Positions 1-64,000 of a stretch of DNA of 64,000 nucleotides are shown in pieces. Each line of letters begins with the position of its first letter. Position 1 is the first letter of the stretch. The notes under the pieces were generated by a model, which was not told the DNA's origin, did no database searches, and was given only the letters and a program-made list of their open reading frames with translations. Location of the stretch: the NCBI RefSeq assembly GCF_003627795.1, contig NZ_CP032687.1:496001-560000 (forward strand), read 5' to 3'. This DNA comes from Rhizobium sp. CCGE531. Its GTDB lineage: Bacteria; Pseudomonadota; Alphaproteobacteria; Rhizobiales; Rhizobiaceae. A program made the position numbers and the translations under genes.

Positions 1-283
1 CGACCAGAGCTGAGATCCGAACAGAGAAGATCAATCGCGACAGCACATCGCGACCGAGCTCGTCTGTTCCAAGCCAATGCTGCGGATGAAAAGGCGAGGA
101 CAGACGGTTTGGCAGGTCAAGAGCCGTATATTGGTAAGGCGCGATCTGGTTGGCGAGCAATGCAACCAGCACGGTGAGGCCGATCCAGATGAGGCTGGCG
201 ATGACTGCGAAGGGCATAGGACGATGTTGCCGCGTCTTATGCTTGGGGACCGCCGTCTCGTTTACTTTTTCCATCATGGTCAT
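1..283 (-). CDS. Peptide/nickel-type ABC transporter permease, DppC-like (partial, N-terminus only)
   Basis: This is the second inner-membrane permease of the ABC importer encoded downstream of it on the minus strand. The visible 94 residues have a short cytosolic tail, one hydrophobic segment (about residues 25-45, from PFAVIASL to ANQIAP) and the conserved DppC-type stretch HWLGTDELGRDVLSRLI, which marks this family. The start at 283 lies 3 bp after the stop of the preceding permease, so the two are probably translated together; a second ATG three codons in is an alternative start. The rest of the gene runs off the left edge of the window. Confidence 0.9.
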   Translation of the reverse strand, partial: MTMMEKVNETAVPKHKTRQHRPMPFAVIASLIWIGLTVLVALLANQIAPYQYTALDLPNRLSSPFHPQHWLGTDELGRDVLSRLIFSVRISALV

Positions 284-286
284 AGC

Positions 287-1222
287 TCAGTGCCCTCCAG
301 CCGAGTTGGCGTTGGCCAAGCGCGGATCGAGGAAGCCGTAGAGGAAATCGACGACGAGGTTCGAAAGCACCATTGCGACGGCGACCAGCAGCAAAATGCA
401 TTGAACGACGGCGAGATCTCGCGCCGCCACAGACACCACCAGCAGGTTACCGACACCTGGCCAGGAAAATACGCTCTCGACGACAACCGAACCGGCGATC
501 AGATTGCCGACCATGAAGCCGACAATGGTTACCGTGGGGATTGCGGCGTTCGGCAGTGCGTGACCGCGCACGACCGCGGCCCAGGGAATTCCCTTGGCAC
601 TGGCAGTCCGCACGTAGGGCTGTCCCAGCACCTCGAGCATTGCGCTTCGAACGAAGCGGGCGAGCACGGCGGCGCCGCCGACGCCGAGCGTGATGATCGG
701 TAGGACGAGATGCTGCAGCCCGCCCGTGCCGCCGGTCGGCAGCCACGCAACCCAGATGGCGAGCAGTTGAACCAAAACCAGGCCAAGCACGAAATTTGGC
801 ACGGTATAACCCGCGACCGCGGTCACCATGACGGCGCGGTCAATGGCGCTGTCCCGATGCAAGGCGGCGTAGATGCCGGCGGGAATGCCGATCGCCAATT
901 TCAAAACGAGCGCTGGCAGGGTGAGCATGAGCGTTGCCGGGATACGGGCGAGGACAACATCGAGAGCGGGTCCGCCGCTGCGCATCGACCGACCAAGATC
1001 GCCCTCGAAGATCGCCGCGAAATACTTGAGGTATTGAATCCACAGCGGCTGATCGAGTCCCCATCCCTGCCGAAAGGCGGCCATGGCCTCGGGTGACGCG
1101 TCATCGCCCATAATGCTGCGGGCAGGATCGCCGGAAAGCCGGAGCACAATGAAGGCGAACGTAACGACCAGCGCGACCGTCAGGAAGGCGCGCAGGATAC
1201 GGATGGCAAAATATCGAAACAT
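287..1222 (-). CDS. Peptide/nickel-type ABC transporter permease, DppB-like
   Basis: First permease of a dipeptide/oligopeptide-type ABC importer (311 aa, normal length). It starts MFRYFAIRILRAF, has the DppB-type N-terminal helix, the large periplasmic loop with DPARSIMG and GLDQPLW, and the cytosolic EAA-type loop around VRTASAKGIPWAAVVRGHAL. The C-terminal end (DFLYGFLDPRL) is typical. Its ATG overlaps the TGA of the ATPase gene in front of it (TGATG), so the genes form one transcript: binding protein, ATPase, ATPase, DppB, DppC. Confidence 0.95.
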   Translation of the reverse strand: MFRYFAIRILRAFLTVALVVTFAFIVLRLSGDPARSIMGDDASPEAMAAFRQGWGLDQPLWIQYLKYFAAIFEGDLGRSMRSGGPALDVVLARIPATLMLTLPALVLKLAIGIPAGIYAALHRDSAIDRAVMVTAVAGYTVPNFVLGLVLVQLLAIWVAWLPTGGTGGLQHLVLPIITLGVGGAAVLARFVRSAMLEVLGQPYVRTASAKGIPWAAVVRGHALPNAAIPTVTIVGFMVGNLIAGSVVVESVFSWPGVGNLLVVSVAARDLAVVQCILLLVAVAMVLSNLVVDFLYGFLDPRLANANSAGGH

Positions 1223-2214
1223 CAGGGGCCAACCTTCTTAAGCGGTGGGCTGGCATCGACTGCATGGCAGGCGACAGTCCGTCCGTCCGACAGGGTTGAG
1301 TATGTGGGAGAGGTCTGCGCGCATTCCGCACGCGCGATCGGACAGCGCGGGTGGAAGGCGCATCCGGTCGGACGTGCCGCCGGGTTCGGCGGCTCGCCCT
1401 TGAGGATGATGCGCTCGCGGGTGCGTCGGCCCGCAACGGGAACCGCCGAGACCAGCGCCTTGGTATAGGGGTGCGATGGGCTCGATAGGAGGAGATTTGT
1501 CTCGCCGACCTCGACGATGCGGCCGAGATACATCACGGCCATGCGCTGGCTGACCTGGCGAACGACCTTCAGGTCGTGGCTGATGAAGAGGAGGCTCAGG
1601 TCCATGTCTTTTTGCAGGTCCATGAGCAGGTTTACGACTTGCGCCTGGATGGACACGTCGAGGGCCGAGACCGGTTCGTCACAGACCAGCAAGGCAGGTT
1701 GCATGACGAGCGCCCGTGCTAAAACAGCACGCTGACGCTGGCCCCCCGAAATCTGAGACGGCAGGCTGGACGCGTGGCTCGCATTGAGGCCAACGGCGCT
1801 GAGCATGGCTAGCGCTCTGTCGTTGCGCTCGGATGCTGCCCCGATCTCGTGGACGTCCAACGGTTCGCGTACCTGATCGAGGATGGTCAGGCGGCGATCC
1901 AGCGCCGCCAGCGAATCTTGGTAGATCATTTGCATGTGCGCGCGCAGCCGGCGCCAGCCGCGGGTATCTGCGTGCGGCATCTCCGCGCCACGGAAGAGAA
2001 CCTGACCGCTGTTCGGCCGTTCAAGGCCAAGCGCGATCCGACCCGTGGTCGACTTTCCCGAGCCGGATTCGCCGACGAGTGCCAGCGTCTCACCTGGTTG
2101 CAGCGACAGCGATACGTCGTCGACGGCGCGGATCGGAATTGTCTTTCCGAAAAGCCCCTGACGGGTCGCATAGTTTCGAGAGATGTTCTGAAGTTCGAGA
2201 AGGTTGGCCGTCAT
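1222..2214 (-). CDS. ABC transporter ATP-binding protein, DppF/OppF-like
   Basis: Second ATPase of the peptide-type importer. Walker A is GESGSGKST, the signature is SGGQRQR, Walker B is LLVCDEP with the following D-loop SALD, and the C-terminal oligopeptide/dipeptide domain has the cysteine-rich stretch CAFHPRCPIARAEC. The open frame runs 52 codons further upstream, but the start at 2214 (MTANLLELQN) overlaps the stop of the upstream ATPase gene as ATGA and gives the normal length (330 aa), so I chose it. It powers import with the DppD-like partner. Confidence 0.93.
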   Translation of the reverse strand: MTANLLELQNISRNYATRQGLFGKTIPIRAVDDVSLSLQPGETLALVGESGSGKSTTGRIALGLERPNSGQVLFRGAEMPHADTRGWRRLRAHMQMIYQDSLAALDRRLTILDQVREPLDVHEIGAASERNDRALAMLSAVGLNASHASSLPSQISGGQRQRAVLARALVMQPALLVCDEPVSALDVSIQAQVVNLLMDLQKDMDLSLLFISHDLKVVRQVSQRMAVMYLGRIVEVGETNLLLSSPSHPYTKALVSAVPVAGRRTRERIILKGEPPNPAARPTGCAFHPRCPIARAECAQTSPTYSTLSDGRTVACHAVDASPPLKKVGP

Positions 2215-3281
2215 ACGAGCATGCTTTCGCTCGGCGTTTGGATGTGCCCGTTTCTCACCGCCGGACCAGAAATACAGGCTGAGAAGCGTCCAGCTTCGGT
2301 TGCCATGAGTTGCGGAGCGGCTGTCTCGCAAGCCTCGGAGCGCTGGCGACATCTGGGTGCGAACGGGCATCCCGGAGGCATGTTTGCCGGATCCGGCACC
2401 TGCCCTTCGATCGGAACAAGCCGATGCAATGCACCCTCGAAGGGCGGCAAGGCCGCCAGCAGACCTTGGGTATAGGGATGGTGCGGATTAGCGAAGATCG
2501 AATCCGACGGTGCTATCTCGACGACGCGGCCGGCATACATGACGACAATGCGGTCGCAGGTCTCTGAAACGACCCCGAGATCGTGGCTGATCAAAACAAG
2601 AGCCATTCCGGTCTCACGCCGGATGGTCGTCAGAAGGTCGAGTATCTGTGCCTGGATCGTGGCGTCGAGCGCGGTCGTTGGTTCGTCGGCAACCAGAACG
2701 TCCGGTTTTCCGGCAAGCGCCATGGCGATCATCACCCGTTGGTTCTGACCGCCGGACAGTTCATGGGGATAGGCATCGAACCGACGGGCCGCGTCCGGAA
2801 GACCGACGAGGTCGAAGAGACGCTTTGTCTCTGCCCGGATGCCCGAGCCGGAAACACCTTGGTGGCGGGTGAGAACTTCACCGATCTGGCGGCCGATCCG
2901 CAGCACTGGATTAAGTGCGCTTGACGGATCCTGGAAGATCATTCCGACGCGCCCGCCCCGAATTCTGTCGAGGTCGGACGGGACTGCCCTCAGCAGTTGT
3001 TTTCCGTCGAGGCGAACGCTTCCTCCCACCACGGCCGTCTTCGGCAGGAGCCCCAGAGCGGCAAGCCAGGTCACGGATTTGCCGCTGCCTGACTCGCCGA
3101 CGATACCGAGCGCCTCGCCCCGCGCAAGCGTGAGGTCGATTCCTTGAAGAACCCGTACACCTTTGAAGTCGACTGTCAGGGCTTCGATCGAGAGCAAGGA
3201 TCCCGACGCCGACGTCGCCGGGAAAGCAGATGCCACTGTGGTGCCGGCAAGATGTTCCACTGCCGTCCCTCCAAGATTCAT
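2211..3281 (-). CDS. ABC transporter ATP-binding protein, DppD/OppD-like
   Basis: First ATPase of the importer. Walker A GESGSGKS, signature LSGGQNQR, Walker B VLVADEPTTALD, H-loop LISHD, and the C-terminal CPFAPRCRQRSEAC cysteine motif of the oligopeptide transporter family are all present. The start at 3281 (MNLGGTAVEH) overlaps the stop of the binding-protein gene (ATGA); the longer open frame upstream is inside that gene. There is an N-terminal stretch of about 25 residues before the ATPase fold begins at SLLSIEALTVDF, slightly longer than usual. Confidence 0.93.
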   Translation of the reverse strand: MNLGGTAVEHLAGTTVASAFPATSASGSLLSIEALTVDFKGVRVLQGIDLTLARGEALGIVGESGSGKSVTWLAALGLLPKTAVVGGSVRLDGKQLLRAVPSDLDRIRGGRVGMIFQDPSSALNPVLRIGRQIGEVLTRHQGVSGSGIRAETKRLFDLVGLPDAARRFDAYPHELSGGQNQRVMIAMALAGKPDVLVADEPTTALDATIQAQILDLLTTIRRETGMALVLISHDLGVVSETCDRIVVMYAGRVVEIAPSDSIFANPHHPYTQGLLAALPPFEGALHRLVPIEGQVPDPANMPPGCPFAPRCRQRSEACETAAPQLMATEAGRFSACISGPAVRNGHIQTPSESMLV

Positions 3282-4849
3282 TTGCGCGCGTAAGCCGCAT
3301 TGAATGGGCCGAAGTTCAGATCGAGCGTCTGGCCGGGCACCCAGGCGATGTCCTTGCGCTTGCCGTAGAACTGACCGGAACCGTGTAGGATTACGCAAGG
3401 CGGATCGTCCCGGTCGACGATCTCAAGCATGCGCCTGATGATGACCCGGCGTGCCTGCGGATCGGTCGTCTGCTGCAGTTTCTCGCCAAGGCCGAAATAT
3501 TCTTCGTTTTTCCAGAGGCCAGCATTAACGTTCTCGCCGGACGGTCCGAGTATGCGCCACGGAAAACCGAGCGGGTCGGGAATGGTCGCGGTATTGGAAT
3601 TGTCGTAGATCGCGTGAACTGGTTTTTTCTCGATCTGCGCGAAATTCTCCATCATCTGGATCTCGACGTTGAGCCCGACGGCCCGCCACATCTCAATCAT
3701 GATCTGCGCGCCTGCCACCTGGTTCGGATAGTAGTTGTTCAGGAGCTTGTAGGTGATGGTTTCGCCCTTGTAACCGGCTTCGGACAGGAGCTTGCGTGCC
3801 AAATCGGGGTCGTAGGCGAGCGCCGGGTAATCCGCGATGTAGGCTTCCCCGAAACTCGGGAGCTGATAGCCATTGGGGACAAGGAGCTTGTTTTGCCACA
3901 AGGCCTCGACCAGAGCCTTGCGGTCGATTGCGAGGCTAAGGGCGCGTCGGACGCCAACCTTGTTCAGCACCGGGTCGGTCGTATCGATATTCAGCGCTCG
4001 GATGTTCTGCACTGGTCCGCCAGCGACTTCGAGTTCGGCATGCTTTTCGATCTCGGGGAACATGTCCGGGGCGATGTCCGTGATGAAATCCACCTCTCCG
4101 GCGATCAGCGCGTTCATTCGCGAGGCAACCTCCGGAATGATCCGGAAATATATGCCGGCGTAGGGAGGCGTCCCGCCCCAATAGGCGTCGTGCGCGGCAA
4201 GCTTGACCTCGACATCAAGAGATTGGCTGACGATCCGATAGGGTCCTGCACCAATTGGCGCGGCAGTCCAAGCATCCCAGGAGCCCGCCGCTTCGAAGGC
4301 GCGCTTGCTGACGATTTCCGAGCCCCAGGAGGCCAGTCGCTTTTCCAGAAGAGCGTCGTCGTTTTTCGCATGAACGACAACGGTGTGGCTGTCGATAATC
4401 TCGACCCTGTCGATCGAACCCATCGTCTGCATGGCAGTCGACTTGCCTGCCATGCCTGGGCCAAGCAGGTGCTGTGGGCTGAAGCTGAAGGCGACGTCCT
4501 CGGCGGTGAACGCACCGCCATCATGGAAGGTCACCCCCTTGCGCAGGAAAAGGCGAACGGATTTTGCGTCCAGACGCTCCCAACGTTCGGCGAGGGCCGG
4601 TCGCAGTGCCATAGCAGGGGTCTGGTCGTAGGCGAGCAGTGTGTCGAACATCTGCGTCGCGATACGCCGTGTCGCAGTATGCGTATAAAGAGCCGGTTCG
4701 ACGGCTGGGGGGAAGCCTGACAAGCCGATTTTCAGCGTCGTGCGATCAGCTGCCTGCGCCGGGGTGAAACGCACTCCGGCCATCGCCATCAGCCCGCCGG
4801 CGGCACTCGCGGTGATCAACTTGCGTCTTGTGAGGCTCAGTTCGAGCAT
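3278..4849 (-). CDS. ABC transporter substrate-binding protein, family 5 (peptide/nickel type)
   Basis: Periplasmic binding protein of the importer (523 aa, SBP_bac_5 family). The N-terminus SLTRRKLITASAAGG has twin arginines followed by a hydrophobic stretch ending near PAQA, so export by Tat is likely. The mature part has family hallmarks such as PALAERWERLD, VTFHDGGAFTAEDVAFSF and RRALSLAIDRKALVEALW. This is the first gene of the transporter operon and diverges from the LysR gene. The family binds peptides but also opines, nickel and unusual amino acids; the neighbouring genes make a phosphono-amino acid or phosphonopeptide a reasonable guess. Confidence 0.92.
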   Translation of the reverse strand: MLELSLTRRKLITASAAGGLMAMAGVRFTPAQAADRTTLKIGLSGFPPAVEPALYTHTATRRIATQMFDTLLAYDQTPAMALRPALAERWERLDAKSVRLFLRKGVTFHDGGAFTAEDVAFSFSPQHLLGPGMAGKSTAMQTMGSIDRVEIIDSHTVVVHAKNDDALLEKRLASWGSEIVSKRAFEAAGSWDAWTAAPIGAGPYRIVSQSLDVEVKLAAHDAYWGGTPPYAGIYFRIIPEVASRMNALIAGEVDFITDIAPDMFPEIEKHAELEVAGGPVQNIRALNIDTTDPVLNKVGVRRALSLAIDRKALVEALWQNKLLVPNGYQLPSFGEAYIADYPALAYDPDLARKLLSEAGYKGETITYKLLNNYYPNQVAGAQIMIEMWRAVGLNVEIQMMENFAQIEKKPVHAIYDNSNTATIPDPLGFPWRILGPSGENVNAGLWKNEEYFGLGEKLQQTTDPQARRVIIRRMLEIVDRDDPPCVILHGSGQFYGKRKDIAWVPGQTLDLNFGPFNAAYARK

Positions 4850-5442
4850 GAGAATTCCTTTTCGGTTGCTTGGGCGGAACCCTCAGGGCTCGGCAATTGA
4901 GGCATATTCTCTGGATGGGAGGGCCATTTCGGCCGTTCAGTTCGTGGCTAGCGATCGGACGAAGGGTTCGAACCATCGGATCTGGTCCAACCCCATGCTC
5001 CAACCGCTCTTCTGAGCCGCGTCTACAAAGCGCTGTGCACTACTGGCCAGCCGCAACGGCCGCACTCGACGTCATGAAGACATTCGGGACTATCCGTCGT
5101 AGTCCACGTCGCGTCTGCACGCGTCCCGAGCGCCGTGCCGTGGGGCCTCTCCTGCGCGACACATTTCAGATCAGACGTCGCGGCAAACGACTTGCCGATC
5201 CTTGCTATTGAATTTCCCGCCATTGTGTTCCCCTTCATTTTCGAGGGCCCTGTACCAGGCCAGAAGTTTTTGGCGTTGGTAGGTAGCTATTCGGCCAGTT
5301 TTGCTACAAGTAAATGACGGGCATCGAATAATTCGATATCAAAATCACAATTGCGGATGGGTGTTTTTTTCGCGCCGCCGTCATGTGCGCAAAAAGTTGA
5401 TAGGGAGCGATACCGTCGCGTAGGAGATGTCGATATCTGGAG
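4850..5442. other. Divergent promoter region between the ABC operon and the LysR gene
   Basis: A 593-bp stretch without a convincing gene. Short frames exist but have no family features. It must hold the promoters of the transporter operon (left) and of the LysR gene (right). The clearest signal is the 15-bp inverted repeat at 5323-5337, listed separately. The part next to the LysR gene is AT-richer than the surroundings. Confidence 0.6.
5323..5337. promoter_or_regulatory. Candidate LysR-type operator upstream of the LysR gene
   Basis: ATCGAA-TAA-TTCGAT is a perfect inverted repeat with 6-bp arms and a 3-bp spacer. It contains the T-N11-A arrangement of LysR-type boxes and has the same architecture as the repeat at 6373-6387 in front of the aminotransferase gene. 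It lies 105 bp before the LysR start, a usual place for an autoregulatory site that also serves a divergent promoter. Binding is inferred. Confidence 0.6.
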
Positions 5443-6360
5443 ATGAAGTTGGCTGACGAGAACGAATTGTCCCTGAACGCGGTGCGCGCCTTCGTGCAGG
5501 TGGCGCGAGATAACAGCGTCACCCGCGCGTCGAAGACGCTTGGCATCACGCAGAGTTCGGTCAGCCGCCATCTTGCGGTGCTGGAGGAATATTTCGGGGC
5601 AAAGCTGATCGAACGGCGCGGTCGCCAGAGCCAGTTGACCGACTTCGGGCGGCTCTTCGCCGACGCCGTGGCCGAACCGCTCGACACCATCCTGTTCACC
5701 GCCAAGCGGATGCGCCGCAACGGCAGGAAGGACGCCAACCGCCTGGTCGTGCGCACATCGCTCGCGACGTTCGCCTATACGGTTCTCATTCCGAACTTGC
5801 GCGAATTTTCCAAGGAAATGGGCGGCGTGACCGTCGATGTCATCAGTTCCCTTTCTGCCCCCGCTTCGACAGACAGTTTCGACGTGCTGCTCACCCGCGA
5901 CCTGATGCTGAGCGAACCGGGGGATCGTTGGGACGTCTACGATGAGCAACTGGTATGCGTCGGCGCGCCAGACTGTGTCGCCGGACGCGGACTCAAGGCC
6001 TTGCGCAACACCCCCGTCATCGCCGTCACCTCCCGCCCCGATATTCTGCCCACCTGGCTGCGCGGCCTCGACCTGAAAACCGCCGACATCACGTCCGGTG
6101 CGCGCTACGACCACCACTATCTTGCCCTCCCAGCGGTCACGACCGGACATAGCCTGCTTGTGACGCCGCATATCGTGGTTGCGGACCTGATCCGGCAAGG
6201 TCTTCTGGAGGTTCTTGCCGGCTCGCGCGCACCGAGCGGCATGCAATATCGTGCTTACGCGATTGACCGCAGCAGCAATCCGGATGTCGCTCGCGCCTTC
6301 TGCCGCTGGCTCACCCGACTTTGCCGGAAGATGACGGAGGAAGACGTCGCGGGCAGATAG
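5443..6360 (+). CDS. LysR family transcriptional regulator
   Basis: A 305-aa LysR-type regulator. The N-terminal winged helix-turn-helix is clear (LNAVRAFVQVARDNSVTRAS to SSVSRHLAVLEEYFGAKLIER), followed by the linker helix and a periplasmic-binding-like effector domain from about residue 90. It lies between the divergent ABC transporter operon and the aminotransferase/hydrolase pair. The known phosphonoalanine catabolic genes of Variovorax also have a LysR regulator, so this one may sense phosphonoalanine or phosphonopyruvate; that is inference from context. Matching inverted repeats lie on both sides of the gene. Confidence 0.93.
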   Translation: MKLADENELSLNAVRAFVQVARDNSVTRASKTLGITQSSVSRHLAVLEEYFGAKLIERRGRQSQLTDFGRLFADAVAEPLDTILFTAKRMRRNGRKDANRLVVRTSLATFAYTVLIPNLREFSKEMGGVTVDVISSLSAPASTDSFDVLLTRDLMLSEPGDRWDVYDEQLVCVGAPDCVAGRGLKALRNTPVIAVTSRPDILPTWLRGLDLKTADITSGARYDHHYLALPAVTTGHSLLVTPHIVVADLIRQGLLEVLAGSRAPSGMQYRAYAIDRSSNPDVARAFCRWLTRLCRKMTEEDVAGR

Positions 6361-6372
6361 CCGCGTTCGATC

Positions 6373-6387
6373 ATCGCAAAATGCGAT
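6373..6387. promoter_or_regulatory. Candidate LysR-type operator upstream of the aminotransferase gene
   Basis: ATCGCA-AAA-TGCGAT is a perfect inverted repeat with 6-bp arms and a 3-bp spacer, with T-N11-A spacing. It starts 12 bp after the LysR stop and ends 89 bp before the aminotransferase start. It shares ATCG, the central AAT and CGAT with the site at 5323-5337, so both may be bound by the regulator encoded between them. Confidence 0.6.
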
Positions 6388-6476
6388 CGGTTGGGCGCCC
6401 ATACGCGATACCAAAACTAGCGAGAAGACCCCTCTCCTCGTAGTTCTCTGTCACATCAAGAGCCGAGGAGAGTTGC

Positions 6477-7715
6477 GTGTCGCTCATCGCCAAGAGATTA
6501 CGGGCCGTCAGGCCCTCCCAAACCAAAGCCATGACGGCCGCAGCCGCCATCCTGAAGGAAAAGGGCATCGATGTCATTGCTCTGAGTCAGGGCGAGCCGG
6601 ATTTCGACACCCCTGAAGCCGTCCAGGACGCGGGGATCGCGGCAATCAGAAACGGCAACACCCGATATACGCCGGTCGCCGGAGTCAAGCCGCTGCGCGA
6701 GGCGATCCGTGAGAAGCTCGCGCGCGATAACGGGCTCGACTACGATATCGAGCAGATCACCGTCGGCTGCGGCGCCAAGCAGATCGTCTTCAATGCGCTC
6801 TTTGCCAGCCTCGACCCCGGTGACGAGGTGATCATCCCGGCGCCTTGCTGGGTGTCCTATCCGGACATGGTTCGGCTGGCAGGCGGCGAGCCGGTTCTCG
6901 TCCCATGCCACGAACACTTCGGCTTCAAGCTGAAACCGGTCGATCTTGAGGCGGCGATCACGCCGCGCACAAAGTGGCTGATGCTGAACTCGCCCAACAA
7001 TCCGACGGGCGCGGTCTACTCCAAGTCCGACCTTGCCGCTCTGGCCGAGGTGCTTCGCAAGCACAAACAGGTGCATGTGCTAGCCGACGACATCTACGAG
7101 AAGCTGGTTTACGGCGTACGCTTTGCCACGATGGCCGAAGCCGCTCGCGACCTGATCGATCGCGTCCTGACGGTCAACGGCGTTTCGAAGTCGAGCGCGA
7201 TGACCGGCTGGCGGCTCGGCTATGGCGCCGGGCCCAAGGACCTGATCAAGGCGATGAACACGATCGAGGGCCAGACGTCATCGCATACGAGTTCGATCTC
7301 CCAATATGCCGCGATCGAAGCGATCGCAGGAGATCAGAGCTATATCGAGACCTTCGTTTCCGAGTTCCGCAAGCGCCGCGATTTCGTGGTCGAGAAGATC
7401 AACGAGGCTGACGGCCTTAAATGCCGGACGCCGGATGGCGCCTTCTATGTTTTCGTCAACTGCGAAGGCGTAATCGGCAAGGTCACTCCTCAGGGCACGG
7501 TCATTGCAGACGATATGAATTTTGCGATGTACCTGCTGGAGCAGTTCGGCGTCGCCGTCGTTCCGGGCTCAGGCTTCATGGCCTCACCCTTTATCCGCAT
7601 CTCCTACGCCGCATCGATCGAAGAGCTGCAGCAGGCCTGCGGCCGCATCCTTGCAGCCTGCGAAGCCCTTTCCAAAAGCGAGACCAGTTATGAGCAACGC
7701 AAAGCAACTGCGTAA
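6477..7715 (+). CDS. Class I/II PLP-dependent aminotransferase, possible phosphonoalanine transaminase
   Basis: A fold-type I aminotransferase close to bacterial aspartate aminotransferases (412 aa). Seen in the sequence: SQGEPDFDTPE near the N-terminus, the NSPNNPTGAVYS motif, DDIYEKLVYG, the PLP lysine in NGVSKSSAMTGWRLGY, and the substrate-binding arginine region FIRISYA near the C-terminus. The start is GTG with GAGGAG at 6465-6470. The next gene overlaps its end by 26 bp, so the two are coupled. With a phosphonopyruvate-hydrolase-like partner, a fitting role is conversion of L-phosphonoalanine to phosphonopyruvate. An ordinary aspartate aminotransferase role cannot be excluded. Confidence 0.9.
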   Translation: MSLIAKRLRAVRPSQTKAMTAAAAILKEKGIDVIALSQGEPDFDTPEAVQDAGIAAIRNGNTRYTPVAGVKPLREAIREKLARDNGLDYDIEQITVGCGAKQIVFNALFASLDPGDEVIIPAPCWVSYPDMVRLAGGEPVLVPCHEHFGFKLKPVDLEAAITPRTKWLMLNSPNNPTGAVYSKSDLAALAEVLRKHKQVHVLADDIYEKLVYGVRFATMAEAARDLIDRVLTVNGVSKSSAMTGWRLGYGAGPKDLIKAMNTIEGQTSSHTSSISQYAAIEAIAGDQSYIETFVSEFRKRRDFVVEKINEADGLKCRTPDGAFYVFVNCEGVIGKVTPQGTVIADDMNFAMYLLEQFGVAVVPGSGFMASPFIRISYAASIEELQQACGRILAACEALSKSETSYEQRKATA

Positions 7716-8562
7716 CCGCATGGCCGAACGCGGCCTCGTCCATATCATGGCCGCCCACAGCCCGCTTTCAGCCATTCTCGCTGAAGAGGCGGGTTTCGAC
7801 GGCATCTGGGCATCCGGCTTCGAACTGTCGGCGCTCTATGGCCTTGCAGACATGAGCCTGATTACGATGACCCAGCATCTTGACATGTTGCGTGCCATCG
7901 CCGGTCAGTCGTCCCTGCCGATCGTTGCCGACATCGACACGGGATATGGCAACGCACTGAATGTCATCCATGCCATTCGCGAATATGAGAAAGCGGGTAC
8001 GGCTGCCGTCGTGATCGAAGACAAGACCTTCCCGAAGGTCACCAGTCTTGCCGCCGATGGCCGCCAGGAACTGCTGCGTATCGAGGAGTACCAGGGCAAG
8101 ATCGAGGCCGCGGTCGCATCGCGCACCGACCCGGATTTCCTTGTCATCGCCCGCACGGAAGCCCTGATCGCCGGCCTTGGCGAAAAGGAGGCGCTGACGC
8201 GTGGCCTCGCCTATGCCGAGGCCGGGGCGGACATGATCCTGATTCACTCCAAGAAAAAGGACGCGGCCGAGATCGAGAGCTTCTCGCGGGCTTGGAAGGG
8301 GCCTGTCCCGCTAGTCATCGTTCCCAACGCCTACCCGGAACTCGATGCCACGCGCATTCGCGCGCTCGGCAATATCCAGATGACCATCTACGGCAATTAC
8401 GGCATCCGCGCCGCGACGACAGCGATGCAGGATACGTTCCGGCGGATCATAGCCGACGGCGGCGTGCAGAATGTCCACAGCGACATCGTGCCGGTCGAAG
8501 AAATCTTCCGGCTTCAGAAGATGGACCGGGTCAAGTTAGACGAAAAGCGGTTCCTGAGATAG
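7690..8562 (+). CDS. palA: Phosphonopyruvate hydrolase-like enzyme (PEP mutase/isocitrate lyase superfamily)
   Basis: A 290-aa member of the PEP mutase/isocitrate lyase superfamily. Metal and catalytic residues of the family are visible: D81 and D83 in PIVADIDTGYGN, and E110 in IEDKTFPK. The gating loop reads FPKVTS, with Thr118 where PEP mutases have Asn (FPKTNS); I recall the same Thr in the Variovorax phosphonopyruvate hydrolase, which also has about this length. The reaction would be phosphonopyruvate plus water to pyruvate and phosphate, giving carbon and phosphate from a C-P compound. The start at 7690 lies inside the end of the aminotransferase gene. PEP mutase or a lyase of the same fold are the alternatives. 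Confidence 0.8.
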   Translation: MSNAKQLRNRMAERGLVHIMAAHSPLSAILAEEAGFDGIWASGFELSALYGLADMSLITMTQHLDMLRAIAGQSSLPIVADIDTGYGNALNVIHAIREYEKAGTAAVVIEDKTFPKVTSLAADGRQELLRIEEYQGKIEAAVASRTDPDFLVIARTEALIAGLGEKEALTRGLAYAEAGADMILIHSKKKDAAEIESFSRAWKGPVPLVIVPNAYPELDATRIRALGNIQMTIYGNYGIRAATTAMQDTFRRIIADGGVQNVHSDIVPVEEIFRLQKMDRVKLDEKRFLR

Positions 8563-9085
8563 GAAGGCAGTATGCGCCTAACAGCCGCTGCCAATATGGA
8601 TCATCCTGAAATCGCATCTCGCTTGTCCACAATGCAGATGGCGTGACGGTGTCTTTCGACTTTGTCCGGATCGGGGCTTTTCGCACCCGGTTCGGAGACG
8701 ACGTCTTCATCGAAGTTGCAATCGATTTGTCGAAGGAATGGCCGAGATATTCAGTGAAGGATGAACTATGGCTCTGGAAGGAGGAGGTTCAGGCGCATGT
8801 CATGTTCCGAGCGCGCCGCCTGATAGCGATAGGGGTGAGGATGGCTACGATAGTTGATCTTGTGGGGGCGAAGAGATTGAGCGCATTGATCCCTTCATAA
8901 TCGTCGGGGTAATCTAGCTTTTTACGTTTGAAAGCGGAACTACGATTGGCCATTGGCGCGATCATCGCCCGTTCAGGCGATACAAGACGCTCGCCCTTTC
9001 ATGTATGTTTCCTGGCAATACCCGCGCCTTCTCGGACACCAATGTCCAGGCGAGGCGTCGCAATTCGGCTGCTCCGGAGGGAAAA
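8563..9085. other. Intergenic stretch, no convincing gene
   Basis: 523 bp between the hydrolase-like gene and the SH3-type protein gene. A GTG-started frame of 85 codons (8643-8900) exists but has no motif, no clear ribosome binding site and no family that I recognise. No obvious terminator hairpin with a T-run was seen after the hydrolase gene. Confidence 0.4.
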
Positions 9086-9910
9086 ATGCGCAAGGCAATT
9101 CTGGTGGTAAGCGCGGCGGCCGCTCTCGCATGCTCGGGCGCCGCATCGGCGCAGTCGCTCCCCCAGCCCGTTCAGGCGGCGATCGACGAGTCCAAGAAAG
9201 ACTGCGGAGGGCCTGCCAAGCTTGAAAAGGGCTTCGTCAGCATCAAGGACATCAACGGCGATCAGGTTCCGGATTACATTCTTGATTACGCTCATTTGAA
9301 ATGTGTGGGCATGCCTTCGTCCTTTTGCGGTTCGGCTGGCTGCGAGACGCAGATTTTCGTGGCCAAACCCGACAAAAGTTACAAATCCGTCTTTGACGGC
9401 TATGTGCAGGGCATAGGCTTTGTCGAGATCGCAGGGCGACCGGCGATCAAGCTTGCCCTGCATGGAAGTAGCTGCGGCCGCGCCGGGTCCGACACCTGCT
9501 ATTCGACCCTGTACTGGAACGGCAGGGATTTCAAACCGGAGCAAGGAAAAATCGATCAGCCTGCCACGGAAAAAGCGACGGCCGCGGGCGGTGACCTGGA
9601 CGTCCAAATTCTGGAAGAGGGCGGAGACGGTCAGGTGGCAAACTGCTCGAGCAACATGGTTGCCGGACTAAAAGCCAACGGTGACGGCTTTCTCGCAATA
9701 AGGTCCGGGCCTGGCAGCCAGTACCGCCAGCTTGGCGAGCTTCACAATGGCGATATGGTCATCGCCTTCCAGCAGCGCGGACAGTGGGCCGGGGTCGTCT
9801 ACGGGAGCGAGACCCCCAATGTGAGATGCCATTCAACGAAAACGCACCCCCTGCCCTATAAGAACAAGGGCTGGGTCAACGCGAATTGGCTCAAACTCGT
9901 TGCCGACTGA
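9086..9910 (+). CDS. Secreted protein with a C-terminal SH3-like domain
   Basis: A 274-aa exported protein of unknown function. The start at 9086 follows GGAGGG closely; the open frame extends 27 codons upstream without a better site. Residues 1-23 (MRKAILVVSAAAALACSGAASA) form a signal peptide. The middle has several cysteine pairs and DINGDQVPDYILDY, an acidic calcium-loop-like stretch. From about residue 200 there is a bacterial SH3-like domain (GFLAIRSGPGSQYRQLGELHNGD, then GWVNANWL), usually involved in binding cell-wall or other periplasmic partners. It stands alone with no operon partner. Confidence 0.8.
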   Translation: MRKAILVVSAAAALACSGAASAQSLPQPVQAAIDESKKDCGGPAKLEKGFVSIKDINGDQVPDYILDYAHLKCVGMPSSFCGSAGCETQIFVAKPDKSYKSVFDGYVQGIGFVEIAGRPAIKLALHGSSCGRAGSDTCYSTLYWNGRDFKPEQGKIDQPATEKATAAGGDLDVQILEEGGDGQVANCSSNMVAGLKANGDGFLAIRSGPGSQYRQLGELHNGDMVIAFQQRGQWAGVVYGSETPNVRCHSTKTHPLPYKNKGWVNANWLKLVAD

Positions 9911-10275
9911 CCGGGCGTTGTGTTGGCATTCGTTCGCATCTGCCAAGCATTTGGCGGCGCAAATATGGGCACAAGATGGTTCCGCATTTACTGTATCCTG
10001 AAGCGTACGCGACAGTGCCGTATCGCTCTGAGATAATTGCCTCTCTTGTTCTTGAAAATGTCGGGTCACCAATCCACTTCGTCGACACATTTTGACGACC
10101 AGTCGTTGTGGATGATGAATGGTCGGCTCTTCGGCAGAGGCCCCAGGTAAGCGCCGGATCTCGATCAGCCAGCCCCTCCCAACCGACGCCTGAATATACC
10201 GCAACTTGTCCCCGCCAGAGTGAGTACCTTCACGCTCGGCTGCCGACTCATTGACATGGCGGGGCTCGCCCATTA
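9911..10275. other. Intergenic stretch, nothing recognised
   Basis: 365 bp upstream of the toxin-antitoxin pair. Open frames on the minus strand (for example 9833-10294) cross the end of the upstream gene and show no protein family features. I see no RNA gene or repeat in it. Confidence 0.4.
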
Positions 10276-10289
10276 TGTTACATGTAACA
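10276..10289. promoter_or_regulatory. Perfect palindrome in front of the MazEF-like pair, likely autoregulatory operator
   Basis: TGTTACATGTAACA is a perfect 14-bp palindrome that ends 19 bp before the antitoxin ATG. Toxin-antitoxin operons are commonly repressed by their own antitoxin bound to such a site near the promoter. The position and symmetry make that role likely; the binding itself is inferred. Confidence 0.6.
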
Positions 10290-10308
10290 ATCATATTGGG
10301 GTTTGATC

Positions 10309-10533
10309 ATGGCAAGCTCGGTCAACGAACGAGTCCAAAAGCGCCGTGAGACGTTGCGCGCCGCTGGGCTGCGTCCTGTGCAAATATGGGTTCCTGATAC
10401 TCGTCGCCCTGGTTTTGCCGCCGAATGCCATCGTCAGTCCGTTCAGGTAGCCCTTGCCGATGCCGCCGACCGCGGTCTGCAAGACTTCCTTGACGCCGCT
10501 CTCGGCGACCTGGACGACGAGGGTGAAGCGTGA
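10309..10533 (+). CDS. MazE-like antitoxin (DUF3018 type)
   Basis: A 74-aa protein resembling the DUF3018/MazE-like antitoxins that pair with MazF toxins in proteobacteria. The motif RRETLRAAGLRPVQIWVPD is typical, and the acidic C-terminus (LDDEGEA) fits the toxin-binding part. I chose ATG at 10309 over the TTG two codons earlier. Its stop overlaps the toxin GTG by 4 bp (GTGA). It should neutralise the toxin and repress the operon through the palindrome just upstream. Confidence 0.85.
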   Translation: MASSVNERVQKRRETLRAAGLRPVQIWVPDTRRPGFAAECHRQSVQVALADAADRGLQDFLDAALGDLDDEGEA

Positions 10534-10853
10534 GGCGCGGTGACATTGTGACCGTCGCAATCAGCGGTGATTTCGGCAAGCCGCGTCCAGCACTAATCAT
10601 CCAGGCCGATCAGTTTGATGCAACTGGAACGATCACTGTCCTGCTGATTTCCAGCACACTGGTCGACGCGCCGCTCATTCGACCAACCATTCAGCCAACA
10701 GTACAAAGCGGATTGCGAAAAGCCTCGCAAGTGATGGTGGACAAAGCCATGTCCGTGAAACGGGATAGAATTGGTACAACGATCGGTCGCCTGGAAGATG
10801 ATGCGCTCCTGGCGGTCACAAGATCGCTCGCCGTTTTTTTAGGTGTCGCTTAA
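10530..10853 (+). CDS. MazF/PemK-like mRNA interferase toxin
   Basis: A 107-aa toxin of the MazF/PemK/CcdB fold. The N-terminus MRRGDIVTVAISGDFGKPRPALIIQ carries the RGDI and the PRPALI motifs of the family; the later stretch SQVMVDKAMSVKRDRIG and the end DDALLAVTRSLAVFLG also fit. It starts with GTG overlapping the antitoxin stop, so the antitoxin is made first. The pair sits next to a decayed ligD fragment, in a region with other debris, and probably acts in plasmid maintenance. Confidence 0.9.
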   Translation: MRRGDIVTVAISGDFGKPRPALIIQADQFDATGTITVLLISSTLVDAPLIRPTIQPTVQSGLRKASQVMVDKAMSVKRDRIGTTIGRLEDDALLAVTRSLAVFLGVA

Positions 10854-10923
10854 GGATGAACCCATCCGAGATGCTGGTAGCCCGGCATAACTTCGGCCGC
10901 ATCCCCGTGTACCACGCCGGGAA

Positions 10924-11137
10924 GAACCTGCCGGCGCTCGGATAGCTCCATCTGGCGCAGATCGTGGCCGTCGAAGTACAGAAGATCGAAGGCGTAGAAA
11001 ATCGCTTGCCCCGCACTCCGTTTACCGCCGCGACCGCCCAGCGCCTGCTGAAGGGCACCGAAGTCTGACCGTCCTACGTCATCAAGAACAACCGCCTCGC
11101 CATCGAGGATGGCGGTCCCACCTCCAGAGTTCAGATC
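10924..11137 (-). pseudogene. ligD fragment (ATP-dependent DNA ligase domain remnant)
   Basis: On the minus strand one frame reads AILDGEAVVLDDVGRSDFG followed by ALQQALGGRGGKRSAG and IFYAFDLLYFDGHDL, which is the middle of the ligase domain of LigD-type DNA ligases (the region after the adenylated lysine). Only about 70 residues remain; both sides are unrelated and no start or end of a ligase gene is present. It is a relic of a ligD gene of non-homologous end joining, which rhizobial plasmids often carry. Confidence 0.75.
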
Positions 11138-11267
11138 AATTTGAGGCGCACCGAACGTGGATGCATCCGTTATAACGATGTGTTTTATCCAAACAAGCAA
11201 TTACTCAAACCGTCCGGCAAGGCATATGAATGGGTCTGGTGGGGTTGTTTCATAAGGAGGATTGGCG

Positions 11268-12083
11268 ATGGAAAAAACAATTCTGGGCGGCCCCGGCAGC
11301 AACAGTCTCTTTGGCAGCAATGGTGACGACATAATGGTCGATCCGACGGGAAATGACTGGATCGACGGCGGTCCCGGCAATGACTCCATCTCGGCCGGCG
11401 AGGGAAATGACCGAGTATTCGGTGGCGTGGGCAATGACCACGTGTTTGGCGACGAGGGCAACGACTACCTCTACGGCGACAGTGGCCTCGACAAACCGCG
11501 CATGCTCGCTACGGCCCTCCTCGGTGGGGACAACGACAAGCTCTACGGCGGCTCCGGCGATGACGTCCTCTTCGCGGGCGACGGTAGGGACTCTCTGACC
11601 GGTGATGCAGGCCACGACACCTTTGTGTTCCAGTTCCACAACCCGATGGCGGGGTTCGATCCAAACTACGAGCCAAAATCGGACCACACCAGCATTGTGG
11701 ATTTCGACCCAATGCAAGATACCTTTACCTTCGACGCGGTAGGTCTTGGCAGCGATGGTCTTGAGGCGAATTTCGTTAATCATGCGGCGCGCGGCAATCA
11801 GGTGGACACGTTCTATAGCGGCCCTGCCAGTGGCGCGAACGGCGAGCACGTCATCGTGATCACCGATCACAGCTTCGCCGACGGTTCAGCAGCAGCCGGG
11901 GATATCTCCGGCGAGGCTGCAGGTGATATCGTTGCCTATTTTAATTACAACACAATGACGGCGGATCTGGGTTATGTTACCTCCGAGAACCACGTGGACG
12001 ACTTTGCGCACTTGAGCAACGTGCAAAGTTTGCTCCACTTGGCCGGCCTCGGCCTGACCGCGTCGGATTTCATGTTCTGCTAG
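11268..12083 (+). CDS. RTX-type calcium-binding repeat protein
   Basis: A 271-aa protein with hemolysin-type calcium-binding repeats in its first 110 residues: several nonapeptides such as GGPGNDSIS, GGVGNDHVF, GDEGNDYLY and GGSGDDVLF form a calcium beta-roll. The rest (SDHTSIVDFDPMQDTFTF and on) resembles the C-terminal part of RTX proteins secreted by type I systems. No signal peptide is seen, as expected for type I secretion, and no secretion genes are nearby. The start ATG at 11268 has AAGGAGG seven bases before it. Enzyme or adhesin activity cannot be assigned. Confidence 0.85.
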   Translation: MEKTILGGPGSNSLFGSNGDDIMVDPTGNDWIDGGPGNDSISAGEGNDRVFGGVGNDHVFGDEGNDYLYGDSGLDKPRMLATALLGGDNDKLYGGSGDDVLFAGDGRDSLTGDAGHDTFVFQFHNPMAGFDPNYEPKSDHTSIVDFDPMQDTFTFDAVGLGSDGLEANFVNHAARGNQVDTFYSGPASGANGEHVIVITDHSFADGSAAAGDISGEAAGDIVAYFNYNTMTADLGYVTSENHVDDFAHLSNVQSLLHLAGLGLTASDFMFC

Positions 12084-12262
12084 GATTGATATCGATTGAT
12101 GTTGCGGTGAAGGTGAATATCTGATTACTCGCGATCCGAACCTAATTCGGATGGCAAAGGATTACAGGATCGAACCTTGCCATCCCCGATTTCAGACGAA
12201 CACTGGTCGATGCCTCGTCGCGTTGCTTGCGAGTTGGACAAGGTCCTCGATGGTAGCGGTCC

Positions 12263-12575
12263 GAGGCAGGCTATGAAGTCCTTTCAGGGAAGCCCTCGAC
12301 CTTTCGAGGCTAAGCTATAAGGACGGCGCCTCTTCGCTGCCCGACGTTCTTGACGCGCAGTGTTCGTTTTCAATGCGCAGGAAAGCCTTGGCTGAGGCCA
12401 TTCAGCAGAGCGCTGCCGACTAAATCTCTCTGAGCGTCGCGATTGGCGCCGGTTATATTCCCGCTGAAAAGATTAATCATTGCTGCTAAGCCGACCACGG
12501 TCGTCAAGGTCGCTGCCAAGACGGCACGGAACTTACCCGACCAATCGGCCTTGCGCATGGTCGACCGAATTAGGA
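12263..12575 (+). pseudogene. Decayed 3' end of a second efflux outer-membrane gene
   Basis: This stretch aligns base by base with the last part of the outer-membrane efflux gene at 26526-27980 and about 25 bases beyond its stop. Shared runs include AGCTATAAGGACGGCGC, ATGCGCAGGAAAGCC and GGCGCCGG-TATATTCCCGC. Small indels and substitutions destroy the frame. It is a degenerate duplicate of that gene's 3' end, with no 5' part left nearby. Confidence 0.8.
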
Positions 12576-12917
12576 AGCTGTAGCCCCCTACTGAGCCCCA
12601 GCGCACCTGTTGCTTTTCACCGTTCCCTCGGCGACCAGAATTGACTGCAGGTTCGGCAACGGTGGGTGCGGCGCGCAGTCGGTGCGACAGGGGGCCCGAA
12701 GCTTGATAATGCTATCGCTGTTCGGGCGGTATATAGGAACGAGCAATCGAATCGTTCGCTTCATATGCGGTCTGTAAAAATGGGCGCGAAATACCTCATC
12801 TACGCTGATCTCCAGATACCGTCTTTCCAGGATCGCCCTCCCCGCTGTAACTCTTGGAGATCGCGCCCAGTGCCCGCGAGCGCAGCATCTTGCAATTCCG
12901 GTTCATGCGCATTAGAT
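12576..12917. other. Intergenic stretch, nothing recognised
   Basis: 342 bp between the efflux-gene remnant and the operator of the next toxin-antitoxin pair. A frame of 87 codons (12666-12929) overlaps the operator and has no family features, so I do not call it a gene. Confidence 0.4.
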
Positions 12918-12933
12918 GTGGTTATGTAACCAC
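12918..12933. promoter_or_regulatory. Inverted repeat in front of the Phd/VapC-like pair
   Basis: GTGGTTA-TG-TAACCAC has 7-bp perfect arms around a 2-bp centre and ends 18 bp before the antitoxin GTG. Its core (GTTA..TAAC) resembles that of the palindrome in front of the MazEF-like pair at 10276-10289. It is the probable binding site of the antitoxin. Confidence 0.55.
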
Positions 12934-12951
12934 GAGTCTTGGAGGCTCGCC

Positions 12952-13206
12952 GTGACCGTCACCACGCTTTCAGGACGAGAACTCAATCAGGATCTTGGCC
13001 GCGCAAAGCGCGCCGCCAAAGATGGCCCTGTGATCATCACCGACAGGGGACGGCCCGCGCACGTTCTCCTATCGTTCGACGAGTACAAGCGCCTCACAGG
13101 TAAGATGCGGACGCTCGGTGACATGCTGGTGGCGCCGGGTGCGGAAGATATCGACTTGCCGCTCCCGCAACGCACTGAATACGCCCAACCGGTCGATCTA
13201 TCTTGA
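12952..13206 (+). CDS. Phd/YefM-type antitoxin
   Basis: An 84-aa antitoxin of the Phd/YefM family: MTVTTLSGRELNQDLGRAKRAAKDGPVIITDRG... followed by HVLLSFDEYKRL is the usual DNA-binding N-terminal domain. The C-terminal part (VAPGAEDIDLPLPQRT) is acidic and should wrap the toxin. The start is GTG at 12952, with GGAGG at 12941-12945; the longer frame upstream runs through the operator. Its stop overlaps the toxin ATG by one base (TGATG). Confidence 0.9.
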   Translation: MTVTTLSGRELNQDLGRAKRAAKDGPVIITDRGRPAHVLLSFDEYKRLTGKMRTLGDMLVAPGAEDIDLPLPQRTEYAQPVDLS

Positions 13207-13631
13207 TGCTGCTGCTCGATACCAATGTCGTCTCCGAACTGCGCAAGGTTGCGACCGGCAAGGCTGATCCCAATGTCGCGGTCTGGAACGAAACCGTCGA
13301 TCCCGCCGAGACCTTCATTTCATCTGTCGTCCTGCACGAATTGGAGGTTGGCGTTCGGCTGGTGGAGCACAATGATGCAGTCGCCGGGAAGGTGATGCGC
13401 AATTGGCTGGAAAATAACGTTCACACAGCGTTTTCCGGCCGCATCCTGCCTCTGGACGAGGCGGCGGCCGTTCAGGCGGCCCAATGGCATGTGCCCAATC
13501 CCAAACCGATCAACGACGCCTATATTGCTGCGACAGCTTTCACCCGTCGGATGACGCTGGTCACGCGCAACGTCAAAGATTTCGAGGGAATGGGAGTTGC
13601 GCTCGTCAATCCGTGGGAGCATTCGATATAG
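13206..13631 (+). CDS. PIN-domain ribonuclease toxin, VapC-like
   Basis: A 141-aa PIN-domain toxin. The N-terminal LLLDTNVVSELRK carries the first acidic residue and the following Glu, HELEVGV the second, and INDAYIAATAF with TLVTRNVKDFEGMGV the remaining acidic residues, so the active site looks intact. VapC toxins cut tRNA or rRNA. Pairing with a Phd-type antitoxin is common. The ATG overlaps the antitoxin stop, so expression is coupled. Confidence 0.92.
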   Translation: MLLLDTNVVSELRKVATGKADPNVAVWNETVDPAETFISSVVLHELEVGVRLVEHNDAVAGKVMRNWLENNVHTAFSGRILPLDEAAAVQAAQWHVPNPKPINDAYIAATAFTRRMTLVTRNVKDFEGMGVALVNPWEHSI

Positions 13632-14047
13632 GATTCTTAAGAATCCCACAGAGATCGTTCGTATGATCTCCGAACGACAATCATTGCATTGCGCGTTTGA
13701 GAGAGTTCGGACGTTCACGAACTAGACGCGAAAGTCATCCACCGAGCATCATCTCAGACAATTTACTCAATTACCGCTGCGGCATTTTCCGCAGTTTGCA
13801 AATCTTGAGGATGGAAGCGGCGCGCTCTTATATGTAGTTGAACATGTGAAAATCGCCCCCCGGCGCGCGGGATGCATGGGAAGAAGATCAGCCAGGCCGA
13901 GATCGCATGTGTTCCGCCGAGATCAGTCCGGATCTGCCGAGATGCGACGGAATCCCGGCATGATAGCGAGATTCGCATGGCTAAAGGCAATCGGTCCTGC
14001 TGCTTCTCGCGCAGCGGACTAACCACTATTCCTTCCGTTATCCAAGA
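13632..14047. other. Intergenic stretch between convergent genes, nothing recognised
   Basis: 416 bp between the VapC-like gene and the end of the MocR gene, which converge. No family features are present in the short frames on either strand. GATTCTTAAGAATC (13631-13644) is a 14-bp palindrome directly after the toxin stop but has no T-run and is too short to call a terminator. Confidence 0.4.
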
Positions 14048-15451
14048 TTAAAGTTTGTGTTTAATAGCCTGGCTGAGGCGCTTTGCGCCCTCAACAAGAG
14101 TGGTGGGGCGGCCTGCGAAAGTTAGCCGCAGGAAAGAGCCTTCTGGGTCGGCAGGAAACCATGGGCGACCAGCGCCAATGATAACGCCGTTCCGGGCCAG
14201 GTCTGCAGCGAGTGCGACATCGCAGACCCGATCCGGCAAGCGTAGCCAAAGGTGCATGCCTCCGGTCGGGACATCGAACGTCACGCAGTCCCCAACTTCC
14301 TCGCGCAGCACCCCGACGAGGACATCGCGCCGCTCGATTAGGGCAGCGCGGGCGGCCTTGAGATGACGCTTCCATCCTGGCGCGGACACAACGGCCAAAG
14401 CCGCCGCTTGCAAGGGACCGGAAACAAAAAAGTCTTGACTTCCGCGGGCCACCTTCAGCCGTGCAAGGGCCGCTCCCCTTGCGATAACGGCTGCGACCCT
14501 CAAACCGGGTGCAGCTGATTTGGCAAGGGACCGAATATAAATAACGTGTCCGTGGCGATCAGTCGTCGCGAGCGGAGCCGGTGCATTGCCTGCCAGATCG
14601 AGATCCCGCGCCCAGTCGTCCTCGATGATGAAGGCGCGCGCCTTTGCCGCGATGTCGAGGACAGCAGCTCGCCGCTCGTTCGACATCACGACGCCCGAAG
14701 GATTGGAGAAGGTTGGCTGGCTGTAAAAGACCCGGGCCCCCGTCTGTTGGAAGGCGTCCTCCAGCAGTTCCGGTCGCACCCCGTTTTCGTCAATGGCTAC
14801 GGGAATCACTTCAAGGCCCGCCGCCCGGGCAGCCGAAATGGCGCCAGTGTAGGTCGGCGTCTCCACAAGAATTGGACGTCCAGGCGGCACGAGTGCCCGC
14901 AGGGTCGCAGTGATCGCCGCCTGTCCGCCGTTGCATATGATGACATCGTGGGGCGAGAACACGGCGCCGTTTCCGATCTCGCGCGCGAACCACGCCCGCA
15001 ATGACTGAAGACCCTCGATCGGCAGTCTATCCCAAAGATCGACACGACCTGCGGCTCGACGGAGCGCGTGTGCCAAAAGGCCAGACGCCTGTAGATCAGG
15101 CGGCAGGTAGCCCATGCTCAAGATCAGGCCGTCGGCTGGTGGAAGTGTCAATGAAGTTTCCAAAAAACCACCGTCTCCGCGCGCAGCTCCAAGCGCGACA
15201 GATTGCCAAGATAGGTCGACAACCTCGGCGGGACTTGCGGGCCCTTCGCGAACGAAGGTTCCTTGGCCTGGGCGAGGCTCGATCAGTCCCTCGCTGACGA
15301 GTTGGGCAAATGCTCGCTCCACCGTGGCTGGACTGACATGGAATTCCTTCATGAGAGAACGCACCGAAGGCAGTCGAAGCCCAGGCTTTGCCGAGGCTAT
15401 CTCCCTGCGCAGCGATTGTGTAACGGTCAAGAGTCTGTTATCTACTTTCAT
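14048..15451 (-). CDS. MocR-type regulator (GntR winged helix fused to an aminotransferase-like domain)
   Basis: A 467-aa MocR/PdxR-type regulator. Residues 1-70 form a GntR winged helix (LRLPSVRSLMKEFHVSPATVERAF, then LIEPRPGQGTFV). The rest is a fold-type I aminotransferase domain, with SQPTFSNPSGVVMS, IIEDDWARDLDL and the probable PLP lysine in RSLAKSAAPGLR. The start at 15451 lies inside an inverted repeat; upstream in-frame codons up to 15514 are an alternative. It diverges from the MFS gene and so probably controls that exporter and the operon behind it. The ligand is unknown; MocR proteins often sense amino compounds or PLP. Confidence 0.9.
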   Translation of the reverse strand: MKVDNRLLTVTQSLRREIASAKPGLRLPSVRSLMKEFHVSPATVERAFAQLVSEGLIEPRPGQGTFVREGPASPAEVVDLSWQSVALGAARGDGGFLETSLTLPPADGLILSMGYLPPDLQASGLLAHALRRAAGRVDLWDRLPIEGLQSLRAWFAREIGNGAVFSPHDVIICNGGQAAITATLRALVPPGRPILVETPTYTGAISAARAAGLEVIPVAIDENGVRPELLEDAFQQTGARVFYSQPTFSNPSGVVMSNERRAAVLDIAAKARAFIIEDDWARDLDLAGNAPAPLATTDRHGHVIYIRSLAKSAAPGLRVAAVIARGAALARLKVARGSQDFFVSGPLQAAALAVVSAPGWKRHLKAARAALIERRDVLVGVLREEVGDCVTFDVPTGGMHLWLRLPDRVCDVALAADLARNGVIIGAGRPWFPADPEGSFLRLTFAGRPTTLVEGAKRLSQAIKHKL

Positions 15452-15467
15452 GAGAAAGATAGATAAC
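15437..15467. promoter_or_regulatory. Inverted repeat between the MocR and MFS genes, likely operator
   Basis: GTTATCTA (15437-15444) and TAGATAAC (15460-15467) are perfect 8-bp arms 15 bp apart; inside them CTTTC and GAAAG also pair. The whole element spans 31 bp, is AT-rich and overlaps the MocR start codon. Its place in the divergent region suggests that MocR binds it and controls both directions, including its own gene. This role is inferred. Confidence 0.55.
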
Positions 15468-15512
15468 GCTATTAGTCCAAAAAGGGAAACGCTTTCGCCT
15501 GTGACGCCTGTC

Positions 15513-16709
15513 ATGGCCGAAACGAACCAGAAGCTGCTTGATTGGTTGCCCGCGAGCGTTCTGGTGCCCTATCTCATTACCGCCATTGCACTCGCCCTTG
15601 CCTATGGTTCAAGCTTTCTGCTTGTCGACGCAATGCAATTCGCAGGCTTTCAGGCATCTGCCGCCGGAGGCATCGTCAGTGCTGGAATCATAGCGACCCT
15701 GATCGGTGCTATATTCGCGGGGCGGCTGGCGGAATATACAGGTATCTTGCCCCTCATTGCCGTCTCTTCTCTTGTCATGGCGGCCGCGATGACCAGCTTT
15801 GCACTGGTCGGAACTGGCGGTCTGGCGTTTGCCTATGCCGGCGGCGTTCTGCTCGGTTTTGGTTGGGCGGTCTTTTACACGCTCGCTCCAATCCAGCTCA
15901 TTGATCGCCTCAAACCTTCCGCCCGCTTGGAAGCTCTGACTCTCCTTTCAGGATCCCAAATGCTCGGCATCGGCGGATCAGCTCCGCTGGGTCACTTCAT
16001 TGCTGACCAGATCGGCAATCCCAGCGCCGCGTACGCATTTTATGCCGTCTTCTGCGTGGTAGCTGCGGTATTCGCTATGTTCGTACAGACACGTTTGAAG
16101 CGTCAGCCGCAACTTTCCGCACGCGCCGTTGCTCTCTCCGTCCCAACGAGCCTGTCCATTTTACGCGGGAAAACGGTGTTGCCGGTGATCATGATGGGAA
16201 TTGGTGCTTGTATTTTCGCTGGTCTGTCCACGTTTCAAAGCATATATGCCGCCTCGCGAGGACTTTCACCCAATGTCTTCTTTCTGACATTCACTGTTAC
16301 GACGGTCGCATTGCGGTTTTCGCTCGCCTCGATGATCGGTAAATTGCCGCTCGCTCGCCTGGCGCTCGCTCTCTTCGTAACAACACTAATTGGGATCGGA
16401 CTTCTGGTTTTGAACTCGGGAAGCGCGCTGTTGTACGTCTTCGCCAGCGTTCTCTTTGCAGTAGGCTACGGCCTCACCTATTCCACCTTGAATGCCATGG
16501 TGGTGAACCTCGCTAGCGAGCGAGGTCTCTCGATCTCCGTCGCCTCTCAAGTCTTCGCGCTCGCTTATTTCGTCGGATCGTTCGGCTTCCCGTATTTCGG
16601 CGGCCTATTAATTGCAGCACATGGCATCGATGTTGCAATGCTCGCAATGGCAGGGCTGGTCGCTATCAACATCGCTATCATCAGCCAGACACTTCGCAGG
16701 CCGATGTAG
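15513..16709 (+). CDS. MFS transporter, likely exporter for the downstream biosynthetic operon
   Basis: A 398-aa major facilitator with about twelve hydrophobic segments; the first runs from SVLVPYLITAIALALAYGSSF. The loop after the second helix (GRLAEYTG) has the basic/acidic pattern of the MFS A-motif. I chose ATG at 15513 (MAETNQKLLDW); a GTG at 15501 and an ATG at 15450 are other in-frame starts. It is the first plus-strand gene of the cluster, 83 bp before the monooxygenase gene. The position suggests export of the small product made by the next genes or self-protection. The substrate is unknown. Confidence 0.9.
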   Translation: MAETNQKLLDWLPASVLVPYLITAIALALAYGSSFLLVDAMQFAGFQASAAGGIVSAGIIATLIGAIFAGRLAEYTGILPLIAVSSLVMAAAMTSFALVGTGGLAFAYAGGVLLGFGWAVFYTLAPIQLIDRLKPSARLEALTLLSGSQMLGIGGSAPLGHFIADQIGNPSAAYAFYAVFCVVAAVFAMFVQTRLKRQPQLSARAVALSVPTSLSILRGKTVLPVIMMGIGACIFAGLSTFQSIYAASRGLSPNVFFLTFTVTTVALRFSLASMIGKLPLARLALALFVTTLIGIGLLVLNSGSALLYVFASVLFAVGYGLTYSTLNAMVVNLASERGLSISVASQVFALAYFVGSFGFPYFGGLLIAAHGIDVAMLAMAGLVAINIAIISQTLRRPM

Positions 16710-16792
16710 GAAACCGATCACGTATCATTTTCGCCCAATGCTCGATCGGTTGCCGCACTCAACGTATGTTTTTTGACCATAGGAAAGATTCT

Positions 16793-18037
16793 ATGGAAAT
16801 TCTGGACCTAATCGGTATTGGGATCGGACCCTTCAATCTTAGTCTTGCTGCACTGGCGCACCCGACGCGCCTGCGCACGATTTTTTTCGAAAAAGAATGC
16901 AGCTTCGTGTGGCATCCAGGACTGCTGCTGCCCAATAGTCGCCTGCAGGTATCTCCGCTGAAGGACTGCGTGACGCTTGCAGATCCCACTAGTCCATTTT
17001 CTTTCCTCAACTATCTTGCAATGCATGGACGACTTTACAATTTCCTGAACCGGCGCGACGCAAAGACGTCACGCAGTGAGTTCACACACTATTTCCAGTG
17101 GGTTGCACATCACTTGCCCAGCCTTCGGTTTGGCGAGGAAGTGACCGACATCGCCAAATTCGACAAGGGTTACCGCGTGACGACGACGCGAGATGACTAT
17201 CATGCCCGCGCGGTTGCGATCGGCGTCGGTGTCGTTCCGAACATCCCCGAATGCGCCAAACCTTGGCTGGGCGATAAGGTCTATCATGTGGCGAGCTATC
17301 TAGATCAGTCACCAATTGGTGTGGGTGAACGCGTAATGGTTGTTGGCGGCGGCCAGAGCGGTGCGGAGGTCGTCGAACACCTGTTGGGCAATCCTGATGT
17401 GCGTAAGATCATATGGGTGACGTCACGTGCGAACCTGTTCACGAGGGATGACAGCGCTTTCGTCAACATGTCGTACACGCCATCTTATAGCCAGCGCTTT
17501 CATTCGCTGCCACTTCAAGAACGTCGGGCTATCGTCGATGACGAATTACTCACCAGTGACGGCATTTCAGCCGAATTGTGCAACCGCATCTATGAAATTA
17601 GCTATCATCGTAGCGCGAGTGGCTATAGTGACGAGATCATTCAACTGCTGCCCGCACTCGTTATGAAGGAGTTGTCTCCTCATCCACATGGTTGGCAAGC
17701 GCTGTTGGCTCCCCGTGGCGCGCCTTTGCGAACAGTAGAAGCCGATCGTATCGTACTTGCCACCGGTTTTCAGCCTCGCTCGCTTCCGTTCATCGATCGC
17801 CTATTGGCTTCCGCCGTCATCGAAGATGACCTGCCGGTCGTAGATGAAGATTACGCCGTTCAATTCAAGGATAGTGCTCCAGGCCAGGTTTATCTGCAGA
17901 GCCGGACGCGCGTCCAAAACGGCTTGCAGAGTGTGAATTTGTCACTCGTAGCGTACCGAAATAGCCGCATCGTCAATAGACTGCTCGGGCGTGATCATTA
18001 TGCGAACGTCCCAGATCGGCAGATCTTCGGGGTCTAG
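16793..18037 (+). CDS. FAD/NADPH-dependent lysine or ornithine N-monooxygenase
   Basis: A 414-aa class B flavin N-hydroxylase of the IucD/PvdA/SidA family. Visible are the FAD motif GIGIGPFNLSLAAL at residues 8-21, FVWHPGLLLPNSRLQVSPLKD and LADPTSPFSFLNYL of the family core, the NADPH motif VMVVGGGQSGAEVVEHL, and ATGFQP near the C-terminus. These enzymes hydroxylate the side-chain amine of lysine or ornithine. No siderophore synthetase follows; instead a cupin and a MetRS-like gene do, so a role in supplying N-hydroxy-amino acid for N-N bond formation is more likely than siderophore synthesis. Start at 16793 with AGGAAAGA ahead. Confidence 0.93.
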   Translation: MEILDLIGIGIGPFNLSLAALAHPTRLRTIFFEKECSFVWHPGLLLPNSRLQVSPLKDCVTLADPTSPFSFLNYLAMHGRLYNFLNRRDAKTSRSEFTHYFQWVAHHLPSLRFGEEVTDIAKFDKGYRVTTTRDDYHARAVAIGVGVVPNIPECAKPWLGDKVYHVASYLDQSPIGVGERVMVVGGGQSGAEVVEHLLGNPDVRKIIWVTSRANLFTRDDSAFVNMSYTPSYSQRFHSLPLQERRAIVDDELLTSDGISAELCNRIYEISYHRSASGYSDEIIQLLPALVMKELSPHPHGWQALLAPRGAPLRTVEADRIVLATGFQPRSLPFIDRLLASAVIEDDLPVVDEDYAVQFKDSAPGQVYLQSRTRVQNGLQSVNLSLVAYRNSRIVNRLLGRDHYANVPDRQIFGV

Positions 18038-18211
18038 AATGGCAACATGCAAGAACAAAAGGATCGATAATTCTCCGCAAAAGCAATGCAGCTCGCCAAA
18101 CAGCACCGTGCACAAGGACAAACGGGCGACATTTCCATGAACCGGCAAACTGCCTTCTCAACCGGGGCAGCTTTTTCAGGCAGATCAATTCTGATGAGGA
18201 GAGACTTACCC

Positions 18212-18991
18212 ATGTTAACCGAAGCACAAAAAGCAACATGGCATAAAACTGGATACCTCAAGTTAGAGGAATTTTTCGACCAGGAAAGTCGTGACCGTCT
18301 CTCAACTCTTGTCGAAGATATTTCGTGCTGGGAGATAAGCGACGACAAATGGTTGATGTGGTTCGAAAAAACGACGGACAACAAAAAAATAATTTCCAAG
18401 GTCGAGAACTTCCTCGAATTCAATGCCCCTCTGCGTGACCTGATCCTGGCTGACCACCGTATCGAGTCAATCGTCGAGTCCTTGTTGGAGGAAGATGCCC
18501 GGATGCTCAAAGAGCTGCTGATCTTCAAATATCCCGATAGTGGCGGCTATCGCCCGCATCAGGACATCTACCATGTCCCTCATAAGCTGCCAGACCGGAT
18601 GGTCCATGCAATTGTTGCAATCGGCATCGACGATTCCGGCCCAGACAATGGAGGGCTTTTCTTCAGCCCCGCCAATCACAAGAAGGGTGTATTTCCGATG
18701 GATGCCGGCGGTGTGATTTACCCCGACATCGTCGAAACGTTCGCCTGGGAGCCGGTGTCATGGAAGGCCGGCGACATCTTTATCTTTGACGATTATGCGC
18801 CGCATTATTCGAAACCTAATAAAAGTGAAAATTCCCGGAGGGTAATTTACTTGGTGTTCCAGCGCGCTTCCACCGGGGGCCCAACGCGGGCCGAGTACAA
18901 CAAACTCAAGCGCGCCTACAATCCTCCCGAGGGCAAGGTCTCCAACATCGATGAACTCAAGCCGCCGAACGGCATTTTCTATCGCGAGTGA
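18212..18991 (+). CDS. PhyH-type Fe(II)/2-oxoglutarate dioxygenase
   Basis: A 259-aa phytanoyl-CoA-dioxygenase-like enzyme. The iron ligands are H116 and D118 (YRPHQDIYH) and H198 (DYAPHYS), and R210 (SRRVIYLVF) fits the 2-oxoglutarate anchor. The start at 18212 has AGGAGA 10 bp ahead; the frame stays open for 42 more codons upstream. It lies inside the operon, 21 bp before the cupin gene. Members hydroxylate, desaturate or halogenate small molecules and amino acids, so it may tailor the hydroxylated amino acid or the hydrazine product. I know of no fixed role for PhyH enzymes in described hydrazine pathways. Codon use is AT-richer than in the transfer genes. Confidence 0.88.
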   Translation: MLTEAQKATWHKTGYLKLEEFFDQESRDRLSTLVEDISCWEISDDKWLMWFEKTTDNKKIISKVENFLEFNAPLRDLILADHRIESIVESLLEEDARMLKELLIFKYPDSGGYRPHQDIYHVPHKLPDRMVHAIVAIGIDDSGPDNGGLFFSPANHKKGVFPMDAGGVIYPDIVETFAWEPVSWKAGDIFIFDDYAPHYSKPNKSENSRRVIYLVFQRASTGGPTRAEYNKLKRAYNPPEGKVSNIDELKPPNGIFYRE

Positions 18992-19012
18992 AGCACCGCG
19001 TGGGAGGCAAAC

Positions 19013-19342
19013 ATGTATACGAAACAGATCGACGGCTCAATCATGCGCCCGGAGTTTGGCGTTCTGGTGTGCCGATTGCTTGAACATCTGCCGCAGACGG
19101 TCGCAACGGGCTTCGGGACTTCGATTGTGGAGGTGGTGGCGAACGGTGCAGTCGATCTTCATTCGCACCCAGAGCACGAACTTTGGGTACTGATCTCGGG
19201 CAGTGGCGTGTTCGAAGCCGACGGCGAAACCACGGCGGTCGGCGAGAACACGTTGCTCTACATAAGGCCACACCAAACGCACGCGATCAAAAATAGCGAC
19301 CCTGAAACCAGTCTGAAGTTCTTTTCGATATGGTGGGATTGA
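19013..19342 (+). CDS. Stand-alone cupin, predicted N-N-bond-forming half of a split hydrazine synthetase
   Basis: A 109-aa single-domain cupin. The first motif DLHSHPEHELWVL gives metal ligands H50, H52 and E56, and the second motif RPHQTHAI gives H90 (and H87). GGAGG lies six bases before the ATG. One base separates its stop from the start of the MetRS-like gene, so the two are almost fused. In the described hydrazine synthetases (Spb40 of s56-p1, Tri28 of triacsin) a cupin and a MetRS-like domain share one chain; the cupin part rearranges the aminoacyl ester of an N-hydroxy-amino acid into the hydrazine. This protein fits that role as a separate subunit. Confidence 0.85.
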   Translation: MYTKQIDGSIMRPEFGVLVCRLLEHLPQTVATGFGTSIVEVVANGAVDLHSHPEHELWVLISGSGVFEADGETTAVGENTLLYIRPHQTHAIKNSDPETSLKFFSIWWD

Positions 19343-19343
19343 A

Positions 19344-20933
19344 TTGAGCGTAAAGCAAAAAACTTACTTTGCCTGCTCGGCGCCCCCATGCCCGAATGGA
19401 AAGCTGCACCTTGGGCATATTGGAGGGGTGTACCTGCTAACAGACGTGTTCATACGCTTTCAGCGAATGGTAGGGAATGCGGCCTATCACGTAACAGGTG
19501 CTGATGAACATGGCACTTATACGCTGTTGAAAGCCCGCAAGCTTGGCAGGCCAGTTGATGACGTTGCACAAATGCACATTGATGAAATCCTGCGTTGTCT
19601 GCGGGTAGTAGATATTGAGCCGGACGTATTTGTCAGGACTTCAAGCGAAGACCACAAAGAGCGAAGTCTCGCAATCTACGACCAACTAAGAGCCTTAGGC
19701 TACATCGAGCTGCGGGACGCAGAGCAATTGTATTGCGAAACGTGCGGAGAGTTCGCAGCAGACTCACTTGCGATCGGGCGGTGCCCGGCTTGCAATGCGG
19801 AAACAGATAGTAACCTTTGCGAAGATTGCGGCCTCGCGCTGCAGCACAATCTACTACGCAATCCCATCCACACCGTATGCGGATGCAGCCTTGTTTTACG
19901 ACCGATCCGCCAGGCCCATTTTGACCTCAAGAAATTTGCTCCCGCACTTGATGACGCCATTGAGGCCAGCAGATGGCCGGAGACCATAAAATGCAAAGAA
20001 CGCGACTGGTTACGGACAAAATTGCGGTCATTGCCAATGTCGCGGCATTTCGATCGTGGTGTGACGTTGAGCTCCCCGGCAGATGTGGCAGGTCAAACTC
20101 TGCTGACGTGGTTTGAAGGATTGTGGTGCTACGAGACAGGAATCGAACGCATCTGCAAGCAAAGTGGTGCAGATCTTGACGACACTTTGCGTGACCCGAA
20201 TACGAAACTCGTATTCTTCATGGGCCAGGATAACCGATTTTATTATACGATCGGCGTCACTGCTGGTTTGTTCGCACGTGGTTACGCGATCCCACACAAT
20301 CATGCGATCCAGGACTTTTATAAACTCGAAAGCGCAAAATTTTCTACTGGCCGCGATCATGCTTTGTGGGCTGACGAGGTGGCGGCAGACATCGACACGA
20401 ACGTGCTGCGCTATTATTTGGCCAGCATTGCAAAGCCATTTGGCAGAAACGACAACGATTTTCTGATCGAGGGGCTGGTTCAGGCGGAGGTGCGCATTCA
20501 TGCTTTCGAAACCGTTTTGCGCCGACACGCTGGATGTAACGAGACGCTGAGGGTCGACAAACTCACGCGCGAGCAGATCCACAATGCTAAACGGTATTGC
20601 GAAGCCATGGAGGACACGCGCGTTTGGGATGCTCTAAATGCGTTGAACGCTTTTTTCGACGCTGCGAGTTTTTCAAAGACAGGTACCTTGGTCAGCGCAA
20701 CGGAAATTTCGGTATTCCTGAGCCTTCTTTATCCGGTGACCCCGACACTTGCGGCTCGCTATGGTGCTTGCTTTTTCGGACTCGGATGGCGACCCCGGCT
20801 CTATGACGAAGCTATTCAGCCAAGTGCAGGCTCACGTGAAGCGATTGATTTCACCCGATTTGCCCGCCCGATTCCGGCCGCCTTTATAGCAGCCTACCAA
20901 AAACGATTTAGGCAACCACAGACGAAGGCGTGA
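19344..20933 (+). CDS. Methionyl-tRNA-synthetase-like protein, predicted amino-acid-activating half of a hydrazine synthetase
   Basis: A 529-aa paralogue of MetRS without a house-keeping context. The HIGH motif is HLGHIGG (residues 22-28), followed by VTGADEHGTYTLL. A zinc knuckle insert has cysteines at 131/134, 147/150 and 159/162. Where MetRS has KMSKS this protein reads KFSTG (332-336), so the second ATP motif has changed. The C-terminal helical part is shorter than a full anticodon-binding domain. It starts with TTG one base after the cupin stop, so the two products should be made in equal amounts. Predicted role: activation of an amino acid (glycine in known cases) and its transfer to the hydroxylamine oxygen. 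Confidence 0.87.
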   Translation: MSVKQKTYFACSAPPCPNGKLHLGHIGGVYLLTDVFIRFQRMVGNAAYHVTGADEHGTYTLLKARKLGRPVDDVAQMHIDEILRCLRVVDIEPDVFVRTSSEDHKERSLAIYDQLRALGYIELRDAEQLYCETCGEFAADSLAIGRCPACNAETDSNLCEDCGLALQHNLLRNPIHTVCGCSLVLRPIRQAHFDLKKFAPALDDAIEASRWPETIKCKERDWLRTKLRSLPMSRHFDRGVTLSSPADVAGQTLLTWFEGLWCYETGIERICKQSGADLDDTLRDPNTKLVFFMGQDNRFYYTIGVTAGLFARGYAIPHNHAIQDFYKLESAKFSTGRDHALWADEVAADIDTNVLRYYLASIAKPFGRNDNDFLIEGLVQAEVRIHAFETVLRRHAGCNETLRVDKLTREQIHNAKRYCEAMEDTRVWDALNALNAFFDAASFSKTGTLVSATEISVFLSLLYPVTPTLAARYGACFFGLGWRPRLYDEAIQPSAGSREAIDFTRFARPIPAAFIAAYQKRFRQPQTKA

Positions 20934-21073
20934 CTTCCTGCCTACCGCAGCGAGATCTGCACGGCTTTAAACATAGTCGGTTGTTCATTGACGATGTCAA
21001 AACCACGAATGCTTTTGTCCGCTTCACACTGTTGCGCGTTCCGGCGAACGGTTTTGATACGCAGGTGGAGACT

Positions 21074-22534
21074 TCAATTGTTTAGCGTCGATCGGATTGG
21101 CGTCCTTCGCGTTCCTATGGAGCGAATCTGCCTTATTCGCTGCATAATCCTTTCCGCCTGATCAACAATTTCGGGCACCGAGGTAAGTTCACCGAACGTC
21201 CCCCGGGCCAATGGGCCGGCAATGAACAGGTCATCGACGGGTGTCCCGTCCCGTGCTAAGGCGCGATTCTCGCGATCGCATTTGATGCCGAGACCATGCG
21301 GATCCTTTGTGATCAAAGCGGCGCGCTCGAGGTCCAACAAACAGGCCTGGCTGCCGATTACATTCTCATGATCGGGGCCGGTTGCGAGAATCAGCCACTG
21401 TGCGCGGTCCTTCTCTATATTGCCATGCGGCGTAGTTGCGACGTCGACTAAAATGTCTCGGCTGCCGCATTCGGCGGAAACTATTCTTCCCGCACGAATG
21501 TGGAGGCGACCAGCTGCTGTCTCGCGGGCGACGAGTTCCTTGATTTGAGGTGGCATCCGGAAGCGGTGGATGTCGTACCATCTACGAAGATGGCGCAAGA
21601 AACACCGTTGCTCCTCGAGCGGCAGCGCCTGCCATATTGCCTGCCCCTGATGCCGCAGCGCATCGAAAACGATCTGCCAGGGCAATCTTTTTTCCGTTAC
21701 GTCGCTGATAGCCAATCGAACCTGTCGCAGAAGGCAAAGCGCCGTCTTAGGAACGCGTTTTAGCAAGTCATCACCGTCTAGCGTGAAGCTGCCCGTCGCG
21801 TGGGGCCGCGGCAGACGTCCTGAACGCGACAATAAAGTGATCTCTCCACTATGACCGCGAGCGCGCAAGGTTGCTAGCACGTCAAGTGCGGTCAATCCGG
21901 CACCGATGATCCATATATTGTCCCTTTGCTGGATCTTTTGAAAAGCGCCAGAGGTAGAGGGATTTGAGACAAAACGTGGATGAAATTGCAGCGCAGAAGC
22001 AAATTGTGCTGGCGTCCTTGGTGGCGGATGACCGGTAGCAACAACGACGATGTCGGCGTGAAGGATCGTCCCGGCATTTCCTTCGATTCGCCAGCGGCCA
22101 TTCTGTCGATGAATGCGCTCGACACGCTCGCACGCATGTATGATGCTGCCATTTTCGAGAAGCGGCCGCATCTCATTGTCCATGAAGTCCGCAAAATCAC
22201 CTCTCCGTGCATAGATTGCTCCCTCTGTTCCAGCCTCCGGATCTCGCCCAGCACGACCGGTTTCACAAAACCAGCGGGCGAACCTCTGCGGGTCTCCGGG
22301 TATTGCCCGCATCCGGTGGGCGGCAACGTTTAAGCGAAGTGACGGATCATTTGTGTCGTAGGCAACGCCGGCACCAAGGCGCGACCTTGGCTCGAAGACC
22401 ACAATCTCATCAGGCTCGAACAGGCCTGAGAGTGCGAGCAAGCGACTTATCGTCGCCCCACTGAACCCGCCTCCGACAATGGCCACCCGGCTCACGGTAG
22501 TCAACGAAGGCGACGGTTCTTGTGAGGACTGCAT
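21074..22534 (-). CDS. FAD/NAD(P)-binding protein of the COG4529 (YdhS-like) family
   Basis: A flavoprotein of about 486 aa. RVAIVGGGFSGATISRLL is the N-terminal FAD motif, VVFEPRSRLGAGVAY is the COG4529 hallmark, and IWIIGAGLTALDVLATL is a second dinucleotide-binding motif. The C-terminal FIAGPLARGTFGELTSVPEI is typical of the family. The start is uncertain: ATG at 22534 is used here, and an upstream ATG at 22588 is possible. It converges on the MetRS-like gene. Family members are poorly understood NAD(P)H-dependent oxidoreductases or monooxygenase-like proteins, so a part in the hydrazine pathway is possible but not shown. Confidence 0.85.
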   Translation of the reverse strand: MQSSQEPSPSLTTVSRVAIVGGGFSGATISRLLALSGLFEPDEIVVFEPRSRLGAGVAYDTNDPSLRLNVAAHRMRAIPGDPQRFARWFCETGRAGRDPEAGTEGAIYARRGDFADFMDNEMRPLLENGSIIHACERVERIHRQNGRWRIEGNAGTILHADIVVVATGHPPPRTPAQFASALQFHPRFVSNPSTSGAFQKIQQRDNIWIIGAGLTALDVLATLRARGHSGEITLLSRSGRLPRPHATGSFTLDGDDLLKRVPKTALCLLRQVRLAISDVTEKRLPWQIVFDALRHQGQAIWQALPLEEQRCFLRHLRRWYDIHRFRMPPQIKELVARETAAGRLHIRAGRIVSAECGSRDILVDVATTPHGNIEKDRAQWLILATGPDHENVIGSQACLLDLERAALITKDPHGLGIKCDRENRALARDGTPVDDLFIAGPLARGTFGELTSVPEIVDQAERIMQRIRQIRSIGTRRTPIRSTLNN

Positions 22535-22805
22535 TGGTTTCAATAAACCTAACTCCCTTCGGCTAACAGTGGCTGAAACAATGCACACTTATTTTATAGA
22601 TTCAATCCATAAATATGTTGTCCCGGGTCCGGCATTTACCTCGAGCGCCGTGAGCACAATCTTGGGGTCGAGACTTAATTGGGTTCACAATGAGATCGCC
22701 ACGGCGAGACAGACGCCCGATAGGGAGATGTCCGCTGTCGTGGCGATGCGTTGGAGATCCTTGAGCCGCGCTCTACCGCCTGACGAGAGCTGACACGGAA
22801 GAGAA

Positions 22806-23102
22806 TCAAGCGGCAAAGTTGCGGCTGTATCGAAAGCTCTCCATCAGCGGGGCAAAGGCTTCAACGGCGAAAGCGGTCAAAACGCGGCCAATCCCAGGGG
22901 TGGTCCGCACGCGTCGCGCCGTATCGGCTTCCGCTACCAGCGCCTTGATCTTCCGGCTGGGATTGATGCGGATCCTCTTCTCGGCAATCTGCTCCACCAA
23001 ATCACGGCACTCCTCGCGCTCAAATCGGGCAACACGGTTCAGTGCATTCAGGATATCTTTAATCCCGTTGAGCTGACGATTTCCTTGTGAAACAATATCC
23101 GC
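22806..23102 (-). mobile_element. Remnant of an IS110-family transposase
   Basis: A minus-strand frame of about 98 codons ends with TTPGIGRVLTAFAVEAF and ESFRYSRNFAA, which is the helix-hairpin-helix part (TxPGIG...F.SGRxFAAWLG) of IS110/IS116/IS902 transposases. It stops at the FAA position, before the conserved catalytic C-terminal end, and no N-terminal DEDD domain is present. No terminal repeats were found, as expected for this family. A dead fragment. Confidence 0.7.
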
Positions 23103-23105
23103 ATA

Positions 23106-23546
23106 CTAGATGCAGTGGACGACATCGCGCGCCACCATTTCCTCATAGGCAGGAAGCAGGGCGGCAAGCGCAGCCCTCTCAATAGCCGAGTTCACCGGCC
23201 ACCAAACGGTATAGCGCCTTTCTACCTTAGCGCTTGGCGCGTAGACCCCTAGGATCCCTTCTGCATGCTTAACCAAATGGACACCGCTCACCCTCAATCC
23301 AAGGTCAGGCAACCATATGTCACCCACGGCTAGGATTTCATAGCTGTGGCTACCATTGTCTCTCCATTTTCGAATGTACAAAACTTCAGCTTTCATACCG
23401 GCTATTCCATCTGCGACAATGCAGGATCGCTGCGGGCAATGTGCGTGCTTGTTTTCTGAAACTCCCATACGGACAGCCTTCATTTCGCGGATTTGACATG
23501 CTGTTCGCCATCCGTCATCGGCTTTCACAGCAGCTCGCGCTGACAT
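23106..23546 (-). CDS. Hypothetical protein
   Basis: An open frame of 146 codons that I do not recognise. A shorter form starting at 23396 (MKAEVLYIRKWRDNG, 96 aa) looks more protein-like, with a mixed beta-type pattern (EILAVGDIWLPDLGLRVSGVHLV) and a C-terminal helix (AIERAALAALLPAYEEMVARDVV). It lies directly upstream of the IS110 remnant on the same strand. It may itself be a leftover of a plasmid gene. Confidence 0.4.
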   Translation of the reverse strand: MSARAAVKADDGWRTACQIREMKAVRMGVSENKHAHCPQRSCIVADGIAGMKAEVLYIRKWRDNGSHSYEILAVGDIWLPDLGLRVSGVHLVKHAEGILGVYAPSAKVERRYTVWWPVNSAIERAALAALLPAYEEMVARDVVHCI

Positions 23547-23825
23547 TCATCTCGCCACGGCCGAAAACTTGGATCCTGTTCTGACTTCCACGAGAGCGGA
23601 CCGCGACGAACTTGTCGACGTTGAGGTTTGCACTGCCGCCCGTCGGCCATGCATGGCTAACTCGTCGGATGGGCCGCCAGACATTAGCGAGAATAGCGGC
23701 AGGATCTCCGCGCAGGGATAAGGGGTTCACCCGTGGTCCCCACGCAATTCGGGTCGCTTTGTGCCCACTCGTTCGAGCTTATTGTAGGATCCCGTTGAGG
23801 TCTCACCGCAGCTGCGAAGCCCCAC

Positions 23826-24464
23826 TCATATCCGTTTGAACTTGGCATCAAGGCTCCACGCTCCCGGACCGGCCAAGACCAGGTAGAGGAACACGAAGCA
23901 AAACAGGATCGCTGCATCGCCGCCGTTAAGCACGGGAAAAATGCTGTGGCCTGGTAAATGTATGATCCAATAGGCGACGGCCATTTGACCTGACAAAAGA
24001 AAGGCTACCGGTCTCGTCAGGACGCCAACAAGAATAGCCAGGCCGCCGATCACCTCCAGAAGACCCGCAGTCAACATGAAGGGTGACAAACCACCCAAAC
24101 CTCCTGTTCCGACGAGGCCGCCTGAAGGGAAGCTAAATAGCTTCATGGTGCCATGTTCGATGAATAGTAGCGCGGTAACGATCCTCAGCACGGCAAGTGC
24201 CGTCTGCGCGTATTTCGAAACATCCTTCAAAGCAGTCTCCAGTTTTCCGTTTGTCTCGTCGAAAAGGCCTAATCGACTGGAATTCGCATTAGATTCCGCC
24301 GTGGCCGTTAACACGGACCAGGGCGGATCATTCCTCGCAAATATCGTGCCATAGGAACTGCCCGGAAGCGTACGATGGTTACCGTGCAGGAGGGATAGGG
24401 ATTCTGGGTGCGAAATCGTGGCAAACGATTCTGAAGCTTCACAGGAGCGGCTGACGCGCCCCAC
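23826..24464 (-). CDS. DoxX family membrane protein
   Basis: A DoxX/TQO-subunit-like membrane protein. The core from about residue 85 onward has four hydrophobic helices: LRIVTALLFIEHGTMKLF, FMLTAGLLEVIGGLAILVGVLTR, PVAFLLSGQMAVAYW and DAAILFCFVFLYLVLAGPG. The family is linked to quinone-type redox reactions or detoxification in the membrane, but individual roles are unclear. The first 70 or so residues look unlike the family, and no internal ATG lies before the core, so the true start is probably a GTG or TTG within 24240-24320. It stands alone. Confidence 0.8.
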   Translation of the reverse strand: MGRVSRSCEASESFATISHPESLSLLHGNHRTLPGSSYGTIFARNDPPWSVLTATAESNANSSRLGLFDETNGKLETALKDVSKYAQTALAVLRIVTALLFIEHGTMKLFSFPSGGLVGTGGLGGLSPFMLTAGLLEVIGGLAILVGVLTRPVAFLLSGQMAVAYWIIHLPGHSIFPVLNGGDAAILFCFVFLYLVLAGPGAWSLDAKFKRI

Positions 24465-24606
24465 CTTTCAAATAGCACTGACACACTATTCATGCAGGAC
24501 GGCTTGAAGGTCACTGCTTCTTTCTTCTTAATTCAGCCGCGCGACGATTGTAGAAGGCAAGGATTGCCCGTCTGACGATTCTGAAGGTTTTAAGGTAACA
24601 ACATTC

Positions 24607-25485
24607 ATGCATGATGCTGTCGTTATTCGTTCCGGTATTTCACAGGCAGTTGTCAACCGAAAAGGAGCAGAGCTAGTTGGGTGGCGGGTCGGTGCAAACG
24701 ACCTCCTTTGGTCCCGGCGCCCTCCAGGTTGGAACCAAGCTTGTCCCCTGATGTTTCCTTCATGCGGATGGAGTGAGGCTTCGCTTGTCGAAATAAAAGG
24801 GCAACTTTATCCGATGCCCGTTCACGGCTTCATCAGCATGCAGGAATTTGACGTGGTTTCCATCTCCAAAAGCGAGGTGACATTAGAAACATCTGACGAT
24901 GAATTCACGAAAACGATGTTTCCATTTTGTTTTATTTTCAGGATTACGTATAAAATTTCAGATAGTGAGCTGAACGTCGATATTTCCGTAAAAAACAGCT
25001 CCCGTAGTGAACTCCTCCCTTATGCGATCGGAATACATCCGGGATTTAGATGGCCCTTACTGTCTGCCCGGAAAGATACCTGGCGGCTGGAATTCGAGAA
25101 ATTGGAATCCCCTCTCGTCCCATGCATATCTTCCGAAGGTCTAATTCGAAGTATTCAACGGAAAATTTCATTTCACGGGCGGTACCTTCATCTAAATGAG
25201 AGCCTTTTCCAAAATGAAGCCCTTTGTTTTTTGAATGCAAACAGTAAACGTCTGTCGCTGGTTGGGGAAAAGGCCTCCATTACAATTGAGGCGCCAAATG
25301 CACGTCACTGGGTCGTATGGTCTCTTCCACAGCAAGACTTCCTCGCGTTAGAACCATGTACAGGTCATGGTGACATGGAGGGTAGACGCATTCCATTCGA
25401 AGAGCGGGATTATAATGTCAACCTCGCCCCAGGAGAGGAGCAAATATTTCGAGTACGATTTGAGTTTGCGCAGCACGAAGATTAG
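24607..25485 (+). CDS. Aldose 1-epimerase-like protein (LacX type)
   Basis: A 292-aa protein of the galactose mutarotase fold. PLMFPSCGWSEASL, MPVHGFISMQEF, GIHPGFRWPL and the late ALEPCTGHGD give the LacX-type aldose epimerase pattern with its active-site histidines (VHGF and GIHPGF) and the acidic residue after ALEP. It would interconvert alpha and beta sugar anomers. The codons are AT-richer than in most of the window (for example TTTTGTTTTATTTTC), which suggests recent gain. No sugar genes lie nearby. The start is the ATG at 24607; the closest purine-rich stretch is AAGGTAACA. Confidence 0.85.
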   Translation: MHDAVVIRSGISQAVVNRKGAELVGWRVGANDLLWSRRPPGWNQACPLMFPSCGWSEASLVEIKGQLYPMPVHGFISMQEFDVVSISKSEVTLETSDDEFTKTMFPFCFIFRITYKISDSELNVDISVKNSSRSELLPYAIGIHPGFRWPLLSARKDTWRLEFEKLESPLVPCISSEGLIRSIQRKISFHGRYLHLNESLFQNEALCFLNANSKRLSLVGEKASITIEAPNARHWVVWSLPQQDFLALEPCTGHGDMEGRRIPFEERDYNVNLAPGEEQIFRVRFEFAQHED

Positions 25486-26525
25486 TCTTCAGAAGACTTG
25501 CACTATAGGGCATATCAGCGGCGTTGCGTTCACGCCTCTATTTGACCTGCTTGTCCGCTGAATCGATTGGTGTTGAAACAAAGCGCATCCCAATGCCGAG
25601 CTTCTTGATATAGCGCCTTATGTCGAAGGTGCGGGAAGGCTCCGCATTTTAACAAGTTTGCAGGAGCAGCGTAGAGACTTATTCCGATAACGGTTCGTTA
25701 CGGTCTCGCGGCGATGGTCTGCGGCGCAACAGTCGTGCAGACCACCGTGCAAATAAATAAATGCCTAAGATATGAATTGAATACGCTTTTTTATTTGTAA
25801 AATCAAATCATTAGCTTCAACTATGCCTCTTCCGTTTTGGGAGGACTTGTGCATACATCGGGCGAACTCACCTCTGCGACGACGTCGCACGGGCAGATGA
25901 CAACGGCGGTGGGTGAAATGCCGGAGTGTTTTCAATTGGTTTCATCTCCATCGATCGCGTGCCGCACGCCGACCCTAAGCGAGGCGTTTGGCTCGACTTT
26001 TGTTTGCATACCCGTTGCAGGAAGTCATCAAGCTTCCCCTAAGTCTTGCGTTCGCCCGGGAGATTTCTCCTTCGGCACGAAAAATGCTTGGCTCATGCGG
26101 GAGCCCCCGTAAACGGAGAAAGATTTATGAGCCGCGCCAGTTCATCCGCAGCTTTCCTTATTACGGCTTCGGCCGCGCTTTTTGCATTCTACGCAATCCA
26201 TGTGGAAGATTCTTCAAGTACCGGCGCGACTTGGAGCCCTTGGCAAAATCGACATGGATCCACCCGAGTGTGAACATTGGGCGTCGTCATGCGACGTCGA
26301 GTTCAAATGCGGAGGCGAATTTCAAACATCAGTCCGAACGAACCCGCGCTGTGATCCATGACGTAGATCAGTGTGATCCGAACAACCAATTTTTCCAAAC
26401 AGTCGCGTGCCATTATCAAGCGTAAAAAAAGATGAAGCTGTAAGTTAGGCAGCGTCGTCATCGAAGCGCCGAGTGTCACGTTTCCCCTAAGAGCGTGATC
26501 ATGTAATTCAATCGTAGGTAACGTG
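25486..26525. other. Long stretch without a convincing gene
   Basis: About 1 kb between the epimerase-like gene and the outer-membrane efflux gene, AT-rich around 25750-25810. Several frames of 60-145 codons overlap each other without family features. One short frame (from 26127, MSRASSSAAFLITASAALFAFYA) looks like a membrane anchor and could be the rest of an efflux adaptor, but it ends after about 50 codons. The interval also holds the degenerate repeat at 26351-26415. Confidence 0.4.
26351..26415 (-). repeat. Degenerate dispersed repeat, copy 1 (partner at 38370-38434)
   Basis: The reverse complement of this 65-bp stretch matches 38370-38434 at about 51 of 65 positions, without gaps. Shared words include TTTGGAAAAAT/ATTGGAAAAAT and TACGTCATGGAT. 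In both copies a frame reads like ...LEK....I..IYVMD., so it may be the rest of a coding sequence that is no longer intact. Confidence 0.65.
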
Positions 26526-27980
26526 ATGATATCCATTCGTACAGCCGCCCCCGCCCTGCTGCTTCTGCTGGCAGGTTGCGTCAGCGGCCCCGAGCATAAG
26601 ACACCGGAAATGCCCCTAGCGGCCAAGTTCTCGGAGGGCGGTACGAAGATCAACGGCGACGTCGCAGGTTCGCAATGGTGGACCGCCTTCGGCGACAGGA
26701 AGCTGAATGCCTTGGTTGAACAAGGACTTGCAGAAAACCTCAATATCCAGCAGGCGCTGGAGCGCATCAATCAGGCGCAGGCGCAGGTCGTCAGCGCTGC
26801 GGCCGGCGGAATGCCGAGCCTTCTCGTGTCAGGCAGCAACACGCTCAGGGGCGAAAAGGGCAGTCAGCGCAACAAGAGGGAAACGGAAAACACCACCGGC
26901 GGCGGCCTCACGGCTTCGTGGCTGCTCGATCTGTGGGGCCAATACCGTCGCGCCAAGGAAAGCGCCAACGCATCGCTGGATGCGGCCTATTCCAACGTCG
27001 ACGTTGCTCGCCTGACCTATCTCCGGGATCTGGCAAACAGCTACGTCAATGTCCGCTATTATCAGGCCCGCGTCGCGATCGCACGGGACAACCTGAAGTC
27101 TCGCCGCGAAACGCTTGAACTCACCAAATTCCAGCTCGATGCCGGCGCCGTTTCCCGCCTCGACGTTGTCCAAGCCGAAGGTCTCGTCAACTCGACGCTT
27201 TCCGAAATTCCGGGCCTCGAAATCAGCTACCGTCAGGCCGTGCATCATATCGCAACCCTGCTGAACGTACCGTCGGCAACCATTATCGCCCAGTTGCAGG
27301 GTGGCGGCGTCCAGCCGGTATTCCCCGGTCGCGTCAATTCCGGCGTCCCGGCCGACCTCATCCGCAACCGGCCCGACATCCGGGTCGCCGAGCGTAACCT
27401 TGCCGCTGCGACCGCTCAGATCGGCGTGGCGGAGGCCCAGCTCTATCCGACGATCACGCTCGGCGGTTCGATTTCGCCGTCCTATACCCATACGAAGTCC
27501 AACAACGGCAACCTGACGAAATGGTCGTTCGGTCCGAGCCTGTCGCTGCCGATCTTCGATGGCGGCGCATTGCGCGCCAATGTCAAGAGTGCCGAATCCA
27601 CCAGCCGCGAGCGGTATATCGTCTGGAAGCAGACCGTGCTGTCTGGTGTCGAACAGGTCGAAAGCGCCCTGTCGGCCGTCAGCCGCGATGCCCAGACGGT
27701 TGGCGCACTGCGGGCGCAGGTGAAGTCGTATCAGGAAGCCCTCGATCTTTCCACGGAAAGCTATAAGGACGGCGCATCTTCGCTTCTCGACGTTCTCGAC
27801 GCGCAGCGTTCGGTTTCTAATGCGCAGGAAAGCCTCGCTGAGGCCGTCCAGCAAAGCGCTCTCGACTACATCTCTCTGAACATCACGATCGGCGCCGGCT
27901 ATATTCCCGCCGAAAAGCCGACTGTTGTTGCGAAGCCGGCCACGTTTGTCAAAGTCGCCGCCGAGCAGGCACGGAACTGA
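26526..27980 (+). CDS. Efflux outer-membrane lipoprotein, OprM/NodT (TolC) family
   Basis: A 484-aa outer-membrane channel of RND-type pumps. The N-terminal ALLLLLAGCVSGP carries a lipobox with the cysteine to be lipidated. The body has the duplicated TolC-type repeats, for example LNIQQALERINQAQAQV, YQARVAIARDNLKSRRETLELTKFQLDAG, GVPADLIRNRPDIRVAERNLAAATAQIGVAEAQLYPTI in short conserved parts, and DGASSLLDVLDAQRSV near the C-terminus. GTG at 26523 is an alternative start. The RND pump and adaptor at 31.1-35.4 kb lack their own channel, so this may be the partner. A decayed copy of its 3' end lies at 12263-12575. Confidence 0.93.
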   Translation: MISIRTAAPALLLLLAGCVSGPEHKTPEMPLAAKFSEGGTKINGDVAGSQWWTAFGDRKLNALVEQGLAENLNIQQALERINQAQAQVVSAAAGGMPSLLVSGSNTLRGEKGSQRNKRETENTTGGGLTASWLLDLWGQYRRAKESANASLDAAYSNVDVARLTYLRDLANSYVNVRYYQARVAIARDNLKSRRETLELTKFQLDAGAVSRLDVVQAEGLVNSTLSEIPGLEISYRQAVHHIATLLNVPSATIIAQLQGGGVQPVFPGRVNSGVPADLIRNRPDIRVAERNLAAATAQIGVAEAQLYPTITLGGSISPSYTHTKSNNGNLTKWSFGPSLSLPIFDGGALRANVKSAESTSRERYIVWKQTVLSGVEQVESALSAVSRDAQTVGALRAQVKSYQEALDLSTESYKDGASSLLDVLDAQRSVSNAQESLAEAVQQSALDYISLNITIGAGYIPAEKPTVVAKPATFVKVAAEQARN

Positions 27981-28361
27981 CCCGATCAACCGGCCTTGCG
28001 CAGTCGGGCGGCTTACGTCGGGGTCAAACGTAGCGACATAGGCGAGTTTTCCTCAGGACAGTACATGGAAGCCTCGGGATGTTGTCGACAAATTGTTGGT
28101 CTGTGTTCCAGCGTCACCCCGGAATACGAGCTCGATGACCAAGATCTAATCGACCTGACAGCTGGACACTCGTTATTCATACCGTCAGGCGTGGTTCAAA
28201 AGACCTTGGCAACGACGAAGCGTCAGAATTGGCGACCTATGTGGGGTCAGACCTCGCCGAGACCGCGAAGTAAGTCAGAACGTCGCGGCGACACCTTATT
28301 CACATCCGTGAAGACGAGGTTCGTGGCGAAAGTCGATTGTTCCCACTGGCCCTATTTTTAA
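27981..28361. other. Gap with one weak open frame
   Basis: 381 bp after the efflux channel gene. A plus-strand frame (27996-28361, 121 codons) includes LTAGHSLFIPSGVVQKT, which resembles the end of a cupin motif, but the rest is unlike any family and it has no ribosome binding site. I treat it as non-coding or as debris. Confidence 0.35.
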
Positions 28362-28901
28362 TCATGCTCCTGTCGGCGGCGCTGCGGCGGACGGTTCGGA
28401 CGCAAGCGCGCTACGCAGACGCTCCTCCTGCTCGGGCGAGAGCGACGTTCTCAATATCCGCGCATGTTCGCCCTGGAACTCCTGCAGCACCTTCTCCGGC
28501 TGAACCTTCCGAATTAGCAAAAAGAGCGCCGAGCTGTTTACCGGGATCGTGTCGGCCAGCCGCGTAATGAGGTCGTCGTCGATGCCGTAGTCCGTCATCG
28601 AGCCTGCCAAAGCGCCGGAACCTGCTCCGAAGGCACCGCCGAGAACCATGCCCGCAAGAGGATTTAGGAACAAAAGGCCGACAAGCGATCCCCAGATGGC
28701 GCCCGACAACCCGCCACTCGCGGCGCCGGCTGCTGTCAGATTGACGCTCTGCTTCAGACGAACCTTGCCCGAAGCGTCGCGGATCGCAACCACGGAGTCT
28801 TCAAGATCGACCAGATATTCCTTCTGGAGTTGAATGAGGCGATTGAGGACAACGTCCGCCTGGTCGGAGTTGTCAAAGCCGAGCACTACGAGTTCAGACA
28901 T
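28362..28901 (-). CDS. DUF1269 membrane protein
   Basis: A 179-aa protein of the DUF1269 family. It begins SELVVLGFDNSDQADVVLNRL, has LVDLEDSVVAIRDASGKVRLKQ, then a glycine-rich double hydrophobic segment (GGLSGAIWGSLVGLLFLNPLAGMVLGG) and a C-terminal soluble part with ALFLLIRKVQPEKVLQEF. The function of the family is unknown; members are often stress-related and small. It is monocistronic here. Confidence 0.9.
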   Translation of the reverse strand: MSELVVLGFDNSDQADVVLNRLIQLQKEYLVDLEDSVVAIRDASGKVRLKQSVNLTAAGAASGGLSGAIWGSLVGLLFLNPLAGMVLGGAFGAGSGALAGSMTDYGIDDDLITRLADTIPVNSSALFLLIRKVQPEKVLQEFQGEHARILRTSLSPEQEERLRSALASEPSAAAPPTGA

Positions 28902-29490
28902 CGTTTTTTCCTTCGGTTTGGTGTTGCTGATATCGAAATTCGCCTTAATCCGAGAATTTTACCACGTCCGTGTGAGGTTGCGATGAAAGTAGGTACCCGC
29001 TTGCCGTCTGCGACCGATCAGCCATTGTCTATAACATCCGCTCGCATCGCCATTTCATCAGCCTGAATTAATGTGAAGTTGTCATTATGCCGGACCATAC
29101 TGACCTCACTGATGATTGAGCGCACGTTGATCCCGCTCGAGACCGACGCAGTGAGCATCGCTTGCTCACGGTCTTTTCCGGCATTGGTACTCTCGTAACG
29201 CGGACTACCGCAATGCGATCTTGGAATTCGATTGGGCGCCCGGCGGCGAAACGGAATGCGGCGAATGCTACATGCGCCGCGGCTCTCGAAGCATCAAGGG
29301 ATCGCAAGCGGGCCAGAGCGGGCCTGCAGCTTGGAGTAAGCCATTGACGAAGTGGCGTAATCGAGCCCATGGCGGTTCTGAAGTTCCAACCTGCAATCAA
29401 GCCTCTTTTGGATAAAGGAAAGCCCAGCTCTTGATGTGATGGGATTCGAACTTGCAGAGCCTGCAATTATCAACGCCACACGAGCTGTCG
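28902..29490. other. Intergenic stretch, small hairpin only
   Basis: 589 bp between DUF1269 and the end of the exonuclease gene. Overlapping frames on both strands (for example 29068-29466 on the minus strand) have no family features. A short inverted repeat GTGAGCA...TGCTCAC (29151-29169) is followed by a T-rich stretch and may be a weak terminator. A tRNA-like T-loop string near 29440 was examined and rejected. Confidence 0.4.
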
Positions 29491-30462
29491 TCACGCCCTG
29501 AAACGGTCAAATGAGGTGAGGCGTCTCATCGGTGGATCAGCGTCATCCCAGCGATAGATTTCAGAGCGCAGATAGCGAAGCTCGTCGTCGAGACCCTCTT
29601 CTGCAATCTCGGTCCACCAACATTTCGGGCGACCATCACTACCATCCGACCAACGGTAGCCGCGCGCCTTCAGGTGATCCTTCATGTCGAACGGACTGTT
29701 TTCGGCGTAGATGCGGACACGACAACGCTGGCTGGCTTGATAGAGTTCGGCGAACGGCGTTTGCCCGAAGCCGATGCAATCCTCTGCGAGAACTTCGAGC
29801 AACGCAAAACAGTCATCCACTGCCCGATGCCCCTCATGAAAATAGCCTGCCTGTCCGATCAAATATCCAAGCTTGGTTCCTTCGAAGCGACGTGACGCCC
29901 AATCGATTTCCGAGACCGAGCACGCCCAGGCTTTGCCGGCGAATATGGGTGAAAAGGCCTCGCAGAAGGGCCGATCGAAGCCAGCATTGTGAGCGATGAT
30001 GAGGTCGGCTCCTTCGACAAGCGCGCGCAGTTGCTGAAGATCAATGATTTGGCCGGCCACCATTTCGTCGGTGATGCCGGTCAGACGCGTGATCTCTTCT
30101 GGGATTGGTGTGCTCGGCTGCTGTAGGCCACCATAGACGCCGATGATGTCGCCGATATTGCCCGCTTCATCAAAGGTGAACGCAACAGCGCCGACCTCGA
30201 CGATTTCGTCCTTGCGATGGTTGAGGCCAGTGGTTTCGGTATCGAGGATAACGCCCTTCAACGGGAATCCGGGCCGCGCCTCCGTTGCGATGGCACGCGG
30301 TTCGAGTTTTTTGAGGATGCGATATCGGCCGGTCGCCTGGAGTTGCTGCACCATGTCGTCCTCACTCAAGGCAGCCGATGGTTGGCGCTTCGGGAGCAAT
30401 GAAGCAGCTGCCTTCGCGGAAGGTGTCTCACTTGAAACAAACAAATCGAACTGCTGCGTCAC
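29491..30462 (-). CDS. DEDDh 3'-5' exonuclease, DNA polymerase III epsilon-like
   Basis: A 323-aa exonuclease-domain protein. Exo I is GVILDTETTGLN, Exo II lies in DLIIAHNAGFDRPF, and Exo III is HRAVDDCFALLEVL, with the histidine and aspartate that make a DEDDh active site. The nuclease domain spans about residues 65-235, after an N-terminal basic stretch. The C-terminal part (RVRIYAENSPFDMKDHLKARGYRWSDG) is a small extra domain seen in stand-alone epsilon-like proteins. It probably trims DNA ends in repair, not replication proofreading, because the true epsilon subunit is chromosomal. Confidence 0.9.
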   Translation of the reverse strand: MTQQFDLFVSSETPSAKAAASLLPKRQPSAALSEDDMVQQLQATGRYRILKKLEPRAIATEARPGFPLKGVILDTETTGLNHRKDEIVEVGAVAFTFDEAGNIGDIIGVYGGLQQPSTPIPEEITRLTGITDEMVAGQIIDLQQLRALVEGADLIIAHNAGFDRPFCEAFSPIFAGKAWACSVSEIDWASRRFEGTKLGYLIGQAGYFHEGHRAVDDCFALLEVLAEDCIGFGQTPFAELYQASQRCRVRIYAENSPFDMKDHLKARGYRWSDGSDGRPKCWWTEIAEEGLDDELRYLRSEIYRWDDADPPMRRLTSFDRFRA

Positions 30463-30641
30463 TCAGTCCCCGACGTTATCTTAGAACGAACTCTCCAGAC
30501 TGCATTGTCCGGCAAATCGGTATAGGCTATCTCCTCCAAAAAATCAGGAGAAAAAGCACAGGATAACGGCGATGTAACTGATCTGACATGCGTCACAGCC
30601 CGACCGTACCGCCTCTCACACAATGATGCATGTTGGTCTAC

Positions 30642-30941
30642 TTAGACAGGATCGCCGGTCCAGTCTTCATGTCTACGGCGTATTCGGATCACGAAAATTG
30701 CTCCGTTTTCCTCGATCCTGTAGACAATAGGATGGGCCTCGAACGGATGAATTCTAACTGGTGGCGAAATCTCTTCCAGCTCACGTGCCATTCGCGGGTT
30801 GGCGGCAATGAGGTCAAGCACAGCGAACAAGTCATCATGATATCGCCTCGCCTGTGTGGATCCGAACATGCTTACACCTTGTTCGGCGATCGCAATGATG
30901 TCCTCTTCCGCCTCAACTGAAAGGCTAAAATTAAAATGCAT
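30642..30941 (-). CDS. RelE/ParE family toxin without an intact antitoxin
   Basis: A 99-aa ParE-type toxin. FSLSVEAEEDIIAIAEQG, ARRYHDDLFAVLDLIAANPRMARE and HPIVYRIEENGAIFVIRIRRRHEDW follow the ParE pattern closely. The ATG at 30941 overlaps a TAA (TAATG), the usual place of an antitoxin stop. Going upstream the antitoxin frame is open for only about 25 codons (ending ARVDTMRGSR) before a stop, so the antitoxin appears truncated. The toxin may be inactive, silenced, or neutralised in trans. Confidence 0.85.
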   Translation of the reverse strand: MHFNFSLSVEAEEDIIAIAEQGVSMFGSTQARRYHDDLFAVLDLIAANPRMARELEEISPPVRIHPFEAHPIVYRIEENGAIFVIRIRRRHEDWTGDPV

Positions 30942-31107
30942 TATCTGCTGCCGCGCATAGTGTCCACGCGCGCGACTGCCGCAACAAAGAAGGCGCCGAG
31001 CTTCGCACTTGACCGCAGGAGGCAATATCAATGACAGGCCGAGGGTTGGAATTCGCGTGATTTGATCGACAACGAGAAGCGTTTGCCAAAAACGCCTCCA
31101 GTCCCGA

Positions 31108-34100
31108 TCAAGGTGTGGGTTCGATGACTTTATGCTGAGATGGAGTCATCTCTAGGGATTTCCCCGTATCGCCGCCGAGATCGCCTGGCAAATTACTGAA
31201 CTCCGTCTCTCGCCCGCAGGTCGCATGGCGTCGAAGCGCTCGGCGATTGAACGATTTGAGCAAATTTTGCAGGTCGTCGACGAAGGTGAAGATGACCGGG
31301 ATAATGATGAGGCTGAGCAGCGTTGATATCATCACGCCGCCGATCACCACAATGGCCATCGGCTGCCGGAAGCTGGAATCCCCACCCGACAGGCTGAGCG
31401 CGGCCGGCAGCATGCCCGAGGCCATGGCAAGGGTGGTCATGACGATCGGCCGCGCCCGCTTGTGGCAGGCATCGACGAGCGCATCGAACCGGGACATGCC
31501 TCGGCGACGTGACATGATCGCATATTCGATGAGAAGGATGGAGTTCTTCGTCACAACGCCCATCAGCATGAGAAGGCCGATGACGGCAGGCATCGAGAAA
31601 CTGGTGCCCGTCACCACCAGCGGCACCAGCGCGCCGCCGAGCGAGAGCGGCAGGGCCATCAGAAGCGTGAGCGGCTGCAGGAAATCGTGGAACAGCAGGA
31701 CGAGCACCGTATAGATGCAGAACACACCGATCGCCATCGCAAGCGCGAAGCTCTGGAACAGCTCGGAGCTGCGCTGAAGCTCGCCGTGTTCCACCAGCGT
31801 AACGCCTGGCGGCAGATGCTGGAGAGCCGGCAGCGCCTTCGCCTCGCGGTTGACGTCGCCGAGGATGCGGCCATTGAGTTCGACGGAAACGGTGACATTG
31901 CGCATGCGGTCGATACGATCGATCTCCGAAGGACTGCCGCCGATGCGGATATCGGCAATCGATCCGAGATCGACATTGCCTTTGGCGCCGGGAACGCGCA
32001 TGTTTTTGATGTCGTCGAGATTGGTGCGCGTTTCCGGCGAGAAGCGGACGACGATCGGGATCTGCCGCTGTGGCAGATTGAGCTTCGGCAGATCCGAGGA
32101 ATATTCCCCATTTGTCGCCACGCGCACGGCGCTCGCGATTGCATTCGATGTCACGCCGAGCGCTGCAGCACGCGCAAAATCGGGGGTGATCTGGATTTCC
32201 GGCGCTTGCCTCGCCGCCGTCGATGTCACGGCGCCTATGCCCTGCAGCGTTCGAAGCTGCTCCTCGAGCGCCGTGCTTGCGCTGTCGAGGGCATTGGCAT
32301 CGTCGCTGGCCAGAGTGAACTCGAGCTTGGTACCGTTGCCGATACCGACCGCCACACGCACTCCGGGGAGGACGGAGAGCGCCTGCCGGATATCGTTCTC
32401 GATCTCCGACTGCTTGCGGTCGCGCCCATCAATCGGCGTCAGCGTGGCGACGATCGCGGCAGACCCGACACTGCTCCTGGCGACCGTCGCACCACCGCCC
32501 GAGGATCCCGAGCCGACAGCAGCAAACACATGTGTCACGTCGGGAATCTCACTGAGAATATCTGCGGCCTTCCTGGTTGCAGCGTCGGTTTGCTCGACAG
32601 TGGCGCCGGGCTGCAGGGTGAGCGTGATCTGCGTCCGCGAGTCGTCAGCGGCTGGCAGGTATCCCGTTCTTAAGAGGGGGATAACGGAAAGCGAAACCGC
32701 AACGACGACGGCAGTCACGGCCACTGTTGTCTTCCGGTGATCGAGGGCAGCCTTCGCGAGCGCCATATAGGCGCGCATGATTCGGCCATCCTTCTGCTCC
32801 GACGGATGAGCCTTCATGAAATAGGCGGCCATCATGGGGGTAAGCAGACGCGCAACGACAAGCGAGGCAACGACGGCAACAGCGGCGGTGATGCCGAACT
32901 GACGGAACAGGAGGCCCGGTATGCCGCTCATGAATGCCGTCGGCAGGAAGACGGCGACCAGCGTGAAGGTGGTGGCGATGACGGCCAGCCCGATCTCGTT
33001 GGCCGCCTCCATCGCGGCATCGATCGGCCGCTTGCCCATCTGCAGGTGGCGGGCAATGTTTTCAATCTCGACGATGGCGTCGTCGACGAGAATACCTACC
33101 ACAAGCGACAGCGCCAGCAAGGTGACGACGTTCAGACTGAAGCCCGCCAGGTACATGACCAGGAAGGTCGGTATGGCCGACAAGGGCAGTGCCACAGCCG
33201 ACAGGATCGTCGCGCGCCAGTCCCGAAGGAAGAGCCAGACGACCACGATTGCCAGGATCGCACCCTCATACAGTATGTGCATCGAGCCGTCATAATTGCC
33301 GAGAATTGACCCGATCAGGCTGTAGACTGCATGGATCTGCACATTGGGATGCGACGCTGCGAAGTTTTTCATTGCCGTGCTAACGTCAGCCGAAACGCTG
33401 CTGTCGGAAAACCCGTTCGAACGCTTGATTTCGACGGCGATCACCGGCTTGCCGTCGAGATAGGCCATCGAGGAGCGCTCCGCGAAGCTGTCCTTGACCG
33501 AGGCGATGTCGTCGAGCCGGGCCTGCTGCCCGTTAGCGAGCGGTATAGTGAGCTCCCTCAGGGCCCCGACCGACTCTACGGCGCCGAGCGTGCGCAATGT
33601 CTGACGCGTGCCGCCGACTTCGCCAAGGCCGCCAGACTTGTCGGCTTGCACGGCCTTCAACTGCGCTGATACGGTCGCGGCGGTGACGCCGAACGACGCC
33701 ATCGTCGAAGGATCGAGATCGACATGGACCTCGCGATCGATCCCGCCGATGCGGTTGACCTGGCCGACGCCCGGGACCGATAGCAGTGCCTTGGTCAGAT
33801 CGTTATCGACAAACCAGGAGAGTTCGGTCTCGTTGAGAGCGGTCGAGCGGACGGCATAGGTGACAAGTGCGGAGCTTTGGACGGTGGCCTTCGTAACGAT
33901 CGGTGTCGCCATCTGTGCCGGCAGATCGGCCTTGACGCTATCGACGGCATTGCGGACCTCATTGAGGGCCGTTTCGCTGTCTTTCTGCAGCTTGAAGGAT
34001 ACCTTGGTCGAGACGGTGCCGTCGGTGATCGTCGTGAGAATATGATCGAGATGGCTCAAGGAGGTGAGGCTATCCTCGATGGTGCGGGCAACCTCCGTCT

Positions 34101-34278
34101 CGAGCTGCGTCGGCGCAGCGCCGTCGAGCGTGGCGGTGACACTGATAGTCGGCAGGTCCATATCCGGAAAGTACTGAACCGCCAGCTGTTTGAATGCCCA
34201 AAGCCCGCCAAATCCAAACATCACAAACAGCAATATCGCTGGTATGGGATTGCGGATCGAGAAGGCGGAGAAATTCAT
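31108..34278 (-). CDS. RND family efflux pump, inner-membrane transporter
   Basis: A 1056-aa AcrB/MexB/HAE1-type proton-driven drug or lipid exporter. The N-terminal MNFSAFSIRNPIPAILLFVM, PDMDLPTISVTATLDGAAPTQLETEV, the TM4 aspartate pair in VGILVDDAIVEIENI, and the twin-domain architecture with large periplasmic loops all fit. Its ATG overlaps the adaptor stop by one base (TGATG). The C-terminal tail after the last helix is about 60 residues, a little longer than usual. No outer-membrane channel follows; the OprM-like gene at 26526 may serve it. Confidence 0.95.
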   Translation of the reverse strand: MNFSAFSIRNPIPAILLFVMFGFGGLWAFKQLAVQYFPDMDLPTISVTATLDGAAPTQLETEVARTIEDSLTSLSHLDHILTTITDGTVSTKVSFKLQKDSETALNEVRNAVDSVKADLPAQMATPIVTKATVQSSALVTYAVRSTALNETELSWFVDNDLTKALLSVPGVGQVNRIGGIDREVHVDLDPSTMASFGVTAATVSAQLKAVQADKSGGLGEVGGTRQTLRTLGAVESVGALRELTIPLANGQQARLDDIASVKDSFAERSSMAYLDGKPVIAVEIKRSNGFSDSSVSADVSTAMKNFAASHPNVQIHAVYSLIGSILGNYDGSMHILYEGAILAIVVVWLFLRDWRATILSAVALPLSAIPTFLVMYLAGFSLNVVTLLALSLVVGILVDDAIVEIENIARHLQMGKRPIDAAMEAANEIGLAVIATTFTLVAVFLPTAFMSGIPGLLFRQFGITAAVAVVASLVVARLLTPMMAAYFMKAHPSEQKDGRIMRAYMALAKAALDHRKTTVAVTAVVVAVSLSVIPLLRTGYLPAADDSRTQITLTLQPGATVEQTDAATRKAADILSEIPDVTHVFAAVGSGSSGGGATVARSSVGSAAIVATLTPIDGRDRKQSEIENDIRQALSVLPGVRVAVGIGNGTKLEFTLASDDANALDSASTALEEQLRTLQGIGAVTSTAARQAPEIQITPDFARAAALGVTSNAIASAVRVATNGEYSSDLPKLNLPQRQIPIVVRFSPETRTNLDDIKNMRVPGAKGNVDLGSIADIRIGGSPSEIDRIDRMRNVTVSVELNGRILGDVNREAKALPALQHLPPGVTLVEHGELQRSSELFQSFALAMAIGVFCIYTVLVLLFHDFLQPLTLLMALPLSLGGALVPLVVTGTSFSMPAVIGLLMLMGVVTKNSILLIEYAIMSRRRGMSRFDALVDACHKRARPIVMTTLAMASGMLPAALSLSGGDSSFRQPMAIVVIGGVMISTLLSLIIIPVIFTFVDDLQNLLKSFNRRALRRHATCGRETEFSNLPGDLGGDTGKSLEMTPSQHKVIEPTP

Positions 34279-35351
34279 CAGTTCTTCTCCGCAATCTTCA
34301 CGAGGTCATTGTCCGACAGAAAGGCACCGCCCGACGTCACGACCTTCGACGACCGATCGATGCCGAAGACGATCTCGACTTCACCATTGTTGCGGCGGCC
34401 GGTTTCGACGCGGACCCGTCGCACCCGCTTGTCCTCGCCGGCGGTGAAGACGTAGCTGATGCCATCCCGGAACACGATTGCGGTCTCGGGGACGGTGAGC
34501 GCCGGTGTGGTCTGCAACTCGATGCTGCCCGTGACGTAGAGGCCGGTCCGCGGACGAATGTCGGCGGGAAGCGCGACATAGACGATCGCCCGGCTGGTGT
34601 CGGTGCTGACCGAGGGTCCGACAAGCCGCACCTTGCCGGCAATGACGTGACCTTCCGGCCCGTTGATCCTAACGCTCAGGCCTTCCGAAATCCGCGGCAG
34701 ATAACGCGCCGATACTTCGGCCTGCCATTCGACACGCTGCTGGCGCACCATGCGGAACAGCTCGGTGCCGGTGGAGACGACGGCGCCGAGGTTGGCGGAA
34801 CGCGAGGTTATGAGGCCATCGTCGGCGGCGGTGATGGTCGTATGCGCAAGCTTGATCTTTTCGCCGTCGAGCGCTGCTTCCTCCGATGTCAGGCTTGCCG
34901 TCGCCGTCTGCTCGTCCGCCAGATATTCAGTGATTTTCTCGTCGGCGAGGGCCCCCGAAGTGCTGAGCTGGCGTGCACGATCCGCATTCGCCTTGGCCTT
35001 TGTCAGATTTGCCTTGGCAGTCACGACAGCCGCCTCCTGCTTGCGAAGGTCCGCCAGTACGCTGTCCTGCGAAAGCCGGGCCAGCGTCTGCCCCTTCGTG
35101 ACCACGGACCCGACATCCGCCAGGACGTCGGTGATGCGCAGGCCGCTCGTCTCGGAGGCGATGATTGCTTCCTGCCAGGGTTTCAGCCAGCCGCTCGCGG
35201 GAACGGTTTCCGGCCAGTCCCGTATTGCCGGCGCCGTCAGAGAAACGGTCAGAGCGGGTGCGGCCGCCTGTTCAGCCATGCTATTGGCGCAGGGAAACTG
35301 GAGTGCTGCACAGACAAGAACGGCAACGAGTAGAAGACACGGTTTTCTCAA
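34278..35351 (-). CDS. RND efflux periplasmic adaptor (membrane fusion protein)
   Basis: A 357-aa HlyD/MexA-type adaptor. The first 28 residues are a signal peptide (LLLVAVLVCAALQFPCANS). The lipoyl-like halves are seen at SETSGLRITDVLADVGSVVTKGQTLARL and HTTITAADDGLITSRSANLGAVV, with a coiled-coil hairpin between them (about residues 105-165) and a beta-barrel domain after. The adaptor gene comes first and overlaps the pump gene, so they form an operon. No regulator of the TetR or MarR type was seen next to it. Confidence 0.93.
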   Translation of the reverse strand: MRKPCLLLVAVLVCAALQFPCANSMAEQAAAPALTVSLTAPAIRDWPETVPASGWLKPWQEAIIASETSGLRITDVLADVGSVVTKGQTLARLSQDSVLADLRKQEAAVVTAKANLTKAKANADRARQLSTSGALADEKITEYLADEQTATASLTSEEAALDGEKIKLAHTTITAADDGLITSRSANLGAVVSTGTELFRMVRQQRVEWQAEVSARYLPRISEGLSVRINGPEGHVIAGKVRLVGPSVSTDTSRAIVYVALPADIRPRTGLYVTGSIELQTTPALTVPETAIVFRDGISYVFTAGEDKRVRRVRVETGRRNNGEVEIVFGIDRSSKVVTSGGAFLSDNDLVKIAEKN

Positions 35352-35775
35352 ATGGCAATTCCTCGCAGTTCACGGGTGTCCGCGCGCAACCGTGGCGTCA
35401 AAAATGTCGGCTGTTGTGGTGCAAAGTTGAAATGCCTGACGGTCTCGAAGGTGACAAAACTCAACTGTTCAAAACATCTTGGCGACACCAGTGATGTCGG
35501 GCTATTCCGCCATCCAAAGCAGCAGTTTTTTGTCGGCGACTCCGTCAGAGATCGCCAATCAGCTGCTGGATTGAGCCAGGATTGGGCGCGCTCGCCAACT
35601 ATAACAAGACCACCTACGGCCGGGGAGAGGCTAGCGTTTTGAGGACACTGGCATCCGATTGGACCAGGGAAACACAGAGTCAAAGTTGTCTTCGAGGAGG
35701 TGAATACCGCTAAATCGCCTCTTAAGGTTCGCGTGGGACAATAGAGCCTGTTGCGCCGACGTTTGCTGCGTCTGG
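35352..35775. other. Intergenic stretch carrying a degenerate repeat
   Basis: 424 bp upstream of the efflux adaptor gene. It must hold the promoter of the adaptor-pump operon on the minus strand. Most of it is taken by the degenerate repeat at 35467-35655. Frames here are short and have no family features. Confidence 0.45.
35467..35655 (+). repeat. Degenerate dispersed repeat (partner at 42776-42921)
   Basis: This stretch matches 42776-42921 in the same orientation in two blocks: the first (35467-35540, around TCGGGCTATTCCGCCATCC) and the second (35588-35655, around GGCCGGGGAGAGGCTAGCG), with about 40 extra bases here in between. Both copies keep traces of one reading frame (SGYSAI... and then N.....G.GEA.L.RVL-like), so both look like decayed copies of one gene piece. 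Confidence 0.6.
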
Positions 35776-36306
35776 TCATCCTATTGCGTATGCTGCTTCC
35801 TCGACAGCTCGGCCTACACGCATGCGGATGGCCTCGGAAATCACCTCCCCGTGGGCGAAGTCATTACGGGTGGCATAGATTGCGGTCGGCATCGCAAGCG
35901 CTTCAAAGAACCCGAACAGAGGGCGCAACTGATGCTCGACGACAAGCGAATGACGCTCGCCTCCGCCCGTCGCAGCGATGATGATAGGCTTGCCCCTCAG
36001 CGATGTTGGATCGAGCAAATCGAAATAGTGCTTGAATAGGCCGGTGTAACTGCCCTTGTAGGTGGGTGAGCCTACAACCAGGACATCTGCCTCCAGCATT
36101 TGGTCTACGACCCCGCGTGCTTGAGCGTTAAGGTCGTCTAGCCGTTTGGCCGCCAATAGTGAAGGTCCAAGGTCATCGACATCGAAGGACTGCGCCACCG
36201 CTCGCGTTTTGATTGCCAATTGCCCGACGATATGGTCGACGAATGTGCGCGTCGTGGACGGTCGTGTTATGTTCCCCGAGAAGCCAAATATCTTCGTTTG
36301 CGGCAT
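35776..36306 (-). CDS. NADPH-dependent FMN reductase (MsuE-like)
   Basis: A 176-aa flavodoxin-like NAD(P)H:FMN reductase. KIFGFSGNITRPSTTRTFVDHIV gives the FMN phosphate loop; EADVLVVGSPTYKGSYTGLFKHYFDLL and KPIIIAATGGGERHSLVVEHQLRPLFGFF are family hallmarks in short form. The start at 36306 (MPQTKIFG) follows GGAG at good spacing; the ATG four codons earlier lies in that site. Such enzymes supply reduced FMN to monooxygenases, for example in sulfonate use, but no monooxygenase is adjacent. It lies 72 bp after the end of the glmS-like gene side, on the same strand. Confidence 0.9.
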   Translation of the reverse strand: MPQTKIFGFSGNITRPSTTRTFVDHIVGQLAIKTRAVAQSFDVDDLGPSLLAAKRLDDLNAQARGVVDQMLEADVLVVGSPTYKGSYTGLFKHYFDLLDPTSLRGKPIIIAATGGGERHSLVVEHQLRPLFGFFEALAMPTAIYATRNDFAHGEVISEAIRMRVGRAVEEAAYAIG

Positions 36307-36377
36307 GTCGATCTCCAAATGCTCAGCAGTTATAAGTCATCTAAACTCTGTCATTCGTCCCTTACGGAAACGATGAC

Positions 36378-38204
36378 CTATTCGACGGTGACTGATTTCG
36401 CCAGATTGCGCGGCTGATCGACGTCCGTGCCCGCAAACACGGCCGTATGATAGGCGAGTAATTGGACCGGCAGCGAGAAGATCATCGGCGCAATGATCTC
36501 GTCCACATTTGGAAGAACGATTGTTTGCATCGTGTCGAGCTTCAAGGCGCGAGCGCCCTTCTCATCCGTGATCAAGATGATCCGTCCGCCGCGGGCCGCA
36601 ACCTCCTGCATGTTGGAAGCGGTCTTATCGAAAAAGCGGTCGTGCGGTGCGATCACGATAACCGGCATGTTCTCATCGATGAGAGCAATTGGACCGTGTT
36701 TCAGTTCGCCGGCAGCATACCCTTGCGCGTGAATATAGGAAATCTCCTTTAGTTTCAGGGCGCCTTCCATGGCCAAAGGGAAGCTGGTTCCGCGGCCAAG
36801 ATAGAGCACGGCGCGGCACTTTGCCAATTCACGCGATAGAAGTTCGATCCTGGGTTGGATGCTGTTGAGCACCTGCCCCATGACGCGCGGCATCTCGGCA
36901 AGCCGGCCGACCAGTGTCTGTTCCTCCTTCTCCGTAAGGGTGCCACGCGCCCTGCCGGCAGCAACCGCGAGCGCAGCCAATACGGCGAGTTGGCATGTAA
37001 AGGCCTTCGTAGACGCAACGCCGATCTCCGGTCCGGCGAGGATCGGGAACACAGTGTCGGACTCTCGTGCTATCGTCGATTCGGGCGTGTTGACGACTGC
37101 ACCGGTCTTCAAGCCGTGCTCCTTGCAATAGCGTAGGCAAGCAAGTGTATCGGCCGTCTCGCCCGATTGTGAGATGAAGAGAGCTGCCACCTGTGGCGAG
37201 AACGGGATTTCGCGGTACCGAAATTCGGAGGCGACATCAATTTCGACCGGCAGACGTGCGTAGTGCTCGAACCAGTATTTGCCGATCAGTCCGGCCAAGT
37301 ACGCAGTGCCGCAGGCGGAGATCGCCAAGCTTTGCACGTTGGCGAAGACGGTGTCGCGCCAAGCCGCGACCACCTGATTGTCGCTGAAGTTGAGGTAATG
37401 GCCAAGGGTATCGGAGATGGCCTCCGGCTGGTCGTAAATCTCCTTCTCCATGAAATGGCGATAGTTGCCCTTGTCGATCATATGGGCCGTCACCACCGAG
37501 ATCTGCCGCGGTCGGGTGGTGACCTTTCCGTCGATATCGAAGATACGTACGCCAGTCTTGTCGATGACCGCCCAATCGCCGTCGATCAGGTAGGTGATCT
37601 CGTTAGTGAAGGGCGCCAGCGCAATCGCGTCCGATCCGAGAAACATCTCGCCGCTTCCGTGACCGATCGCGAGCGGCGGGCCATTCCGGGCAGCCATGAT
37701 GGTCGAAGGGTCCTCCTCGAAGAGCAGAGCCAGCGAGTAAGCGCCTCGGACGCGCTTCAGCATCGCATGCATAGCTTCGCGCCGGCCCATGCCGTCCCGG
37801 CGAAGTCTTGCCACGAGATGCGCGATGACCTCCGTGTCGGTGTCGGTTTGGAACTCGGTGCCGGCCGCGGTCAGCTCATCCTTCAATTCGGCGAAATTCT
37901 CGATTATCCCATTGTGGACGACTGCGATGCCGTCGCTAAAATGTGGGTGGGCATTGCGTTCCGTCGGCGCGCCATGGGTTGCCCAGCGCGTATGGCCAAT
38001 GCCGATTGTGCCCGCCAGGGGCTGTTCTTTCAGCTTTGCTTCAAGGTTGAGGAGCTTGCCCTCACAGCGCCGGCGATGGAGCGCTCCACCGTCGATCGTC
38101 GCGACGCCTGCCGAATCGTAGCCACGATATTCAAGCCGTTTCAATGCGTCTATCAGCCGGTCCGAAACCGGATGATGGCCGACAATACCCACAATCCCGC
38201 ACAT
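36378..38204 (-). CDS. glmS: Glutamine-fructose-6-phosphate aminotransferase (GlmS/NodM paralogue)
   Basis: A 608-aa isomerising glucosamine-6-phosphate synthase. The start is fixed by MCGIVGIVG, where Cys2 becomes the N-terminal nucleophile; the longer frame upstream is discarded. The glutaminase domain has HTRWATHG and GSDAIAL; two SIS domains follow (ISACGTAYLAG, LFISQSGETADTLA, LGRGTSFPLAMEGALKLKEISY), and the C-terminus ends PRNLAKSVTVE as in GlmS. It makes glucosamine-6-phosphate for the cell wall. A plasmid copy may be the symbiotic version (NodM) that feeds Nod factor synthesis, but no nod box or other nod genes are seen here. Confidence 0.92.
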   Translation of the reverse strand: MCGIVGIVGHHPVSDRLIDALKRLEYRGYDSAGVATIDGGALHRRRCEGKLLNLEAKLKEQPLAGTIGIGHTRWATHGAPTERNAHPHFSDGIAVVHNGIIENFAELKDELTAAGTEFQTDTDTEVIAHLVARLRRDGMGRREAMHAMLKRVRGAYSLALLFEEDPSTIMAARNGPPLAIGHGSGEMFLGSDAIALAPFTNEITYLIDGDWAVIDKTGVRIFDIDGKVTTRPRQISVVTAHMIDKGNYRHFMEKEIYDQPEAISDTLGHYLNFSDNQVVAAWRDTVFANVQSLAISACGTAYLAGLIGKYWFEHYARLPVEIDVASEFRYREIPFSPQVAALFISQSGETADTLACLRYCKEHGLKTGAVVNTPESTIARESDTVFPILAGPEIGVASTKAFTCQLAVLAALAVAAGRARGTLTEKEEQTLVGRLAEMPRVMGQVLNSIQPRIELLSRELAKCRAVLYLGRGTSFPLAMEGALKLKEISYIHAQGYAAGELKHGPIALIDENMPVIVIAPHDRFFDKTASNMQEVAARGGRIILITDEKGARALKLDTMQTIVLPNVDEIIAPMIFSLPVQLLAYHTAVFAGTDVDQPRNLAKSVTVE

Positions 38205-38697
38205 ACATTCTCCGCGTTTTCGCATATCGGCCACAACGCACTCACCTAGTCCGTCAGTCTGGAGTGAGCGAAGCTGCTTCACTCCTTGATCGCCATGACG
38301 GCTATCATTCCGTCAGAACTCCGTGGCAAAACCGTCGTGCTGTCGCGCTAAGCCAAATTCAGCGCGTTCTAACGGCACTCGACTTATTGGAAAAATCGAT
38401 TCTTTGGATCGCACCCATTTACGTCATGGATTATCGCCGCATCGGTTTTCACGCTGGGACCACGGGTGCCGCCTCGGACATAAACCGGCCGGTTTCCCAA
38501 GGCAGAGGTAACGTCCGTCATGATGCGCTCAGCAGCCATCATTGGTGCCAGGTATCTACGGAAACCTCGAAGGCGGGACGGTAGGTCCGCTCACACAGCC
38601 TTTTAGAAGTCACCTTCGAGCGTTCTTGTGGGAAAGCCTCCCTGGCAATAAATATCGTCTCGACCGCTCATCGAACTCGCACAAAGGATGACTTTTC
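38205..38697. other. Intergenic stretch with a degenerate repeat
   Basis: 493 bp between the glmS-like start and the next plus-strand gene; it holds the glmS promoter. A plus-strand frame (38144-38584) covers the repeat at 38370-38434 but starts inside the glmS gene and has no family features. Confidence 0.45.
38370..38434 (+). repeat. Degenerate dispersed repeat, copy 2 (partner at 26351-26415)
   Basis: Matches the reverse complement of 26351-26415 at about 51 of 65 positions without gaps. The frame shared by both copies reads LDLLEKSILWIAPIYVMDY here. Neither copy is part of an intact gene. Confidence 0.65.
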
Positions 38698-39414
38698 GTG
38701 TCAATCTACTGTTGGAAGTTTATACGGGTTATCGCATTTGCACCTGCTGCTGCGATCATGCTGGCCGCGCATAACATATCGGCGCAGGAATCGTTCACCG
38801 CGGTGCAATGGCCAAACACGCCAACGGCACGGATTGAGGCACTTGCGATTCTCCAAACCTTGAATGCAAATCTCCTGAGTAATGCTAGCGCCACTTTGAC
38901 GCTCGACCGGTGGTGTGCCGGACACAATCTCGCACCGCAAGGTTCTAAGATCGTTGCACAGCGGGTACGCGGGAGAGACAAGCCCGTCAATAGCCGCATC
39001 CGAGAACTTCTGGCGGTCGGCCCCGACGAGCCCATCGCCTACCGACATGTCCGCCTCGTTTGCGGCAATCGCGTCCTTTCTGAGGCTGACAATTGGTATG
39101 TTCCGGCAAGGCTGACAATGGACATGAATAAAGCGTTGAATACGAGCGACGTCGCCTTTGGCAGAGCCGTCCAATCTCTTAATTTCACCCGCACAAATCT
39201 ATCTTCCAATTTGCTGTGGTCCCCTCTTCCAGAAGGATGGGACGTGGAAAAGGAACTACCGACACCCGCAACGGGATCTCTTATACTACCGCCCTTTCTT
39301 CTCGAACATCATGCAGTGCTGAAGCTTCAGGACGGCACTCCGTTCAGTGCGCTGGTCGAAAGCTATACGAGCAATGTATTGGACTTCCCGCCTCCACCTC
39401 TGCTTACCCACTAA
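38698..39414 (+). CDS. Secreted protein with a chorismate-lyase/UTRA-like fold (tentative)
   Basis: A 238-aa exported protein; residues 1-29 (up to NISAQE) form a signal peptide. The start is GTG at 38698 with AAAGGA about ten bases before it. The body (IEALAILQTLNANLLSNASATLTLDRWC, WYVPARLTMDMNKALNTSDVAFGRAV, LLEHHAVLKLQDGTPFSALVESYTS) resembles the chorismate lyase (UbiC)/UTRA fold, including the late HHAVL...VESYTS strand. A periplasmic version would be unusual, since UbiC is cytosolic. I am fairly sure of the export signal and moderately sure of the fold; the substrate is unknown. Confidence 0.7.
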   Translation: MSIYCWKFIRVIAFAPAAAIMLAAHNISAQESFTAVQWPNTPTARIEALAILQTLNANLLSNASATLTLDRWCAGHNLAPQGSKIVAQRVRGRDKPVNSRIRELLAVGPDEPIAYRHVRLVCGNRVLSEADNWYVPARLTMDMNKALNTSDVAFGRAVQSLNFTRTNLSSNLLWSPLPEGWDVEKELPTPATGSLILPPFLLEHHAVLKLQDGTPFSALVESYTSNVLDFPPPPLLTH

Positions 39415-39544
39415 GTGCCCATTGGCGCTGCGACCAAAAGCGCAGCGCCCGGGATGGTATTTTCGATCGCGACCGTAAGACAGCGTCGCCGTTGCCGAAG
39501 CTCGTCGGGTGCGTTTGTACCCGGCGAGCTTGCAGCTGTCGGTA

Positions 39545-40054
39545 TTATTCGGTGTTGTCGATGGCGATCCGCTTGACGTTGGCTCGCTCCTTCTCGGTCT
39601 TCGGCAGCGTAACCGTAAGAAGACCGTTCTTGAACGTTGCGGCGACCTTACTCTCATCAAGCTGGCGACCCAAAGCCAGTCGCCGTTCGAAGCGTCCGTA
39701 ATAACGCTCGCTGAACCCGCGATCCTTGTCCTCGGTATCGGACTTGTTTTCACCGCGAAGCGTAAGCACGCCGTCTTTCAGCAGCAACTCGATATCCTCT
39801 GGATCGATGCCCGGAATTTCCGCTATCACTCGGATTTCGTCGTCATTCTCCTTGATCTCTACGTGCGGCCACTCGCCGCCAATCGGCGATGTGCCACCAA
39901 ACAACGATGGCGGACCGAAACTGCGGAAGACTTCGTCGAACAGACGGTTGACATTGCGGTGAAGCGACAGGAACGGGTCCATGTCGTCGCCACGATAGAC
40001 GTTCGGAACCTGGCTGTTGCCACGGCTCCATGGGATCAGGTCACGTACACTCAT
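39545..40054 (-). CDS. Small heat-shock protein, Hsp20 family (class A-like)
   Basis: A 169-aa alpha-crystallin-type chaperone. It starts MSVRDLIPWSRGNSQVPNVY, as in many rhizobial Hsp20 proteins of this branch; the alpha-crystallin domain covers about residues 60-160 (HVEIKENDDEIRVIAEIPGIDPEDIELLLKDG in family positions, then ERYYGRFERRLALG and the A-x-x-x-NGLLTVTLPK motif). The ATG follows GAAAGGATGATAGTC. It is the second gene after the other Hsp20 gene, 95 bp downstream on the same strand, so a shared transcript is likely. It holds unfolded proteins during heat or other stress. Confidence 0.93.
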   Translation of the reverse strand: MSVRDLIPWSRGNSQVPNVYRGDDMDPFLSLHRNVNRLFDEVFRSFGPPSLFGGTSPIGGEWPHVEIKENDDEIRVIAEIPGIDPEDIELLLKDGVLTLRGENKSDTEDKDRGFSERYYGRFERRLALGRQLDESKVAATFKNGLLTVTLPKTEKERANVKRIAIDNTE

Positions 40055-40149
40055 GACTATCATCCTTTCTTCGGTTTTTTTCCTCCTGTCGTGCGATGAC
40101 GTCCTTGGCGGTTCGGGAACAGCCGAGGAGTAAGCAGGTGCGCATCACG

Positions 40150-40608
40150 CTAGGCTTTGGCGCCCTCAATCTGCTTTGAAGCGGCTTTGGCAGTCTCGGC
40201 TTGGATGGCAATCCGACGCGACTTCATCTCCTCAGGTGTTTCCTTCTTGAGATTGATGAGGAGTAGCCCGTTTTCGAGCTTTGCGCCTTCGACGATCACG
40301 TGATCAGCCAGCTCAAATCTGCGCACAAACGACCTTACGGGAAGGCCTTGATGCAGATATAGTGCTTCGTCGTCCTCGGACTTCGCGCCGTTCACCACGA
40401 GCATTTTTGCCTCGTGGGTGATCGTCAGTTCGCTTTCGGCAAAACCTGCCACCGCGATCGCGATGCGATACGTGTCTTCGCCGAGTTTTAGGATGTTGAA
40501 AGGCGGCCACTTGTCGGCGTTAACGCTGGCATTTTCGAGAAGATCGAATATGCGGTCGAAGCCGATGCTGGACCTATAGAAAGGGGTAAGATCGAGGTTT
40601 GTTCTCAT
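40150..40608 (-). CDS. Small heat-shock protein, Hsp20 family (IbpA-like)
   Basis: A 152-aa IbpA-type small chaperone. MRTNLDLTPFYRSSIGFDRIFDLLENA is the classic N-terminus of rhizobial IbpA-like proteins; the alpha-crystallin domain follows (FNILKLGEDTYRIAIAVAGFAESELTI), with the ENGLLLINLKKETPEEMKSRRI end. The start at 40608 is five codons inside the open frame and lies just behind the predicted ROSE hairpin, so translation should be temperature-controlled. It is the first gene of the two-gene Hsp20 unit. Confidence 0.94.
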   Translation of the reverse strand: MRTNLDLTPFYRSSIGFDRIFDLLENASVNADKWPPFNILKLGEDTYRIAIAVAGFAESELTITHEAKMLVVNGAKSEDDEALYLHQGLPVRSFVRRFELADHVIVEGAKLENGLLLINLKKETPEEMKSRRIAIQAETAKAASKQIEGAKA

Positions 40609-40700
40609 AGCTACATCCTCCACGGAGCAACATAGATACGAGGAACGCCAAGAAGCTCGGCGCCCCTGACGTCGTCGACTCTTTTTGGCGTCGACGACAG
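40609..40700 (-). ncRNA. ROSE-like RNA thermometer in the 5' leader of the Hsp20 genes
   Basis: On the minus strand the last 16 bases before GTAGCT-ATG read TTGCTCCGTGGAGGAT (plus-strand 40615-40630): TTGCTCC pairs with GGAGGA with a G opposite a G, which is how the ROSE element masks the AGGA ribosome binding site at low temperature. Upstream, GTCGTCGA (40671-40678) and TCGACGAC (40691-40698) form an 8-bp hairpin. Heat would melt the weak 3' hairpin and free the site. ROSE elements are known in front of rhizobial Hsp20 genes. Confidence 0.8.
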
Positions 40701-41187
40701 ATGAAATGGGTAGCTAGCGAGGTAGGGTCAAGAGGGCGCGCAAGACTTTTCGAGCGGGAGTGACCTCAAACAATCACTATAAGCTCATACGGTTAGGAAT
40801 CTAGACGTTCGAGAGCTTTGGAATCTCACCATCGTGTTAAAACCGCAAAAATCAAAACCGAGATAGGTTGGCGCGATGCCAAATGGATTACAGTTCGCGC
40901 GTCATTTTCATTCCGATGCCGCGTGTAGAAACTCATAAGAACCTCTTTGTCCATGCGCAGAAGGTCGTCACGTTCGATCTCTCGAACGATGGTAATCTGA
41001 AGTGAAATTCCTTTCGAACGCTCGGGAGAAGATGCCGTAGGGCGTCGAATCTCGCCAATATGGTCAAGGTTAAGCTCGGCCCCAAGGCGCAACGCGGTTA
41101 TGATGCCCGCGTGTGGTAACACTCGGTCCACCCAAGGAGAACGGATGTCGCCACGGCGATAACTGCAGGTGTCTTGGCGCTTCGCCG
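40701..41187. other. Intergenic stretch, nothing recognised
   Basis: 487 bp between the Hsp20 leader and the end of the esterase gene. It should hold the heat-shock promoter on the minus strand. A minus-strand frame (40826-41290) runs into the esterase gene in another frame and has no family features. Confidence 0.4.
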
Positions 41188-42273
41188 TCAGAGGGCGCCC
41201 AGAGCAGCGATCATCTTCATAATGGCGTCCATTTGGACAGCACCCTTGATCGCATAGTTGCTGCCTGTAAAGCCCCACCAGTCCCAACAACCCCGGGGAT
41301 TATACGGCCTCCGGAATGACTTATTGACTTGCGGATACAGCACTATGATACCGTTGGTATCCGCCCAGTTATTCAGATAGAGCTTGGTATACCAATCGTC
41401 CCCAATCGATTGCTGCGATTGGCGGCAGCCATGGATGGAAACATGCAGTTTGCAGTTGGCCCTAGGCTTGCCGCAGCTGTCGGGGATAAAGACATGCCCC
41501 ACATCCGCCATGCTCGACACCGGGTTGGCGGCCCCGTAGAGTTTCTGGTCGAACGCCCTCAACTTCCCAGTTGGTTTGGCGGCCGGCTGGTTAAGCTTGC
41601 CATAGATGAACTGCAAAATCGCGCCAGCCTGGTCGTAATTGTTGTCGTTGGCAGTATTTGGGGGATCGTTCACACATTCGTTGATGTACGGCGTTGCGTT
41701 GGTCGGGCACAAATTCCCGAAGACCTTCGAAACAAACGAGTGACCGGCAGGGTAATTGCTGACATAGGCGAGGTTTGAATCGGGAACTCGGGCCAATTTG
41801 AAAAACTGGACGCTAGCATCGACGGCACTTTGCTTGACGATCGTATCGGCCGTACCGCTGAAAATGTAAATCTTCTTTGATTCAAGGTTGGAAAGCGGGT
41901 CGATGGCGCCGATCCGCGAAGACGTTTCCGCCGCAGCGAACAACATCGCAGGATTTGGAGGAACGCGCGGCACTTGGCCCATGCAGATTCCCGTATAGGT
42001 GAGATTGCCCATAGCGCAAAAATAAGGTCCACCAGCGACAATGCCGGCTCCCATGAAACTTGATGAATACGCGACCTGCAACTGCGAGGCCATGAACGCT
42101 CCCGATGATAGGCCCGACACCGAGATCGCGTTGCGATCGATCTTCAGTTTTGGCAGCGCTTGGGTTTGTGCCACCCCGGTCAGCAGCAGCAGGCTGAAAC
42201 TTGCGGTGACAATTCGTTTAACCAAGCTACAAAACCTGGTTTTCTTCCAATCCGGAAAAATCTTTGCGCTCAT
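41188..42273 (-). CDS. Extracellular PHB-depolymerase-like esterase
   Basis: A 361-aa secreted alpha/beta hydrolase of the poly(3-hydroxybutyrate) depolymerase family. A signal peptide precedes ALPKLKIDRNAISVSG; the nucleophile elbow is GLSSGAFMA, and later motifs include FSGTADTIVKQS (acidic residue), CKLHVSIHGCRQS with a family histidine, and RGCWDWWGFTG near the C-terminus. Family members cut extracellular polyhydroxyalkanoates or related esters. The ATG at 42273 is used; a later ATG is absent before the signal peptide core. It is monocistronic. Confidence 0.88.
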   Translation of the reverse strand: MSAKIFPDWKKTRFCSLVKRIVTASFSLLLLTGVAQTQALPKLKIDRNAISVSGLSSGAFMASQLQVAYSSSFMGAGIVAGGPYFCAMGNLTYTGICMGQVPRVPPNPAMLFAAAETSSRIGAIDPLSNLESKKIYIFSGTADTIVKQSAVDASVQFFKLARVPDSNLAYVSNYPAGHSFVSKVFGNLCPTNATPYINECVNDPPNTANDNNYDQAGAILQFIYGKLNQPAAKPTGKLRAFDQKLYGAANPVSSMADVGHVFIPDSCGKPRANCKLHVSIHGCRQSQQSIGDDWYTKLYLNNWADTNGIIVLYPQVNKSFRRPYNPRGCWDWWGFTGSNYAIKGAVQMDAIMKMIAALGAL

Positions 42274-43023
42274 ACCCTCATACCCCTTTGCGGGAATAGC
42301 TTTGGTCGCGCCCTTAAATTTGCGACCAGATTGTCAGAGGAGGCTTTTCGTGCCACATGCGGTTCACTGCCCCTGCCGAAAGCCACAGATTCGATTGCAA
42401 TTGTTGCCGCGCTGCTAAACATAGAAGATGCCCAACCTCGGATCCAATGTCGTGGTGCATTCCTCCACGACTGATTTCGTACAAATCCCATGCCACCAAA
42501 AACGGCATATCATCAAAATGTTGGGGTATGGCTCCTCGCCGTGCGCCGCGTCGACGTATTCCACAAAATCGTATGTCGCTCGCTTTTGGAGACGTGACGA
42601 ATTGATTGGTTCGTTGACAGCCTGATCGGGGAGCCCTCAGCGATCATTATGAGTGTGCTTTAACTGAACTGTGATGGAACTCCCGAGAATATGGCAAGGC
42701 TGGCATTTCTTTCGAATTATGCCGGTCTGAATCCGGAGATCCCCGACCCGTTCTGCACCGGGTAATAAAGTCACTATTCGAAAGATCTCATCGACATTGG
42801 TGATTTCGGGCTACTCTGCCATCCTAGACGGCAAGCTCCTGTAGGCAACAGCGATAGCGCTCGTCAACGATGACCGGTCGACTGGCGGCCACGAGGCTCG
42901 TCTTTCGAGAGTCCTGGTACCCGCCTTACTAAGACGACCTAGCGGGCCGAGGTTTGAGCAAATTACGGTCATTTAAAGAGGATAACCGCGCTGTTCAATG
43001 CTCGAGCGCGCCGTATTACCTCG
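42274..43023. other. Long intergenic stretch with a degenerate repeat
   Basis: 750 bp between the esterase gene and the end of the HsdR-N-type gene. Frames are short and overlap. The recognisable content is the repeat copy at 42776-42921. It also holds the promoter of the esterase gene. Confidence 0.45.
42776..42921 (+). repeat. Degenerate dispersed repeat (partner at 35467-35655)
   Basis: Same orientation as the partner. The frame ISGYSAILDGKLL, a stop, then ATAIALVNDDRSTGGHEAR and LSRVL is better kept here than in the other copy, which has an extra 40 bases. It looks like a short decayed gene piece present twice, about 7 kb apart. Confidence 0.6.
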
Positions 43024-44100
43024 TTATTCCGCTGCTACCTTAGCGGCTTCGGCGGCATACTTTCGGGCCGTCGCCCTCAGCCGGTCGGTGTATTCGTAGA
43101 TCTGGTCGAGCGTATCGACGATTAAGCGCTCTTCGTTTTCCCCGTCGAAGAGCCCGATGTACTTGACTGACCTGTTGAAGTGGAGTCGCGCCAACGGTTT
43201 GCGATTGTTGTTGTCGATGAGTATCGCGCAGTAGGACTTAGCGTCTCGCATGACCACACGCTTTGCGCTGATGGTTTCGCGAACGATCGCTTTTACGATC
43301 ATGTAGCCTTCTACTTCCTCTTCGGTCGTTATGACCTCAGGGTCTTCGGCGACGGGGGCATCAATCTTCTCGATGACCTCCTGCGTCTCCGCAAGAGCGC
43401 TAGACAACCGACTCTTCACCGTATCCATGATCACTTCGCGAAACGCGGTCCGGACGACGCCTGTCAGCATTTCCCGTACGGGAGCCGTTATCCTGCCCTC
43501 GTAGACATCGTGCGAGACCATCTTTACGAATTCCTCGCTCGGCTCCTCAATAAGCTTGGAAATGACCTGCTTTATGCCCGAAGTGTACTTGAGACGCTCT
43601 GCGGTGGCCAAAATGTTCGAGACGTCGAAAGTGGATTTCTCGAACTTACGCAGTTCGGACAAAATGCCCGACTGGACGTCGCTAATGTCGAAAACGAGGA
43701 ATGGTCGAGCATCGAGCTTGTTCGGCGCTTCAAGGTCGGTGTAGAAATTGAAGGTCCGGCCATTTGTGAGGATCGCGAACTTGGCATCGGTGACACTGAA
43801 GTACCGATAGAGCTGGTCGAGGTGCTTGCGCTCCAACGCCACAGAAATCGGTTTGCATTCGATCAGGATTCTGATCTGATTGTCGATCTTGATCGCATAG
43901 TCAACCTTCTCGCCCTTCTTCCCCACAGCGTCCGCGGTGAACTCCGGCACGACTTCCGACGGGTCAAAGACATCGTAGCCCAAAGCCCGCAGGAACGGGA
44001 GAACGACCGCAGTCTTCACCGCTTCCTCCGTCGCCATCGTACTAGAATGCGACTTGACCCGCTCCGCAATTGCGCGAAGACTTTCTTCAATCGAACTCAT
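43024..44100 (-). CDS. Solitary type I restriction HsdR-N-type nuclease-domain protein
   Basis: A 358-aa protein with an N-terminal HsdR_N/PD-(D/E)xK-like domain: the stretch FDPSEVVPEFTAD, VDYAIKIDNQIRILIECKP (D, then E-x-K) and KHLDQLYRYFSVTDAKFAILTNG is the pattern of type I restriction subunit N-termini and of related stand-alone proteins. The C-terminal half is helical and acidic, then ends in a beta-rich part (MRDAKSYCAILIDNNNRKPLARLHFN). There is no helicase, HsdM or HsdS nearby. The start at 44100 has GGGAGGG just ahead. It may be a defence nuclease or a DNA repair protein. Confidence 0.8.
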   Translation of the reverse strand: MSSIEESLRAIAERVKSHSSTMATEEAVKTAVVLPFLRALGYDVFDPSEVVPEFTADAVGKKGEKVDYAIKIDNQIRILIECKPISVALERKHLDQLYRYFSVTDAKFAILTNGRTFNFYTDLEAPNKLDARPFLVFDISDVQSGILSELRKFEKSTFDVSNILATAERLKYTSGIKQVISKLIEEPSEEFVKMVSHDVYEGRITAPVREMLTGVVRTAFREVIMDTVKSRLSSALAETQEVIEKIDAPVAEDPEVITTEEEVEGYMIVKAIVRETISAKRVVMRDAKSYCAILIDNNNRKPLARLHFNRSVKYIGLFDGENEERLIVDTLDQIYEYTDRLRATARKYAAEAAKVAAE

Positions 44101-44610
44101 CTTCCCTCCCAAGACGGTTGCATAAAAATCCGCCCTCCGCAACTTATCGCAGATTTTTCGATAAGTCTTTAGCAACCGCCATGATATTTTAGTGCACCCG
44201 GGAAACTGCGCCACGGTAAGAAGACCGGCCCAGGCCGTTGCAGGATGCGTATGTCTGTAGCACCGTCGTAGTGTAGAAAAACAAACCCGCTCTCACTAAT
44301 CTCTTTTTGTTTGCCCTGGAAAGATCGTCGAAGATAGCATTGCCGGCGTTACGGCGGACATGGCGGCCAGCGACCATGAAGAACCTGCCCGACGGGATCG
44401 GAGCGTTTCGTGGGCAAAGCCATTGCCGGCTCTTCACTATGGAAGGCCAACCAAAGGGCGTGGCTTGGTAGTGTATAGTGCTCGCCGCGAGTTCTTTTAT
44501 GAGCAAAACAGGATAACTGAGCGGAAATGGCGTCGATGGGCTTGCATTTGTCGCATTTAGACGGTGTTTGTCACCCCCATGATTCTGATGGGTGTCAAAG
44601 CGGAGGCAAA
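44101..44610. other. Divergent promoter stretch
   Basis: 510 bp between two divergent genes (the HsdR-N-type protein and PmtA). Short frames such as 44189-44506 have no family features. Both promoters should lie here; no clear operator was seen. Confidence 0.4.
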
Positions 44611-45201
44611 ATGGGCGTGCGGCAGCGGATGGGGTTGAAGTTCAAGGATGAGATCGCGTTCCTGAAGGGCTGGAAGCGCGACCGCACAGCGGTAGGCGCC
44701 ATAACGCCCACTTCCGTTGCGACGGCAAGGAAGATGGCAAGCGTTATCGATCCTTTCTCCAGCCTTCCTGTCCTTGAACTGGGTCCGGGAACCGGCGTAA
44801 TCACAAAACAGATCCTGGCGCGCGGCGTTGGGCCCAAGGAGCTCTTGTCCATCGAGTATTCGCCCGAGTTCTGTCGGCATCTTCAGCAGGAGTTTCCCGA
44901 GGTCGACGTTCGATGTGGAGACGCCTTTGCGTTGGATCTCGTTCTGGGCGCTCAGCGAGGTGCAAAGTTCGACTGCGTCATCTCCGCTGTGCCCCTCCTT
45001 CATTTGCCGCCTTCAAAGCGATTGTCGCTGATCCTCGATCTTCTCGAACGGATTCCGACAGGGCGGCCCGTCGTCCAAATCACCTATGGATTGCTCTCTC
45101 CAGTCGTCGCGCTTCCCGCCGGATACGAGGTCCGTCACCTGGCTTTCATGATGCGCAACATTCCGCCGGCACAACTTTGGACCTACCGAAAGACGAGATG
45201 A
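44611..45201 (+). CDS. pmtA: Phospholipid N-methyltransferase
   Basis: A 196-aa SAM-dependent methyltransferase very like the rhizobial PmtA. MGLKFKDEIAFLKGWKRDRTAVGAITPTS is the typical N-terminus, LPVLELGPGTGVITKQIL the SAM-binding motif I, LLSIEYSPEFCRHL motif II and VDVRCGDAFAL motif III, with ISAVPLLHLPP after it. It methylates phosphatidylethanolamine stepwise to phosphatidylcholine, a membrane lipid rhizobia need for symbiosis. GGAGGC lies before the ATG at 44611. Chromosomal copies are usual; a plasmid copy is an extra paralogue. It ends somewhat early after FMMRNIPPAQLWTYRK, which is normal. Confidence 0.88.
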   Translation: MGVRQRMGLKFKDEIAFLKGWKRDRTAVGAITPTSVATARKMASVIDPFSSLPVLELGPGTGVITKQILARGVGPKELLSIEYSPEFCRHLQQEFPEVDVRCGDAFALDLVLGAQRGAKFDCVISAVPLLHLPPSKRLSLILDLLERIPTGRPVVQITYGLLSPVVALPAGYEVRHLAFMMRNIPPAQLWTYRKTR

Positions 45202-46388
45202 CCTCGGCCATCTCATAAACATTGATCGAAAAGTTTTGATCGCTGGGCTGATGACGAACGCGACCGATGTGGAAAGCGCTTGGGCGGCTTTCCAGACGCG
45301 CGCTGCCCTTCGTTCGACCAGCGCCCAGAGCGGGCCGAACGATCGAAGATCGAGGCCTCGGGCGGCCAAGAAATGTCCGTCTCTATCTCATCGCGGACAA
45401 TCGCTCCGGCAGTCACACCGCGCCGGCGGTTTCCTCAATGTCATCACGTTGATGGTGAAAATGGCGCTGACTGCCCAGCGCTTTCGGGAAAAAGGGCCGC
45501 CGTAAGAAGGGTGTTGCTCGCGCCGGGGATTGGATCCAGCGACTGCAACGGGCATTGCGCCAAAGCGCATTGCAAAGCCCGCCAAAGCGCCATCCAGATT
45601 GCAAAAGTCGATCTGTTGGGCACCAAAAGCGGCCTCATAGAAGTCGGCAACCTCTGTTCCCGGCCATCCTCTAAGCTAAGAACAAAGACATTCCGATGCT
45701 GATATCGTTGGCTATCTCAATCCTCTCTCATCAGGGGAATCACCGAGTTCAAATATGCCATAAGCCGGTCGATACGATGGCATCGCGCAGGCAGGCGGCC
45801 GATGAAATCCGCCCGGCATTTCGAGACCGCAGGCCGCAGATCGTGACCTGGTCGATGCAGTCGAGCGTCGTTGCGTGAGGCACCTCCCTAACCAGTCCAA
45901 TCCCGCTCTCTGTTGATGGAGTCCTGGCCCGGTTCCGGATCTTCCACCCGCGAGCGGTCCGCTAGCCATGCTGCGGCCGCTTCCGCGTCGCGCAGCGGTG
46001 ATCGCGCCCTCCCCGGGCGGGCCTTTTGTGGAGTGATCGAGCGGGAATTGGGCCGCTCCGAAGGAACCACTCACATGTCGCACGAATCTCTCACTCGCCC
46101 AGTCCCACACTTTCCAGCTCTCCCGCAACCTGATGGTCCCGGTCACCCTCTTCTCCGTCGACGGCGGATAACGGCGTCCTGCCGTCCGACGCAATCGACG
46201 CCGATGAACGATCTTGAGATCGTCCATGAATACACGCCTTGGCATTGAGCCGGCGGCATGGCCTGCGGCGTGCCGCTAGCGAGCGGCAGGCCGCAAGGGA
46301 GGCTTCGCCGCGGTCGACCTTGCACGATTCACCAAATTGCCAGCCGCGCCCTTGCGTCCTTTGCTCTTCGCGGCCGCTGAAGTGGCCG
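45202..46388. other. Long stretch without a recognisable gene
   Basis: About 1.2 kb of GC-rich sequence between pmtA and the Toprim-type gene. Overlapping frames on both strands reach 177 codons (45712-46245, minus) but are rich in Arg, Ser, Ala and Pro and look like shadows. It marks the border between the accessory part and the transfer-related backbone and may contain decayed genes that I cannot name. Confidence 0.4.
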
Positions 46389-47492
46389 ATGAATAGAACT
46401 GACGAGCAGGAGGCGATCGCTTTCGCGATCGGAAGGAAAATGGAGAGAAGAGAAATAGAATCGCTTCGCGACAAGGTAAGCTGCGCCGCCGTGCTGGATA
46501 AGAACGGGTTTGCCATTGACGTCAAGGAAAGCACCCGGCGGGCGGTCAAGTACCGCCGCGGCAGTGAGATCATCATCGTGACGCATGGAGGGCGTGGATG
46601 GTTCGATCCGCTCAGCGATGCGAAAGGCGATATCTTTGGATTGGTCGAGCACCTTGACCGTGTTGGCTTTTCGGCATGCGTCGCAAAGGTCGCGGACCTC
46701 ATAGGCTTCCATATTTCCAAGGCTGAGTGGCAGCCTGGCATTCCGGACGGCCAATCCGACCTTCCGCTTGGCGATCGCTGGCAGGCGCGCCGCCGCCCCT
46801 GGCGGGGTTCATCAACATGGCGGTACCTGCAGGACGTGCGTTGCCTGCCGACGGTTCTTTTATGCTCGGCGATCAAACGCAACCTTCTTCGCGAAGGTCC
46901 GCAAGGCACCATGTGGGCCGCCCATACGAACGAGGCAGGCGGTGTCACAGGCTGGGAGGCGCGCGGTCCGCAATACCGCGGGTTCGCCTCGGGAGGAACG
47001 AAGGTTCTCTTTCGTCTGGGGTCGCGTGCAGCGGTGCGACTGGCCGTCACGGAAGCTGCGATCGACGCGATGAGCCTTGCGGCAATCGAGGGCCTGCGAG
47101 ACGGCACACTCTACCTCAGCACCGGCGGCGGCTGGTCGCCGACCACGGCCGCGGCACTCCGCAGGCTTGCGTCGGGCCCCAACGTCCAGCTTGTCGCTGC
47201 CACCGACGCCAACCCACAAGGCGAGATGTTTGCCGAGCGACTACGCGCACTTGCCGAGGAGGCGGGATGCGACTGGATGCGACTTCGCCCGTCACAAGAA
47301 GACTGGAACGAAGTTCAGAAGCTACGCCCGAAGCGGGGCAGCGAGAAACAGAAATTGGAGGAAGAAGCGAAAGAGGAAGAGGCGTGCCGCAGGCGAGCCG
47401 GCCGCGTCAAGGGAGGCTTCTCCCGGCTAAAGCCAGCCCTGGATGCGGGAGGTCGCGATGCCGGCGGCAGGAAACGGATCACGAAGGACTGA
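46389..47492 (+). CDS. Toprim/DUF3991-type plasmid protein, primase-like
   Basis: A 367-aa protein of the DUF3991/Toprim family found on rhizobial plasmids. An N-terminal zinc-less CHC2-like part (EIIIVTHGGRGWFDPLSDAKGDIFGLVEHL) is followed by a Toprim core: RLAVTEAAIDAMSLAAIEG holds the acidic motif and VQLVAATDANPQGEMFAERL the D-x-D/N motif. The C-terminus is a long charged helix (KQKLEEEAKEEEACRRR). Relatives are linked to plasmid mobilisation or lagging-strand priming after transfer. The start at 46389 (MNRTDEQEAI) is a normal family start; upstream frame is discarded. Confidence 0.85.
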   Translation: MNRTDEQEAIAFAIGRKMERREIESLRDKVSCAAVLDKNGFAIDVKESTRRAVKYRRGSEIIIVTHGGRGWFDPLSDAKGDIFGLVEHLDRVGFSACVAKVADLIGFHISKAEWQPGIPDGQSDLPLGDRWQARRRPWRGSSTWRYLQDVRCLPTVLLCSAIKRNLLREGPQGTMWAAHTNEAGGVTGWEARGPQYRGFASGGTKVLFRLGSRAAVRLAVTEAAIDAMSLAAIEGLRDGTLYLSTGGGWSPTTAAALRRLASGPNVQLVAATDANPQGEMFAERLRALAEEAGCDWMRLRPSQEDWNEVQKLRPKRGSEKQKLEEEAKEEEACRRRAGRVKGGFSRLKPALDAGGRDAGGRKRITKD

Positions 47493-47573
47493 AGAAGATG
47501 GCAGGGTCGAGAGGACTGAGCCGCGCTTGGTCCGCCCGCGCAAGGAGCCGCAAATGGCCTCTTCCCTCCGCAA

Positions 47574-48307
47574 GTGTTTCAGGGCGTCGCAAGCCGCCAG
47601 CAGATGTTTCCCACGTTCGACCGCCACGTCCAGCGACCCGATCGTCGGGACCGTGACGCAACTCCGCTCTATGCAGGCGAATGGTTCGAAATCCCCGAGG
47701 CCGAGCACGATTACATGTTCGAGATCCTGCCGCCGATCTGGATCCGCGGCTCGCTGTTCGCGATGCGGGAATTCCTCACCGGCTCGGTGACATACGTGTT
47801 CTTCGCGCTGCGCATCGACGAGGCGATCCGTTACTTCCACGGTTACTGCGACCTCTCCGACAAGGTGTACGACGAAGTCGCCGCCAAGCTGCCGGTCCAA
47901 CTGCGCCACCTCCCCGCGCCGATCGCATCTGTGCGCGACCTGGTTGCGCGCGGCAGCGCCGATGCCGCGACGTATGGCGGTTACCGCAATCGACGGCTAT
48001 CACTACACAACCCTGCTGCAGCGCACCGGCGCAACCCAGGAGCTCGATCTTGCCGTCACCATGACGCCGCTCGGCGCGGTTTCACGGCTCGAGCATGCGC
48101 TCGACGGTGTCGATGAGGCGCAGGAGCGCTATCGGTATCGCTTGCACGAGGCCGAGCGGCGGTCTTGTCTCCTATCGCTCGCGCGACGGCGGCATGTTCG
48201 CGTTCGCGGACGACCTTTCCGACAAGCGCCAACAGGTTCGGGAGGTCGATGAGGTCCTGGCGACCGCGGCGCGCGGGGAAACGGCGGGGACGTCTGACGC
48301 CGCTTGA
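47574..48307 (+). pseudogene. Fused remnants of a DUF1419 gene and a plasmid helicase/methylase gene
   Basis: The first 95 codons (from MFQGVASRQQMFPTFDRHVQRPD to YFHGYCDLSDK) are the N-terminal half of a DUF1419 protein. At about 47860 the frame runs on into unrelated sequence (VYDEVAAKLPVQLRHLPAPIA...). After a frame change near 47985 another frame reads IDGYHYTTLLQRTGATQELDL and VTMTPLGAVSRLEHALDG, then after one more shift SYRSRDGGMFAFADDLSDKR. The last parts match the C-terminal end of the very large helicase/N6-methylase-like proteins of rhizobial plasmids, as far as I can tell. A large deletion probably joined the two genes. Confidence 0.65.
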
Positions 48308-48411
48308 CGATCAAGCCCGTCTCGATGGGTCGTCCGTGGCGGTGCAGCACGCGCATAGCTGCATTGCACAATAAATGTTTTCCTTCCGATCAAAAATTAA
48401 TCATAGTGCAC

Positions 48412-48528
48412 ACAGCTGATGCACATGGCGGATTTCCTCCCAGTGCCGCCGCAGCAGCTGTTCCCCTCTGGAGGTTTATTGACCTTCACGCTTCATGGGC
48501 CGCGGTTTTCGCTGGCCCATTTTTTTTG
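48412..48528 (+). ncRNA. Candidate AbcR (alpha-r15) type trans-acting small RNA
   Basis: This 117-bp stretch has the layout of the alpha-r15/AbcR small RNAs of Rhizobiales. A first stem (CAGCTG and GGCGG with CCGCC and CAGCTG) shows a CCTCCC word in its loop; then comes TTCCCCTC in a less structured part, followed by a strong intrinsic terminator. The two C-rich words can pair with ribosome binding sites, and AbcR RNAs use them with Hfq to lower ABC-transporter mRNAs. No open frame here makes sense. The 5' end is estimated. The assignment rests on structure and my memory of the family. Confidence 0.6.
48495..48527 (+). terminator. Strong Rho-independent terminator
   Basis: ATGGGCCGCG and CGCTGGCCCAT form a stem of about ten pairs with a GTTTT loop and one unpaired T, followed by eight T residues (48520-48527). 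No intact protein gene precedes it on this strand, which supports a small RNA gene ending here. Confidence 0.85.
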
Positions 48529-48691
48529 TTCAGGTCATCCGACGATTTATCCGCGCACGATCCTGACGCGACTCCCCTTGCCAGCAAACTGCGCGTGGTC
48601 CGATAGCATCTGACACTTTCGGGCTTGTGAGGCATGGGCCCCTTGTCCATCTTGTGGTCTTCGGTCCATTGGGACAGATTGGAGCTATCGA

Positions 48692-49336
48692 ATGCCTGAA
48701 ACACGTTCACCGCGACTTGCTGTACTAATTGACGCTGACAATGCGTCGGCCAAGATCGTTGACGGCTTATTCGAGGAAATAGCCAAAATCGGCGAGGCGA
48801 GCGTCCGACGCATATACGGTGACTTCGCAAACGCTCGCTCGAAAGCCTGGATCGACGTCCTTGCCAGGCACGCGATCATTCCGCAGCAGCAATTTGCCTA
48901 CACGACCGGTAAAAATGCCTCTGATATCACACTTGTGATCGACGCCATGGACCTCCTCCACAGCGGGCGCTTCGACGGCTTTTGCCTTGTTTCCTCCGAC
49001 AGCGATTTTACACGCCTCGCCTCTCGGATCCGTGAGCAAGGCATCGATGTGTTCGGTTTTGGCGAGCAGAAAACGCCCGAAAGCTTCCGCCAGGCGTGCC
49101 GGAGGTTTATCTACACTGAAAACCTCCTCCCTTCAGCGCCTACAAATGGTGGAGATGCTACTCAGGCAACTCCTTCGCTCCAGCCGCCAAGCGCAGCGGC
49201 GCCGATCATCAGAAAGGTCATCGCGCAGATGGAGAGTGAGGATGGTTGGGTGCCGCTCGGCGCAGTCGGAACGCAGCTTGCGAACCTCTCTTCAGACTTC
49301 GATCCCCGAACATCAGGAAGCTCAGCGACCTCGTGA
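48692..49336 (+). CDS. NYN-domain ribonuclease-like protein, C-terminal LOTUS domain frameshifted
   Basis: A NYN (PIN-like) protein. RLAVLIDADNASAKIVDGL (D14, D16) and IVIDAMDLLHSG-like ITLVIDAMDLLHSGRF with FCLVSSDSDFTRLASRI carry the acidic residues of the NYN active site. After a linker a LOTUS/OST-HTH domain begins (IIRKVIAQMESEDGWVPLGAVGTQLANL). At about 49306 the frame changes: the remaining part (IRKLSDLVKKTNAFEID..., ending at 49428) is in the +1 frame. So the last 40 residues of the domain are lost, probably through a small deletion. The nuclease domain is intact and could still work on RNA. Confidence 0.88.
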   Translation: MPETRSPRLAVLIDADNASAKIVDGLFEEIAKIGEASVRRIYGDFANARSKAWIDVLARHAIIPQQQFAYTTGKNASDITLVIDAMDLLHSGRFDGFCLVSSDSDFTRLASRIREQGIDVFGFGEQKTPESFRQACRRFIYTENLLPSAPTNGGDATQATPSLQPPSAAAPIIRKVIAQMESEDGWVPLGAVGTQLANLSSDFDPRTSGSSATS

Positions 49337-49428
49337 AGAAGACAAATGCGTTCGAGATAGACCATTCGGACAGCAGACCTCTGCGCATCCGCGTCAAACA
49401 ACCTTCTGCCAAGAAAAGCGCCAAGTGA

Positions 49429-49765
49429 CGTTTAGTACGGGTCTCCATCAGCACGTTTTGGTTCGCCGCATCCTCCAAGCTTTGTGGTGAGAGAGCAAGG
49501 GATAGGCGAATGGAAATGGAAGAAAAGATGGAGGAAGACTACTCGCAGATCGAGTAGCCGGGCGTCGCTGACGCTCAACCGCGCCGCTCGCAATGGCGGC
49601 CACTGGTCCTCGCAGGGCTGTCAGCTCCGCTCGTCCTTCGCGGCAGCGATGCTCGGCCGCAGTTGCACCCGGCTGCCCGCTCCGCGCTTCGGGTTGTGTC
49701 TTCGGAAGGAATGAAGACGCGAAGGACAGGCAGAGGCCTGTCCAATCCTCGAAAAGGAATATCCC
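49429..49765. other. GC-rich leader before the ParB-like pseudogene
   Basis: 337 bp. No gene recognised. It resembles the GC-rich, repeat-like leaders that precede other backbone genes here (before 51112, 52001 and 53549), with words such as GCTCCGCTCGTCCTTCGCGG. It probably contained the promoter of the ParB-like gene. Confidence 0.4.
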
Positions 49766-50810
49766 ATGCAATTGATGAAGGTCGATCCGCGTGCGTTAAA
49801 GGACGACCCCGACAACACGCGCCAGTCGAAGTCGACGCCCCAGGCCGACGCCCTGCTTGGCGACGATCAAGGCCGTCGGCGTGATCCAGCGCCGGTCATT
49901 TCCCGGAAGCCGGCGGCAACGGTTACATCATCGAAGCCGGTCACCGCCCCACCAGTGTGGCGATCGCCGCCGGTATCGAGGAAATCGACGTGGTCGTGGT
50001 CGCGGTGGCCAACGACAACGGCGCGATGCGCTCGATGACCGAGAATATAGCTTGTGCCTTAATCCCATCGATCAATGCGCGGCATCGAGCGGCTGGTCGC
50101 GCTCGGCTGGACCGAGGAGGCGGTCGCCGTAGCGCTTGCCTTTCCCGTCCGCCAGATCCGCAAGCTTCGTCTGCTCGCAAACCTCTTGCCCTCCATGCTC
50201 GATCAGATAGCCAAGGGCGATATGCCGAACGAGCAGCGGCTCAGAACGATTGCGGCCGCCTCGCACGACGAGCAAAAAGAGGTCTGGAAGGCCCACTAGC
50301 CGAAGAAAGGCGAACGGCGGCCTGGTGGCAGATCGCCAACGGTCTCACAAAGACCCGTATGTATGCACGTGATGCAAGCTTCGGCGACGATCTGCGCCAG
50401 GCCTATGGGATCGAGTGGGCGGAGGACCTGTTCGGCCCTGCCGATGAGGACAATCGCTATACCACCAATGTCGAAGAGTTGCTTGGCGCCCAGCAGGAAT
50501 GGATGGCGAGCAACGTGCCGAAGAAGGGTACCATCGTCGAAGTCAACAATTGGGGCCAGCCGGACCTGCCGAAGAAAGCCGAACGCGTCTACGGCAAGCC
50601 AGGCAAAGGCGACTGTACCGCGATCGCGAGGGCAAGGTGCACAGCGTCCACTGCCGGATGCCCGAGGTCAGGAAGCCCACCGGTCAGACCGGCCCGGCAG
50701 CTGATGGGGCGGAGGAGGCCCGTAACAGCCGAGGCCGGCTGATCCGCAAGGAGGGCGAGCGCAGCCTCGGCGCCACCAGCCTTTCGTGGGAGCGCCTGTC
50801 GTTGATTTGA
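49766..50810 (+). pseudogene. ParB/RepB-type nuclease-like gene broken by several frameshifts
   Basis: Pieces of one protein lie in order in changing frames: MQLMKVDPRALKDDPDNTRQ (49766), then GYIIEAGHR and IAAGIEEIDVVVVAVANDNG, then RGIERLVALGWTEEAVAVALA (50075-50299, ending in an early TAG), then GDDLRQAYGIEWAEDLFGPADEDN to VYGKPGKGDC (about 50315-50620), then REGKVHSVHCRMPE. Together they form the ParB-like nuclease/helix-turn-helix protein found on rhizobial plasmids. At least four frame changes and one stop make it non-functional, and the C-terminal part is missing. Confidence 0.85.
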
Positions 50811-51111
50811 GGACGTCACCTTCCTCCCCATGCCGGATTGCCCTTCGTTTTGCTGCGGTCTGAACCGGCGGCCGTGCGCTTCCAGGCCGCTATCGCGCCG
50901 CGGAGCGGCCGGACCCCGCCGTCCTTCACGGAGCAGGCTTGCGTGCTTTATCGAGGACAGGTTGCCCTCTTCGCACGCAAACCGGCTCCGCTCGTCCAGG
51001 AGGGGCCGGACCTTGAGGCGCCCGTCTTTCCGCCGGTCCGGGGTGACCGCACCGAAGGGCAAGCCGGCATGGGGCCGGAGCCGCTTCGGACGACCTCGAA
51101 AGGAAACGACC
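50811..51111. other. GC-rich leader of the next hypothetical gene
   Basis: 301 bp before the ATG at 51112. Frames run through but have no family features and look like extensions. It ends with AAAGGAAACGACC, the ribosome binding site of the following gene. Confidence 0.4.
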
Positions 51112-51699
51112 ATGGCCAAGTCCACTCCCTCATCCCGGCAATCCACGCGTGTCGTGCAACTGCGCAAAGGCGCCACCGTCGAGATGGTTCGGCTGACTTG
51201 CCCCGACGCCATGCAGGCGCTGAAGATCGCCGAGAGTTTCGGAACCGCCGTCATCGACAGCGACGGCATCCGCGACCTGCACGAGCGGCTCGTCACGGAG
51301 ACAGCCGACGCGCTCGGCGACGGCCTTGGCGACAAGGCCATGCAGATCCACCTGCAACGGATCGTCGGCGCCTACGTCGGCTCCGCCCATGGCGCCGGCC
51401 AGTTCTACAGCCGCGCGGTCACCGAGGCACGCGATGCCACGGCCAAGGCCGCCAACGATGCCCGGGACGAGGACCTCGACGGTCCCGTCGGCTATGACAG
51501 CGCCGCCCAGCGTAAGCGCGAATTTGCCGCCGACATGGGCATACAGGCCCATTCGCTCAGAATGGCGGCGGAAGGCGCCGTCGCCGCCTATGTCCAGGTG
51601 ATCGGCGAGAGCTGGAAACCGTTCGACCGTCCCGTCGAACAACCGGGCCGCGCGCTCGACCGCAAGGCTGCCGAAGCGCAGATCTCCGCCTTCGACTAG
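51112..51699 (+). CDS. Conserved hypothetical plasmid protein
   Basis: A 195-aa protein of a type common on rhizobial plasmids; I do not know a function. It starts MAKSTPSSRQSTRVVQLRKGATVEMVRLTCPDAMQAL in pieces, has a helical, acidic middle (LHERLVTETADALGDGLGDKAMQIHLQRIVGAYVG) and ends EAQISAFD. No signal peptide or membrane segment. A good ribosome binding site (AAAGGAAA) precedes the ATG. It stands between the ParB-like pseudogene and the ArdC-like gene, all on the plus strand, in the order often seen in these backbones. Confidence 0.75.
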   Translation: MAKSTPSSRQSTRVVQLRKGATVEMVRLTCPDAMQALKIAESFGTAVIDSDGIRDLHERLVTETADALGDGLGDKAMQIHLQRIVGAYVGSAHGAGQFYSRAVTEARDATAKAANDARDEDLDGPVGYDSAAQRKREFAADMGIQAHSLRMAAEGAVAAYVQVIGESWKPFDRPVEQPGRALDRKAAEAQISAFD

Positions 51700-52000
51700 C
51701 CACTTCCGGCGGGGTTCCGGCCCCGCCTTTTCCATCAACTCGAGCCGGCCGGTTCCATGGCGGGACCGGCCTGTTGTCGTTTTGCGAACCCGGCCAGCAA
51801 GGAAAAAGAAATGAAGCCGATGGCACGCCCGTCGCCGCACGTTCCTTCGTCGGGTCTGCAGGAGCCGCCGGCGGATGCAACGGCTTCGCCGTCCTCCACT
51901 GCGTTGCGGCTGTTCCGGTGCATCCACCGGCTGATCTGCTCCTGCTTTCGCCCTCCGTAACGGGCGGCGACGGGCGCGGCCTTGAAACGGAGGTTTGGAT
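51700..52000. other. GC-rich leader of the ArdC-like gene
   Basis: 301 bp. CCGGCGGGGTTCCGGCCCCGCC (51707-51728) right after the upstream stop can fold into a GC-rich hairpin (GGCGGGG with CCCCGCC) but lacks a long T-run. The end CGGAGGTTTGGAT holds the ribosome binding site of the next gene. Confidence 0.45.
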
Positions 52001-52924
52001 ATGAGCAAGACCGAAAATCAGCGGGGCGATCTCTACAGCCGCATCACCGACAGGATCATCGAAGACCTGGCGAAAGGCGTGCGGCCCTGGATGAAACCAT
52101 GGAATTCGGCGAACACGGCAGGCCACATTACCCGCCCGCTGCGTTACAACGGGCAACCCTATTCTGGCGTCAACGTGCTGCTTTTATGGTCGGAGGGTAT
52201 CACACGGGGTTATACGTCATCCACATGGATGACGTTCAAGCAGGCCCTGGAACTGAGCGGCGCAGTGCGCAAGGGCGAGACCGGCACGACCGTCGTCTTC
52301 GCAAGCCGATTCACCAAGTCCGAAACCGACGGGAACGGCGGCGAGGTCGAGCGGGAGATCCCTTTCCTGAAAGCCTACAGCGTCTTCAACGTCGAACAGA
52401 TCGACGGACTTCCCGACCAGTATCATCACCGGCCGGCACCGGTTCTCGATCCGGTTGAACGGGTTGGGCATGCCGATCGGTTCTTCCGCGACACCGGCGC
52501 TGCAATCCGCCATGGCGGCAACCAGGCCTTCTTTGCGCCTGCCGCCGATCTCATCCAGATGCCACCATTTGAGAGCTTCAAGGATGCGGCAAGCTACTAC
52601 GCGACTTTAAGCCACGAGGTCACGCACTGGACGGCGCCGGCCCACCGCCTCGCTCGCGACCTCAGCCGCTATGCCAAGGACAAATCCGAGCGAGCCCGCG
52701 AGGAACTGATAGCGGAGCTCGGTAGCTGCTTCCTTTGCGCCGATCTCGGGATTGTTCCCGAGCTCGAGCCCCGCCCCGATCACGCCTCCTACCTCGACTC
52801 CTGGCTTAAGGTCCTGACCGACGACAGACGGGCGATATTCCAGGCGTCGGCGCATGCGCAACGGGCCGTAGCGTTCCTGCATTCGCTGCAGCTCGCCGCA
52901 GCCGACGAGCGGCTCGTCGCGTGA
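52001..52924 (+). CDS. ArdC-like antirestriction protein with zincin-type C-terminal domain
   Basis: A 307-aa ArdC family protein. The N-terminal ssDNA-binding part is seen in DLYSRITDRIIEDLAKGVRPWMKPW and YNGQPYSGVNVLLLW; the C-terminal metallopeptidase-like domain has ATLSHEVTHWTAPAHRL (HExxH-type HEVTH) and the downstream ELIAELGSCFLCADLG with the third ligand. ArdC proteins protect incoming plasmid DNA from restriction during conjugation, which fits the nearby tra genes. The ATG at 52001 is preceded by CGGAGG; an in-frame TTG two codons earlier is less likely. Confidence 0.9.
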   Translation: MSKTENQRGDLYSRITDRIIEDLAKGVRPWMKPWNSANTAGHITRPLRYNGQPYSGVNVLLLWSEGITRGYTSSTWMTFKQALELSGAVRKGETGTTVVFASRFTKSETDGNGGEVEREIPFLKAYSVFNVEQIDGLPDQYHHRPAPVLDPVERVGHADRFFRDTGAAIRHGGNQAFFAPAADLIQMPPFESFKDAASYYATLSHEVTHWTAPAHRLARDLSRYAKDKSERAREELIAELGSCFLCADLGIVPELEPRPDHASYLDSWLKVLTDDRRAIFQASAHAQRAVAFLHSLQLAAADERLVA

Positions 52925-53548
52925 AGACTTGTCAGCGCCGGTCGTTGGCCTCGCCAGCGGTCGGCAACTCTTGCCCGTCGGTCGGGGGGCGCGTCACGAT
53001 CAGCCGCGAGGTCCAGTTTGCCCCAGATCGAGGTTGTCCGGTCGATCGGCTTGAGCTTCCGGGACGGCTTGATTTCGACGATAAACGGCTTTGTCTGCTG
53101 ACGTATAGATCCTCAGGCGACGGTTCGCGAGGCGCCGCGATAGCGCGGAGCGGGCAATGCAACGCCCTCACGCTGGGTGGTTCTGCGAGGTTTGGGCTAG
53201 GCATGTGGACAAGACAGCGGACTGATCGTTGTAGCGTCCGGGCAGGCACCGGGGACGGGCTGCCATTGCCATATCCCTTCGAGCACTGCAGCAAGCCACG
53301 TCCTTCGCGGGCTCGATGAGGCATGTCTGATCGAAGACCGGCTTCGCCTCGATCGTCTTCCCGCAACGGCCTTGCGAAACTTTCTTCCGCTGAGCGCGAT
53401 GCGCTCATTCCTCGCGGAGCAACAAAGCTTCTCCTCGCCGCCCGCCATTTCATTTCGGCCCTACGGGTGCGGACCGATCGTCCCCGATCCTTGCGACAGC
53501 CATCGAGGCCGCGATGGGCGCGGCCCGAGACAGCAAAGGAATACGACA
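52925..53548. other. Stretch without a recognised gene; contains repeat copy R1
   Basis: 624 bp between the ArdC-like and DUF736 genes. A plus-strand frame (52921-53319) and minus-strand frames have no family features. At 53307-53370 lies a 60-bp sequence that recurs at 55246-55306. The last part is the GC-rich leader of the DUF736 gene. Confidence 0.45.
53307..53370 (+). repeat. Repeat R1 (partner R2 at 55246-55306)
   Basis: Shares CTCGATG-GGCA-GTCTGA, GACCGGCT-CGCCTCG and CCCGCAACGGC with R2 in the same order and spacing. R1 lies in the leader of the DUF736 gene; R2 lies in front of a short scrap that ends in NRD like the DUF736 protein, so R2 is probably a decayed copy of this locus. Confidence 0.6.
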
Positions 53549-53857
53549 ATGGCAACCATCGGCACCTTCACCACCTCCGAAACCGGCTTCAACGGATCGA
53601 TCCGCACGCTCGCCCTCAACGTCAAGGCCCGCATCGCCCGCATCGAAAACCCCTCCGACAAGGGCCCGCACTTCCGCATCTACGCAGGCAACGTCGAGCT
53701 GGGCGCGGCCTGGCAGAAGCGCTCCGAGCAGGACCGCGACTACCTCTCGGTCAAGCTCGACGATCCGAGCTTCCCTGCCCCGATCTACGCGACGCTCACA
53801 GAGGTCGAGGGCGAAGAGGGCTACCAGCTGATCTGGTCCCGCCCTAACCGGGACTGA
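53549..53857 (+). CDS. DUF736 family protein
   Basis: A 102-aa DUF736 protein, almost ubiquitous on rhizobial plasmids and symbiosis islands. [21 protein letters not shown], then [19 protein letters not shown], the [18 protein letters not shown] core and [11 protein letters not shown] are all conserved. Function unknown; it is small, soluble and usually near ArdC and transfer genes, as here. The start at 53549 follows AAAGGAATACGACA; a longer frame upstream lies in the leader. Confidence 0.92.
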
Positions 53858-53863
53858 CACGCA

Positions 53864-53889
53864 GACGGCCCCGCTAAAGCGGGGCCGTC
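53864..53889. terminator. GC-rich hairpin after the DUF736 gene
   Basis: GACGGCCCCGC-TAAA-GCGGGGCCGTC is a perfect 11-bp stem with a 4-base loop, seven bases after the stop. There is no T-run behind it, so it may be a transcript-stabilising hairpin or a weak terminator between the convergent DUF736 and HU-like genes. Confidence 0.6.
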
Positions 53890-53932
53890 GATCTCTCGGT
53901 TAAAGGCCGGCTCAAAAGCGGTCCGCAAACCC

Positions 53933-54154
53933 TTACGTGTTCAAGGCGTCCTTCAGAGCCTTGGCAGGCTGGAAGCCCAGCTTTCTTGCCGCAGCAACCT
54001 TGATCGCCGCACCGGTCGACGGATTGCGGCCTTCGCGCTCCGGGGTATGCTTCACCTTGAATTTCCCGAAGCCGGGAATGAACGTCTCGGCGCCGGAGGT
54101 GGCAGCGGCCGTGATCGCCGCAAATACAGCTTCGACGATCGCCTTTCCCTGCAC
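53933..54154 (-). CDS. HU-type DNA-binding protein, N-terminally damaged
   Basis: A 73-codon frame from a GTG with the HU/IHF core: KAIVEAVFAAITAAATSG, FIPGFGKFKVKHTPEREGRNPSTGAAIKV and KLGFQPAKALKDALN. The frame is homologous further upstream (FADKIASDHGLTKVQ), but there a TGA lies directly before the Phe codon, and the normal start region is missing although AAGGAGT is still there. So about the first 20 residues cannot be made from a normal start. The gene is probably dead, or makes a short HU from the internal GTG. It lies downstream of the zeta-like gene on the same strand. Confidence 0.75.
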   Translation of the reverse strand: MQGKAIVEAVFAAITAAATSGAETFIPGFGKFKVKHTPEREGRNPSTGAAIKVAAARKLGFQPAKALKDALNT

Positions 54155-54203
54155 CTTCGTCAGGCCGTGGTCTGACGCGATCTTGTCAGCGAATCACGAC
54201 TCC

Positions 54204-54821
54204 TTATTCGGTTGCGATGGACCGAACCGCTTTGGCAACGACCTCCAGAGCGTGCACGTCGAGTTCAATGACCCCATCAGACTTCTCGCCGATCGTTTTC
54301 GGCTTTGCGCCGCTGTTGTCCCAGATCCAGGCCTTGTCGGCTTGTTCCAGAAACCAGGGAAATTGCTCAAGGGACCGTTGGTACCGCTGGCGGACTTTTT
54401 CGTCGGGTACCGGATGTCCGCCTTTGGCTACGCGCAACTTGATCCGCTCGATCGAGCGCTCGGGGCTATCGACGACGACATATAAGAACCAGACCGCGAA
54501 TCCGAGCGCCTTCGCCGCTACCACGAGACGTCGATACTTCTCTGTCGACAGGACTGTTTCGACGCCGATTGTTTTGTGGACGTTGATCGACGCTTCAAGC
54601 CAAGACTCGATCCGTTGAACCGCGGTTAGGTTGGCTTCCAGCGGCGGTCTGGACTCGACTTTGCTGATTCTGGCAGCCAGTAGATCCGGATTTACGATCC
54701 AGACTGAGCGACCTTCCATTTCAAGGTCGGCATTCTCGTACACGCTGCTTTTCCCAGAGCCATTTGGCCCGGCGATGATCAGGAAGACTGGCTGCTCAAT
54801 CTTCGATGGGAGCACGATCAA
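54204..54821 (-). CDS. Zeta-toxin-like P-loop kinase
   Basis: A 205-aa P-loop protein of the zeta toxin/AAA_33 type. FLIIAGPNGSGKSS is Walker A; WIVNPDLLAARIS carries the Asp after the second strand, ETVLSTEKYRRLV gives the zeta-like substrate part, and FLYVVVDSPERSIERIKLRV the third strand with the Arg-rich helix. Zeta toxins phosphorylate UDP-sugars and block cell-wall synthesis. The start overlaps the end of the upstream small gene by 26 bp, so they are co-translated. It is probably the toxin of a two-gene maintenance module. Confidence 0.85.
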   Translation of the reverse strand: MIVLPSKIEQPVFLIIAGPNGSGKSSVYENADLEMEGRSVWIVNPDLLAARISKVESRPPLEANLTAVQRIESWLEASINVHKTIGVETVLSTEKYRRLVVAAKALGFAVWFLYVVVDSPERSIERIKLRVAKGGHPVPDEKVRQRYQRSLEQFPWFLEQADKAWIWDNSGAKPKTIGEKSDGVIELDVHALEVVAKAVRSIATE

Positions 54822-55038
54822 GGACGCCAGTTACAGCCTTGTTCTCGCGACGCGCCTTGGCGACATTCTTGCTGAACACGTAGCTCAGATCTTTTCCGAG
54901 CGTCTTGCTCTGCGCGTCGATCGTCCGAACAGTCAGAAACTGCCCGGTACCTGCGTCACGCACGCGTTTCTGCGTGACCGCGGTATCGCGTACGCCGACT
55001 TTGGCACTTCCAAATTTTTTGACGACGACTTTGGCCAT
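54796..55038 (-). CDS. Small basic protein, probable partner (antitoxin) of the zeta-like protein
   Basis: An 80-aa protein, start at 55038 (MAKVVVKKFGSAKVGVRD); the open frame extends upstream without support. It is basic in its first half and has TGQFLTVRTIDAQSK and FSKNVAKARRENKAVTGVLDR. It is not like the known epsilon or PezA antitoxins. The position before, and overlap with, the zeta-like gene suggests an antitoxin. This is inference from gene order only. Confidence 0.65.
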   Translation of the reverse strand: MAKVVVKKFGSAKVGVRDTAVTQKRVRDAGTGQFLTVRTIDAQSKTLGKDLSYVFSKNVAKARRENKAVTGVLDRAPIED

Positions 55039-55539
55039 GTCTGCTCCAACCTTTCCGCAAATATAGCAATCATTTTCCCACCCGAAAAGAGCCTGTTGGC
55101 TTTTGACTGGAGGGTGTGCGAGCCTTGCTATGAGAGCGAACGGCTTCACGTTGAAGGCGAAGCAGCCGAATCGCATTGCGAAATCTACCAGGCGTGGGCC
55201 GCCACTGTCATGTCCCTTTGTCTGGTTATTCGTGGCTCCAGGGGCGCCTCGATGGGGCACGTCTGACGCGGACCGGCTGCGCCTCGCTCGCTACCCGCAA
55301 CGGCGCTTCGAAATTTTCATCACCAACCGGGACTGAGCCGGAAACGCCCCAACGTGAGGCGGGGCCGACTGGCCAGATAGGCAAGCCGACGACAGACATC
55401 GAGCCTGCCGCCGGCTTTTTCGGTGCGATACGGAACCGGAATATGTTCGGCGTCAAGATCCCGTTCTTCGTCGAGATCGAGATGTCCTTCGAGACCGACT
55501 GGAACAGGCGCCGATGAGGCCCGCTTCGGCGGGCCATTC
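55039..55539. other. Stretch without an intact gene; contains repeat copy R2 and a DUF736-like scrap
   Basis: 501 bp. The repeat copy R2 lies at 55246-55306. Right after it a plus-strand frame ends ...FEIFITNRD with a stop at 55334-55336, then GGAAACGCCCC...GGCGGGGCC, much like the end of the DUF736 gene and its hairpin. So this looks like a second, decayed DUF736 locus. The promoter of the small basic protein gene lies at the left end. Confidence 0.5.
55246..55306 (+). repeat. Repeat R2 (partner R1 at 53307-53370)
   Basis: See R1. The copies differ by scattered substitutions and a few missing bases. R2 is followed by the DUF736-like scrap. Confidence 0.6.
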
Positions 55540-55797
55540 TCATGTTGGCACGGAGGTGCGTGGACGATAGCCGCGCTTTCGTTTCTGCCGCAGCAGGTCG
55601 AGAAACAGTTCGACTGCTTCCTCTTCCCGCCCGAAATGGTGGACCATCATCTGACCCTTCGTGCCGATGCGGCCCCATTTCCGGAGCAGGCAGACATCCC
55701 CGAACAGGTTGGGCTCGATCGACATGGCGTAGTAGCGCGCCATGTTTCTGGCGGCGTCAGAGCGTTCGACATAAAGATGGTACGGTTGCGCGATCAT
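55540..55797 (-). CDS. WGR domain protein
   Basis: An 85-aa single-domain WGR protein. MIAQPYHLYVERSDAARNMARYYAMSIEPNLFG in pieces, then CLLRKWGRIGTKGQ with the WGR motif, and EEEAVELFLDLLRQKRKRGY at the end. WGR domains bind nucleic acid ends in PARPs and in bacterial proteins. The start at 55797 is the usual family start; an upstream in-frame ATG at 55833 exists. Such small WGR genes are frequent on rhizobial plasmids. Confidence 0.88.
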   Translation of the reverse strand: MIAQPYHLYVERSDAARNMARYYAMSIEPNLFGDVCLLRKWGRIGTKGQMMVHHFGREEEAVELFLDLLRQKRKRGYRPRTSVPT

Positions 55798-56158
55798 GAG
55801 ACAAGAATCGCCTATGCCGGGAATCGCGTCCAACGAGACTTATGAATCGGTCGGCAAGGATCGATTCATATCGCTGATGACCTGCGACCGGACACGATGG
55901 CCTTGCTCGAATTTGCCTGATGACGGTCCGTGCGGATGGCGACCATCGATAAGGAACTTAAACCAATTCCGCGGGATTTCCTTTCGAGGCTGGGCTTGGC
56001 ACAATGAGCGTCTTCGACTGCCGCCGACATCAGATGATAGAGGTTTAATTTCAGGGAGCTTCGCTTTTTTTAGGCGTGCGCTGGCGCAGGTTTCTCACTT
56101 CGCCGGGATTTCACCTCCGAGAAGATCATAAATTTCGAAAATAGCATGAGGATGTCAC
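55798..56158. other. Intergenic stretch, nothing recognised
   Basis: 361 bp between the WGR gene and the small membrane protein gene, which diverge. No family features in the short frames. The ribosome binding site of the next gene (ATGAGGATGTCAC) is at its end. Confidence 0.4.
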
Positions 56159-56335
56159 ATGAAAGGCTATCTTCCCTATGTCATCGGCGCATTGTTGGGC
56201 GCCATCGTCGCGGTCGCTGTGTCCATTCTCTTCGGCCTTGATGGGATGTTCCAGCTTGCGGTCTTGGCGCTGCTGCCGGTTCTGGGTGCTGCGCTGGTCG
56301 AGCGCTTTTACTATCGCGGGTCACGAGCGCGCTAA
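56159..56335 (+). CDS. Small membrane protein, 58 aa
   Basis: A short gene: MKGYLPYVIGALLGAIVAVAV begins a first hydrophobic helix, LFGLDGMF a turn, and QLAVLALLPVLGAALVE a second helix, followed by a basic tail (RFYYRGSRAR). GAGG lies nine bases before the ATG. The start, base composition and helix pattern support a real small inner-membrane protein. Similar ones are seen near tra genes of rhizobial plasmids, but I cannot name a function. Confidence 0.7.
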   Translation: MKGYLPYVIGALLGAIVAVAVSILFGLDGMFQLAVLALLPVLGAALVERFYYRGSRAR

Positions 56336-56484
56336 CGTGACTATCAACAGATGGATATCGGGCCTCGGTCGTGCAAAGCCGACGGTTCTTGGGCGAGACG
56401 CCTGCGGCGCACGGCTCTATTCGCGATGCTCACGGTGCCCGAAAACGGTCTCCGCCCATCCAGGTGCGATCCTCTCGCAGCCCC

Positions 56485-57090
56485 TCACCCGCACCATCCA
56501 TGTCTTGCGCCGTCCCAGCGCCGGGCAAGACCTTCATCGATGAGGCGGTCGCCGAGCGAGCGCCCTTCCCGTGTAACGGTCCGGAGTTTTCGGCCATACT
56601 TGTCCTCGTCCCGCAAGCCTACTGACAACGAGAACTTGCCGGCGTTCAGAAGCGCCAGCAGGCGCGCTTTCGCTGCCTCGCCCTTGATCCGTTCCGCCTC
56701 GCAGCGCGGTGGGCTGAGCTCCGGCGTGTCGATGTCAGCGATGCGGATTTTTTCTCCCCCAAACCAGAAAGTGTCGCCATCGACGACGCAGTTCATTCGC
56801 ACGCTCTCGCCGCACAACGAAAACGTGGCCTGCGACGTATCCGTTGTCGGCGCCTTGGCCAAAGCTAAGATGCCAGAAAGATCGCCGGCGCCGGCAAAGG
56901 CAAACCATCCGCCTGCTCCAATGATGATGGCTGAGATGACCGCCATCAGCGACTTGCGCGGGCCGTTCTGTCCAGTTCGGAATTTTCGCTGCGGCCGATA
57001 TCGATCGCTCCCGCGGCCGGATTTGCGCCGCGGTCTCAACGGCACCACATTCGATTTCGCCACGTGCCTGTCCTCTGCTGTTCGCATCAA
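56485..57090 (-). CDS. Thermonuclease (SNase-like) family protein with a membrane anchor
   Basis: A staphylococcal-nuclease-like protein of about 200 aa. A basic N-terminal stretch is followed by one membrane segment (LMAVISAIIIGAGGWFAFAGAG), then the OB-fold nuclease: VVDGDTFWFGGEKIRIADIDTPEL, GEAAKARLLALLNAG, DKYGRKLRTV and GLARRWDG. The Arg/Asp/Glu pattern of the family is kept. Such anchored nucleases are common next to Ti-type tra genes and may act on DNA in the periplasm. The ATG at 57090 or the GTG ten codons later could be the start. Confidence 0.9.
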   Translation of the reverse strand: MMRTAEDRHVAKSNVVPLRPRRKSGRGSDRYRPQRKFRTGQNGPRKSLMAVISAIIIGAGGWFAFAGAGDLSGILALAKAPTTDTSQATFSLCGESVRMNCVVDGDTFWFGGEKIRIADIDTPELSPPRCEAERIKGEAAKARLLALLNAGKFSLSVGLRDEDKYGRKLRTVTREGRSLGDRLIDEGLARRWDGARHGWCG

Positions 57091-57295
57091 TCTACGTCGA
57101 GCCCGGTTTCTTCTGTCTTTACGAACAAGCCGGCCTCAGATGGAGTTTAGGAGCGGGCGCAGTCGGTCCCGCCTCCCCGGTGTGGGCCACTATGTTGAGG
57201 CTCCTGCGGCTGCGCTTTTTCCCGCTCCTTGCACGACGAGAATTCCAGAAATCCCGCCCTTCGGCGGACGCCCACGCTGATTTCTCCGATACTCT

Positions 57296-59272
57296 TCATT
57301 GTTCTCGATCGGCCTTGCTCGCTGCGCTGCGCGCCGGCCGATCGGGCGAATTCTCTGCGGGGTTCGCTGCTTTCGAAAACGCTCTCGCGCCCACGCACCC
57401 CTTCATATCGTCACGCCGAAACCAGATCGCGCGTCCGCATCTGAGCGGCGCGTTTCCGGCGGTGAAGACGATCTGCTCGTCGGCCCGCATGCGCAGCACC
57501 TCGTGCGGCTGGATCAGCGGCCTGGCGGCGAGTTGCTTCGACCGCGTGCGCGACGATCCTTTCGATTGGACACTGCGGCTGACCTGATCGATCTCGACGG
57601 TCGTCATGCCGCAGCGGCGTGAGATGTAGTCGGCAGTCTCGGGATCGTTGATCGCGGCGAATGAAATCCAGCTTGCGCTCTCGAACCATTTGCTCGCCGC
57701 ATCGCGGCCGCCATAGGTCTCGCGCATCTGGCCGATCGACTGGTAGATCATGGTCAGCGTGATTCCATACTTACGGCCGGCGTCGCGCGCGGTCTCCAGG
57801 ATGCGCATGTAGCCGAGGCGCGCCACCTCATCGAGAAGGAACAGTGCCCTTCCCTGCATCTCTCCGTTGCGGTTGTAGATCGCGTTCAGAAACGCGCCGA
57901 TGATGACGCGCGCCAGGCCCGCATGCGTCTCCAGCGTCTTGAGATCGATGTTGATGAAGACATCCGTCTTTCCGTCCGCCAGATCGCTCGTCGAAAAGGA
58001 AGTTCCCGAGACCAGCGCGGCGTAGTTCGGATAGGACAGCCAGTGCGTTTCCTTGACCGCGTTGGCATATACGCCCGAGAAGGTTTCCGGCGTCATGTTG
58101 ACGAAGGCTGCGACATTCTCCTTGACGAAATCCGAATTCGAATCGTCGTAGATTTCATGCAGCCGCTGGCGCAGTTGGGGCTCTGGCTCGGACAGGTTCT
58201 TGCGTACTTGCCGGAGTGTCTGGTCGTTTTCCGTCGTGTGGCCTGAGAGGCAAACGTCGGCAATGAGAGCCGTCAGCAACTGCAAGGCCGAGGCGCGGAA
58301 GAAGTCGTCACGGACCCCACGCGCGCCACCGCTGTCGCTCATGATCCACGATGCGACGGAGGCGATATCCTCCTCTTTCGTTCCCCCGAACCGGCCGATC
58401 CAGTCGAGCGCGTTGAAGCCGATTTCCGAGTGTTTCGGATCGAGCACGAAGACGTCGCGGTTGGCGTCGCCACGGTGCTTCAACACCATTGGCGCAACCT
58501 CGTTCGAAGGATCGAGGACAACGAGCGCGCCACCCCACTTGAGCGCCGTCGGGATCGTGACCGATGTCGTCTTGAAGCCGCCGGATCCGGCGAACACGAT
58601 GCCGTGCGACGAGCCGAACGAGCCGTCGAAGCAAAGCAGCGGCGACTTGCCGCCCGCTCCCCAGCTCGCGGCGCTGTCGGCGCGAAACGATGGTGCCGCG
58701 ATGCTATCCCGGTCGACCCGGTAGCGCTCGCCGATGACGATGCCGCCGCTCTCGGCAAACAGCTTTTCGGCTTGCGATAGTTTCATCCAGTCGGCCTCGC
58801 CGTGCAGCGCCCGTTTCCCAACGATGCGCTTCGGTTCGGCCCTCGCGAATGTCGCGTTGCCGGCAATCGCCACACGCATGCCGAACAGCGCCGACATCAG
58901 CACGGCAGCAGCCCCGATCGCCGTCGCGGGATCGAGATAGTTGAAGACGGTTTTGCCGGCCGGGACTTGTTCGAGATACGCGGAGAGCCTCGATGCCTCG
59001 CGCAGGACCGCTAGGACGAGCGTCGCTGTCGCGCCCGTGACAACGCCCCATCCTGCCGTCCTGATCCGCGCGGAGCCTGCGCTCGCAAACAGAAAGATGA
59101 TGCCGACGACGGACGCGGCGACATAGGGCAGAGCGATGCCGGCACGGCCGAGCATCTGCCGGGCGGCATCGCTCTTGCCGAAGTGGGATAGCCACAGTTC
59201 GGTCCCGGTCATGCCGATGGCCATCAGCATCATCAACGCGCATGGCGCTACGAACAGCAGGATCCTAGTCAT
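57296..59272 (-). CDS. traG: Conjugal transfer coupling protein TraG
   Basis: A 658-aa type IV coupling protein (VirD4/TraG family) of the Ti/Sym-plasmid type. N-terminal membrane helices ([33 protein letters not shown]) are followed by the ATPase: Walker A in [30 protein letters not shown], and Walker B in [13 protein letters not shown]. It links the TraA-bound DNA strand to the mating channel and uses ATP. The start at 59272 (MTRILLFV) overlaps the traD stop. Order traC-traD-traG on this strand matches Ti plasmids. Confidence 0.96.
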
Positions 59273-59480
59273 CTCTCTCTCCGAACGCTTCAGCACCGAG
59301 TGCGGCGAGCCGTGAGCGCTCCTGTGCGTCTCCCTTCAGGCGCGCGGCGGCATCGATGAGGAGCCCGAGCAGCAGCGCGCGCTTCTCGTAGCGCAGCCCC
59401 GCCTTGATGATCAGGCCGCCGAGCTCGATCTTTTCGCGCGTGTCCTTCTTGCGGGCATCTGATGTCGTGGATCTTCGCAT
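59265..59480 (-). CDS. traD: Conjugal transfer protein TraD
   Basis: A 71-aa TraD of the rhizobial type: [49 protein letters not shown]. It is a small, helical relaxosome accessory. The start at 59480 lies five bases from the traC stop, and its end overlaps the traG start, so traC-traD-traG is one operon. The long frame upstream of 59480 belongs to the shadow of traC. Confidence 0.93.
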
Positions 59481-59484
59481 CCGC

Positions 59485-59781
59485 TCAAGCCTCGCCAGTC
59501 CTGCCCTCAGCCGTACCAGGCGGGTTCTGCGCGGCGGGCGCGCTGCCCTCGCCTGCGCCGCTTGCCCCCTTCCCTCCGGTCGAACGGACCTTGCCTCCGC
59601 GAAAGCGTTTCGCCAGATCCTCGAATGCTGCCTGCAGTTCACCCTCGTCGATCTCGATCTCACCGAGCCCGGCTTTAAGCGCGATCCGGCCGATGCGCTC
59701 GGCCTCCCGGGTCTCGGCGAGCTTCAATTGCTCCTGGAGCCTGGCGATTTCGTCGCGGATTTTCGAGGATGGTTTCTTCAT
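59485..59781 (-). CDS. traC: Conjugal transfer protein TraC
   Basis: A 98-aa Tra[43 protein letters not shown] in pieces shows the conserved N-terminal coiled coil and DNA-binding helix, then [18 protein letters not shown]; the C-terminus is a low-complexity Gly/Ala/Pro tail. It helps to form the relaxosome at oriT, which lies directly upstream. The start at 59781 is the first gene of the minus-strand transfer operon and diverges from traA. Confidence 0.93.
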
Positions 59782-60037
59782 GTCCGGATGTCTCCTTGGG
59801 TGCGAAAGCTTGTCTTTCGGACCCCATCTTCCGGATGTCGGTGCGGAACGCACTACTGTGAATCCTACAATCGCCAAGGGCGATGCTTTCGTGGATGATC
59901 CCGGCCGCTCGACAAGAGCGGCATCCGAAGGGCGCAATTATACGTCGCTGGCGCGACGTTCTTTTGAGAGCGCCTGGCGGAGCCGATCTCGCTGGCGAAC
60001 ATGTTGATTTTGCTCGGAATCGGGAGAGAATTCCGCC
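59782..60037. promoter_or_regulatory. traC-traA intergenic region with divergent tra promoters
   Basis: 256 bp between the divergent transfer operons. It holds the oriT-like core (59915-59965) and the promoters of both operons. In Ti plasmids these promoters respond to TraR at tra boxes; I did not find a clear 18-bp tra box dyad here, so the mode of control remains open. Confidence 0.6.
59915..59965. other. oriT: Origin of transfer (oriT), Ti/RSF1010-like nick region
   Basis: AAGGGCGCAATTATA (59929-59942) followed by the inverted repeat ACGTCGC-TGGC-GCGACGT (59942-59959) is the oriT core of rhizobial Ti/Sym-type plasmids; the GGGCGC word corresponds to the nick region shared with RSF1010-like origins (GCGCCCT on the other strand). 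It lies between traC and traA, the usual place. TraA is the relaxase expected to nick here. Confidence 0.82.
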
Positions 60038-63000
60038 GTGGCCGTTCCTCATTTCTCCGTCAGCATCGTCGCCCGCGGCTCCGGCCGCAGCGCTGTGCTG
60101 TCGGCGGCCTATCGGCATTGCGCCAAGATGGAGTACGAGCGGGAGGCCCGCACGATCGACTACACCCGCAAGCAGGGCTTGCTGCACGAGGAGTTCGTCA
60201 TCCCTGCCGATGCGCCGTCATGGCTGCGGACGATGATTGCCGACCGATCCGTCTCCGGCGCGTCGGAAGCGTTCTGGAACAGTGTCGAAATCTTCGAGAA
60301 ACGCGTCGATGCCCAGCTTGCAAAGGATGTGACCGTTGCGCTGCCGATGGAGCTCTCAAGCGAGCAGAACATCGAACTGGTGCGGGATTTTATCGAGCGT
60401 CACATCACGTCGAAGGGCATGATCGCCGACTGGGTCTATCACGATGCACCCGGCAATCCGCATGTGCACCTGATGACGACGCTCCGGCCGCTGACCGAAG
60501 ACGGGTTCGGCGCCAAGAAGGTTGCAGTGACCGGCCCTGGCGGCAAGCCAGTGCGCAACGATGCCGGCAAGATCGTCTACGAGCTCTGGGCCGGCAGCCT
60601 CGACGATTTCAATGCCTTTCGTGACGGCTGGTTCGCCTGTCAGAACCGGCACCTGGCGCGCGCCGGCCTCGATCTCCGCGTCGACGGCCATTCCTTCGAG
60701 AAGCAGGGGATCAATCTGACGCCAACCATCCACCTCGGTGTCGGCGCCAAGGCGATCGAGCGCAAGTCGGCGGAAGCCGAGCGGGCCCCTTCGCTGGAGC
60801 GGTTGGAGCTGCAGGAGGAGCGCCGGGCCGAAAACGCCCGCCGCATTCAGCGCCGTCCCGAGCTCGTGCTCGACCTGATCACGCGGGAGAAGAGCGTCTT
60901 CGACGAACGCGACGTTGCCAAGATCCTCCACCGCTACATAGACGACGCTGGCCTCTTCCAAAGTCTGATGGCAAGGATCCTGCAGAGCCCCGAAACGCTC
61001 CGGCTCGAACGCGAGCGGATCGAGTTTTCAGGCGGCCTACGCGTGCCGACGAAATACACGACGCGGGACCTCGTCCGGCTGGAAGCAGAGATGGCCAACC
61101 GGGCGATCTGGCTGGCTCAACGCTCTTCTCACGGCGTTGCGGACGCTGTGCGCGAAGCCACCTTCGCCCGCCACCTGCGCCTGGCGGACGAGCAGAAGAC
61201 GGCGATCGCACATGTTACCGGCGGCGAGCGCATCGCTGCGGTGATCGGACGTGCAGGCGCCGGCAAGACGACGATGATGAAGGCGGCGCGCGAAGCCTGG
61301 GAAGCGGCCGGTTATCGCGTCGTCGGCGGGGCGCTTGCGGGCAAGGCCGCCGAGGGCCTGGAGAAGGAAGCCGGCATTCTCTCCCGCACGCTGTCATCAT
61401 GGGAACTGCGCTGGAACCAAGGCCGCAATCAGCTGGACGACAAAACCGTATTCGTTCTCGACGAAGCGGGCATGGTGTCGTCGCGGCAGATGGCGCTGTT
61501 TGTCGAAGCGGCGACCAAGGCCGGCGCCAAACTCGTGCTTGTCGGAGATCCGGAACAGCTCCAGCCGATCGAAGCCGGCGCTGCCTTCCGCGCCATTGCC
61601 GACCGCATCGGCTATGGCGAACTCGAAAACATCTACCGCCAGCGTGAACAGTGGATGCGCGAGGCGTCGCTCGATCTGGCCCGCGGCAATATCGGCAGAG
61701 CCGTCGAAGCCTATCGCGCCCAGGGCCGCGTCAGCGGAGCCGATCTCAAGGCCGATGCCGTGCAGGCGCTGATTGCCGATTGGAACCGCGACTACGATCC
61801 GCAAAGGTCGAGCCTCATTCTTGCGCACTTGCGAAGAGACGTGCGCATGCTCAACGGCATGGCTCGCGCAAAGCTCGTCGAACGCGGTCTCGTCGCCGAC
61901 GGTTTCGCCTTCCGGACCGAAGACGGGCACCGAAAATTCGCGGCCGGCGACCAGATCGTGTTCCTGAAGAACGAGGGCTCGCTCGGCGTCAAGAACGGTA
62001 TGCTGGCGAAGGTCGTGGACGCAACGCCCGGGCGTATTGTCGCGGAAGTCGGAGACGGCGAACACCGCCGCCAGGTCACGGTCGAACAACGCTTCTACGC
62101 CAATCTCGATCACGGCTATGCCACCACGATCCATAAGAGCCAGGGTGCCACCGTCGATAGGGTGAAGGTGCTGGCTTCCCTCTCTCTCGACCGCCATCTC
62201 ACTTACGTGGCCATGACCCGTCACCGAGAGGACTTCGGTCTCTACCACGGCCGCCGATCTTTCGCCAAGGCAGGCGGCCTGATCCCGATCCTGTCGCGCA
62301 GACAAGCCAAGGAAACGACGCTCGATTATGCGAGTGGCCGCTTCTACGCCCAAGCCCTTCGCTTCGCCGACGCCCGTGGCCTTCACCTCGTTAACGTCGC
62401 ACGCACTGTCGTTCGCGACCGGATCGAATGGACCGTCCGGCAAAAGTCGAAGCTCGCCGCGCTTGGCGCTCGTCTGGCGGCAATCGCCCGCAGGCTTGGT
62501 CTGTCCGCCGGCGCGGCCAAGACCAGTCAATCGCACAGCATGCAGGAGGCAAAACCCATGGTATCGGGCATCACCACGTTCCCAAAATCGCTGGAACAGG
62601 TCGTCGAGGACCTGCTTGCAGCGGACCCCGGCTTGAAGAAGCAATGGGAGGAAGTCTCAGCGCGCTTCCATCTCGTCTACGCTCAGCCGGAAGACGCGTT
62701 CAAGGCTGTCAACGTCGATGCGATGCTGAGAAACGAAGCGGCGGCGAAATCGACGATCACCAAGATCGGTTCCGAGCCGGAGACCTTTGGTGCGCTGAAA
62801 GGCAAGACCGGGATCCTTGCCGGCCGCGCCGACAAGCAGGCCCATGAGAGGGCCGTCACCAATGCGCCGGCGCTTGCCCGAAACCTGGAACGCTATCTGC
62901 GGCAGCGCACGGAGGCGGAACACAAATATGACGCCGAGGAGCGCGCCGTCCGCATGAAGATCTCTCTCGACATCCCGGCGCTGTCGCCGGCGGCAAAGCA

Positions 63001-63349
63001 GACGCTCGAACGCGTCCGTGACGCCATCGATCGCAACGACCTTCCCGCAGGACTCGAAAACGCGCTCGCCGACAAAATGGTGAAAGCCGAACTCGAAGGT
63101 TTTGCGAGAGCCGTATCGGAACGTTTCGGGGAACGCACCTTCCTACCGCTCGCCGCCAAAGACATGACAGGTCAGACCTTCCAGTCGGTGACCTCGAGCA
63201 TGTCTGCCGGGCAGAAGGCGGAAGTGCAATCGGCCTGGAGCACGATGCGAACGGTGCAGCAACTTTCCGCGCATGAGCGCACGACCGAGGCGTTGAAGCA
63301 GGCCGAGACGCTGCGGCAAACGAAGAGCCAGGGGCTCTCGCTCAAATGA
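60038..63349 (+). CDS. traA: Conjugal transfer relaxase/helicase TraA
   Basis: A 1103-aa Ti-type relaxase. The N-terminal MobA/MobL relaxase domain has candidate catalytic tyrosines (Y25, Y33, Y42) and the metal histidines in GNPHVHLMTT (about 136-145). A TraI/RecD-like helicase follows: Walker A VIGRAGAGKTTMMK (about 400), Walker B VFVLDEAGMVSSRQ, GDPEQLQPIEAG, and the late ATTIHKSQGATVDRV and THVAMTRHREDF-like YVAMTRHREDFGLY. It nicks oriT, stays bound to the 5' end and unwinds the plasmid. The start is GTG at 60038. Its end overlaps traF (ATGA). Confidence 0.97.
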   Translation: MAVPHFSVSIVARGSGRSAVLSAAYRHCAKMEYEREARTIDYTRKQGLLHEEFVIPADAPSWLRTMIADRSVSGASEAFWNSVEIFEKRVDAQLAKDVTVALPMELSSEQNIELVRDFIERHITSKGMIADWVYHDAPGNPHVHLMTTLRPLTEDGFGAKKVAVTGPGGKPVRNDAGKIVYELWAGSLDDFNAFRDGWFACQNRHLARAGLDLRVDGHSFEKQGINLTPTIHLGVGAKAIERKSAEAERAPSLERLELQEERRAENARRIQRRPELVLDLITREKSVFDERDVAKILHRYIDDAGLFQSLMARILQSPETLRLERERIEFSGGLRVPTKYTTRDLVRLEAEMANRAIWLAQRSSHGVADAVREATFARHLRLADEQKTAIAHVTGGERIAAVIGRAGAGKTTMMKAAREAWEAAGYRVVGGALAGKAAEGLEKEAGILSRTLSSWELRWNQGRNQLDDKTVFVLDEAGMVSSRQMALFVEAATKAGAKLVLVGDPEQLQPIEAGAAFRAIADRIGYGELENIYRQREQWMREASLDLARGNIGRAVEAYRAQGRVSGADLKADAVQALIADWNRDYDPQRSSLILAHLRRDVRMLNGMARAKLVERGLVADGFAFRTEDGHRKFAAGDQIVFLKNEGSLGVKNGMLAKVVDATPGRIVAEVGDGEHRRQVTVEQRFYANLDHGYATTIHKSQGATVDRVKVLASLSLDRHLTYVAMTRHREDFGLYHGRRSFAKAGGLIPILSRRQAKETTLDYASGRFYAQALRFADARGLHLVNVARTVVRDRIEWTVRQKSKLAALGARLAAIARRLGLSAGAAKTSQSHSMQEAKPMVSGITTFPKSLEQVVEDLLAADPGLKKQWEEVSARFHLVYAQPEDAFKAVNVDAMLRNEAAAKSTITKIGSEPETFGALKGKTGILAGRADKQAHERAVTNAPALARNLERYLRQRTEAEHKYDAEERAVRMKISLDIPALSPAAKQTLERVRDAIDRNDLPAGLENALADKMVKAELEGFARAVSERFGERTFLPLAAKDMTGQTFQSVTSSMSAGQKAEVQSAWSTMRTVQQLSAHERTTEALKQAETLRQTKSQGLSLK

Positions 63350-63912
63350 CGCGTCCGGGTCGAACACGCGAGCGAGCCATGGCGCAGCGAAAACAAGCTG
63401 CCGTCACTTCATCGGTTTCTGCTGCCGCCATCGCAGTGATCGGACTGGCCGGTCTATTAGGCAGCTATCGCATCAATCTTACGCCGAGCGAGCCACTTGG
63501 CCTCTGGCAGATTGTCCCGCTCGACCGTTCGCCTGGTGTGGACGACCTGGTGTTCATCTGCCCACCGGACACAGCCGCCATGCACGAAGCGAGGGCGCGC
63601 GGCTATCTCCGCTCCGGACTTTGCCCCGGTCATCTCGCGCCGCTCATCAAGTCGGTGGTCGCGGTCGCCGGCCAGCGCGTCGAGATCGCCAACGAGGTGA
63701 CGGTCGATGGGCGCCTGGTTCGTGCTTCCACTGTCGCCGAAAAAGACGGAGAAGGTCGGCCGCTGACACGGTTTTCGGGCGGCGTGGTACCGGGCGGTGA
63801 GGTCTTCCTGCATGCGGCCTTCGCCGGCTCGTTCGACTCCCGTTATTTCGGGCCTGTGCCGACATCCGGCATTCTCGGTCTGGCGCGTGAGGTGCTGACC
63901 TATGCGCCATGA
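63346..63912 (+). CDS. traF: Conjugal transfer protein TraF (S26-type signal peptidase-like)
   Basis: A 188-aa TraF of the S26 peptidase family. After a membrane segment (VSAAAIAVIGLAGLLGSYRINLT) comes the catalytic serine in NLTPSEPLGLW and the general base lysine in PLIKSVVAVAGQ; the C-terminal FDSRYFGPVPTSGILG is the family box. TraF-type peptidases mature and cyclise the conjugative pilin in related systems. The start ATG overlaps the traA stop. ATG 11 codons later (MAQRKQ) is another option. Confidence 0.95.
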   Translation: MTRPGRTRERAMAQRKQAAVTSSVSAAAIAVIGLAGLLGSYRINLTPSEPLGLWQIVPLDRSPGVDDLVFICPPDTAAMHEARARGYLRSGLCPGHLAPLIKSVVAVAGQRVEIANEVTVDGRLVRASTVAEKDGEGRPLTRFSGGVVPGGEVFLHAAFAGSFDSRYFGPVPTSGILGLAREVLTYAP

Positions 63913-64000
63913 CTGGGTTTGGCCAACGCTGCTTATCATCGCCTCGGTCGGCGTCGGATCGGTGGCATGGAGCGGCCACGTGCTGTTGTTGCCGGTGGCG
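63902..64000 (+). CDS. traB: Conjugal transfer protein TraB (partial)
   Basis: The first 33 codons of a gene that overlaps the traF end by 11 bp: MRHDWVWPTLLIIASVGVG and then SVAWSGHVLLLPVA. In Ti/Sym plasmids traB follows traF and encodes a membrane protein needed for efficient transfer. Gene order and the hydrophobic start support the call; the rest lies beyond the right edge. Confidence 0.8.
   Translation, partial: MRHDWVWPTLLIIASVGVGSVAWSGHVLLLPVA

Follow-up and report, generated by a model that had tools for sequence, protein, structure and literature searches.

The locus described here raises the question of whether a rhizobial plasmid encodes the formation of a nitrogen-nitrogen bond. 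The window, a stretch of 64,000 nucleotides from Rhizobium sp. CCGE531, had been given a preliminary description in which a lysine/ornithine-type N-hydroxylase, a stand-alone cupin and a MetRS-like protein were placed in one operon and read as a compact, undescribed hydrazine pathway, together with an MFS exporter, a MocR regulator and a PhyH dioxygenase. Each of these proteins corresponds to an open reading frame (Table 1), and in silico analysis supports the hydrazine reading. With a probability of roughly 0.78, judged from sequence and structure models, the locus represents an operon for a split hydrazine synthetase, carried by the symbiotic plasmid of a rhizobium, with a predicted activity in five steps. 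Its products would very probably couple two amino acids through an N-N bond, giving a small hydrazine.

Table 1. Predicted features of the hydrazine locus (positions within the 64,000-nucleotide window)
Feature	Position	Strand	Remarks
MocR-type regulator (GntR and aminotransferase-fold, PLP-binding)	14048..15451	-	PF00392 and PF00155
Palindrome GTTATCTA-N15-TAGATAAC	15437..15467	.	spans the MocR start, in the divergent stretch between MocR and MFS
MFS transporter, likely product exporter	15513..16709	+	PF07690
Flavin-dependent lysine/ornithine-type N-hydroxylase	16793..18037	+	PF13434, 337 bits (ORF from 16766)
PhyH-family Fe(II)/2-oxoglutarate dioxygenase	18212..18991	+	PF05721
Stand-alone zinc-type cupin	19013..19342	+	PF07883, E 2.4e-11
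MetRS-like amino-acid activating enzyme	19344..20933	+	PF09334, 234 bits

The operon is arranged successively as N-hydroxylase, PhyH, cupin and MetRS-like gene, with the MFS gene ahead and the MocR gene divergent (likely start 15451; the ORF opens at 15514). The MetRS-like gene starts with TTG, one base after the cupin stop. The window also encodes a coupling protein of the TraG type and a MobA/MobL relaxase. The plasmid, earlier described as conjugative, is here specified as the symbiotic plasmid, since the same contig carries three nodA copies and four nitrogenase-family genes.

The proposed steps are as follows: (i) the flavin N-hydroxylase, to judge from its family and binding residues, would convert lysine or a shorter relative to the omega-N-hydroxy form; (ii) the MetRS-like protein, by homology to PyrN and RHS1, would activate an amino acid with ATP and esterify the N-hydroxyl group, with no tRNA involved; (iii) the zinc cupin, on the same homology, would turn the unstable ester into an N-N bonded dipeptide; (iv) the PhyH dioxygenase, as its gene neighbourhoods suggest, would hydroxylate the carbon beside a hydrazine nitrogen, leading to scission of the C-N bond and release of a small hydrazino acid, the enzyme standing in for the flavin oxidase of known pathways; (v) the MFS protein would export the product and the PLP-bearing MocR would control the operon, possibly sensing the hydrazine through its reaction with PLP. 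The joint presence of N-hydroxylase, cupin and MetRS-like protein is shared with the hydrazine synthetase family (Spb40, Tri28, PyrN), and a cognate N-hydroxylase lies in the same operon. Known systems possess a flavin oxidase (Spb39) or a saccharopine-dehydrogenase homologue (PyrL), whereas the window encodes PhyH instead. A stand-alone cupin and MetRS-like pair has been described in Rhodococcus jostii (RHS1, PDB 5UQP; PMC8664883), with the two proteins separate as in the window. The chemistry is thus not undescribed, because such pairs are known and the Mesorhizobium synthetase Q8KGM6 is listed as tested by others; what does look new is the split lineage together with the PhyH variant and the link to the nodule.

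A genome survey for the same gene set, suggested in the preliminary description, revealed its recurrence. All six genes are present in Rhizobium sp. CB3090 (protein identity 91-96%) and in M. amorphae (72-79%), which places the MFS, MocR and PhyH genes in one group with the others, as had been proposed. MocR keeps its position in both (92% and 77%) and the MFS proteins are 94% and 74% identical; dN/dS between the window and CB3090 is 0.06-0.21 across the six genes (0.149 for MocR). The hydroxylase, MFS, PhyH, cupin and MetRS-like genes recur at 45-72% in Ralstonia pickettii (L024), Bradyrhizobium (L029) and Pseudomonas fuscovaginae (L027), with 45-48% for MFS, and the hydroxylase, PhyH, cupin and MetRS-like set has been seen in five genera. 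Since the gene set recurs across CB3090, M. amorphae, Ralstonia, Bradyrhizobium and Pseudomonas, the six-gene grouping is not due to chance. A second Bradyrhizobium (L026) has only partial matches for hydroxylase and PhyH, while M. albiziae (L021) carries another type of hydroxylase and no match for MFS or MocR. In the Rhizobium loci with 76-79% identity the operon shows partial decay: 11 of 17 loci retain an MFS piece of just 148-153 of 398 residues, and four have half a cupin with neither hydroxylase nor PhyH within the stretch examined. In M. amorphae, Ralstonia, Bradyrhizobium L029 and Pseudomonas the MetRS-like gene is followed by one resembling a PLP aminotransferase; at 20931-24700 of the window no credible match to it was found (best E 0.02).

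A possible role of PhyH is suggested by related operons of Mesorhizobium symbiosis islands. Its best NCBIfam model is methylphosphonate hydroxylase (172 bits, below the cut-off of 500), and H116, D118 and H198, which we take to be the iron ligands, are invariant across 24 aligned sequences. In all 20 of the Mesorhizobium regions that were read, each picked from a genome with a full-length PhyH, a PhyH of 74-78% identity adjoins a classical fused cupin-MetRS. Eleven of these regions lack the oxidase-like gene or have it broken, and the other nine keep just an N-terminal remnant of it; where visible, oxidase remnants flank PhyH on both sides. Of 31 Mesorhizobium genomes, four have a partial or broken PhyH. 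This sequence evidence suggests that PhyH inserted into, and replaced, the hydrazine-cleaving flavin oxidase of known pathways; from its position we propose that it cleaves or oxidises the hydrazine dipeptide. A somewhat less probable but quite possible alternative is that PhyH hydroxylates an amino-acid precursor or product, with no cleavage of a hydrazine; the folds nearest to its AF2 model (pLDDT 85) include hydroxylases of free proline, leucine and ectoine, but the occupation of the cleaving-oxidase slot in Mesorhizobium, with its flanking remnants, favours cleavage.

The Mesorhizobium operons share with the window the PhyH lineage, an upstream hydroxylase and genomes with nodA. They differ from it as follows: their cupin and MetRS are fused, the MetRS part is about 29-31% identical to that of the window, the hydroxylase is mostly 35-38% identical, and a NifA/sigma-54 promoter takes the place of MocR control. 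Of 21 fused-synthetase loci, 19 carry TGT-N10-ACA followed at 40-150 nt by TGGCA-N7-TGC, as does M. albiziae L021, and in 14 of the 21 the promoter matches exactly that of the M. loti R7A gene msi280, which is nodule-expressed and NifA2-dependent. This gene codes for a lysine hydroxylase, and a described insertion in it scored as effective. The fused-synthetase operon is probably msi280 with its following genes, we infer Q8KGM6 to be the synthetase of these operons, and expression of this gene set in other rhizobia is apparently induced in the root nodule. Complete NMO-oxidase-synthetase operons are also present on S. meliloti pSmeSM11b and R. rhizogenes pColt5.8b. The azaserine-like cluster of pSmeSM11b resembles the window in having hydroxylase and synthetase in succession on a conjugative rhizobial plasmid, but differs in its complete flavin oxidase, 769-aa synthetase and NRPS, with no PhyH annotated within the stretch read.

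The cupin retains H50-x-H52-x3-E56 and H90, the metal ligands of PyrN in identical numbering, including the essential Glu (PMC8664883); a loss of such ligands had been named beforehand as evidence against the hydrazine reading. HxHxxxE is found in all relative cupins compared except the four half cupins (L005, L007, L016, L019). Against a profile of 88 fused-synthetase cupins the protein scores E 5.5e-13 over profile positions 2-100, a full-length homology. The profile matched 87 of 7709 ORFs, by place 50 fused-synthetase frames, 35 split-operon cupins and two others, the last being 747-aa frames in M. amorphae (L043) and YC-39 (L042). In a PDB search with the cupin, DMSP-lyase cupins outscore RHS1.

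The MetRS-like protein and the fused synthetases have in common, with few exceptions, the motifs PPxPNGxLHLGH, DNxFY and KFST[SG]RxH. In alignment with PyrN, K332 falls on the Lys of its KFSTGR motif (K458 by chain length). Y15 and H301 occur in 12 of 12 canonical MetRS rows, whereas the window protein has C15 and Y301; its pocket is the same in 11 of 11 clade rows save for Y/F at 260, S/T at 302 and P/S at 16. The ATP-motif Lys is thus combined with an altered methionine pocket, and neither the canonical pocket nor a place among the MetRS was found. An eight-residue pocket code (Matsuda 2024) is named in PMC11705231. In a quick, unrooted tree of 59 rows the protein forms a separate clade of 11 rows, outside both canonical MetRS and the fused synthetases, and differs in clade and pocket from the Spb40/Tri28/PyrN family; a position among ordinary or resistant MetRS was the other finding named beforehand as speaking against a hydrazine pathway. 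Its AF2 model (pLDDT 92.9) matches 9l8v, the PyrN C-terminal domain with a glutamyl-adenylate analogue, in third place after 1rqg and 1pfu, and by sequence 1rqg scores 154 bits against 144 for the PyrN domain. These slightly better scores against true MetRS, and a clade not nested in the fused synthetases, mean that the protein may have an independent origin with other chemistry; we infer its activity, because it lies outside the fused-synthetase clade. The same placement is consistent with a pathway that halts before the N-N bond: the N-hydroxy-amino acid would be esterified or amidated by the MetRS-like protein and the cupin, leaving a metabolite of the hydroxamate or ester type. PyrN whose cupin is dead yields such an amide shunt product (PMC8664883). 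This outcome is improbable, as the cupin keeps the essential Glu under purifying selection and the same PhyH lineage adjoins fused synthetases.

A hydroxamate siderophore pathway, with the hydroxylase feeding a siderophore and its neighbours incidental, is very unlikely. The hydroxylase belongs to a family known mainly from siderophore pathways, and the nearest solved structure is a desferrioxamine enzyme (6xbb, 5o8p, 9nns, 7us3 and 3s5w being the nearest). However, siderophore synthetase, acyltransferase and NRPS families are absent among 25 of 64 Pfam families listed for 37 window ORFs, and the hydroxylase, PhyH, cupin and MetRS-like set is kept in five genera. Three of four SidA residues binding the ornithine backbone (PMC8009421), placed by eye, are retained as Lys, Asn and Ser, the fourth site being Ser. 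The carboxylate-binding Lys is absent in DesB; a diamine N-hydroxylase of the DesB or FbsI type was set aside on the retained Lys/Asn/Ser set, as mapped by eye. The best NCBIfam model is histamine N-monooxygenase (256 bits, below the cut-off of 700). It is hardly credible that the MetRS-like gene encodes a spare methionyl-tRNA synthetase or a drug-resistant one: the MetRS fold, the conserved zinc-knuckle Cys and the best NCBIfam model (methionine--tRNA ligase, 249 bits, below the cut-off of 587) would suit it, but canonical Leu, Tyr (HIGH region) and KMSKS are replaced by Pro, Cys and KFSTGR, and the protein lies outside the MetRS clade, linked to a cupin and a hydroxylase. An ordinary KMSKS MetRS is encoded elsewhere in the genome.

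The window operon would be controlled by MocR. Both arms of the palindrome are perfect in the window and in CB3090; M. amorphae L009 keeps just its left arm exactly and L022 neither arm, though the position still aligns. The palindrome is a probable MocR operator. A search for NifA/sigma-54 and nod-box-like patterns around the operon gave three isolated TGT-N10-ACA and one sigma-54-like match. NifA control is not claimed, because these matches are intra-coding and the pair of TGT-N10-ACA and TGGCA-N7-TGC at 40-150 nt was found neither in the 64-kb window nor in CB3090 L008 nor in the further loci L007, L010 and L011.

Taken together, the tested Mesorhizobium synthetase, the nodule-expressed, NifA-dependent lysine hydroxylase gene and the plasmid operon suggest hydrazine production as a possible activity of nitrogen-fixing symbionts in their association with the plant. 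The legume-rhizobium partnership may thus include a reactive hydrazine that has been overlooked, since a predicted N-N gene set lies on a symbiosis plasmid and a related set is apparently nodule-induced; existing strains would allow a direct test of this idea. Further gains would be a synthetase lineage whose amino-acid pocket has yet to be read and a possible new route of hydrazine cleavage. A broader joint reading is tentative and, with all its parts, rather unlikely: in rhizobia of several genera, production of a small hydrazino acid would be a symbiosis trait; two distant synthetase lineages would share a PhyH finisher that landed inside a flavin oxidase gene; and the acid, released in nodules or at the root and reactive towards carbonyls and PLP, would inhibit plant PLP enzymes and be sensed by PLP-bound MocR. 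Rhizobitoxine, which inhibits ethylene synthesis, offers a parallel for such inhibition of plant enzymes.

Among 16 Ralstonia genomes the split MetRS-like clade is present in two; 13 of the other 14 have only a match of 27-31% identity and one has none. Ral1-Ral2 of Ralstonia solanacearum CFBP2957 is listed among the tested synthetases (PMC11705231).

The reading frames of the preliminary description are all present in the window, as verified by an ORF check. The TTG start of the MetRS-like gene and the stop of the cupin gene lie 1 base apart. Compared with Rhizobium sp. CB3090, dN/dS is 0.06-0.21 across the six operon genes, and the G+C content is 52.7% for the operon vs 58.5% for the window. 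The window (G000:C4:496001-560000; genome total 7.14 Mb) encodes a TraG-type protein and a MobA/MobL relaxase; 42 of 43 related Rhizobium plasmids are typed as conjugative, and the M. amorphae plasmid with the split operon (separate cupin and MetRS-like genes) as non-mobilizable. Three copies of nodA, of which the closest is some 0.28 Mb away from the operon, and, at 0.29 Mb, four genes of the nitrogenase family share the window's contig, which makes the replicon the symbiotic plasmid. The oxidoreductase gene directly past the operon has no counterpart in the other operon loci compared and is therefore probably not an operon member.

Operon genes and other features with coordinates
Feature	Location	Strand	Pfam or remark
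MocR regulator gene, divergent	window:14048-15451	-	GntR + aminotransferase
MFS gene, ahead of the four + strand genes	window:15513-16709		MFS_1
N-hydroxylase gene	window:16793-18037	+	Lys_Orn_oxgnase
PhyH gene	window:18212-18991	+	PhyH
Cupin gene	window:19013-19342	+	Cupin_2
MetRS-like gene	window:19344-20933	+	tRNA-synt_1g
FAD/NAD(P)-binding oxidoreductase gene, divergent	window:21074-22588		NAD_binding_9
Second MetRS paralogue	G000:C3:625183-625611		KIGKS loop
PLP aminotransferase-fold gene, M. amorphae	L009:13610-14737		immediately 3' of MetRS-like gene
PLP aminotransferase-fold gene, Ralstonia pickettii	L024:11591-12763		immediately 3' of MetRS-like gene
PLP aminotransferase-fold gene, P. 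fuscovaginae	L027:11598-12734		immediately 3' of MetRS-like gene
PLP aminotransferase-fold gene, Bradyrhizobium	L029:8416-9603		immediately 3' of MetRS-like gene

The cupin possesses the metal-site residues H50, H52, E56 and H90, and thereby the ligands whose loss would have spoken against the proposed hydrazine synthetase; they are the PyrN set (His50, His52, Glu56, His90), in which E56A kills activity (PMC8664883). A profile of 88 cupin domains from fused synthetases (cupin and MetRS-like parts in one protein), the Mesorhizobium group left out, was searched against 7709 ORFs of the window and the loci of compared genomes. The window cupin matched at E 5.5e-13 over positions 2-100, the remaining matches at E 1e-3 being fused-synthetase frames, split-operon cupins and two 747-aa frames. 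The 747-aa frames of Mesorhizobium sp. YC-39 (L042) and M. amorphae (L043) are second cupin-MetRS-like frames with 25% identity to protein row P0033, in genomes that carry the split operon as well. A PDB search with the cupin retrieved RHS1 (5UQP), a stand-alone cupin of the same kind, at E 1.7e-6; DMSP-lyase cupins ranked ahead (E 2e-7), and the search by itself is therefore indecisive.

The AF2 model of the MetRS-like protein (pLDDT 92.9, pTM 0.93) is nearest in fold to MetRS 1rqg and 1pfu, then to 9l8v (TM 0.80), the PyrN C-terminal domain with glutamyl-sulfamoyl-adenosine. Sequence scores are 154 bits for 1rqg and 144 bits for the PyrN domain, and the top NCBIfam model is methionine--tRNA ligase, below its cut-off; the overall score therefore cannot tell a synthetase from MetRS. 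Unlike this score, sequence motifs and the tree set the protein apart. All 11 split-clade rows have A12, P13, P14, C15, W253, G256, L257, N297, Y301, G304, V305 and the loop KFST[SG]RxH. The 12 canonical MetRS rows have Y15 and H301, and a KMSKS-type loop without the terminal His, except P0036; P. abyssi, with KFSTSRNW, comes close to being another exception. In PyrN the residue is R301; two of three fused rows of the rhizobial group have T12, T15, M256 and H301. The split-clade pocket, conserved within the clade and unlike that of PyrN and the fused rows, points to one particular amino acid as substrate. In the unrooted 59-row quick tree, split, canonical and fused-plus-other rows fall apart, with the split group on one side of a starred branch; clustering with ordinary MetRS, which would have contradicted the preliminary description, was not observed. 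The split clade has a long-branch neighbour in the stand-alone MetRS-like protein P0027, whose name points to Leptospira borgpetersenii. The window's genome encodes an ordinary MetRS on contig C1 and the second paralogue on C3. The plasmid survey matched 189 Escherichia records, and in its 60-row sample the Escherichia rows are mostly ~100-120 kb plasmids bearing an annotated metG gene.

In SidA, ornithine is bound by K107, N293, N323 and S469, equivalents of which are missing from DesB (PMC8009421). The window hydroxylase has Lys, Asn, Ser and Ser, respectively, at these places (HMMER alignments read by eye, via PvdA), and its substrate is therefore expected to be an amino acid (lysine or ornithine) rather than a diamine.

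PhyH was detected in 5 of 394 sampled family genomes, the window's own counted, and in 31 of 146 genomes of the genus of M. amorphae. The closest folds to its AF2 model, which has pLDDT 85 and a weak C-terminus, are AviO1, proline hydroxylase H11, EctD, EvdMO1 and leucine hydroxylase GriE. Genome G456, by its synthetase Mesorhizobium sp. L-8-3, encodes a hydroxylase, a short FAD protein, a PhyH with 76% identity to that of the window and a fused 666-aa cupin-MetRS. Among the 31 genomes, PhyH is full length and stop-free in 27 and partial or broken in G788, G812, G848 and G862; the split operon occurs in 2 of the 27 (G771, G772). Twenty of the other 25 were read as 16-kb regions, in all of which PhyH is intact by choice. 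The fused synthetase adjoins PhyH in 20/20 regions (broken in L090 and L092), and the hydroxylase is present in 19 (absent from L078, broken in L093). The short FAD protein is in one piece in 9, in two pieces in 4 and partial in 2, with no match at E 1e-8 in 5. Intact operons, in which the N-hydroxylase and fused synthetase genes are accompanied by one for a complete flavin oxidase of 352-353 aa, occur on two plasmids, pSmeSM11b of S. meliloti (L108) and pColt5.8b of R. rhizogenes (L109). The pSmeSM11b cluster additionally has NRPS, AMP-binding and carrier genes and looks azaserine-like. The L040 short FAD protein (240 aa) matches these oxidases only over about the first 100 residues (28-31%; E 3e-7 and 3e-6), and a C-terminal oxidase piece (within residues 295-352) is left beside the synthetase in 3 genomes (L063, L074, L065/L092), between PhyH and synthetase in L092 and L063. 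From these remnants we take it that PhyH landed inside the oxidase gene and took over. The M. albiziae operon is a hybrid, a Mesorhizobium-type hydroxylase and oxidase remnant being joined to window-type PhyH, cupin and MetRS-like genes. The MetRS parts of the split and fused lineages share ~29% identity. One PhyH common to two synthetase lineages is the strongest indirect support that the split pair of the window does the same job as the fused synthetases.

By analogy with the PyrN/RHS1 mechanism (PMC8664883), N-hydroxylation would be followed by activation by the MetRS-like protein and by cupin-catalysed N-N rearrangement. PhyH might then cleave the hydrazine, and the product would be exported by the MFS protein under MocR control. 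Two background facts, the inhibition of PLP enzymes by hydrazino acids and the block of ethylene synthesis by rhizobitoxine, serve only the boldest reading, in which a hydrazino acid would act in symbiosis.

Among 7998 candidates scored (61 hits), 25 relatives of the MetRS-like protein have at least 45% identity, self left out. Plasmid records covering at least 80% of it number 37 (36 Rhizobium, 1 M. amorphae). The gene is present in 19 of 148 whole genomes of the window's genus, its own counted (in two pieces in 2, a fragment in 1), and in 4 of 397 genomes of an even order-wide sample, all 4 from that genus. In R. etli CFN42, Rhizobium sp. Pop5 and R. etli CIAT 652 the plasmid-borne gene has nodA on one side and nodD2 on the other. 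Judged by its sequence, the split operon is decaying in 17 Rhizobium loci of 76-79% identity: in 11 of them the MFS protein is reduced to 148-153 of its 398 residues; the cupin is down to 48 of 109 residues in L005, L007, L016 and L019, where hydroxylase and PhyH were sought without a match; the hydroxylase is partial in L018 and has an internal stop in L011; and the MetRS-like gene is broken in L030 and L031. L004-L006 are too short for judging the operon front. Transposase-looking frames (by eye) immediately precede the operon in R. etli CFN42 (L007). The hydroxylase gene precedes the MFS gene in the operons of Ralstonia pickettii, Bradyrhizobium L029 and P. fuscovaginae. No counterpart of the PLP aminotransferase-fold gene, which is 56-72% identical from genus to genus, was found downstream of the MetRS-like gene in the window; its product may act as an additional enzyme of the pathway or be a target that tolerates hydrazine.

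In the genus of M. amorphae, nodA occurs in 31/31 PhyH-bearing genomes vs 70/115 without PhyH (Fisher p 3.6e-6, genomes counted as independent, relatedness uncorrected). Where PhyH and nodA share a contig in fused-type genomes, the closest pair is separated by ~50-220 kb, against ~420 kb in the M. amorphae plasmid. In 19 of the 21 loci the Mesorhizobium operon is preceded by TGT-N10-ACA and, 58-62 nt further on, TGGCA-N7-TGC (absent from L081 and L092; ahead of PhyH in L078), the simulated expectation, resting on very few events, being ~0.003 pairs per 20 kb. This promoter was not found across the 64 kb of the window and is present in the M. albiziae hybrid operon. The motif TGGCACGTTCGATGC, found in 14 of 21 loci, is the msi280 promoter motif in Table 1 of Sullivan 2013 (PMC3538637), where msi280 is annotated 'L-lysine 6-monooxygenase'. 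That paper reports 371.6 Miller units for msi280::lacZ in R7A, against 268.9 when nifA1 is missing and 7.3 when nifA2 is missing; the msi280 insertion mutant was scored '+' for symbiosis. Q8KGM6 of M. japonicum R7A is among the synthetases from Zhao 2021, according to PMC11705231; no paper connecting msi280 with this synthetase was visible among the open-access matches listed. Many of these Mesorhizobium regions also contain further promoters from Table 1 of Sullivan 2013 (acdS, msi276, msi281), a finding that supports the identification of the fused-synthetase operon as the putative msi280 operon.
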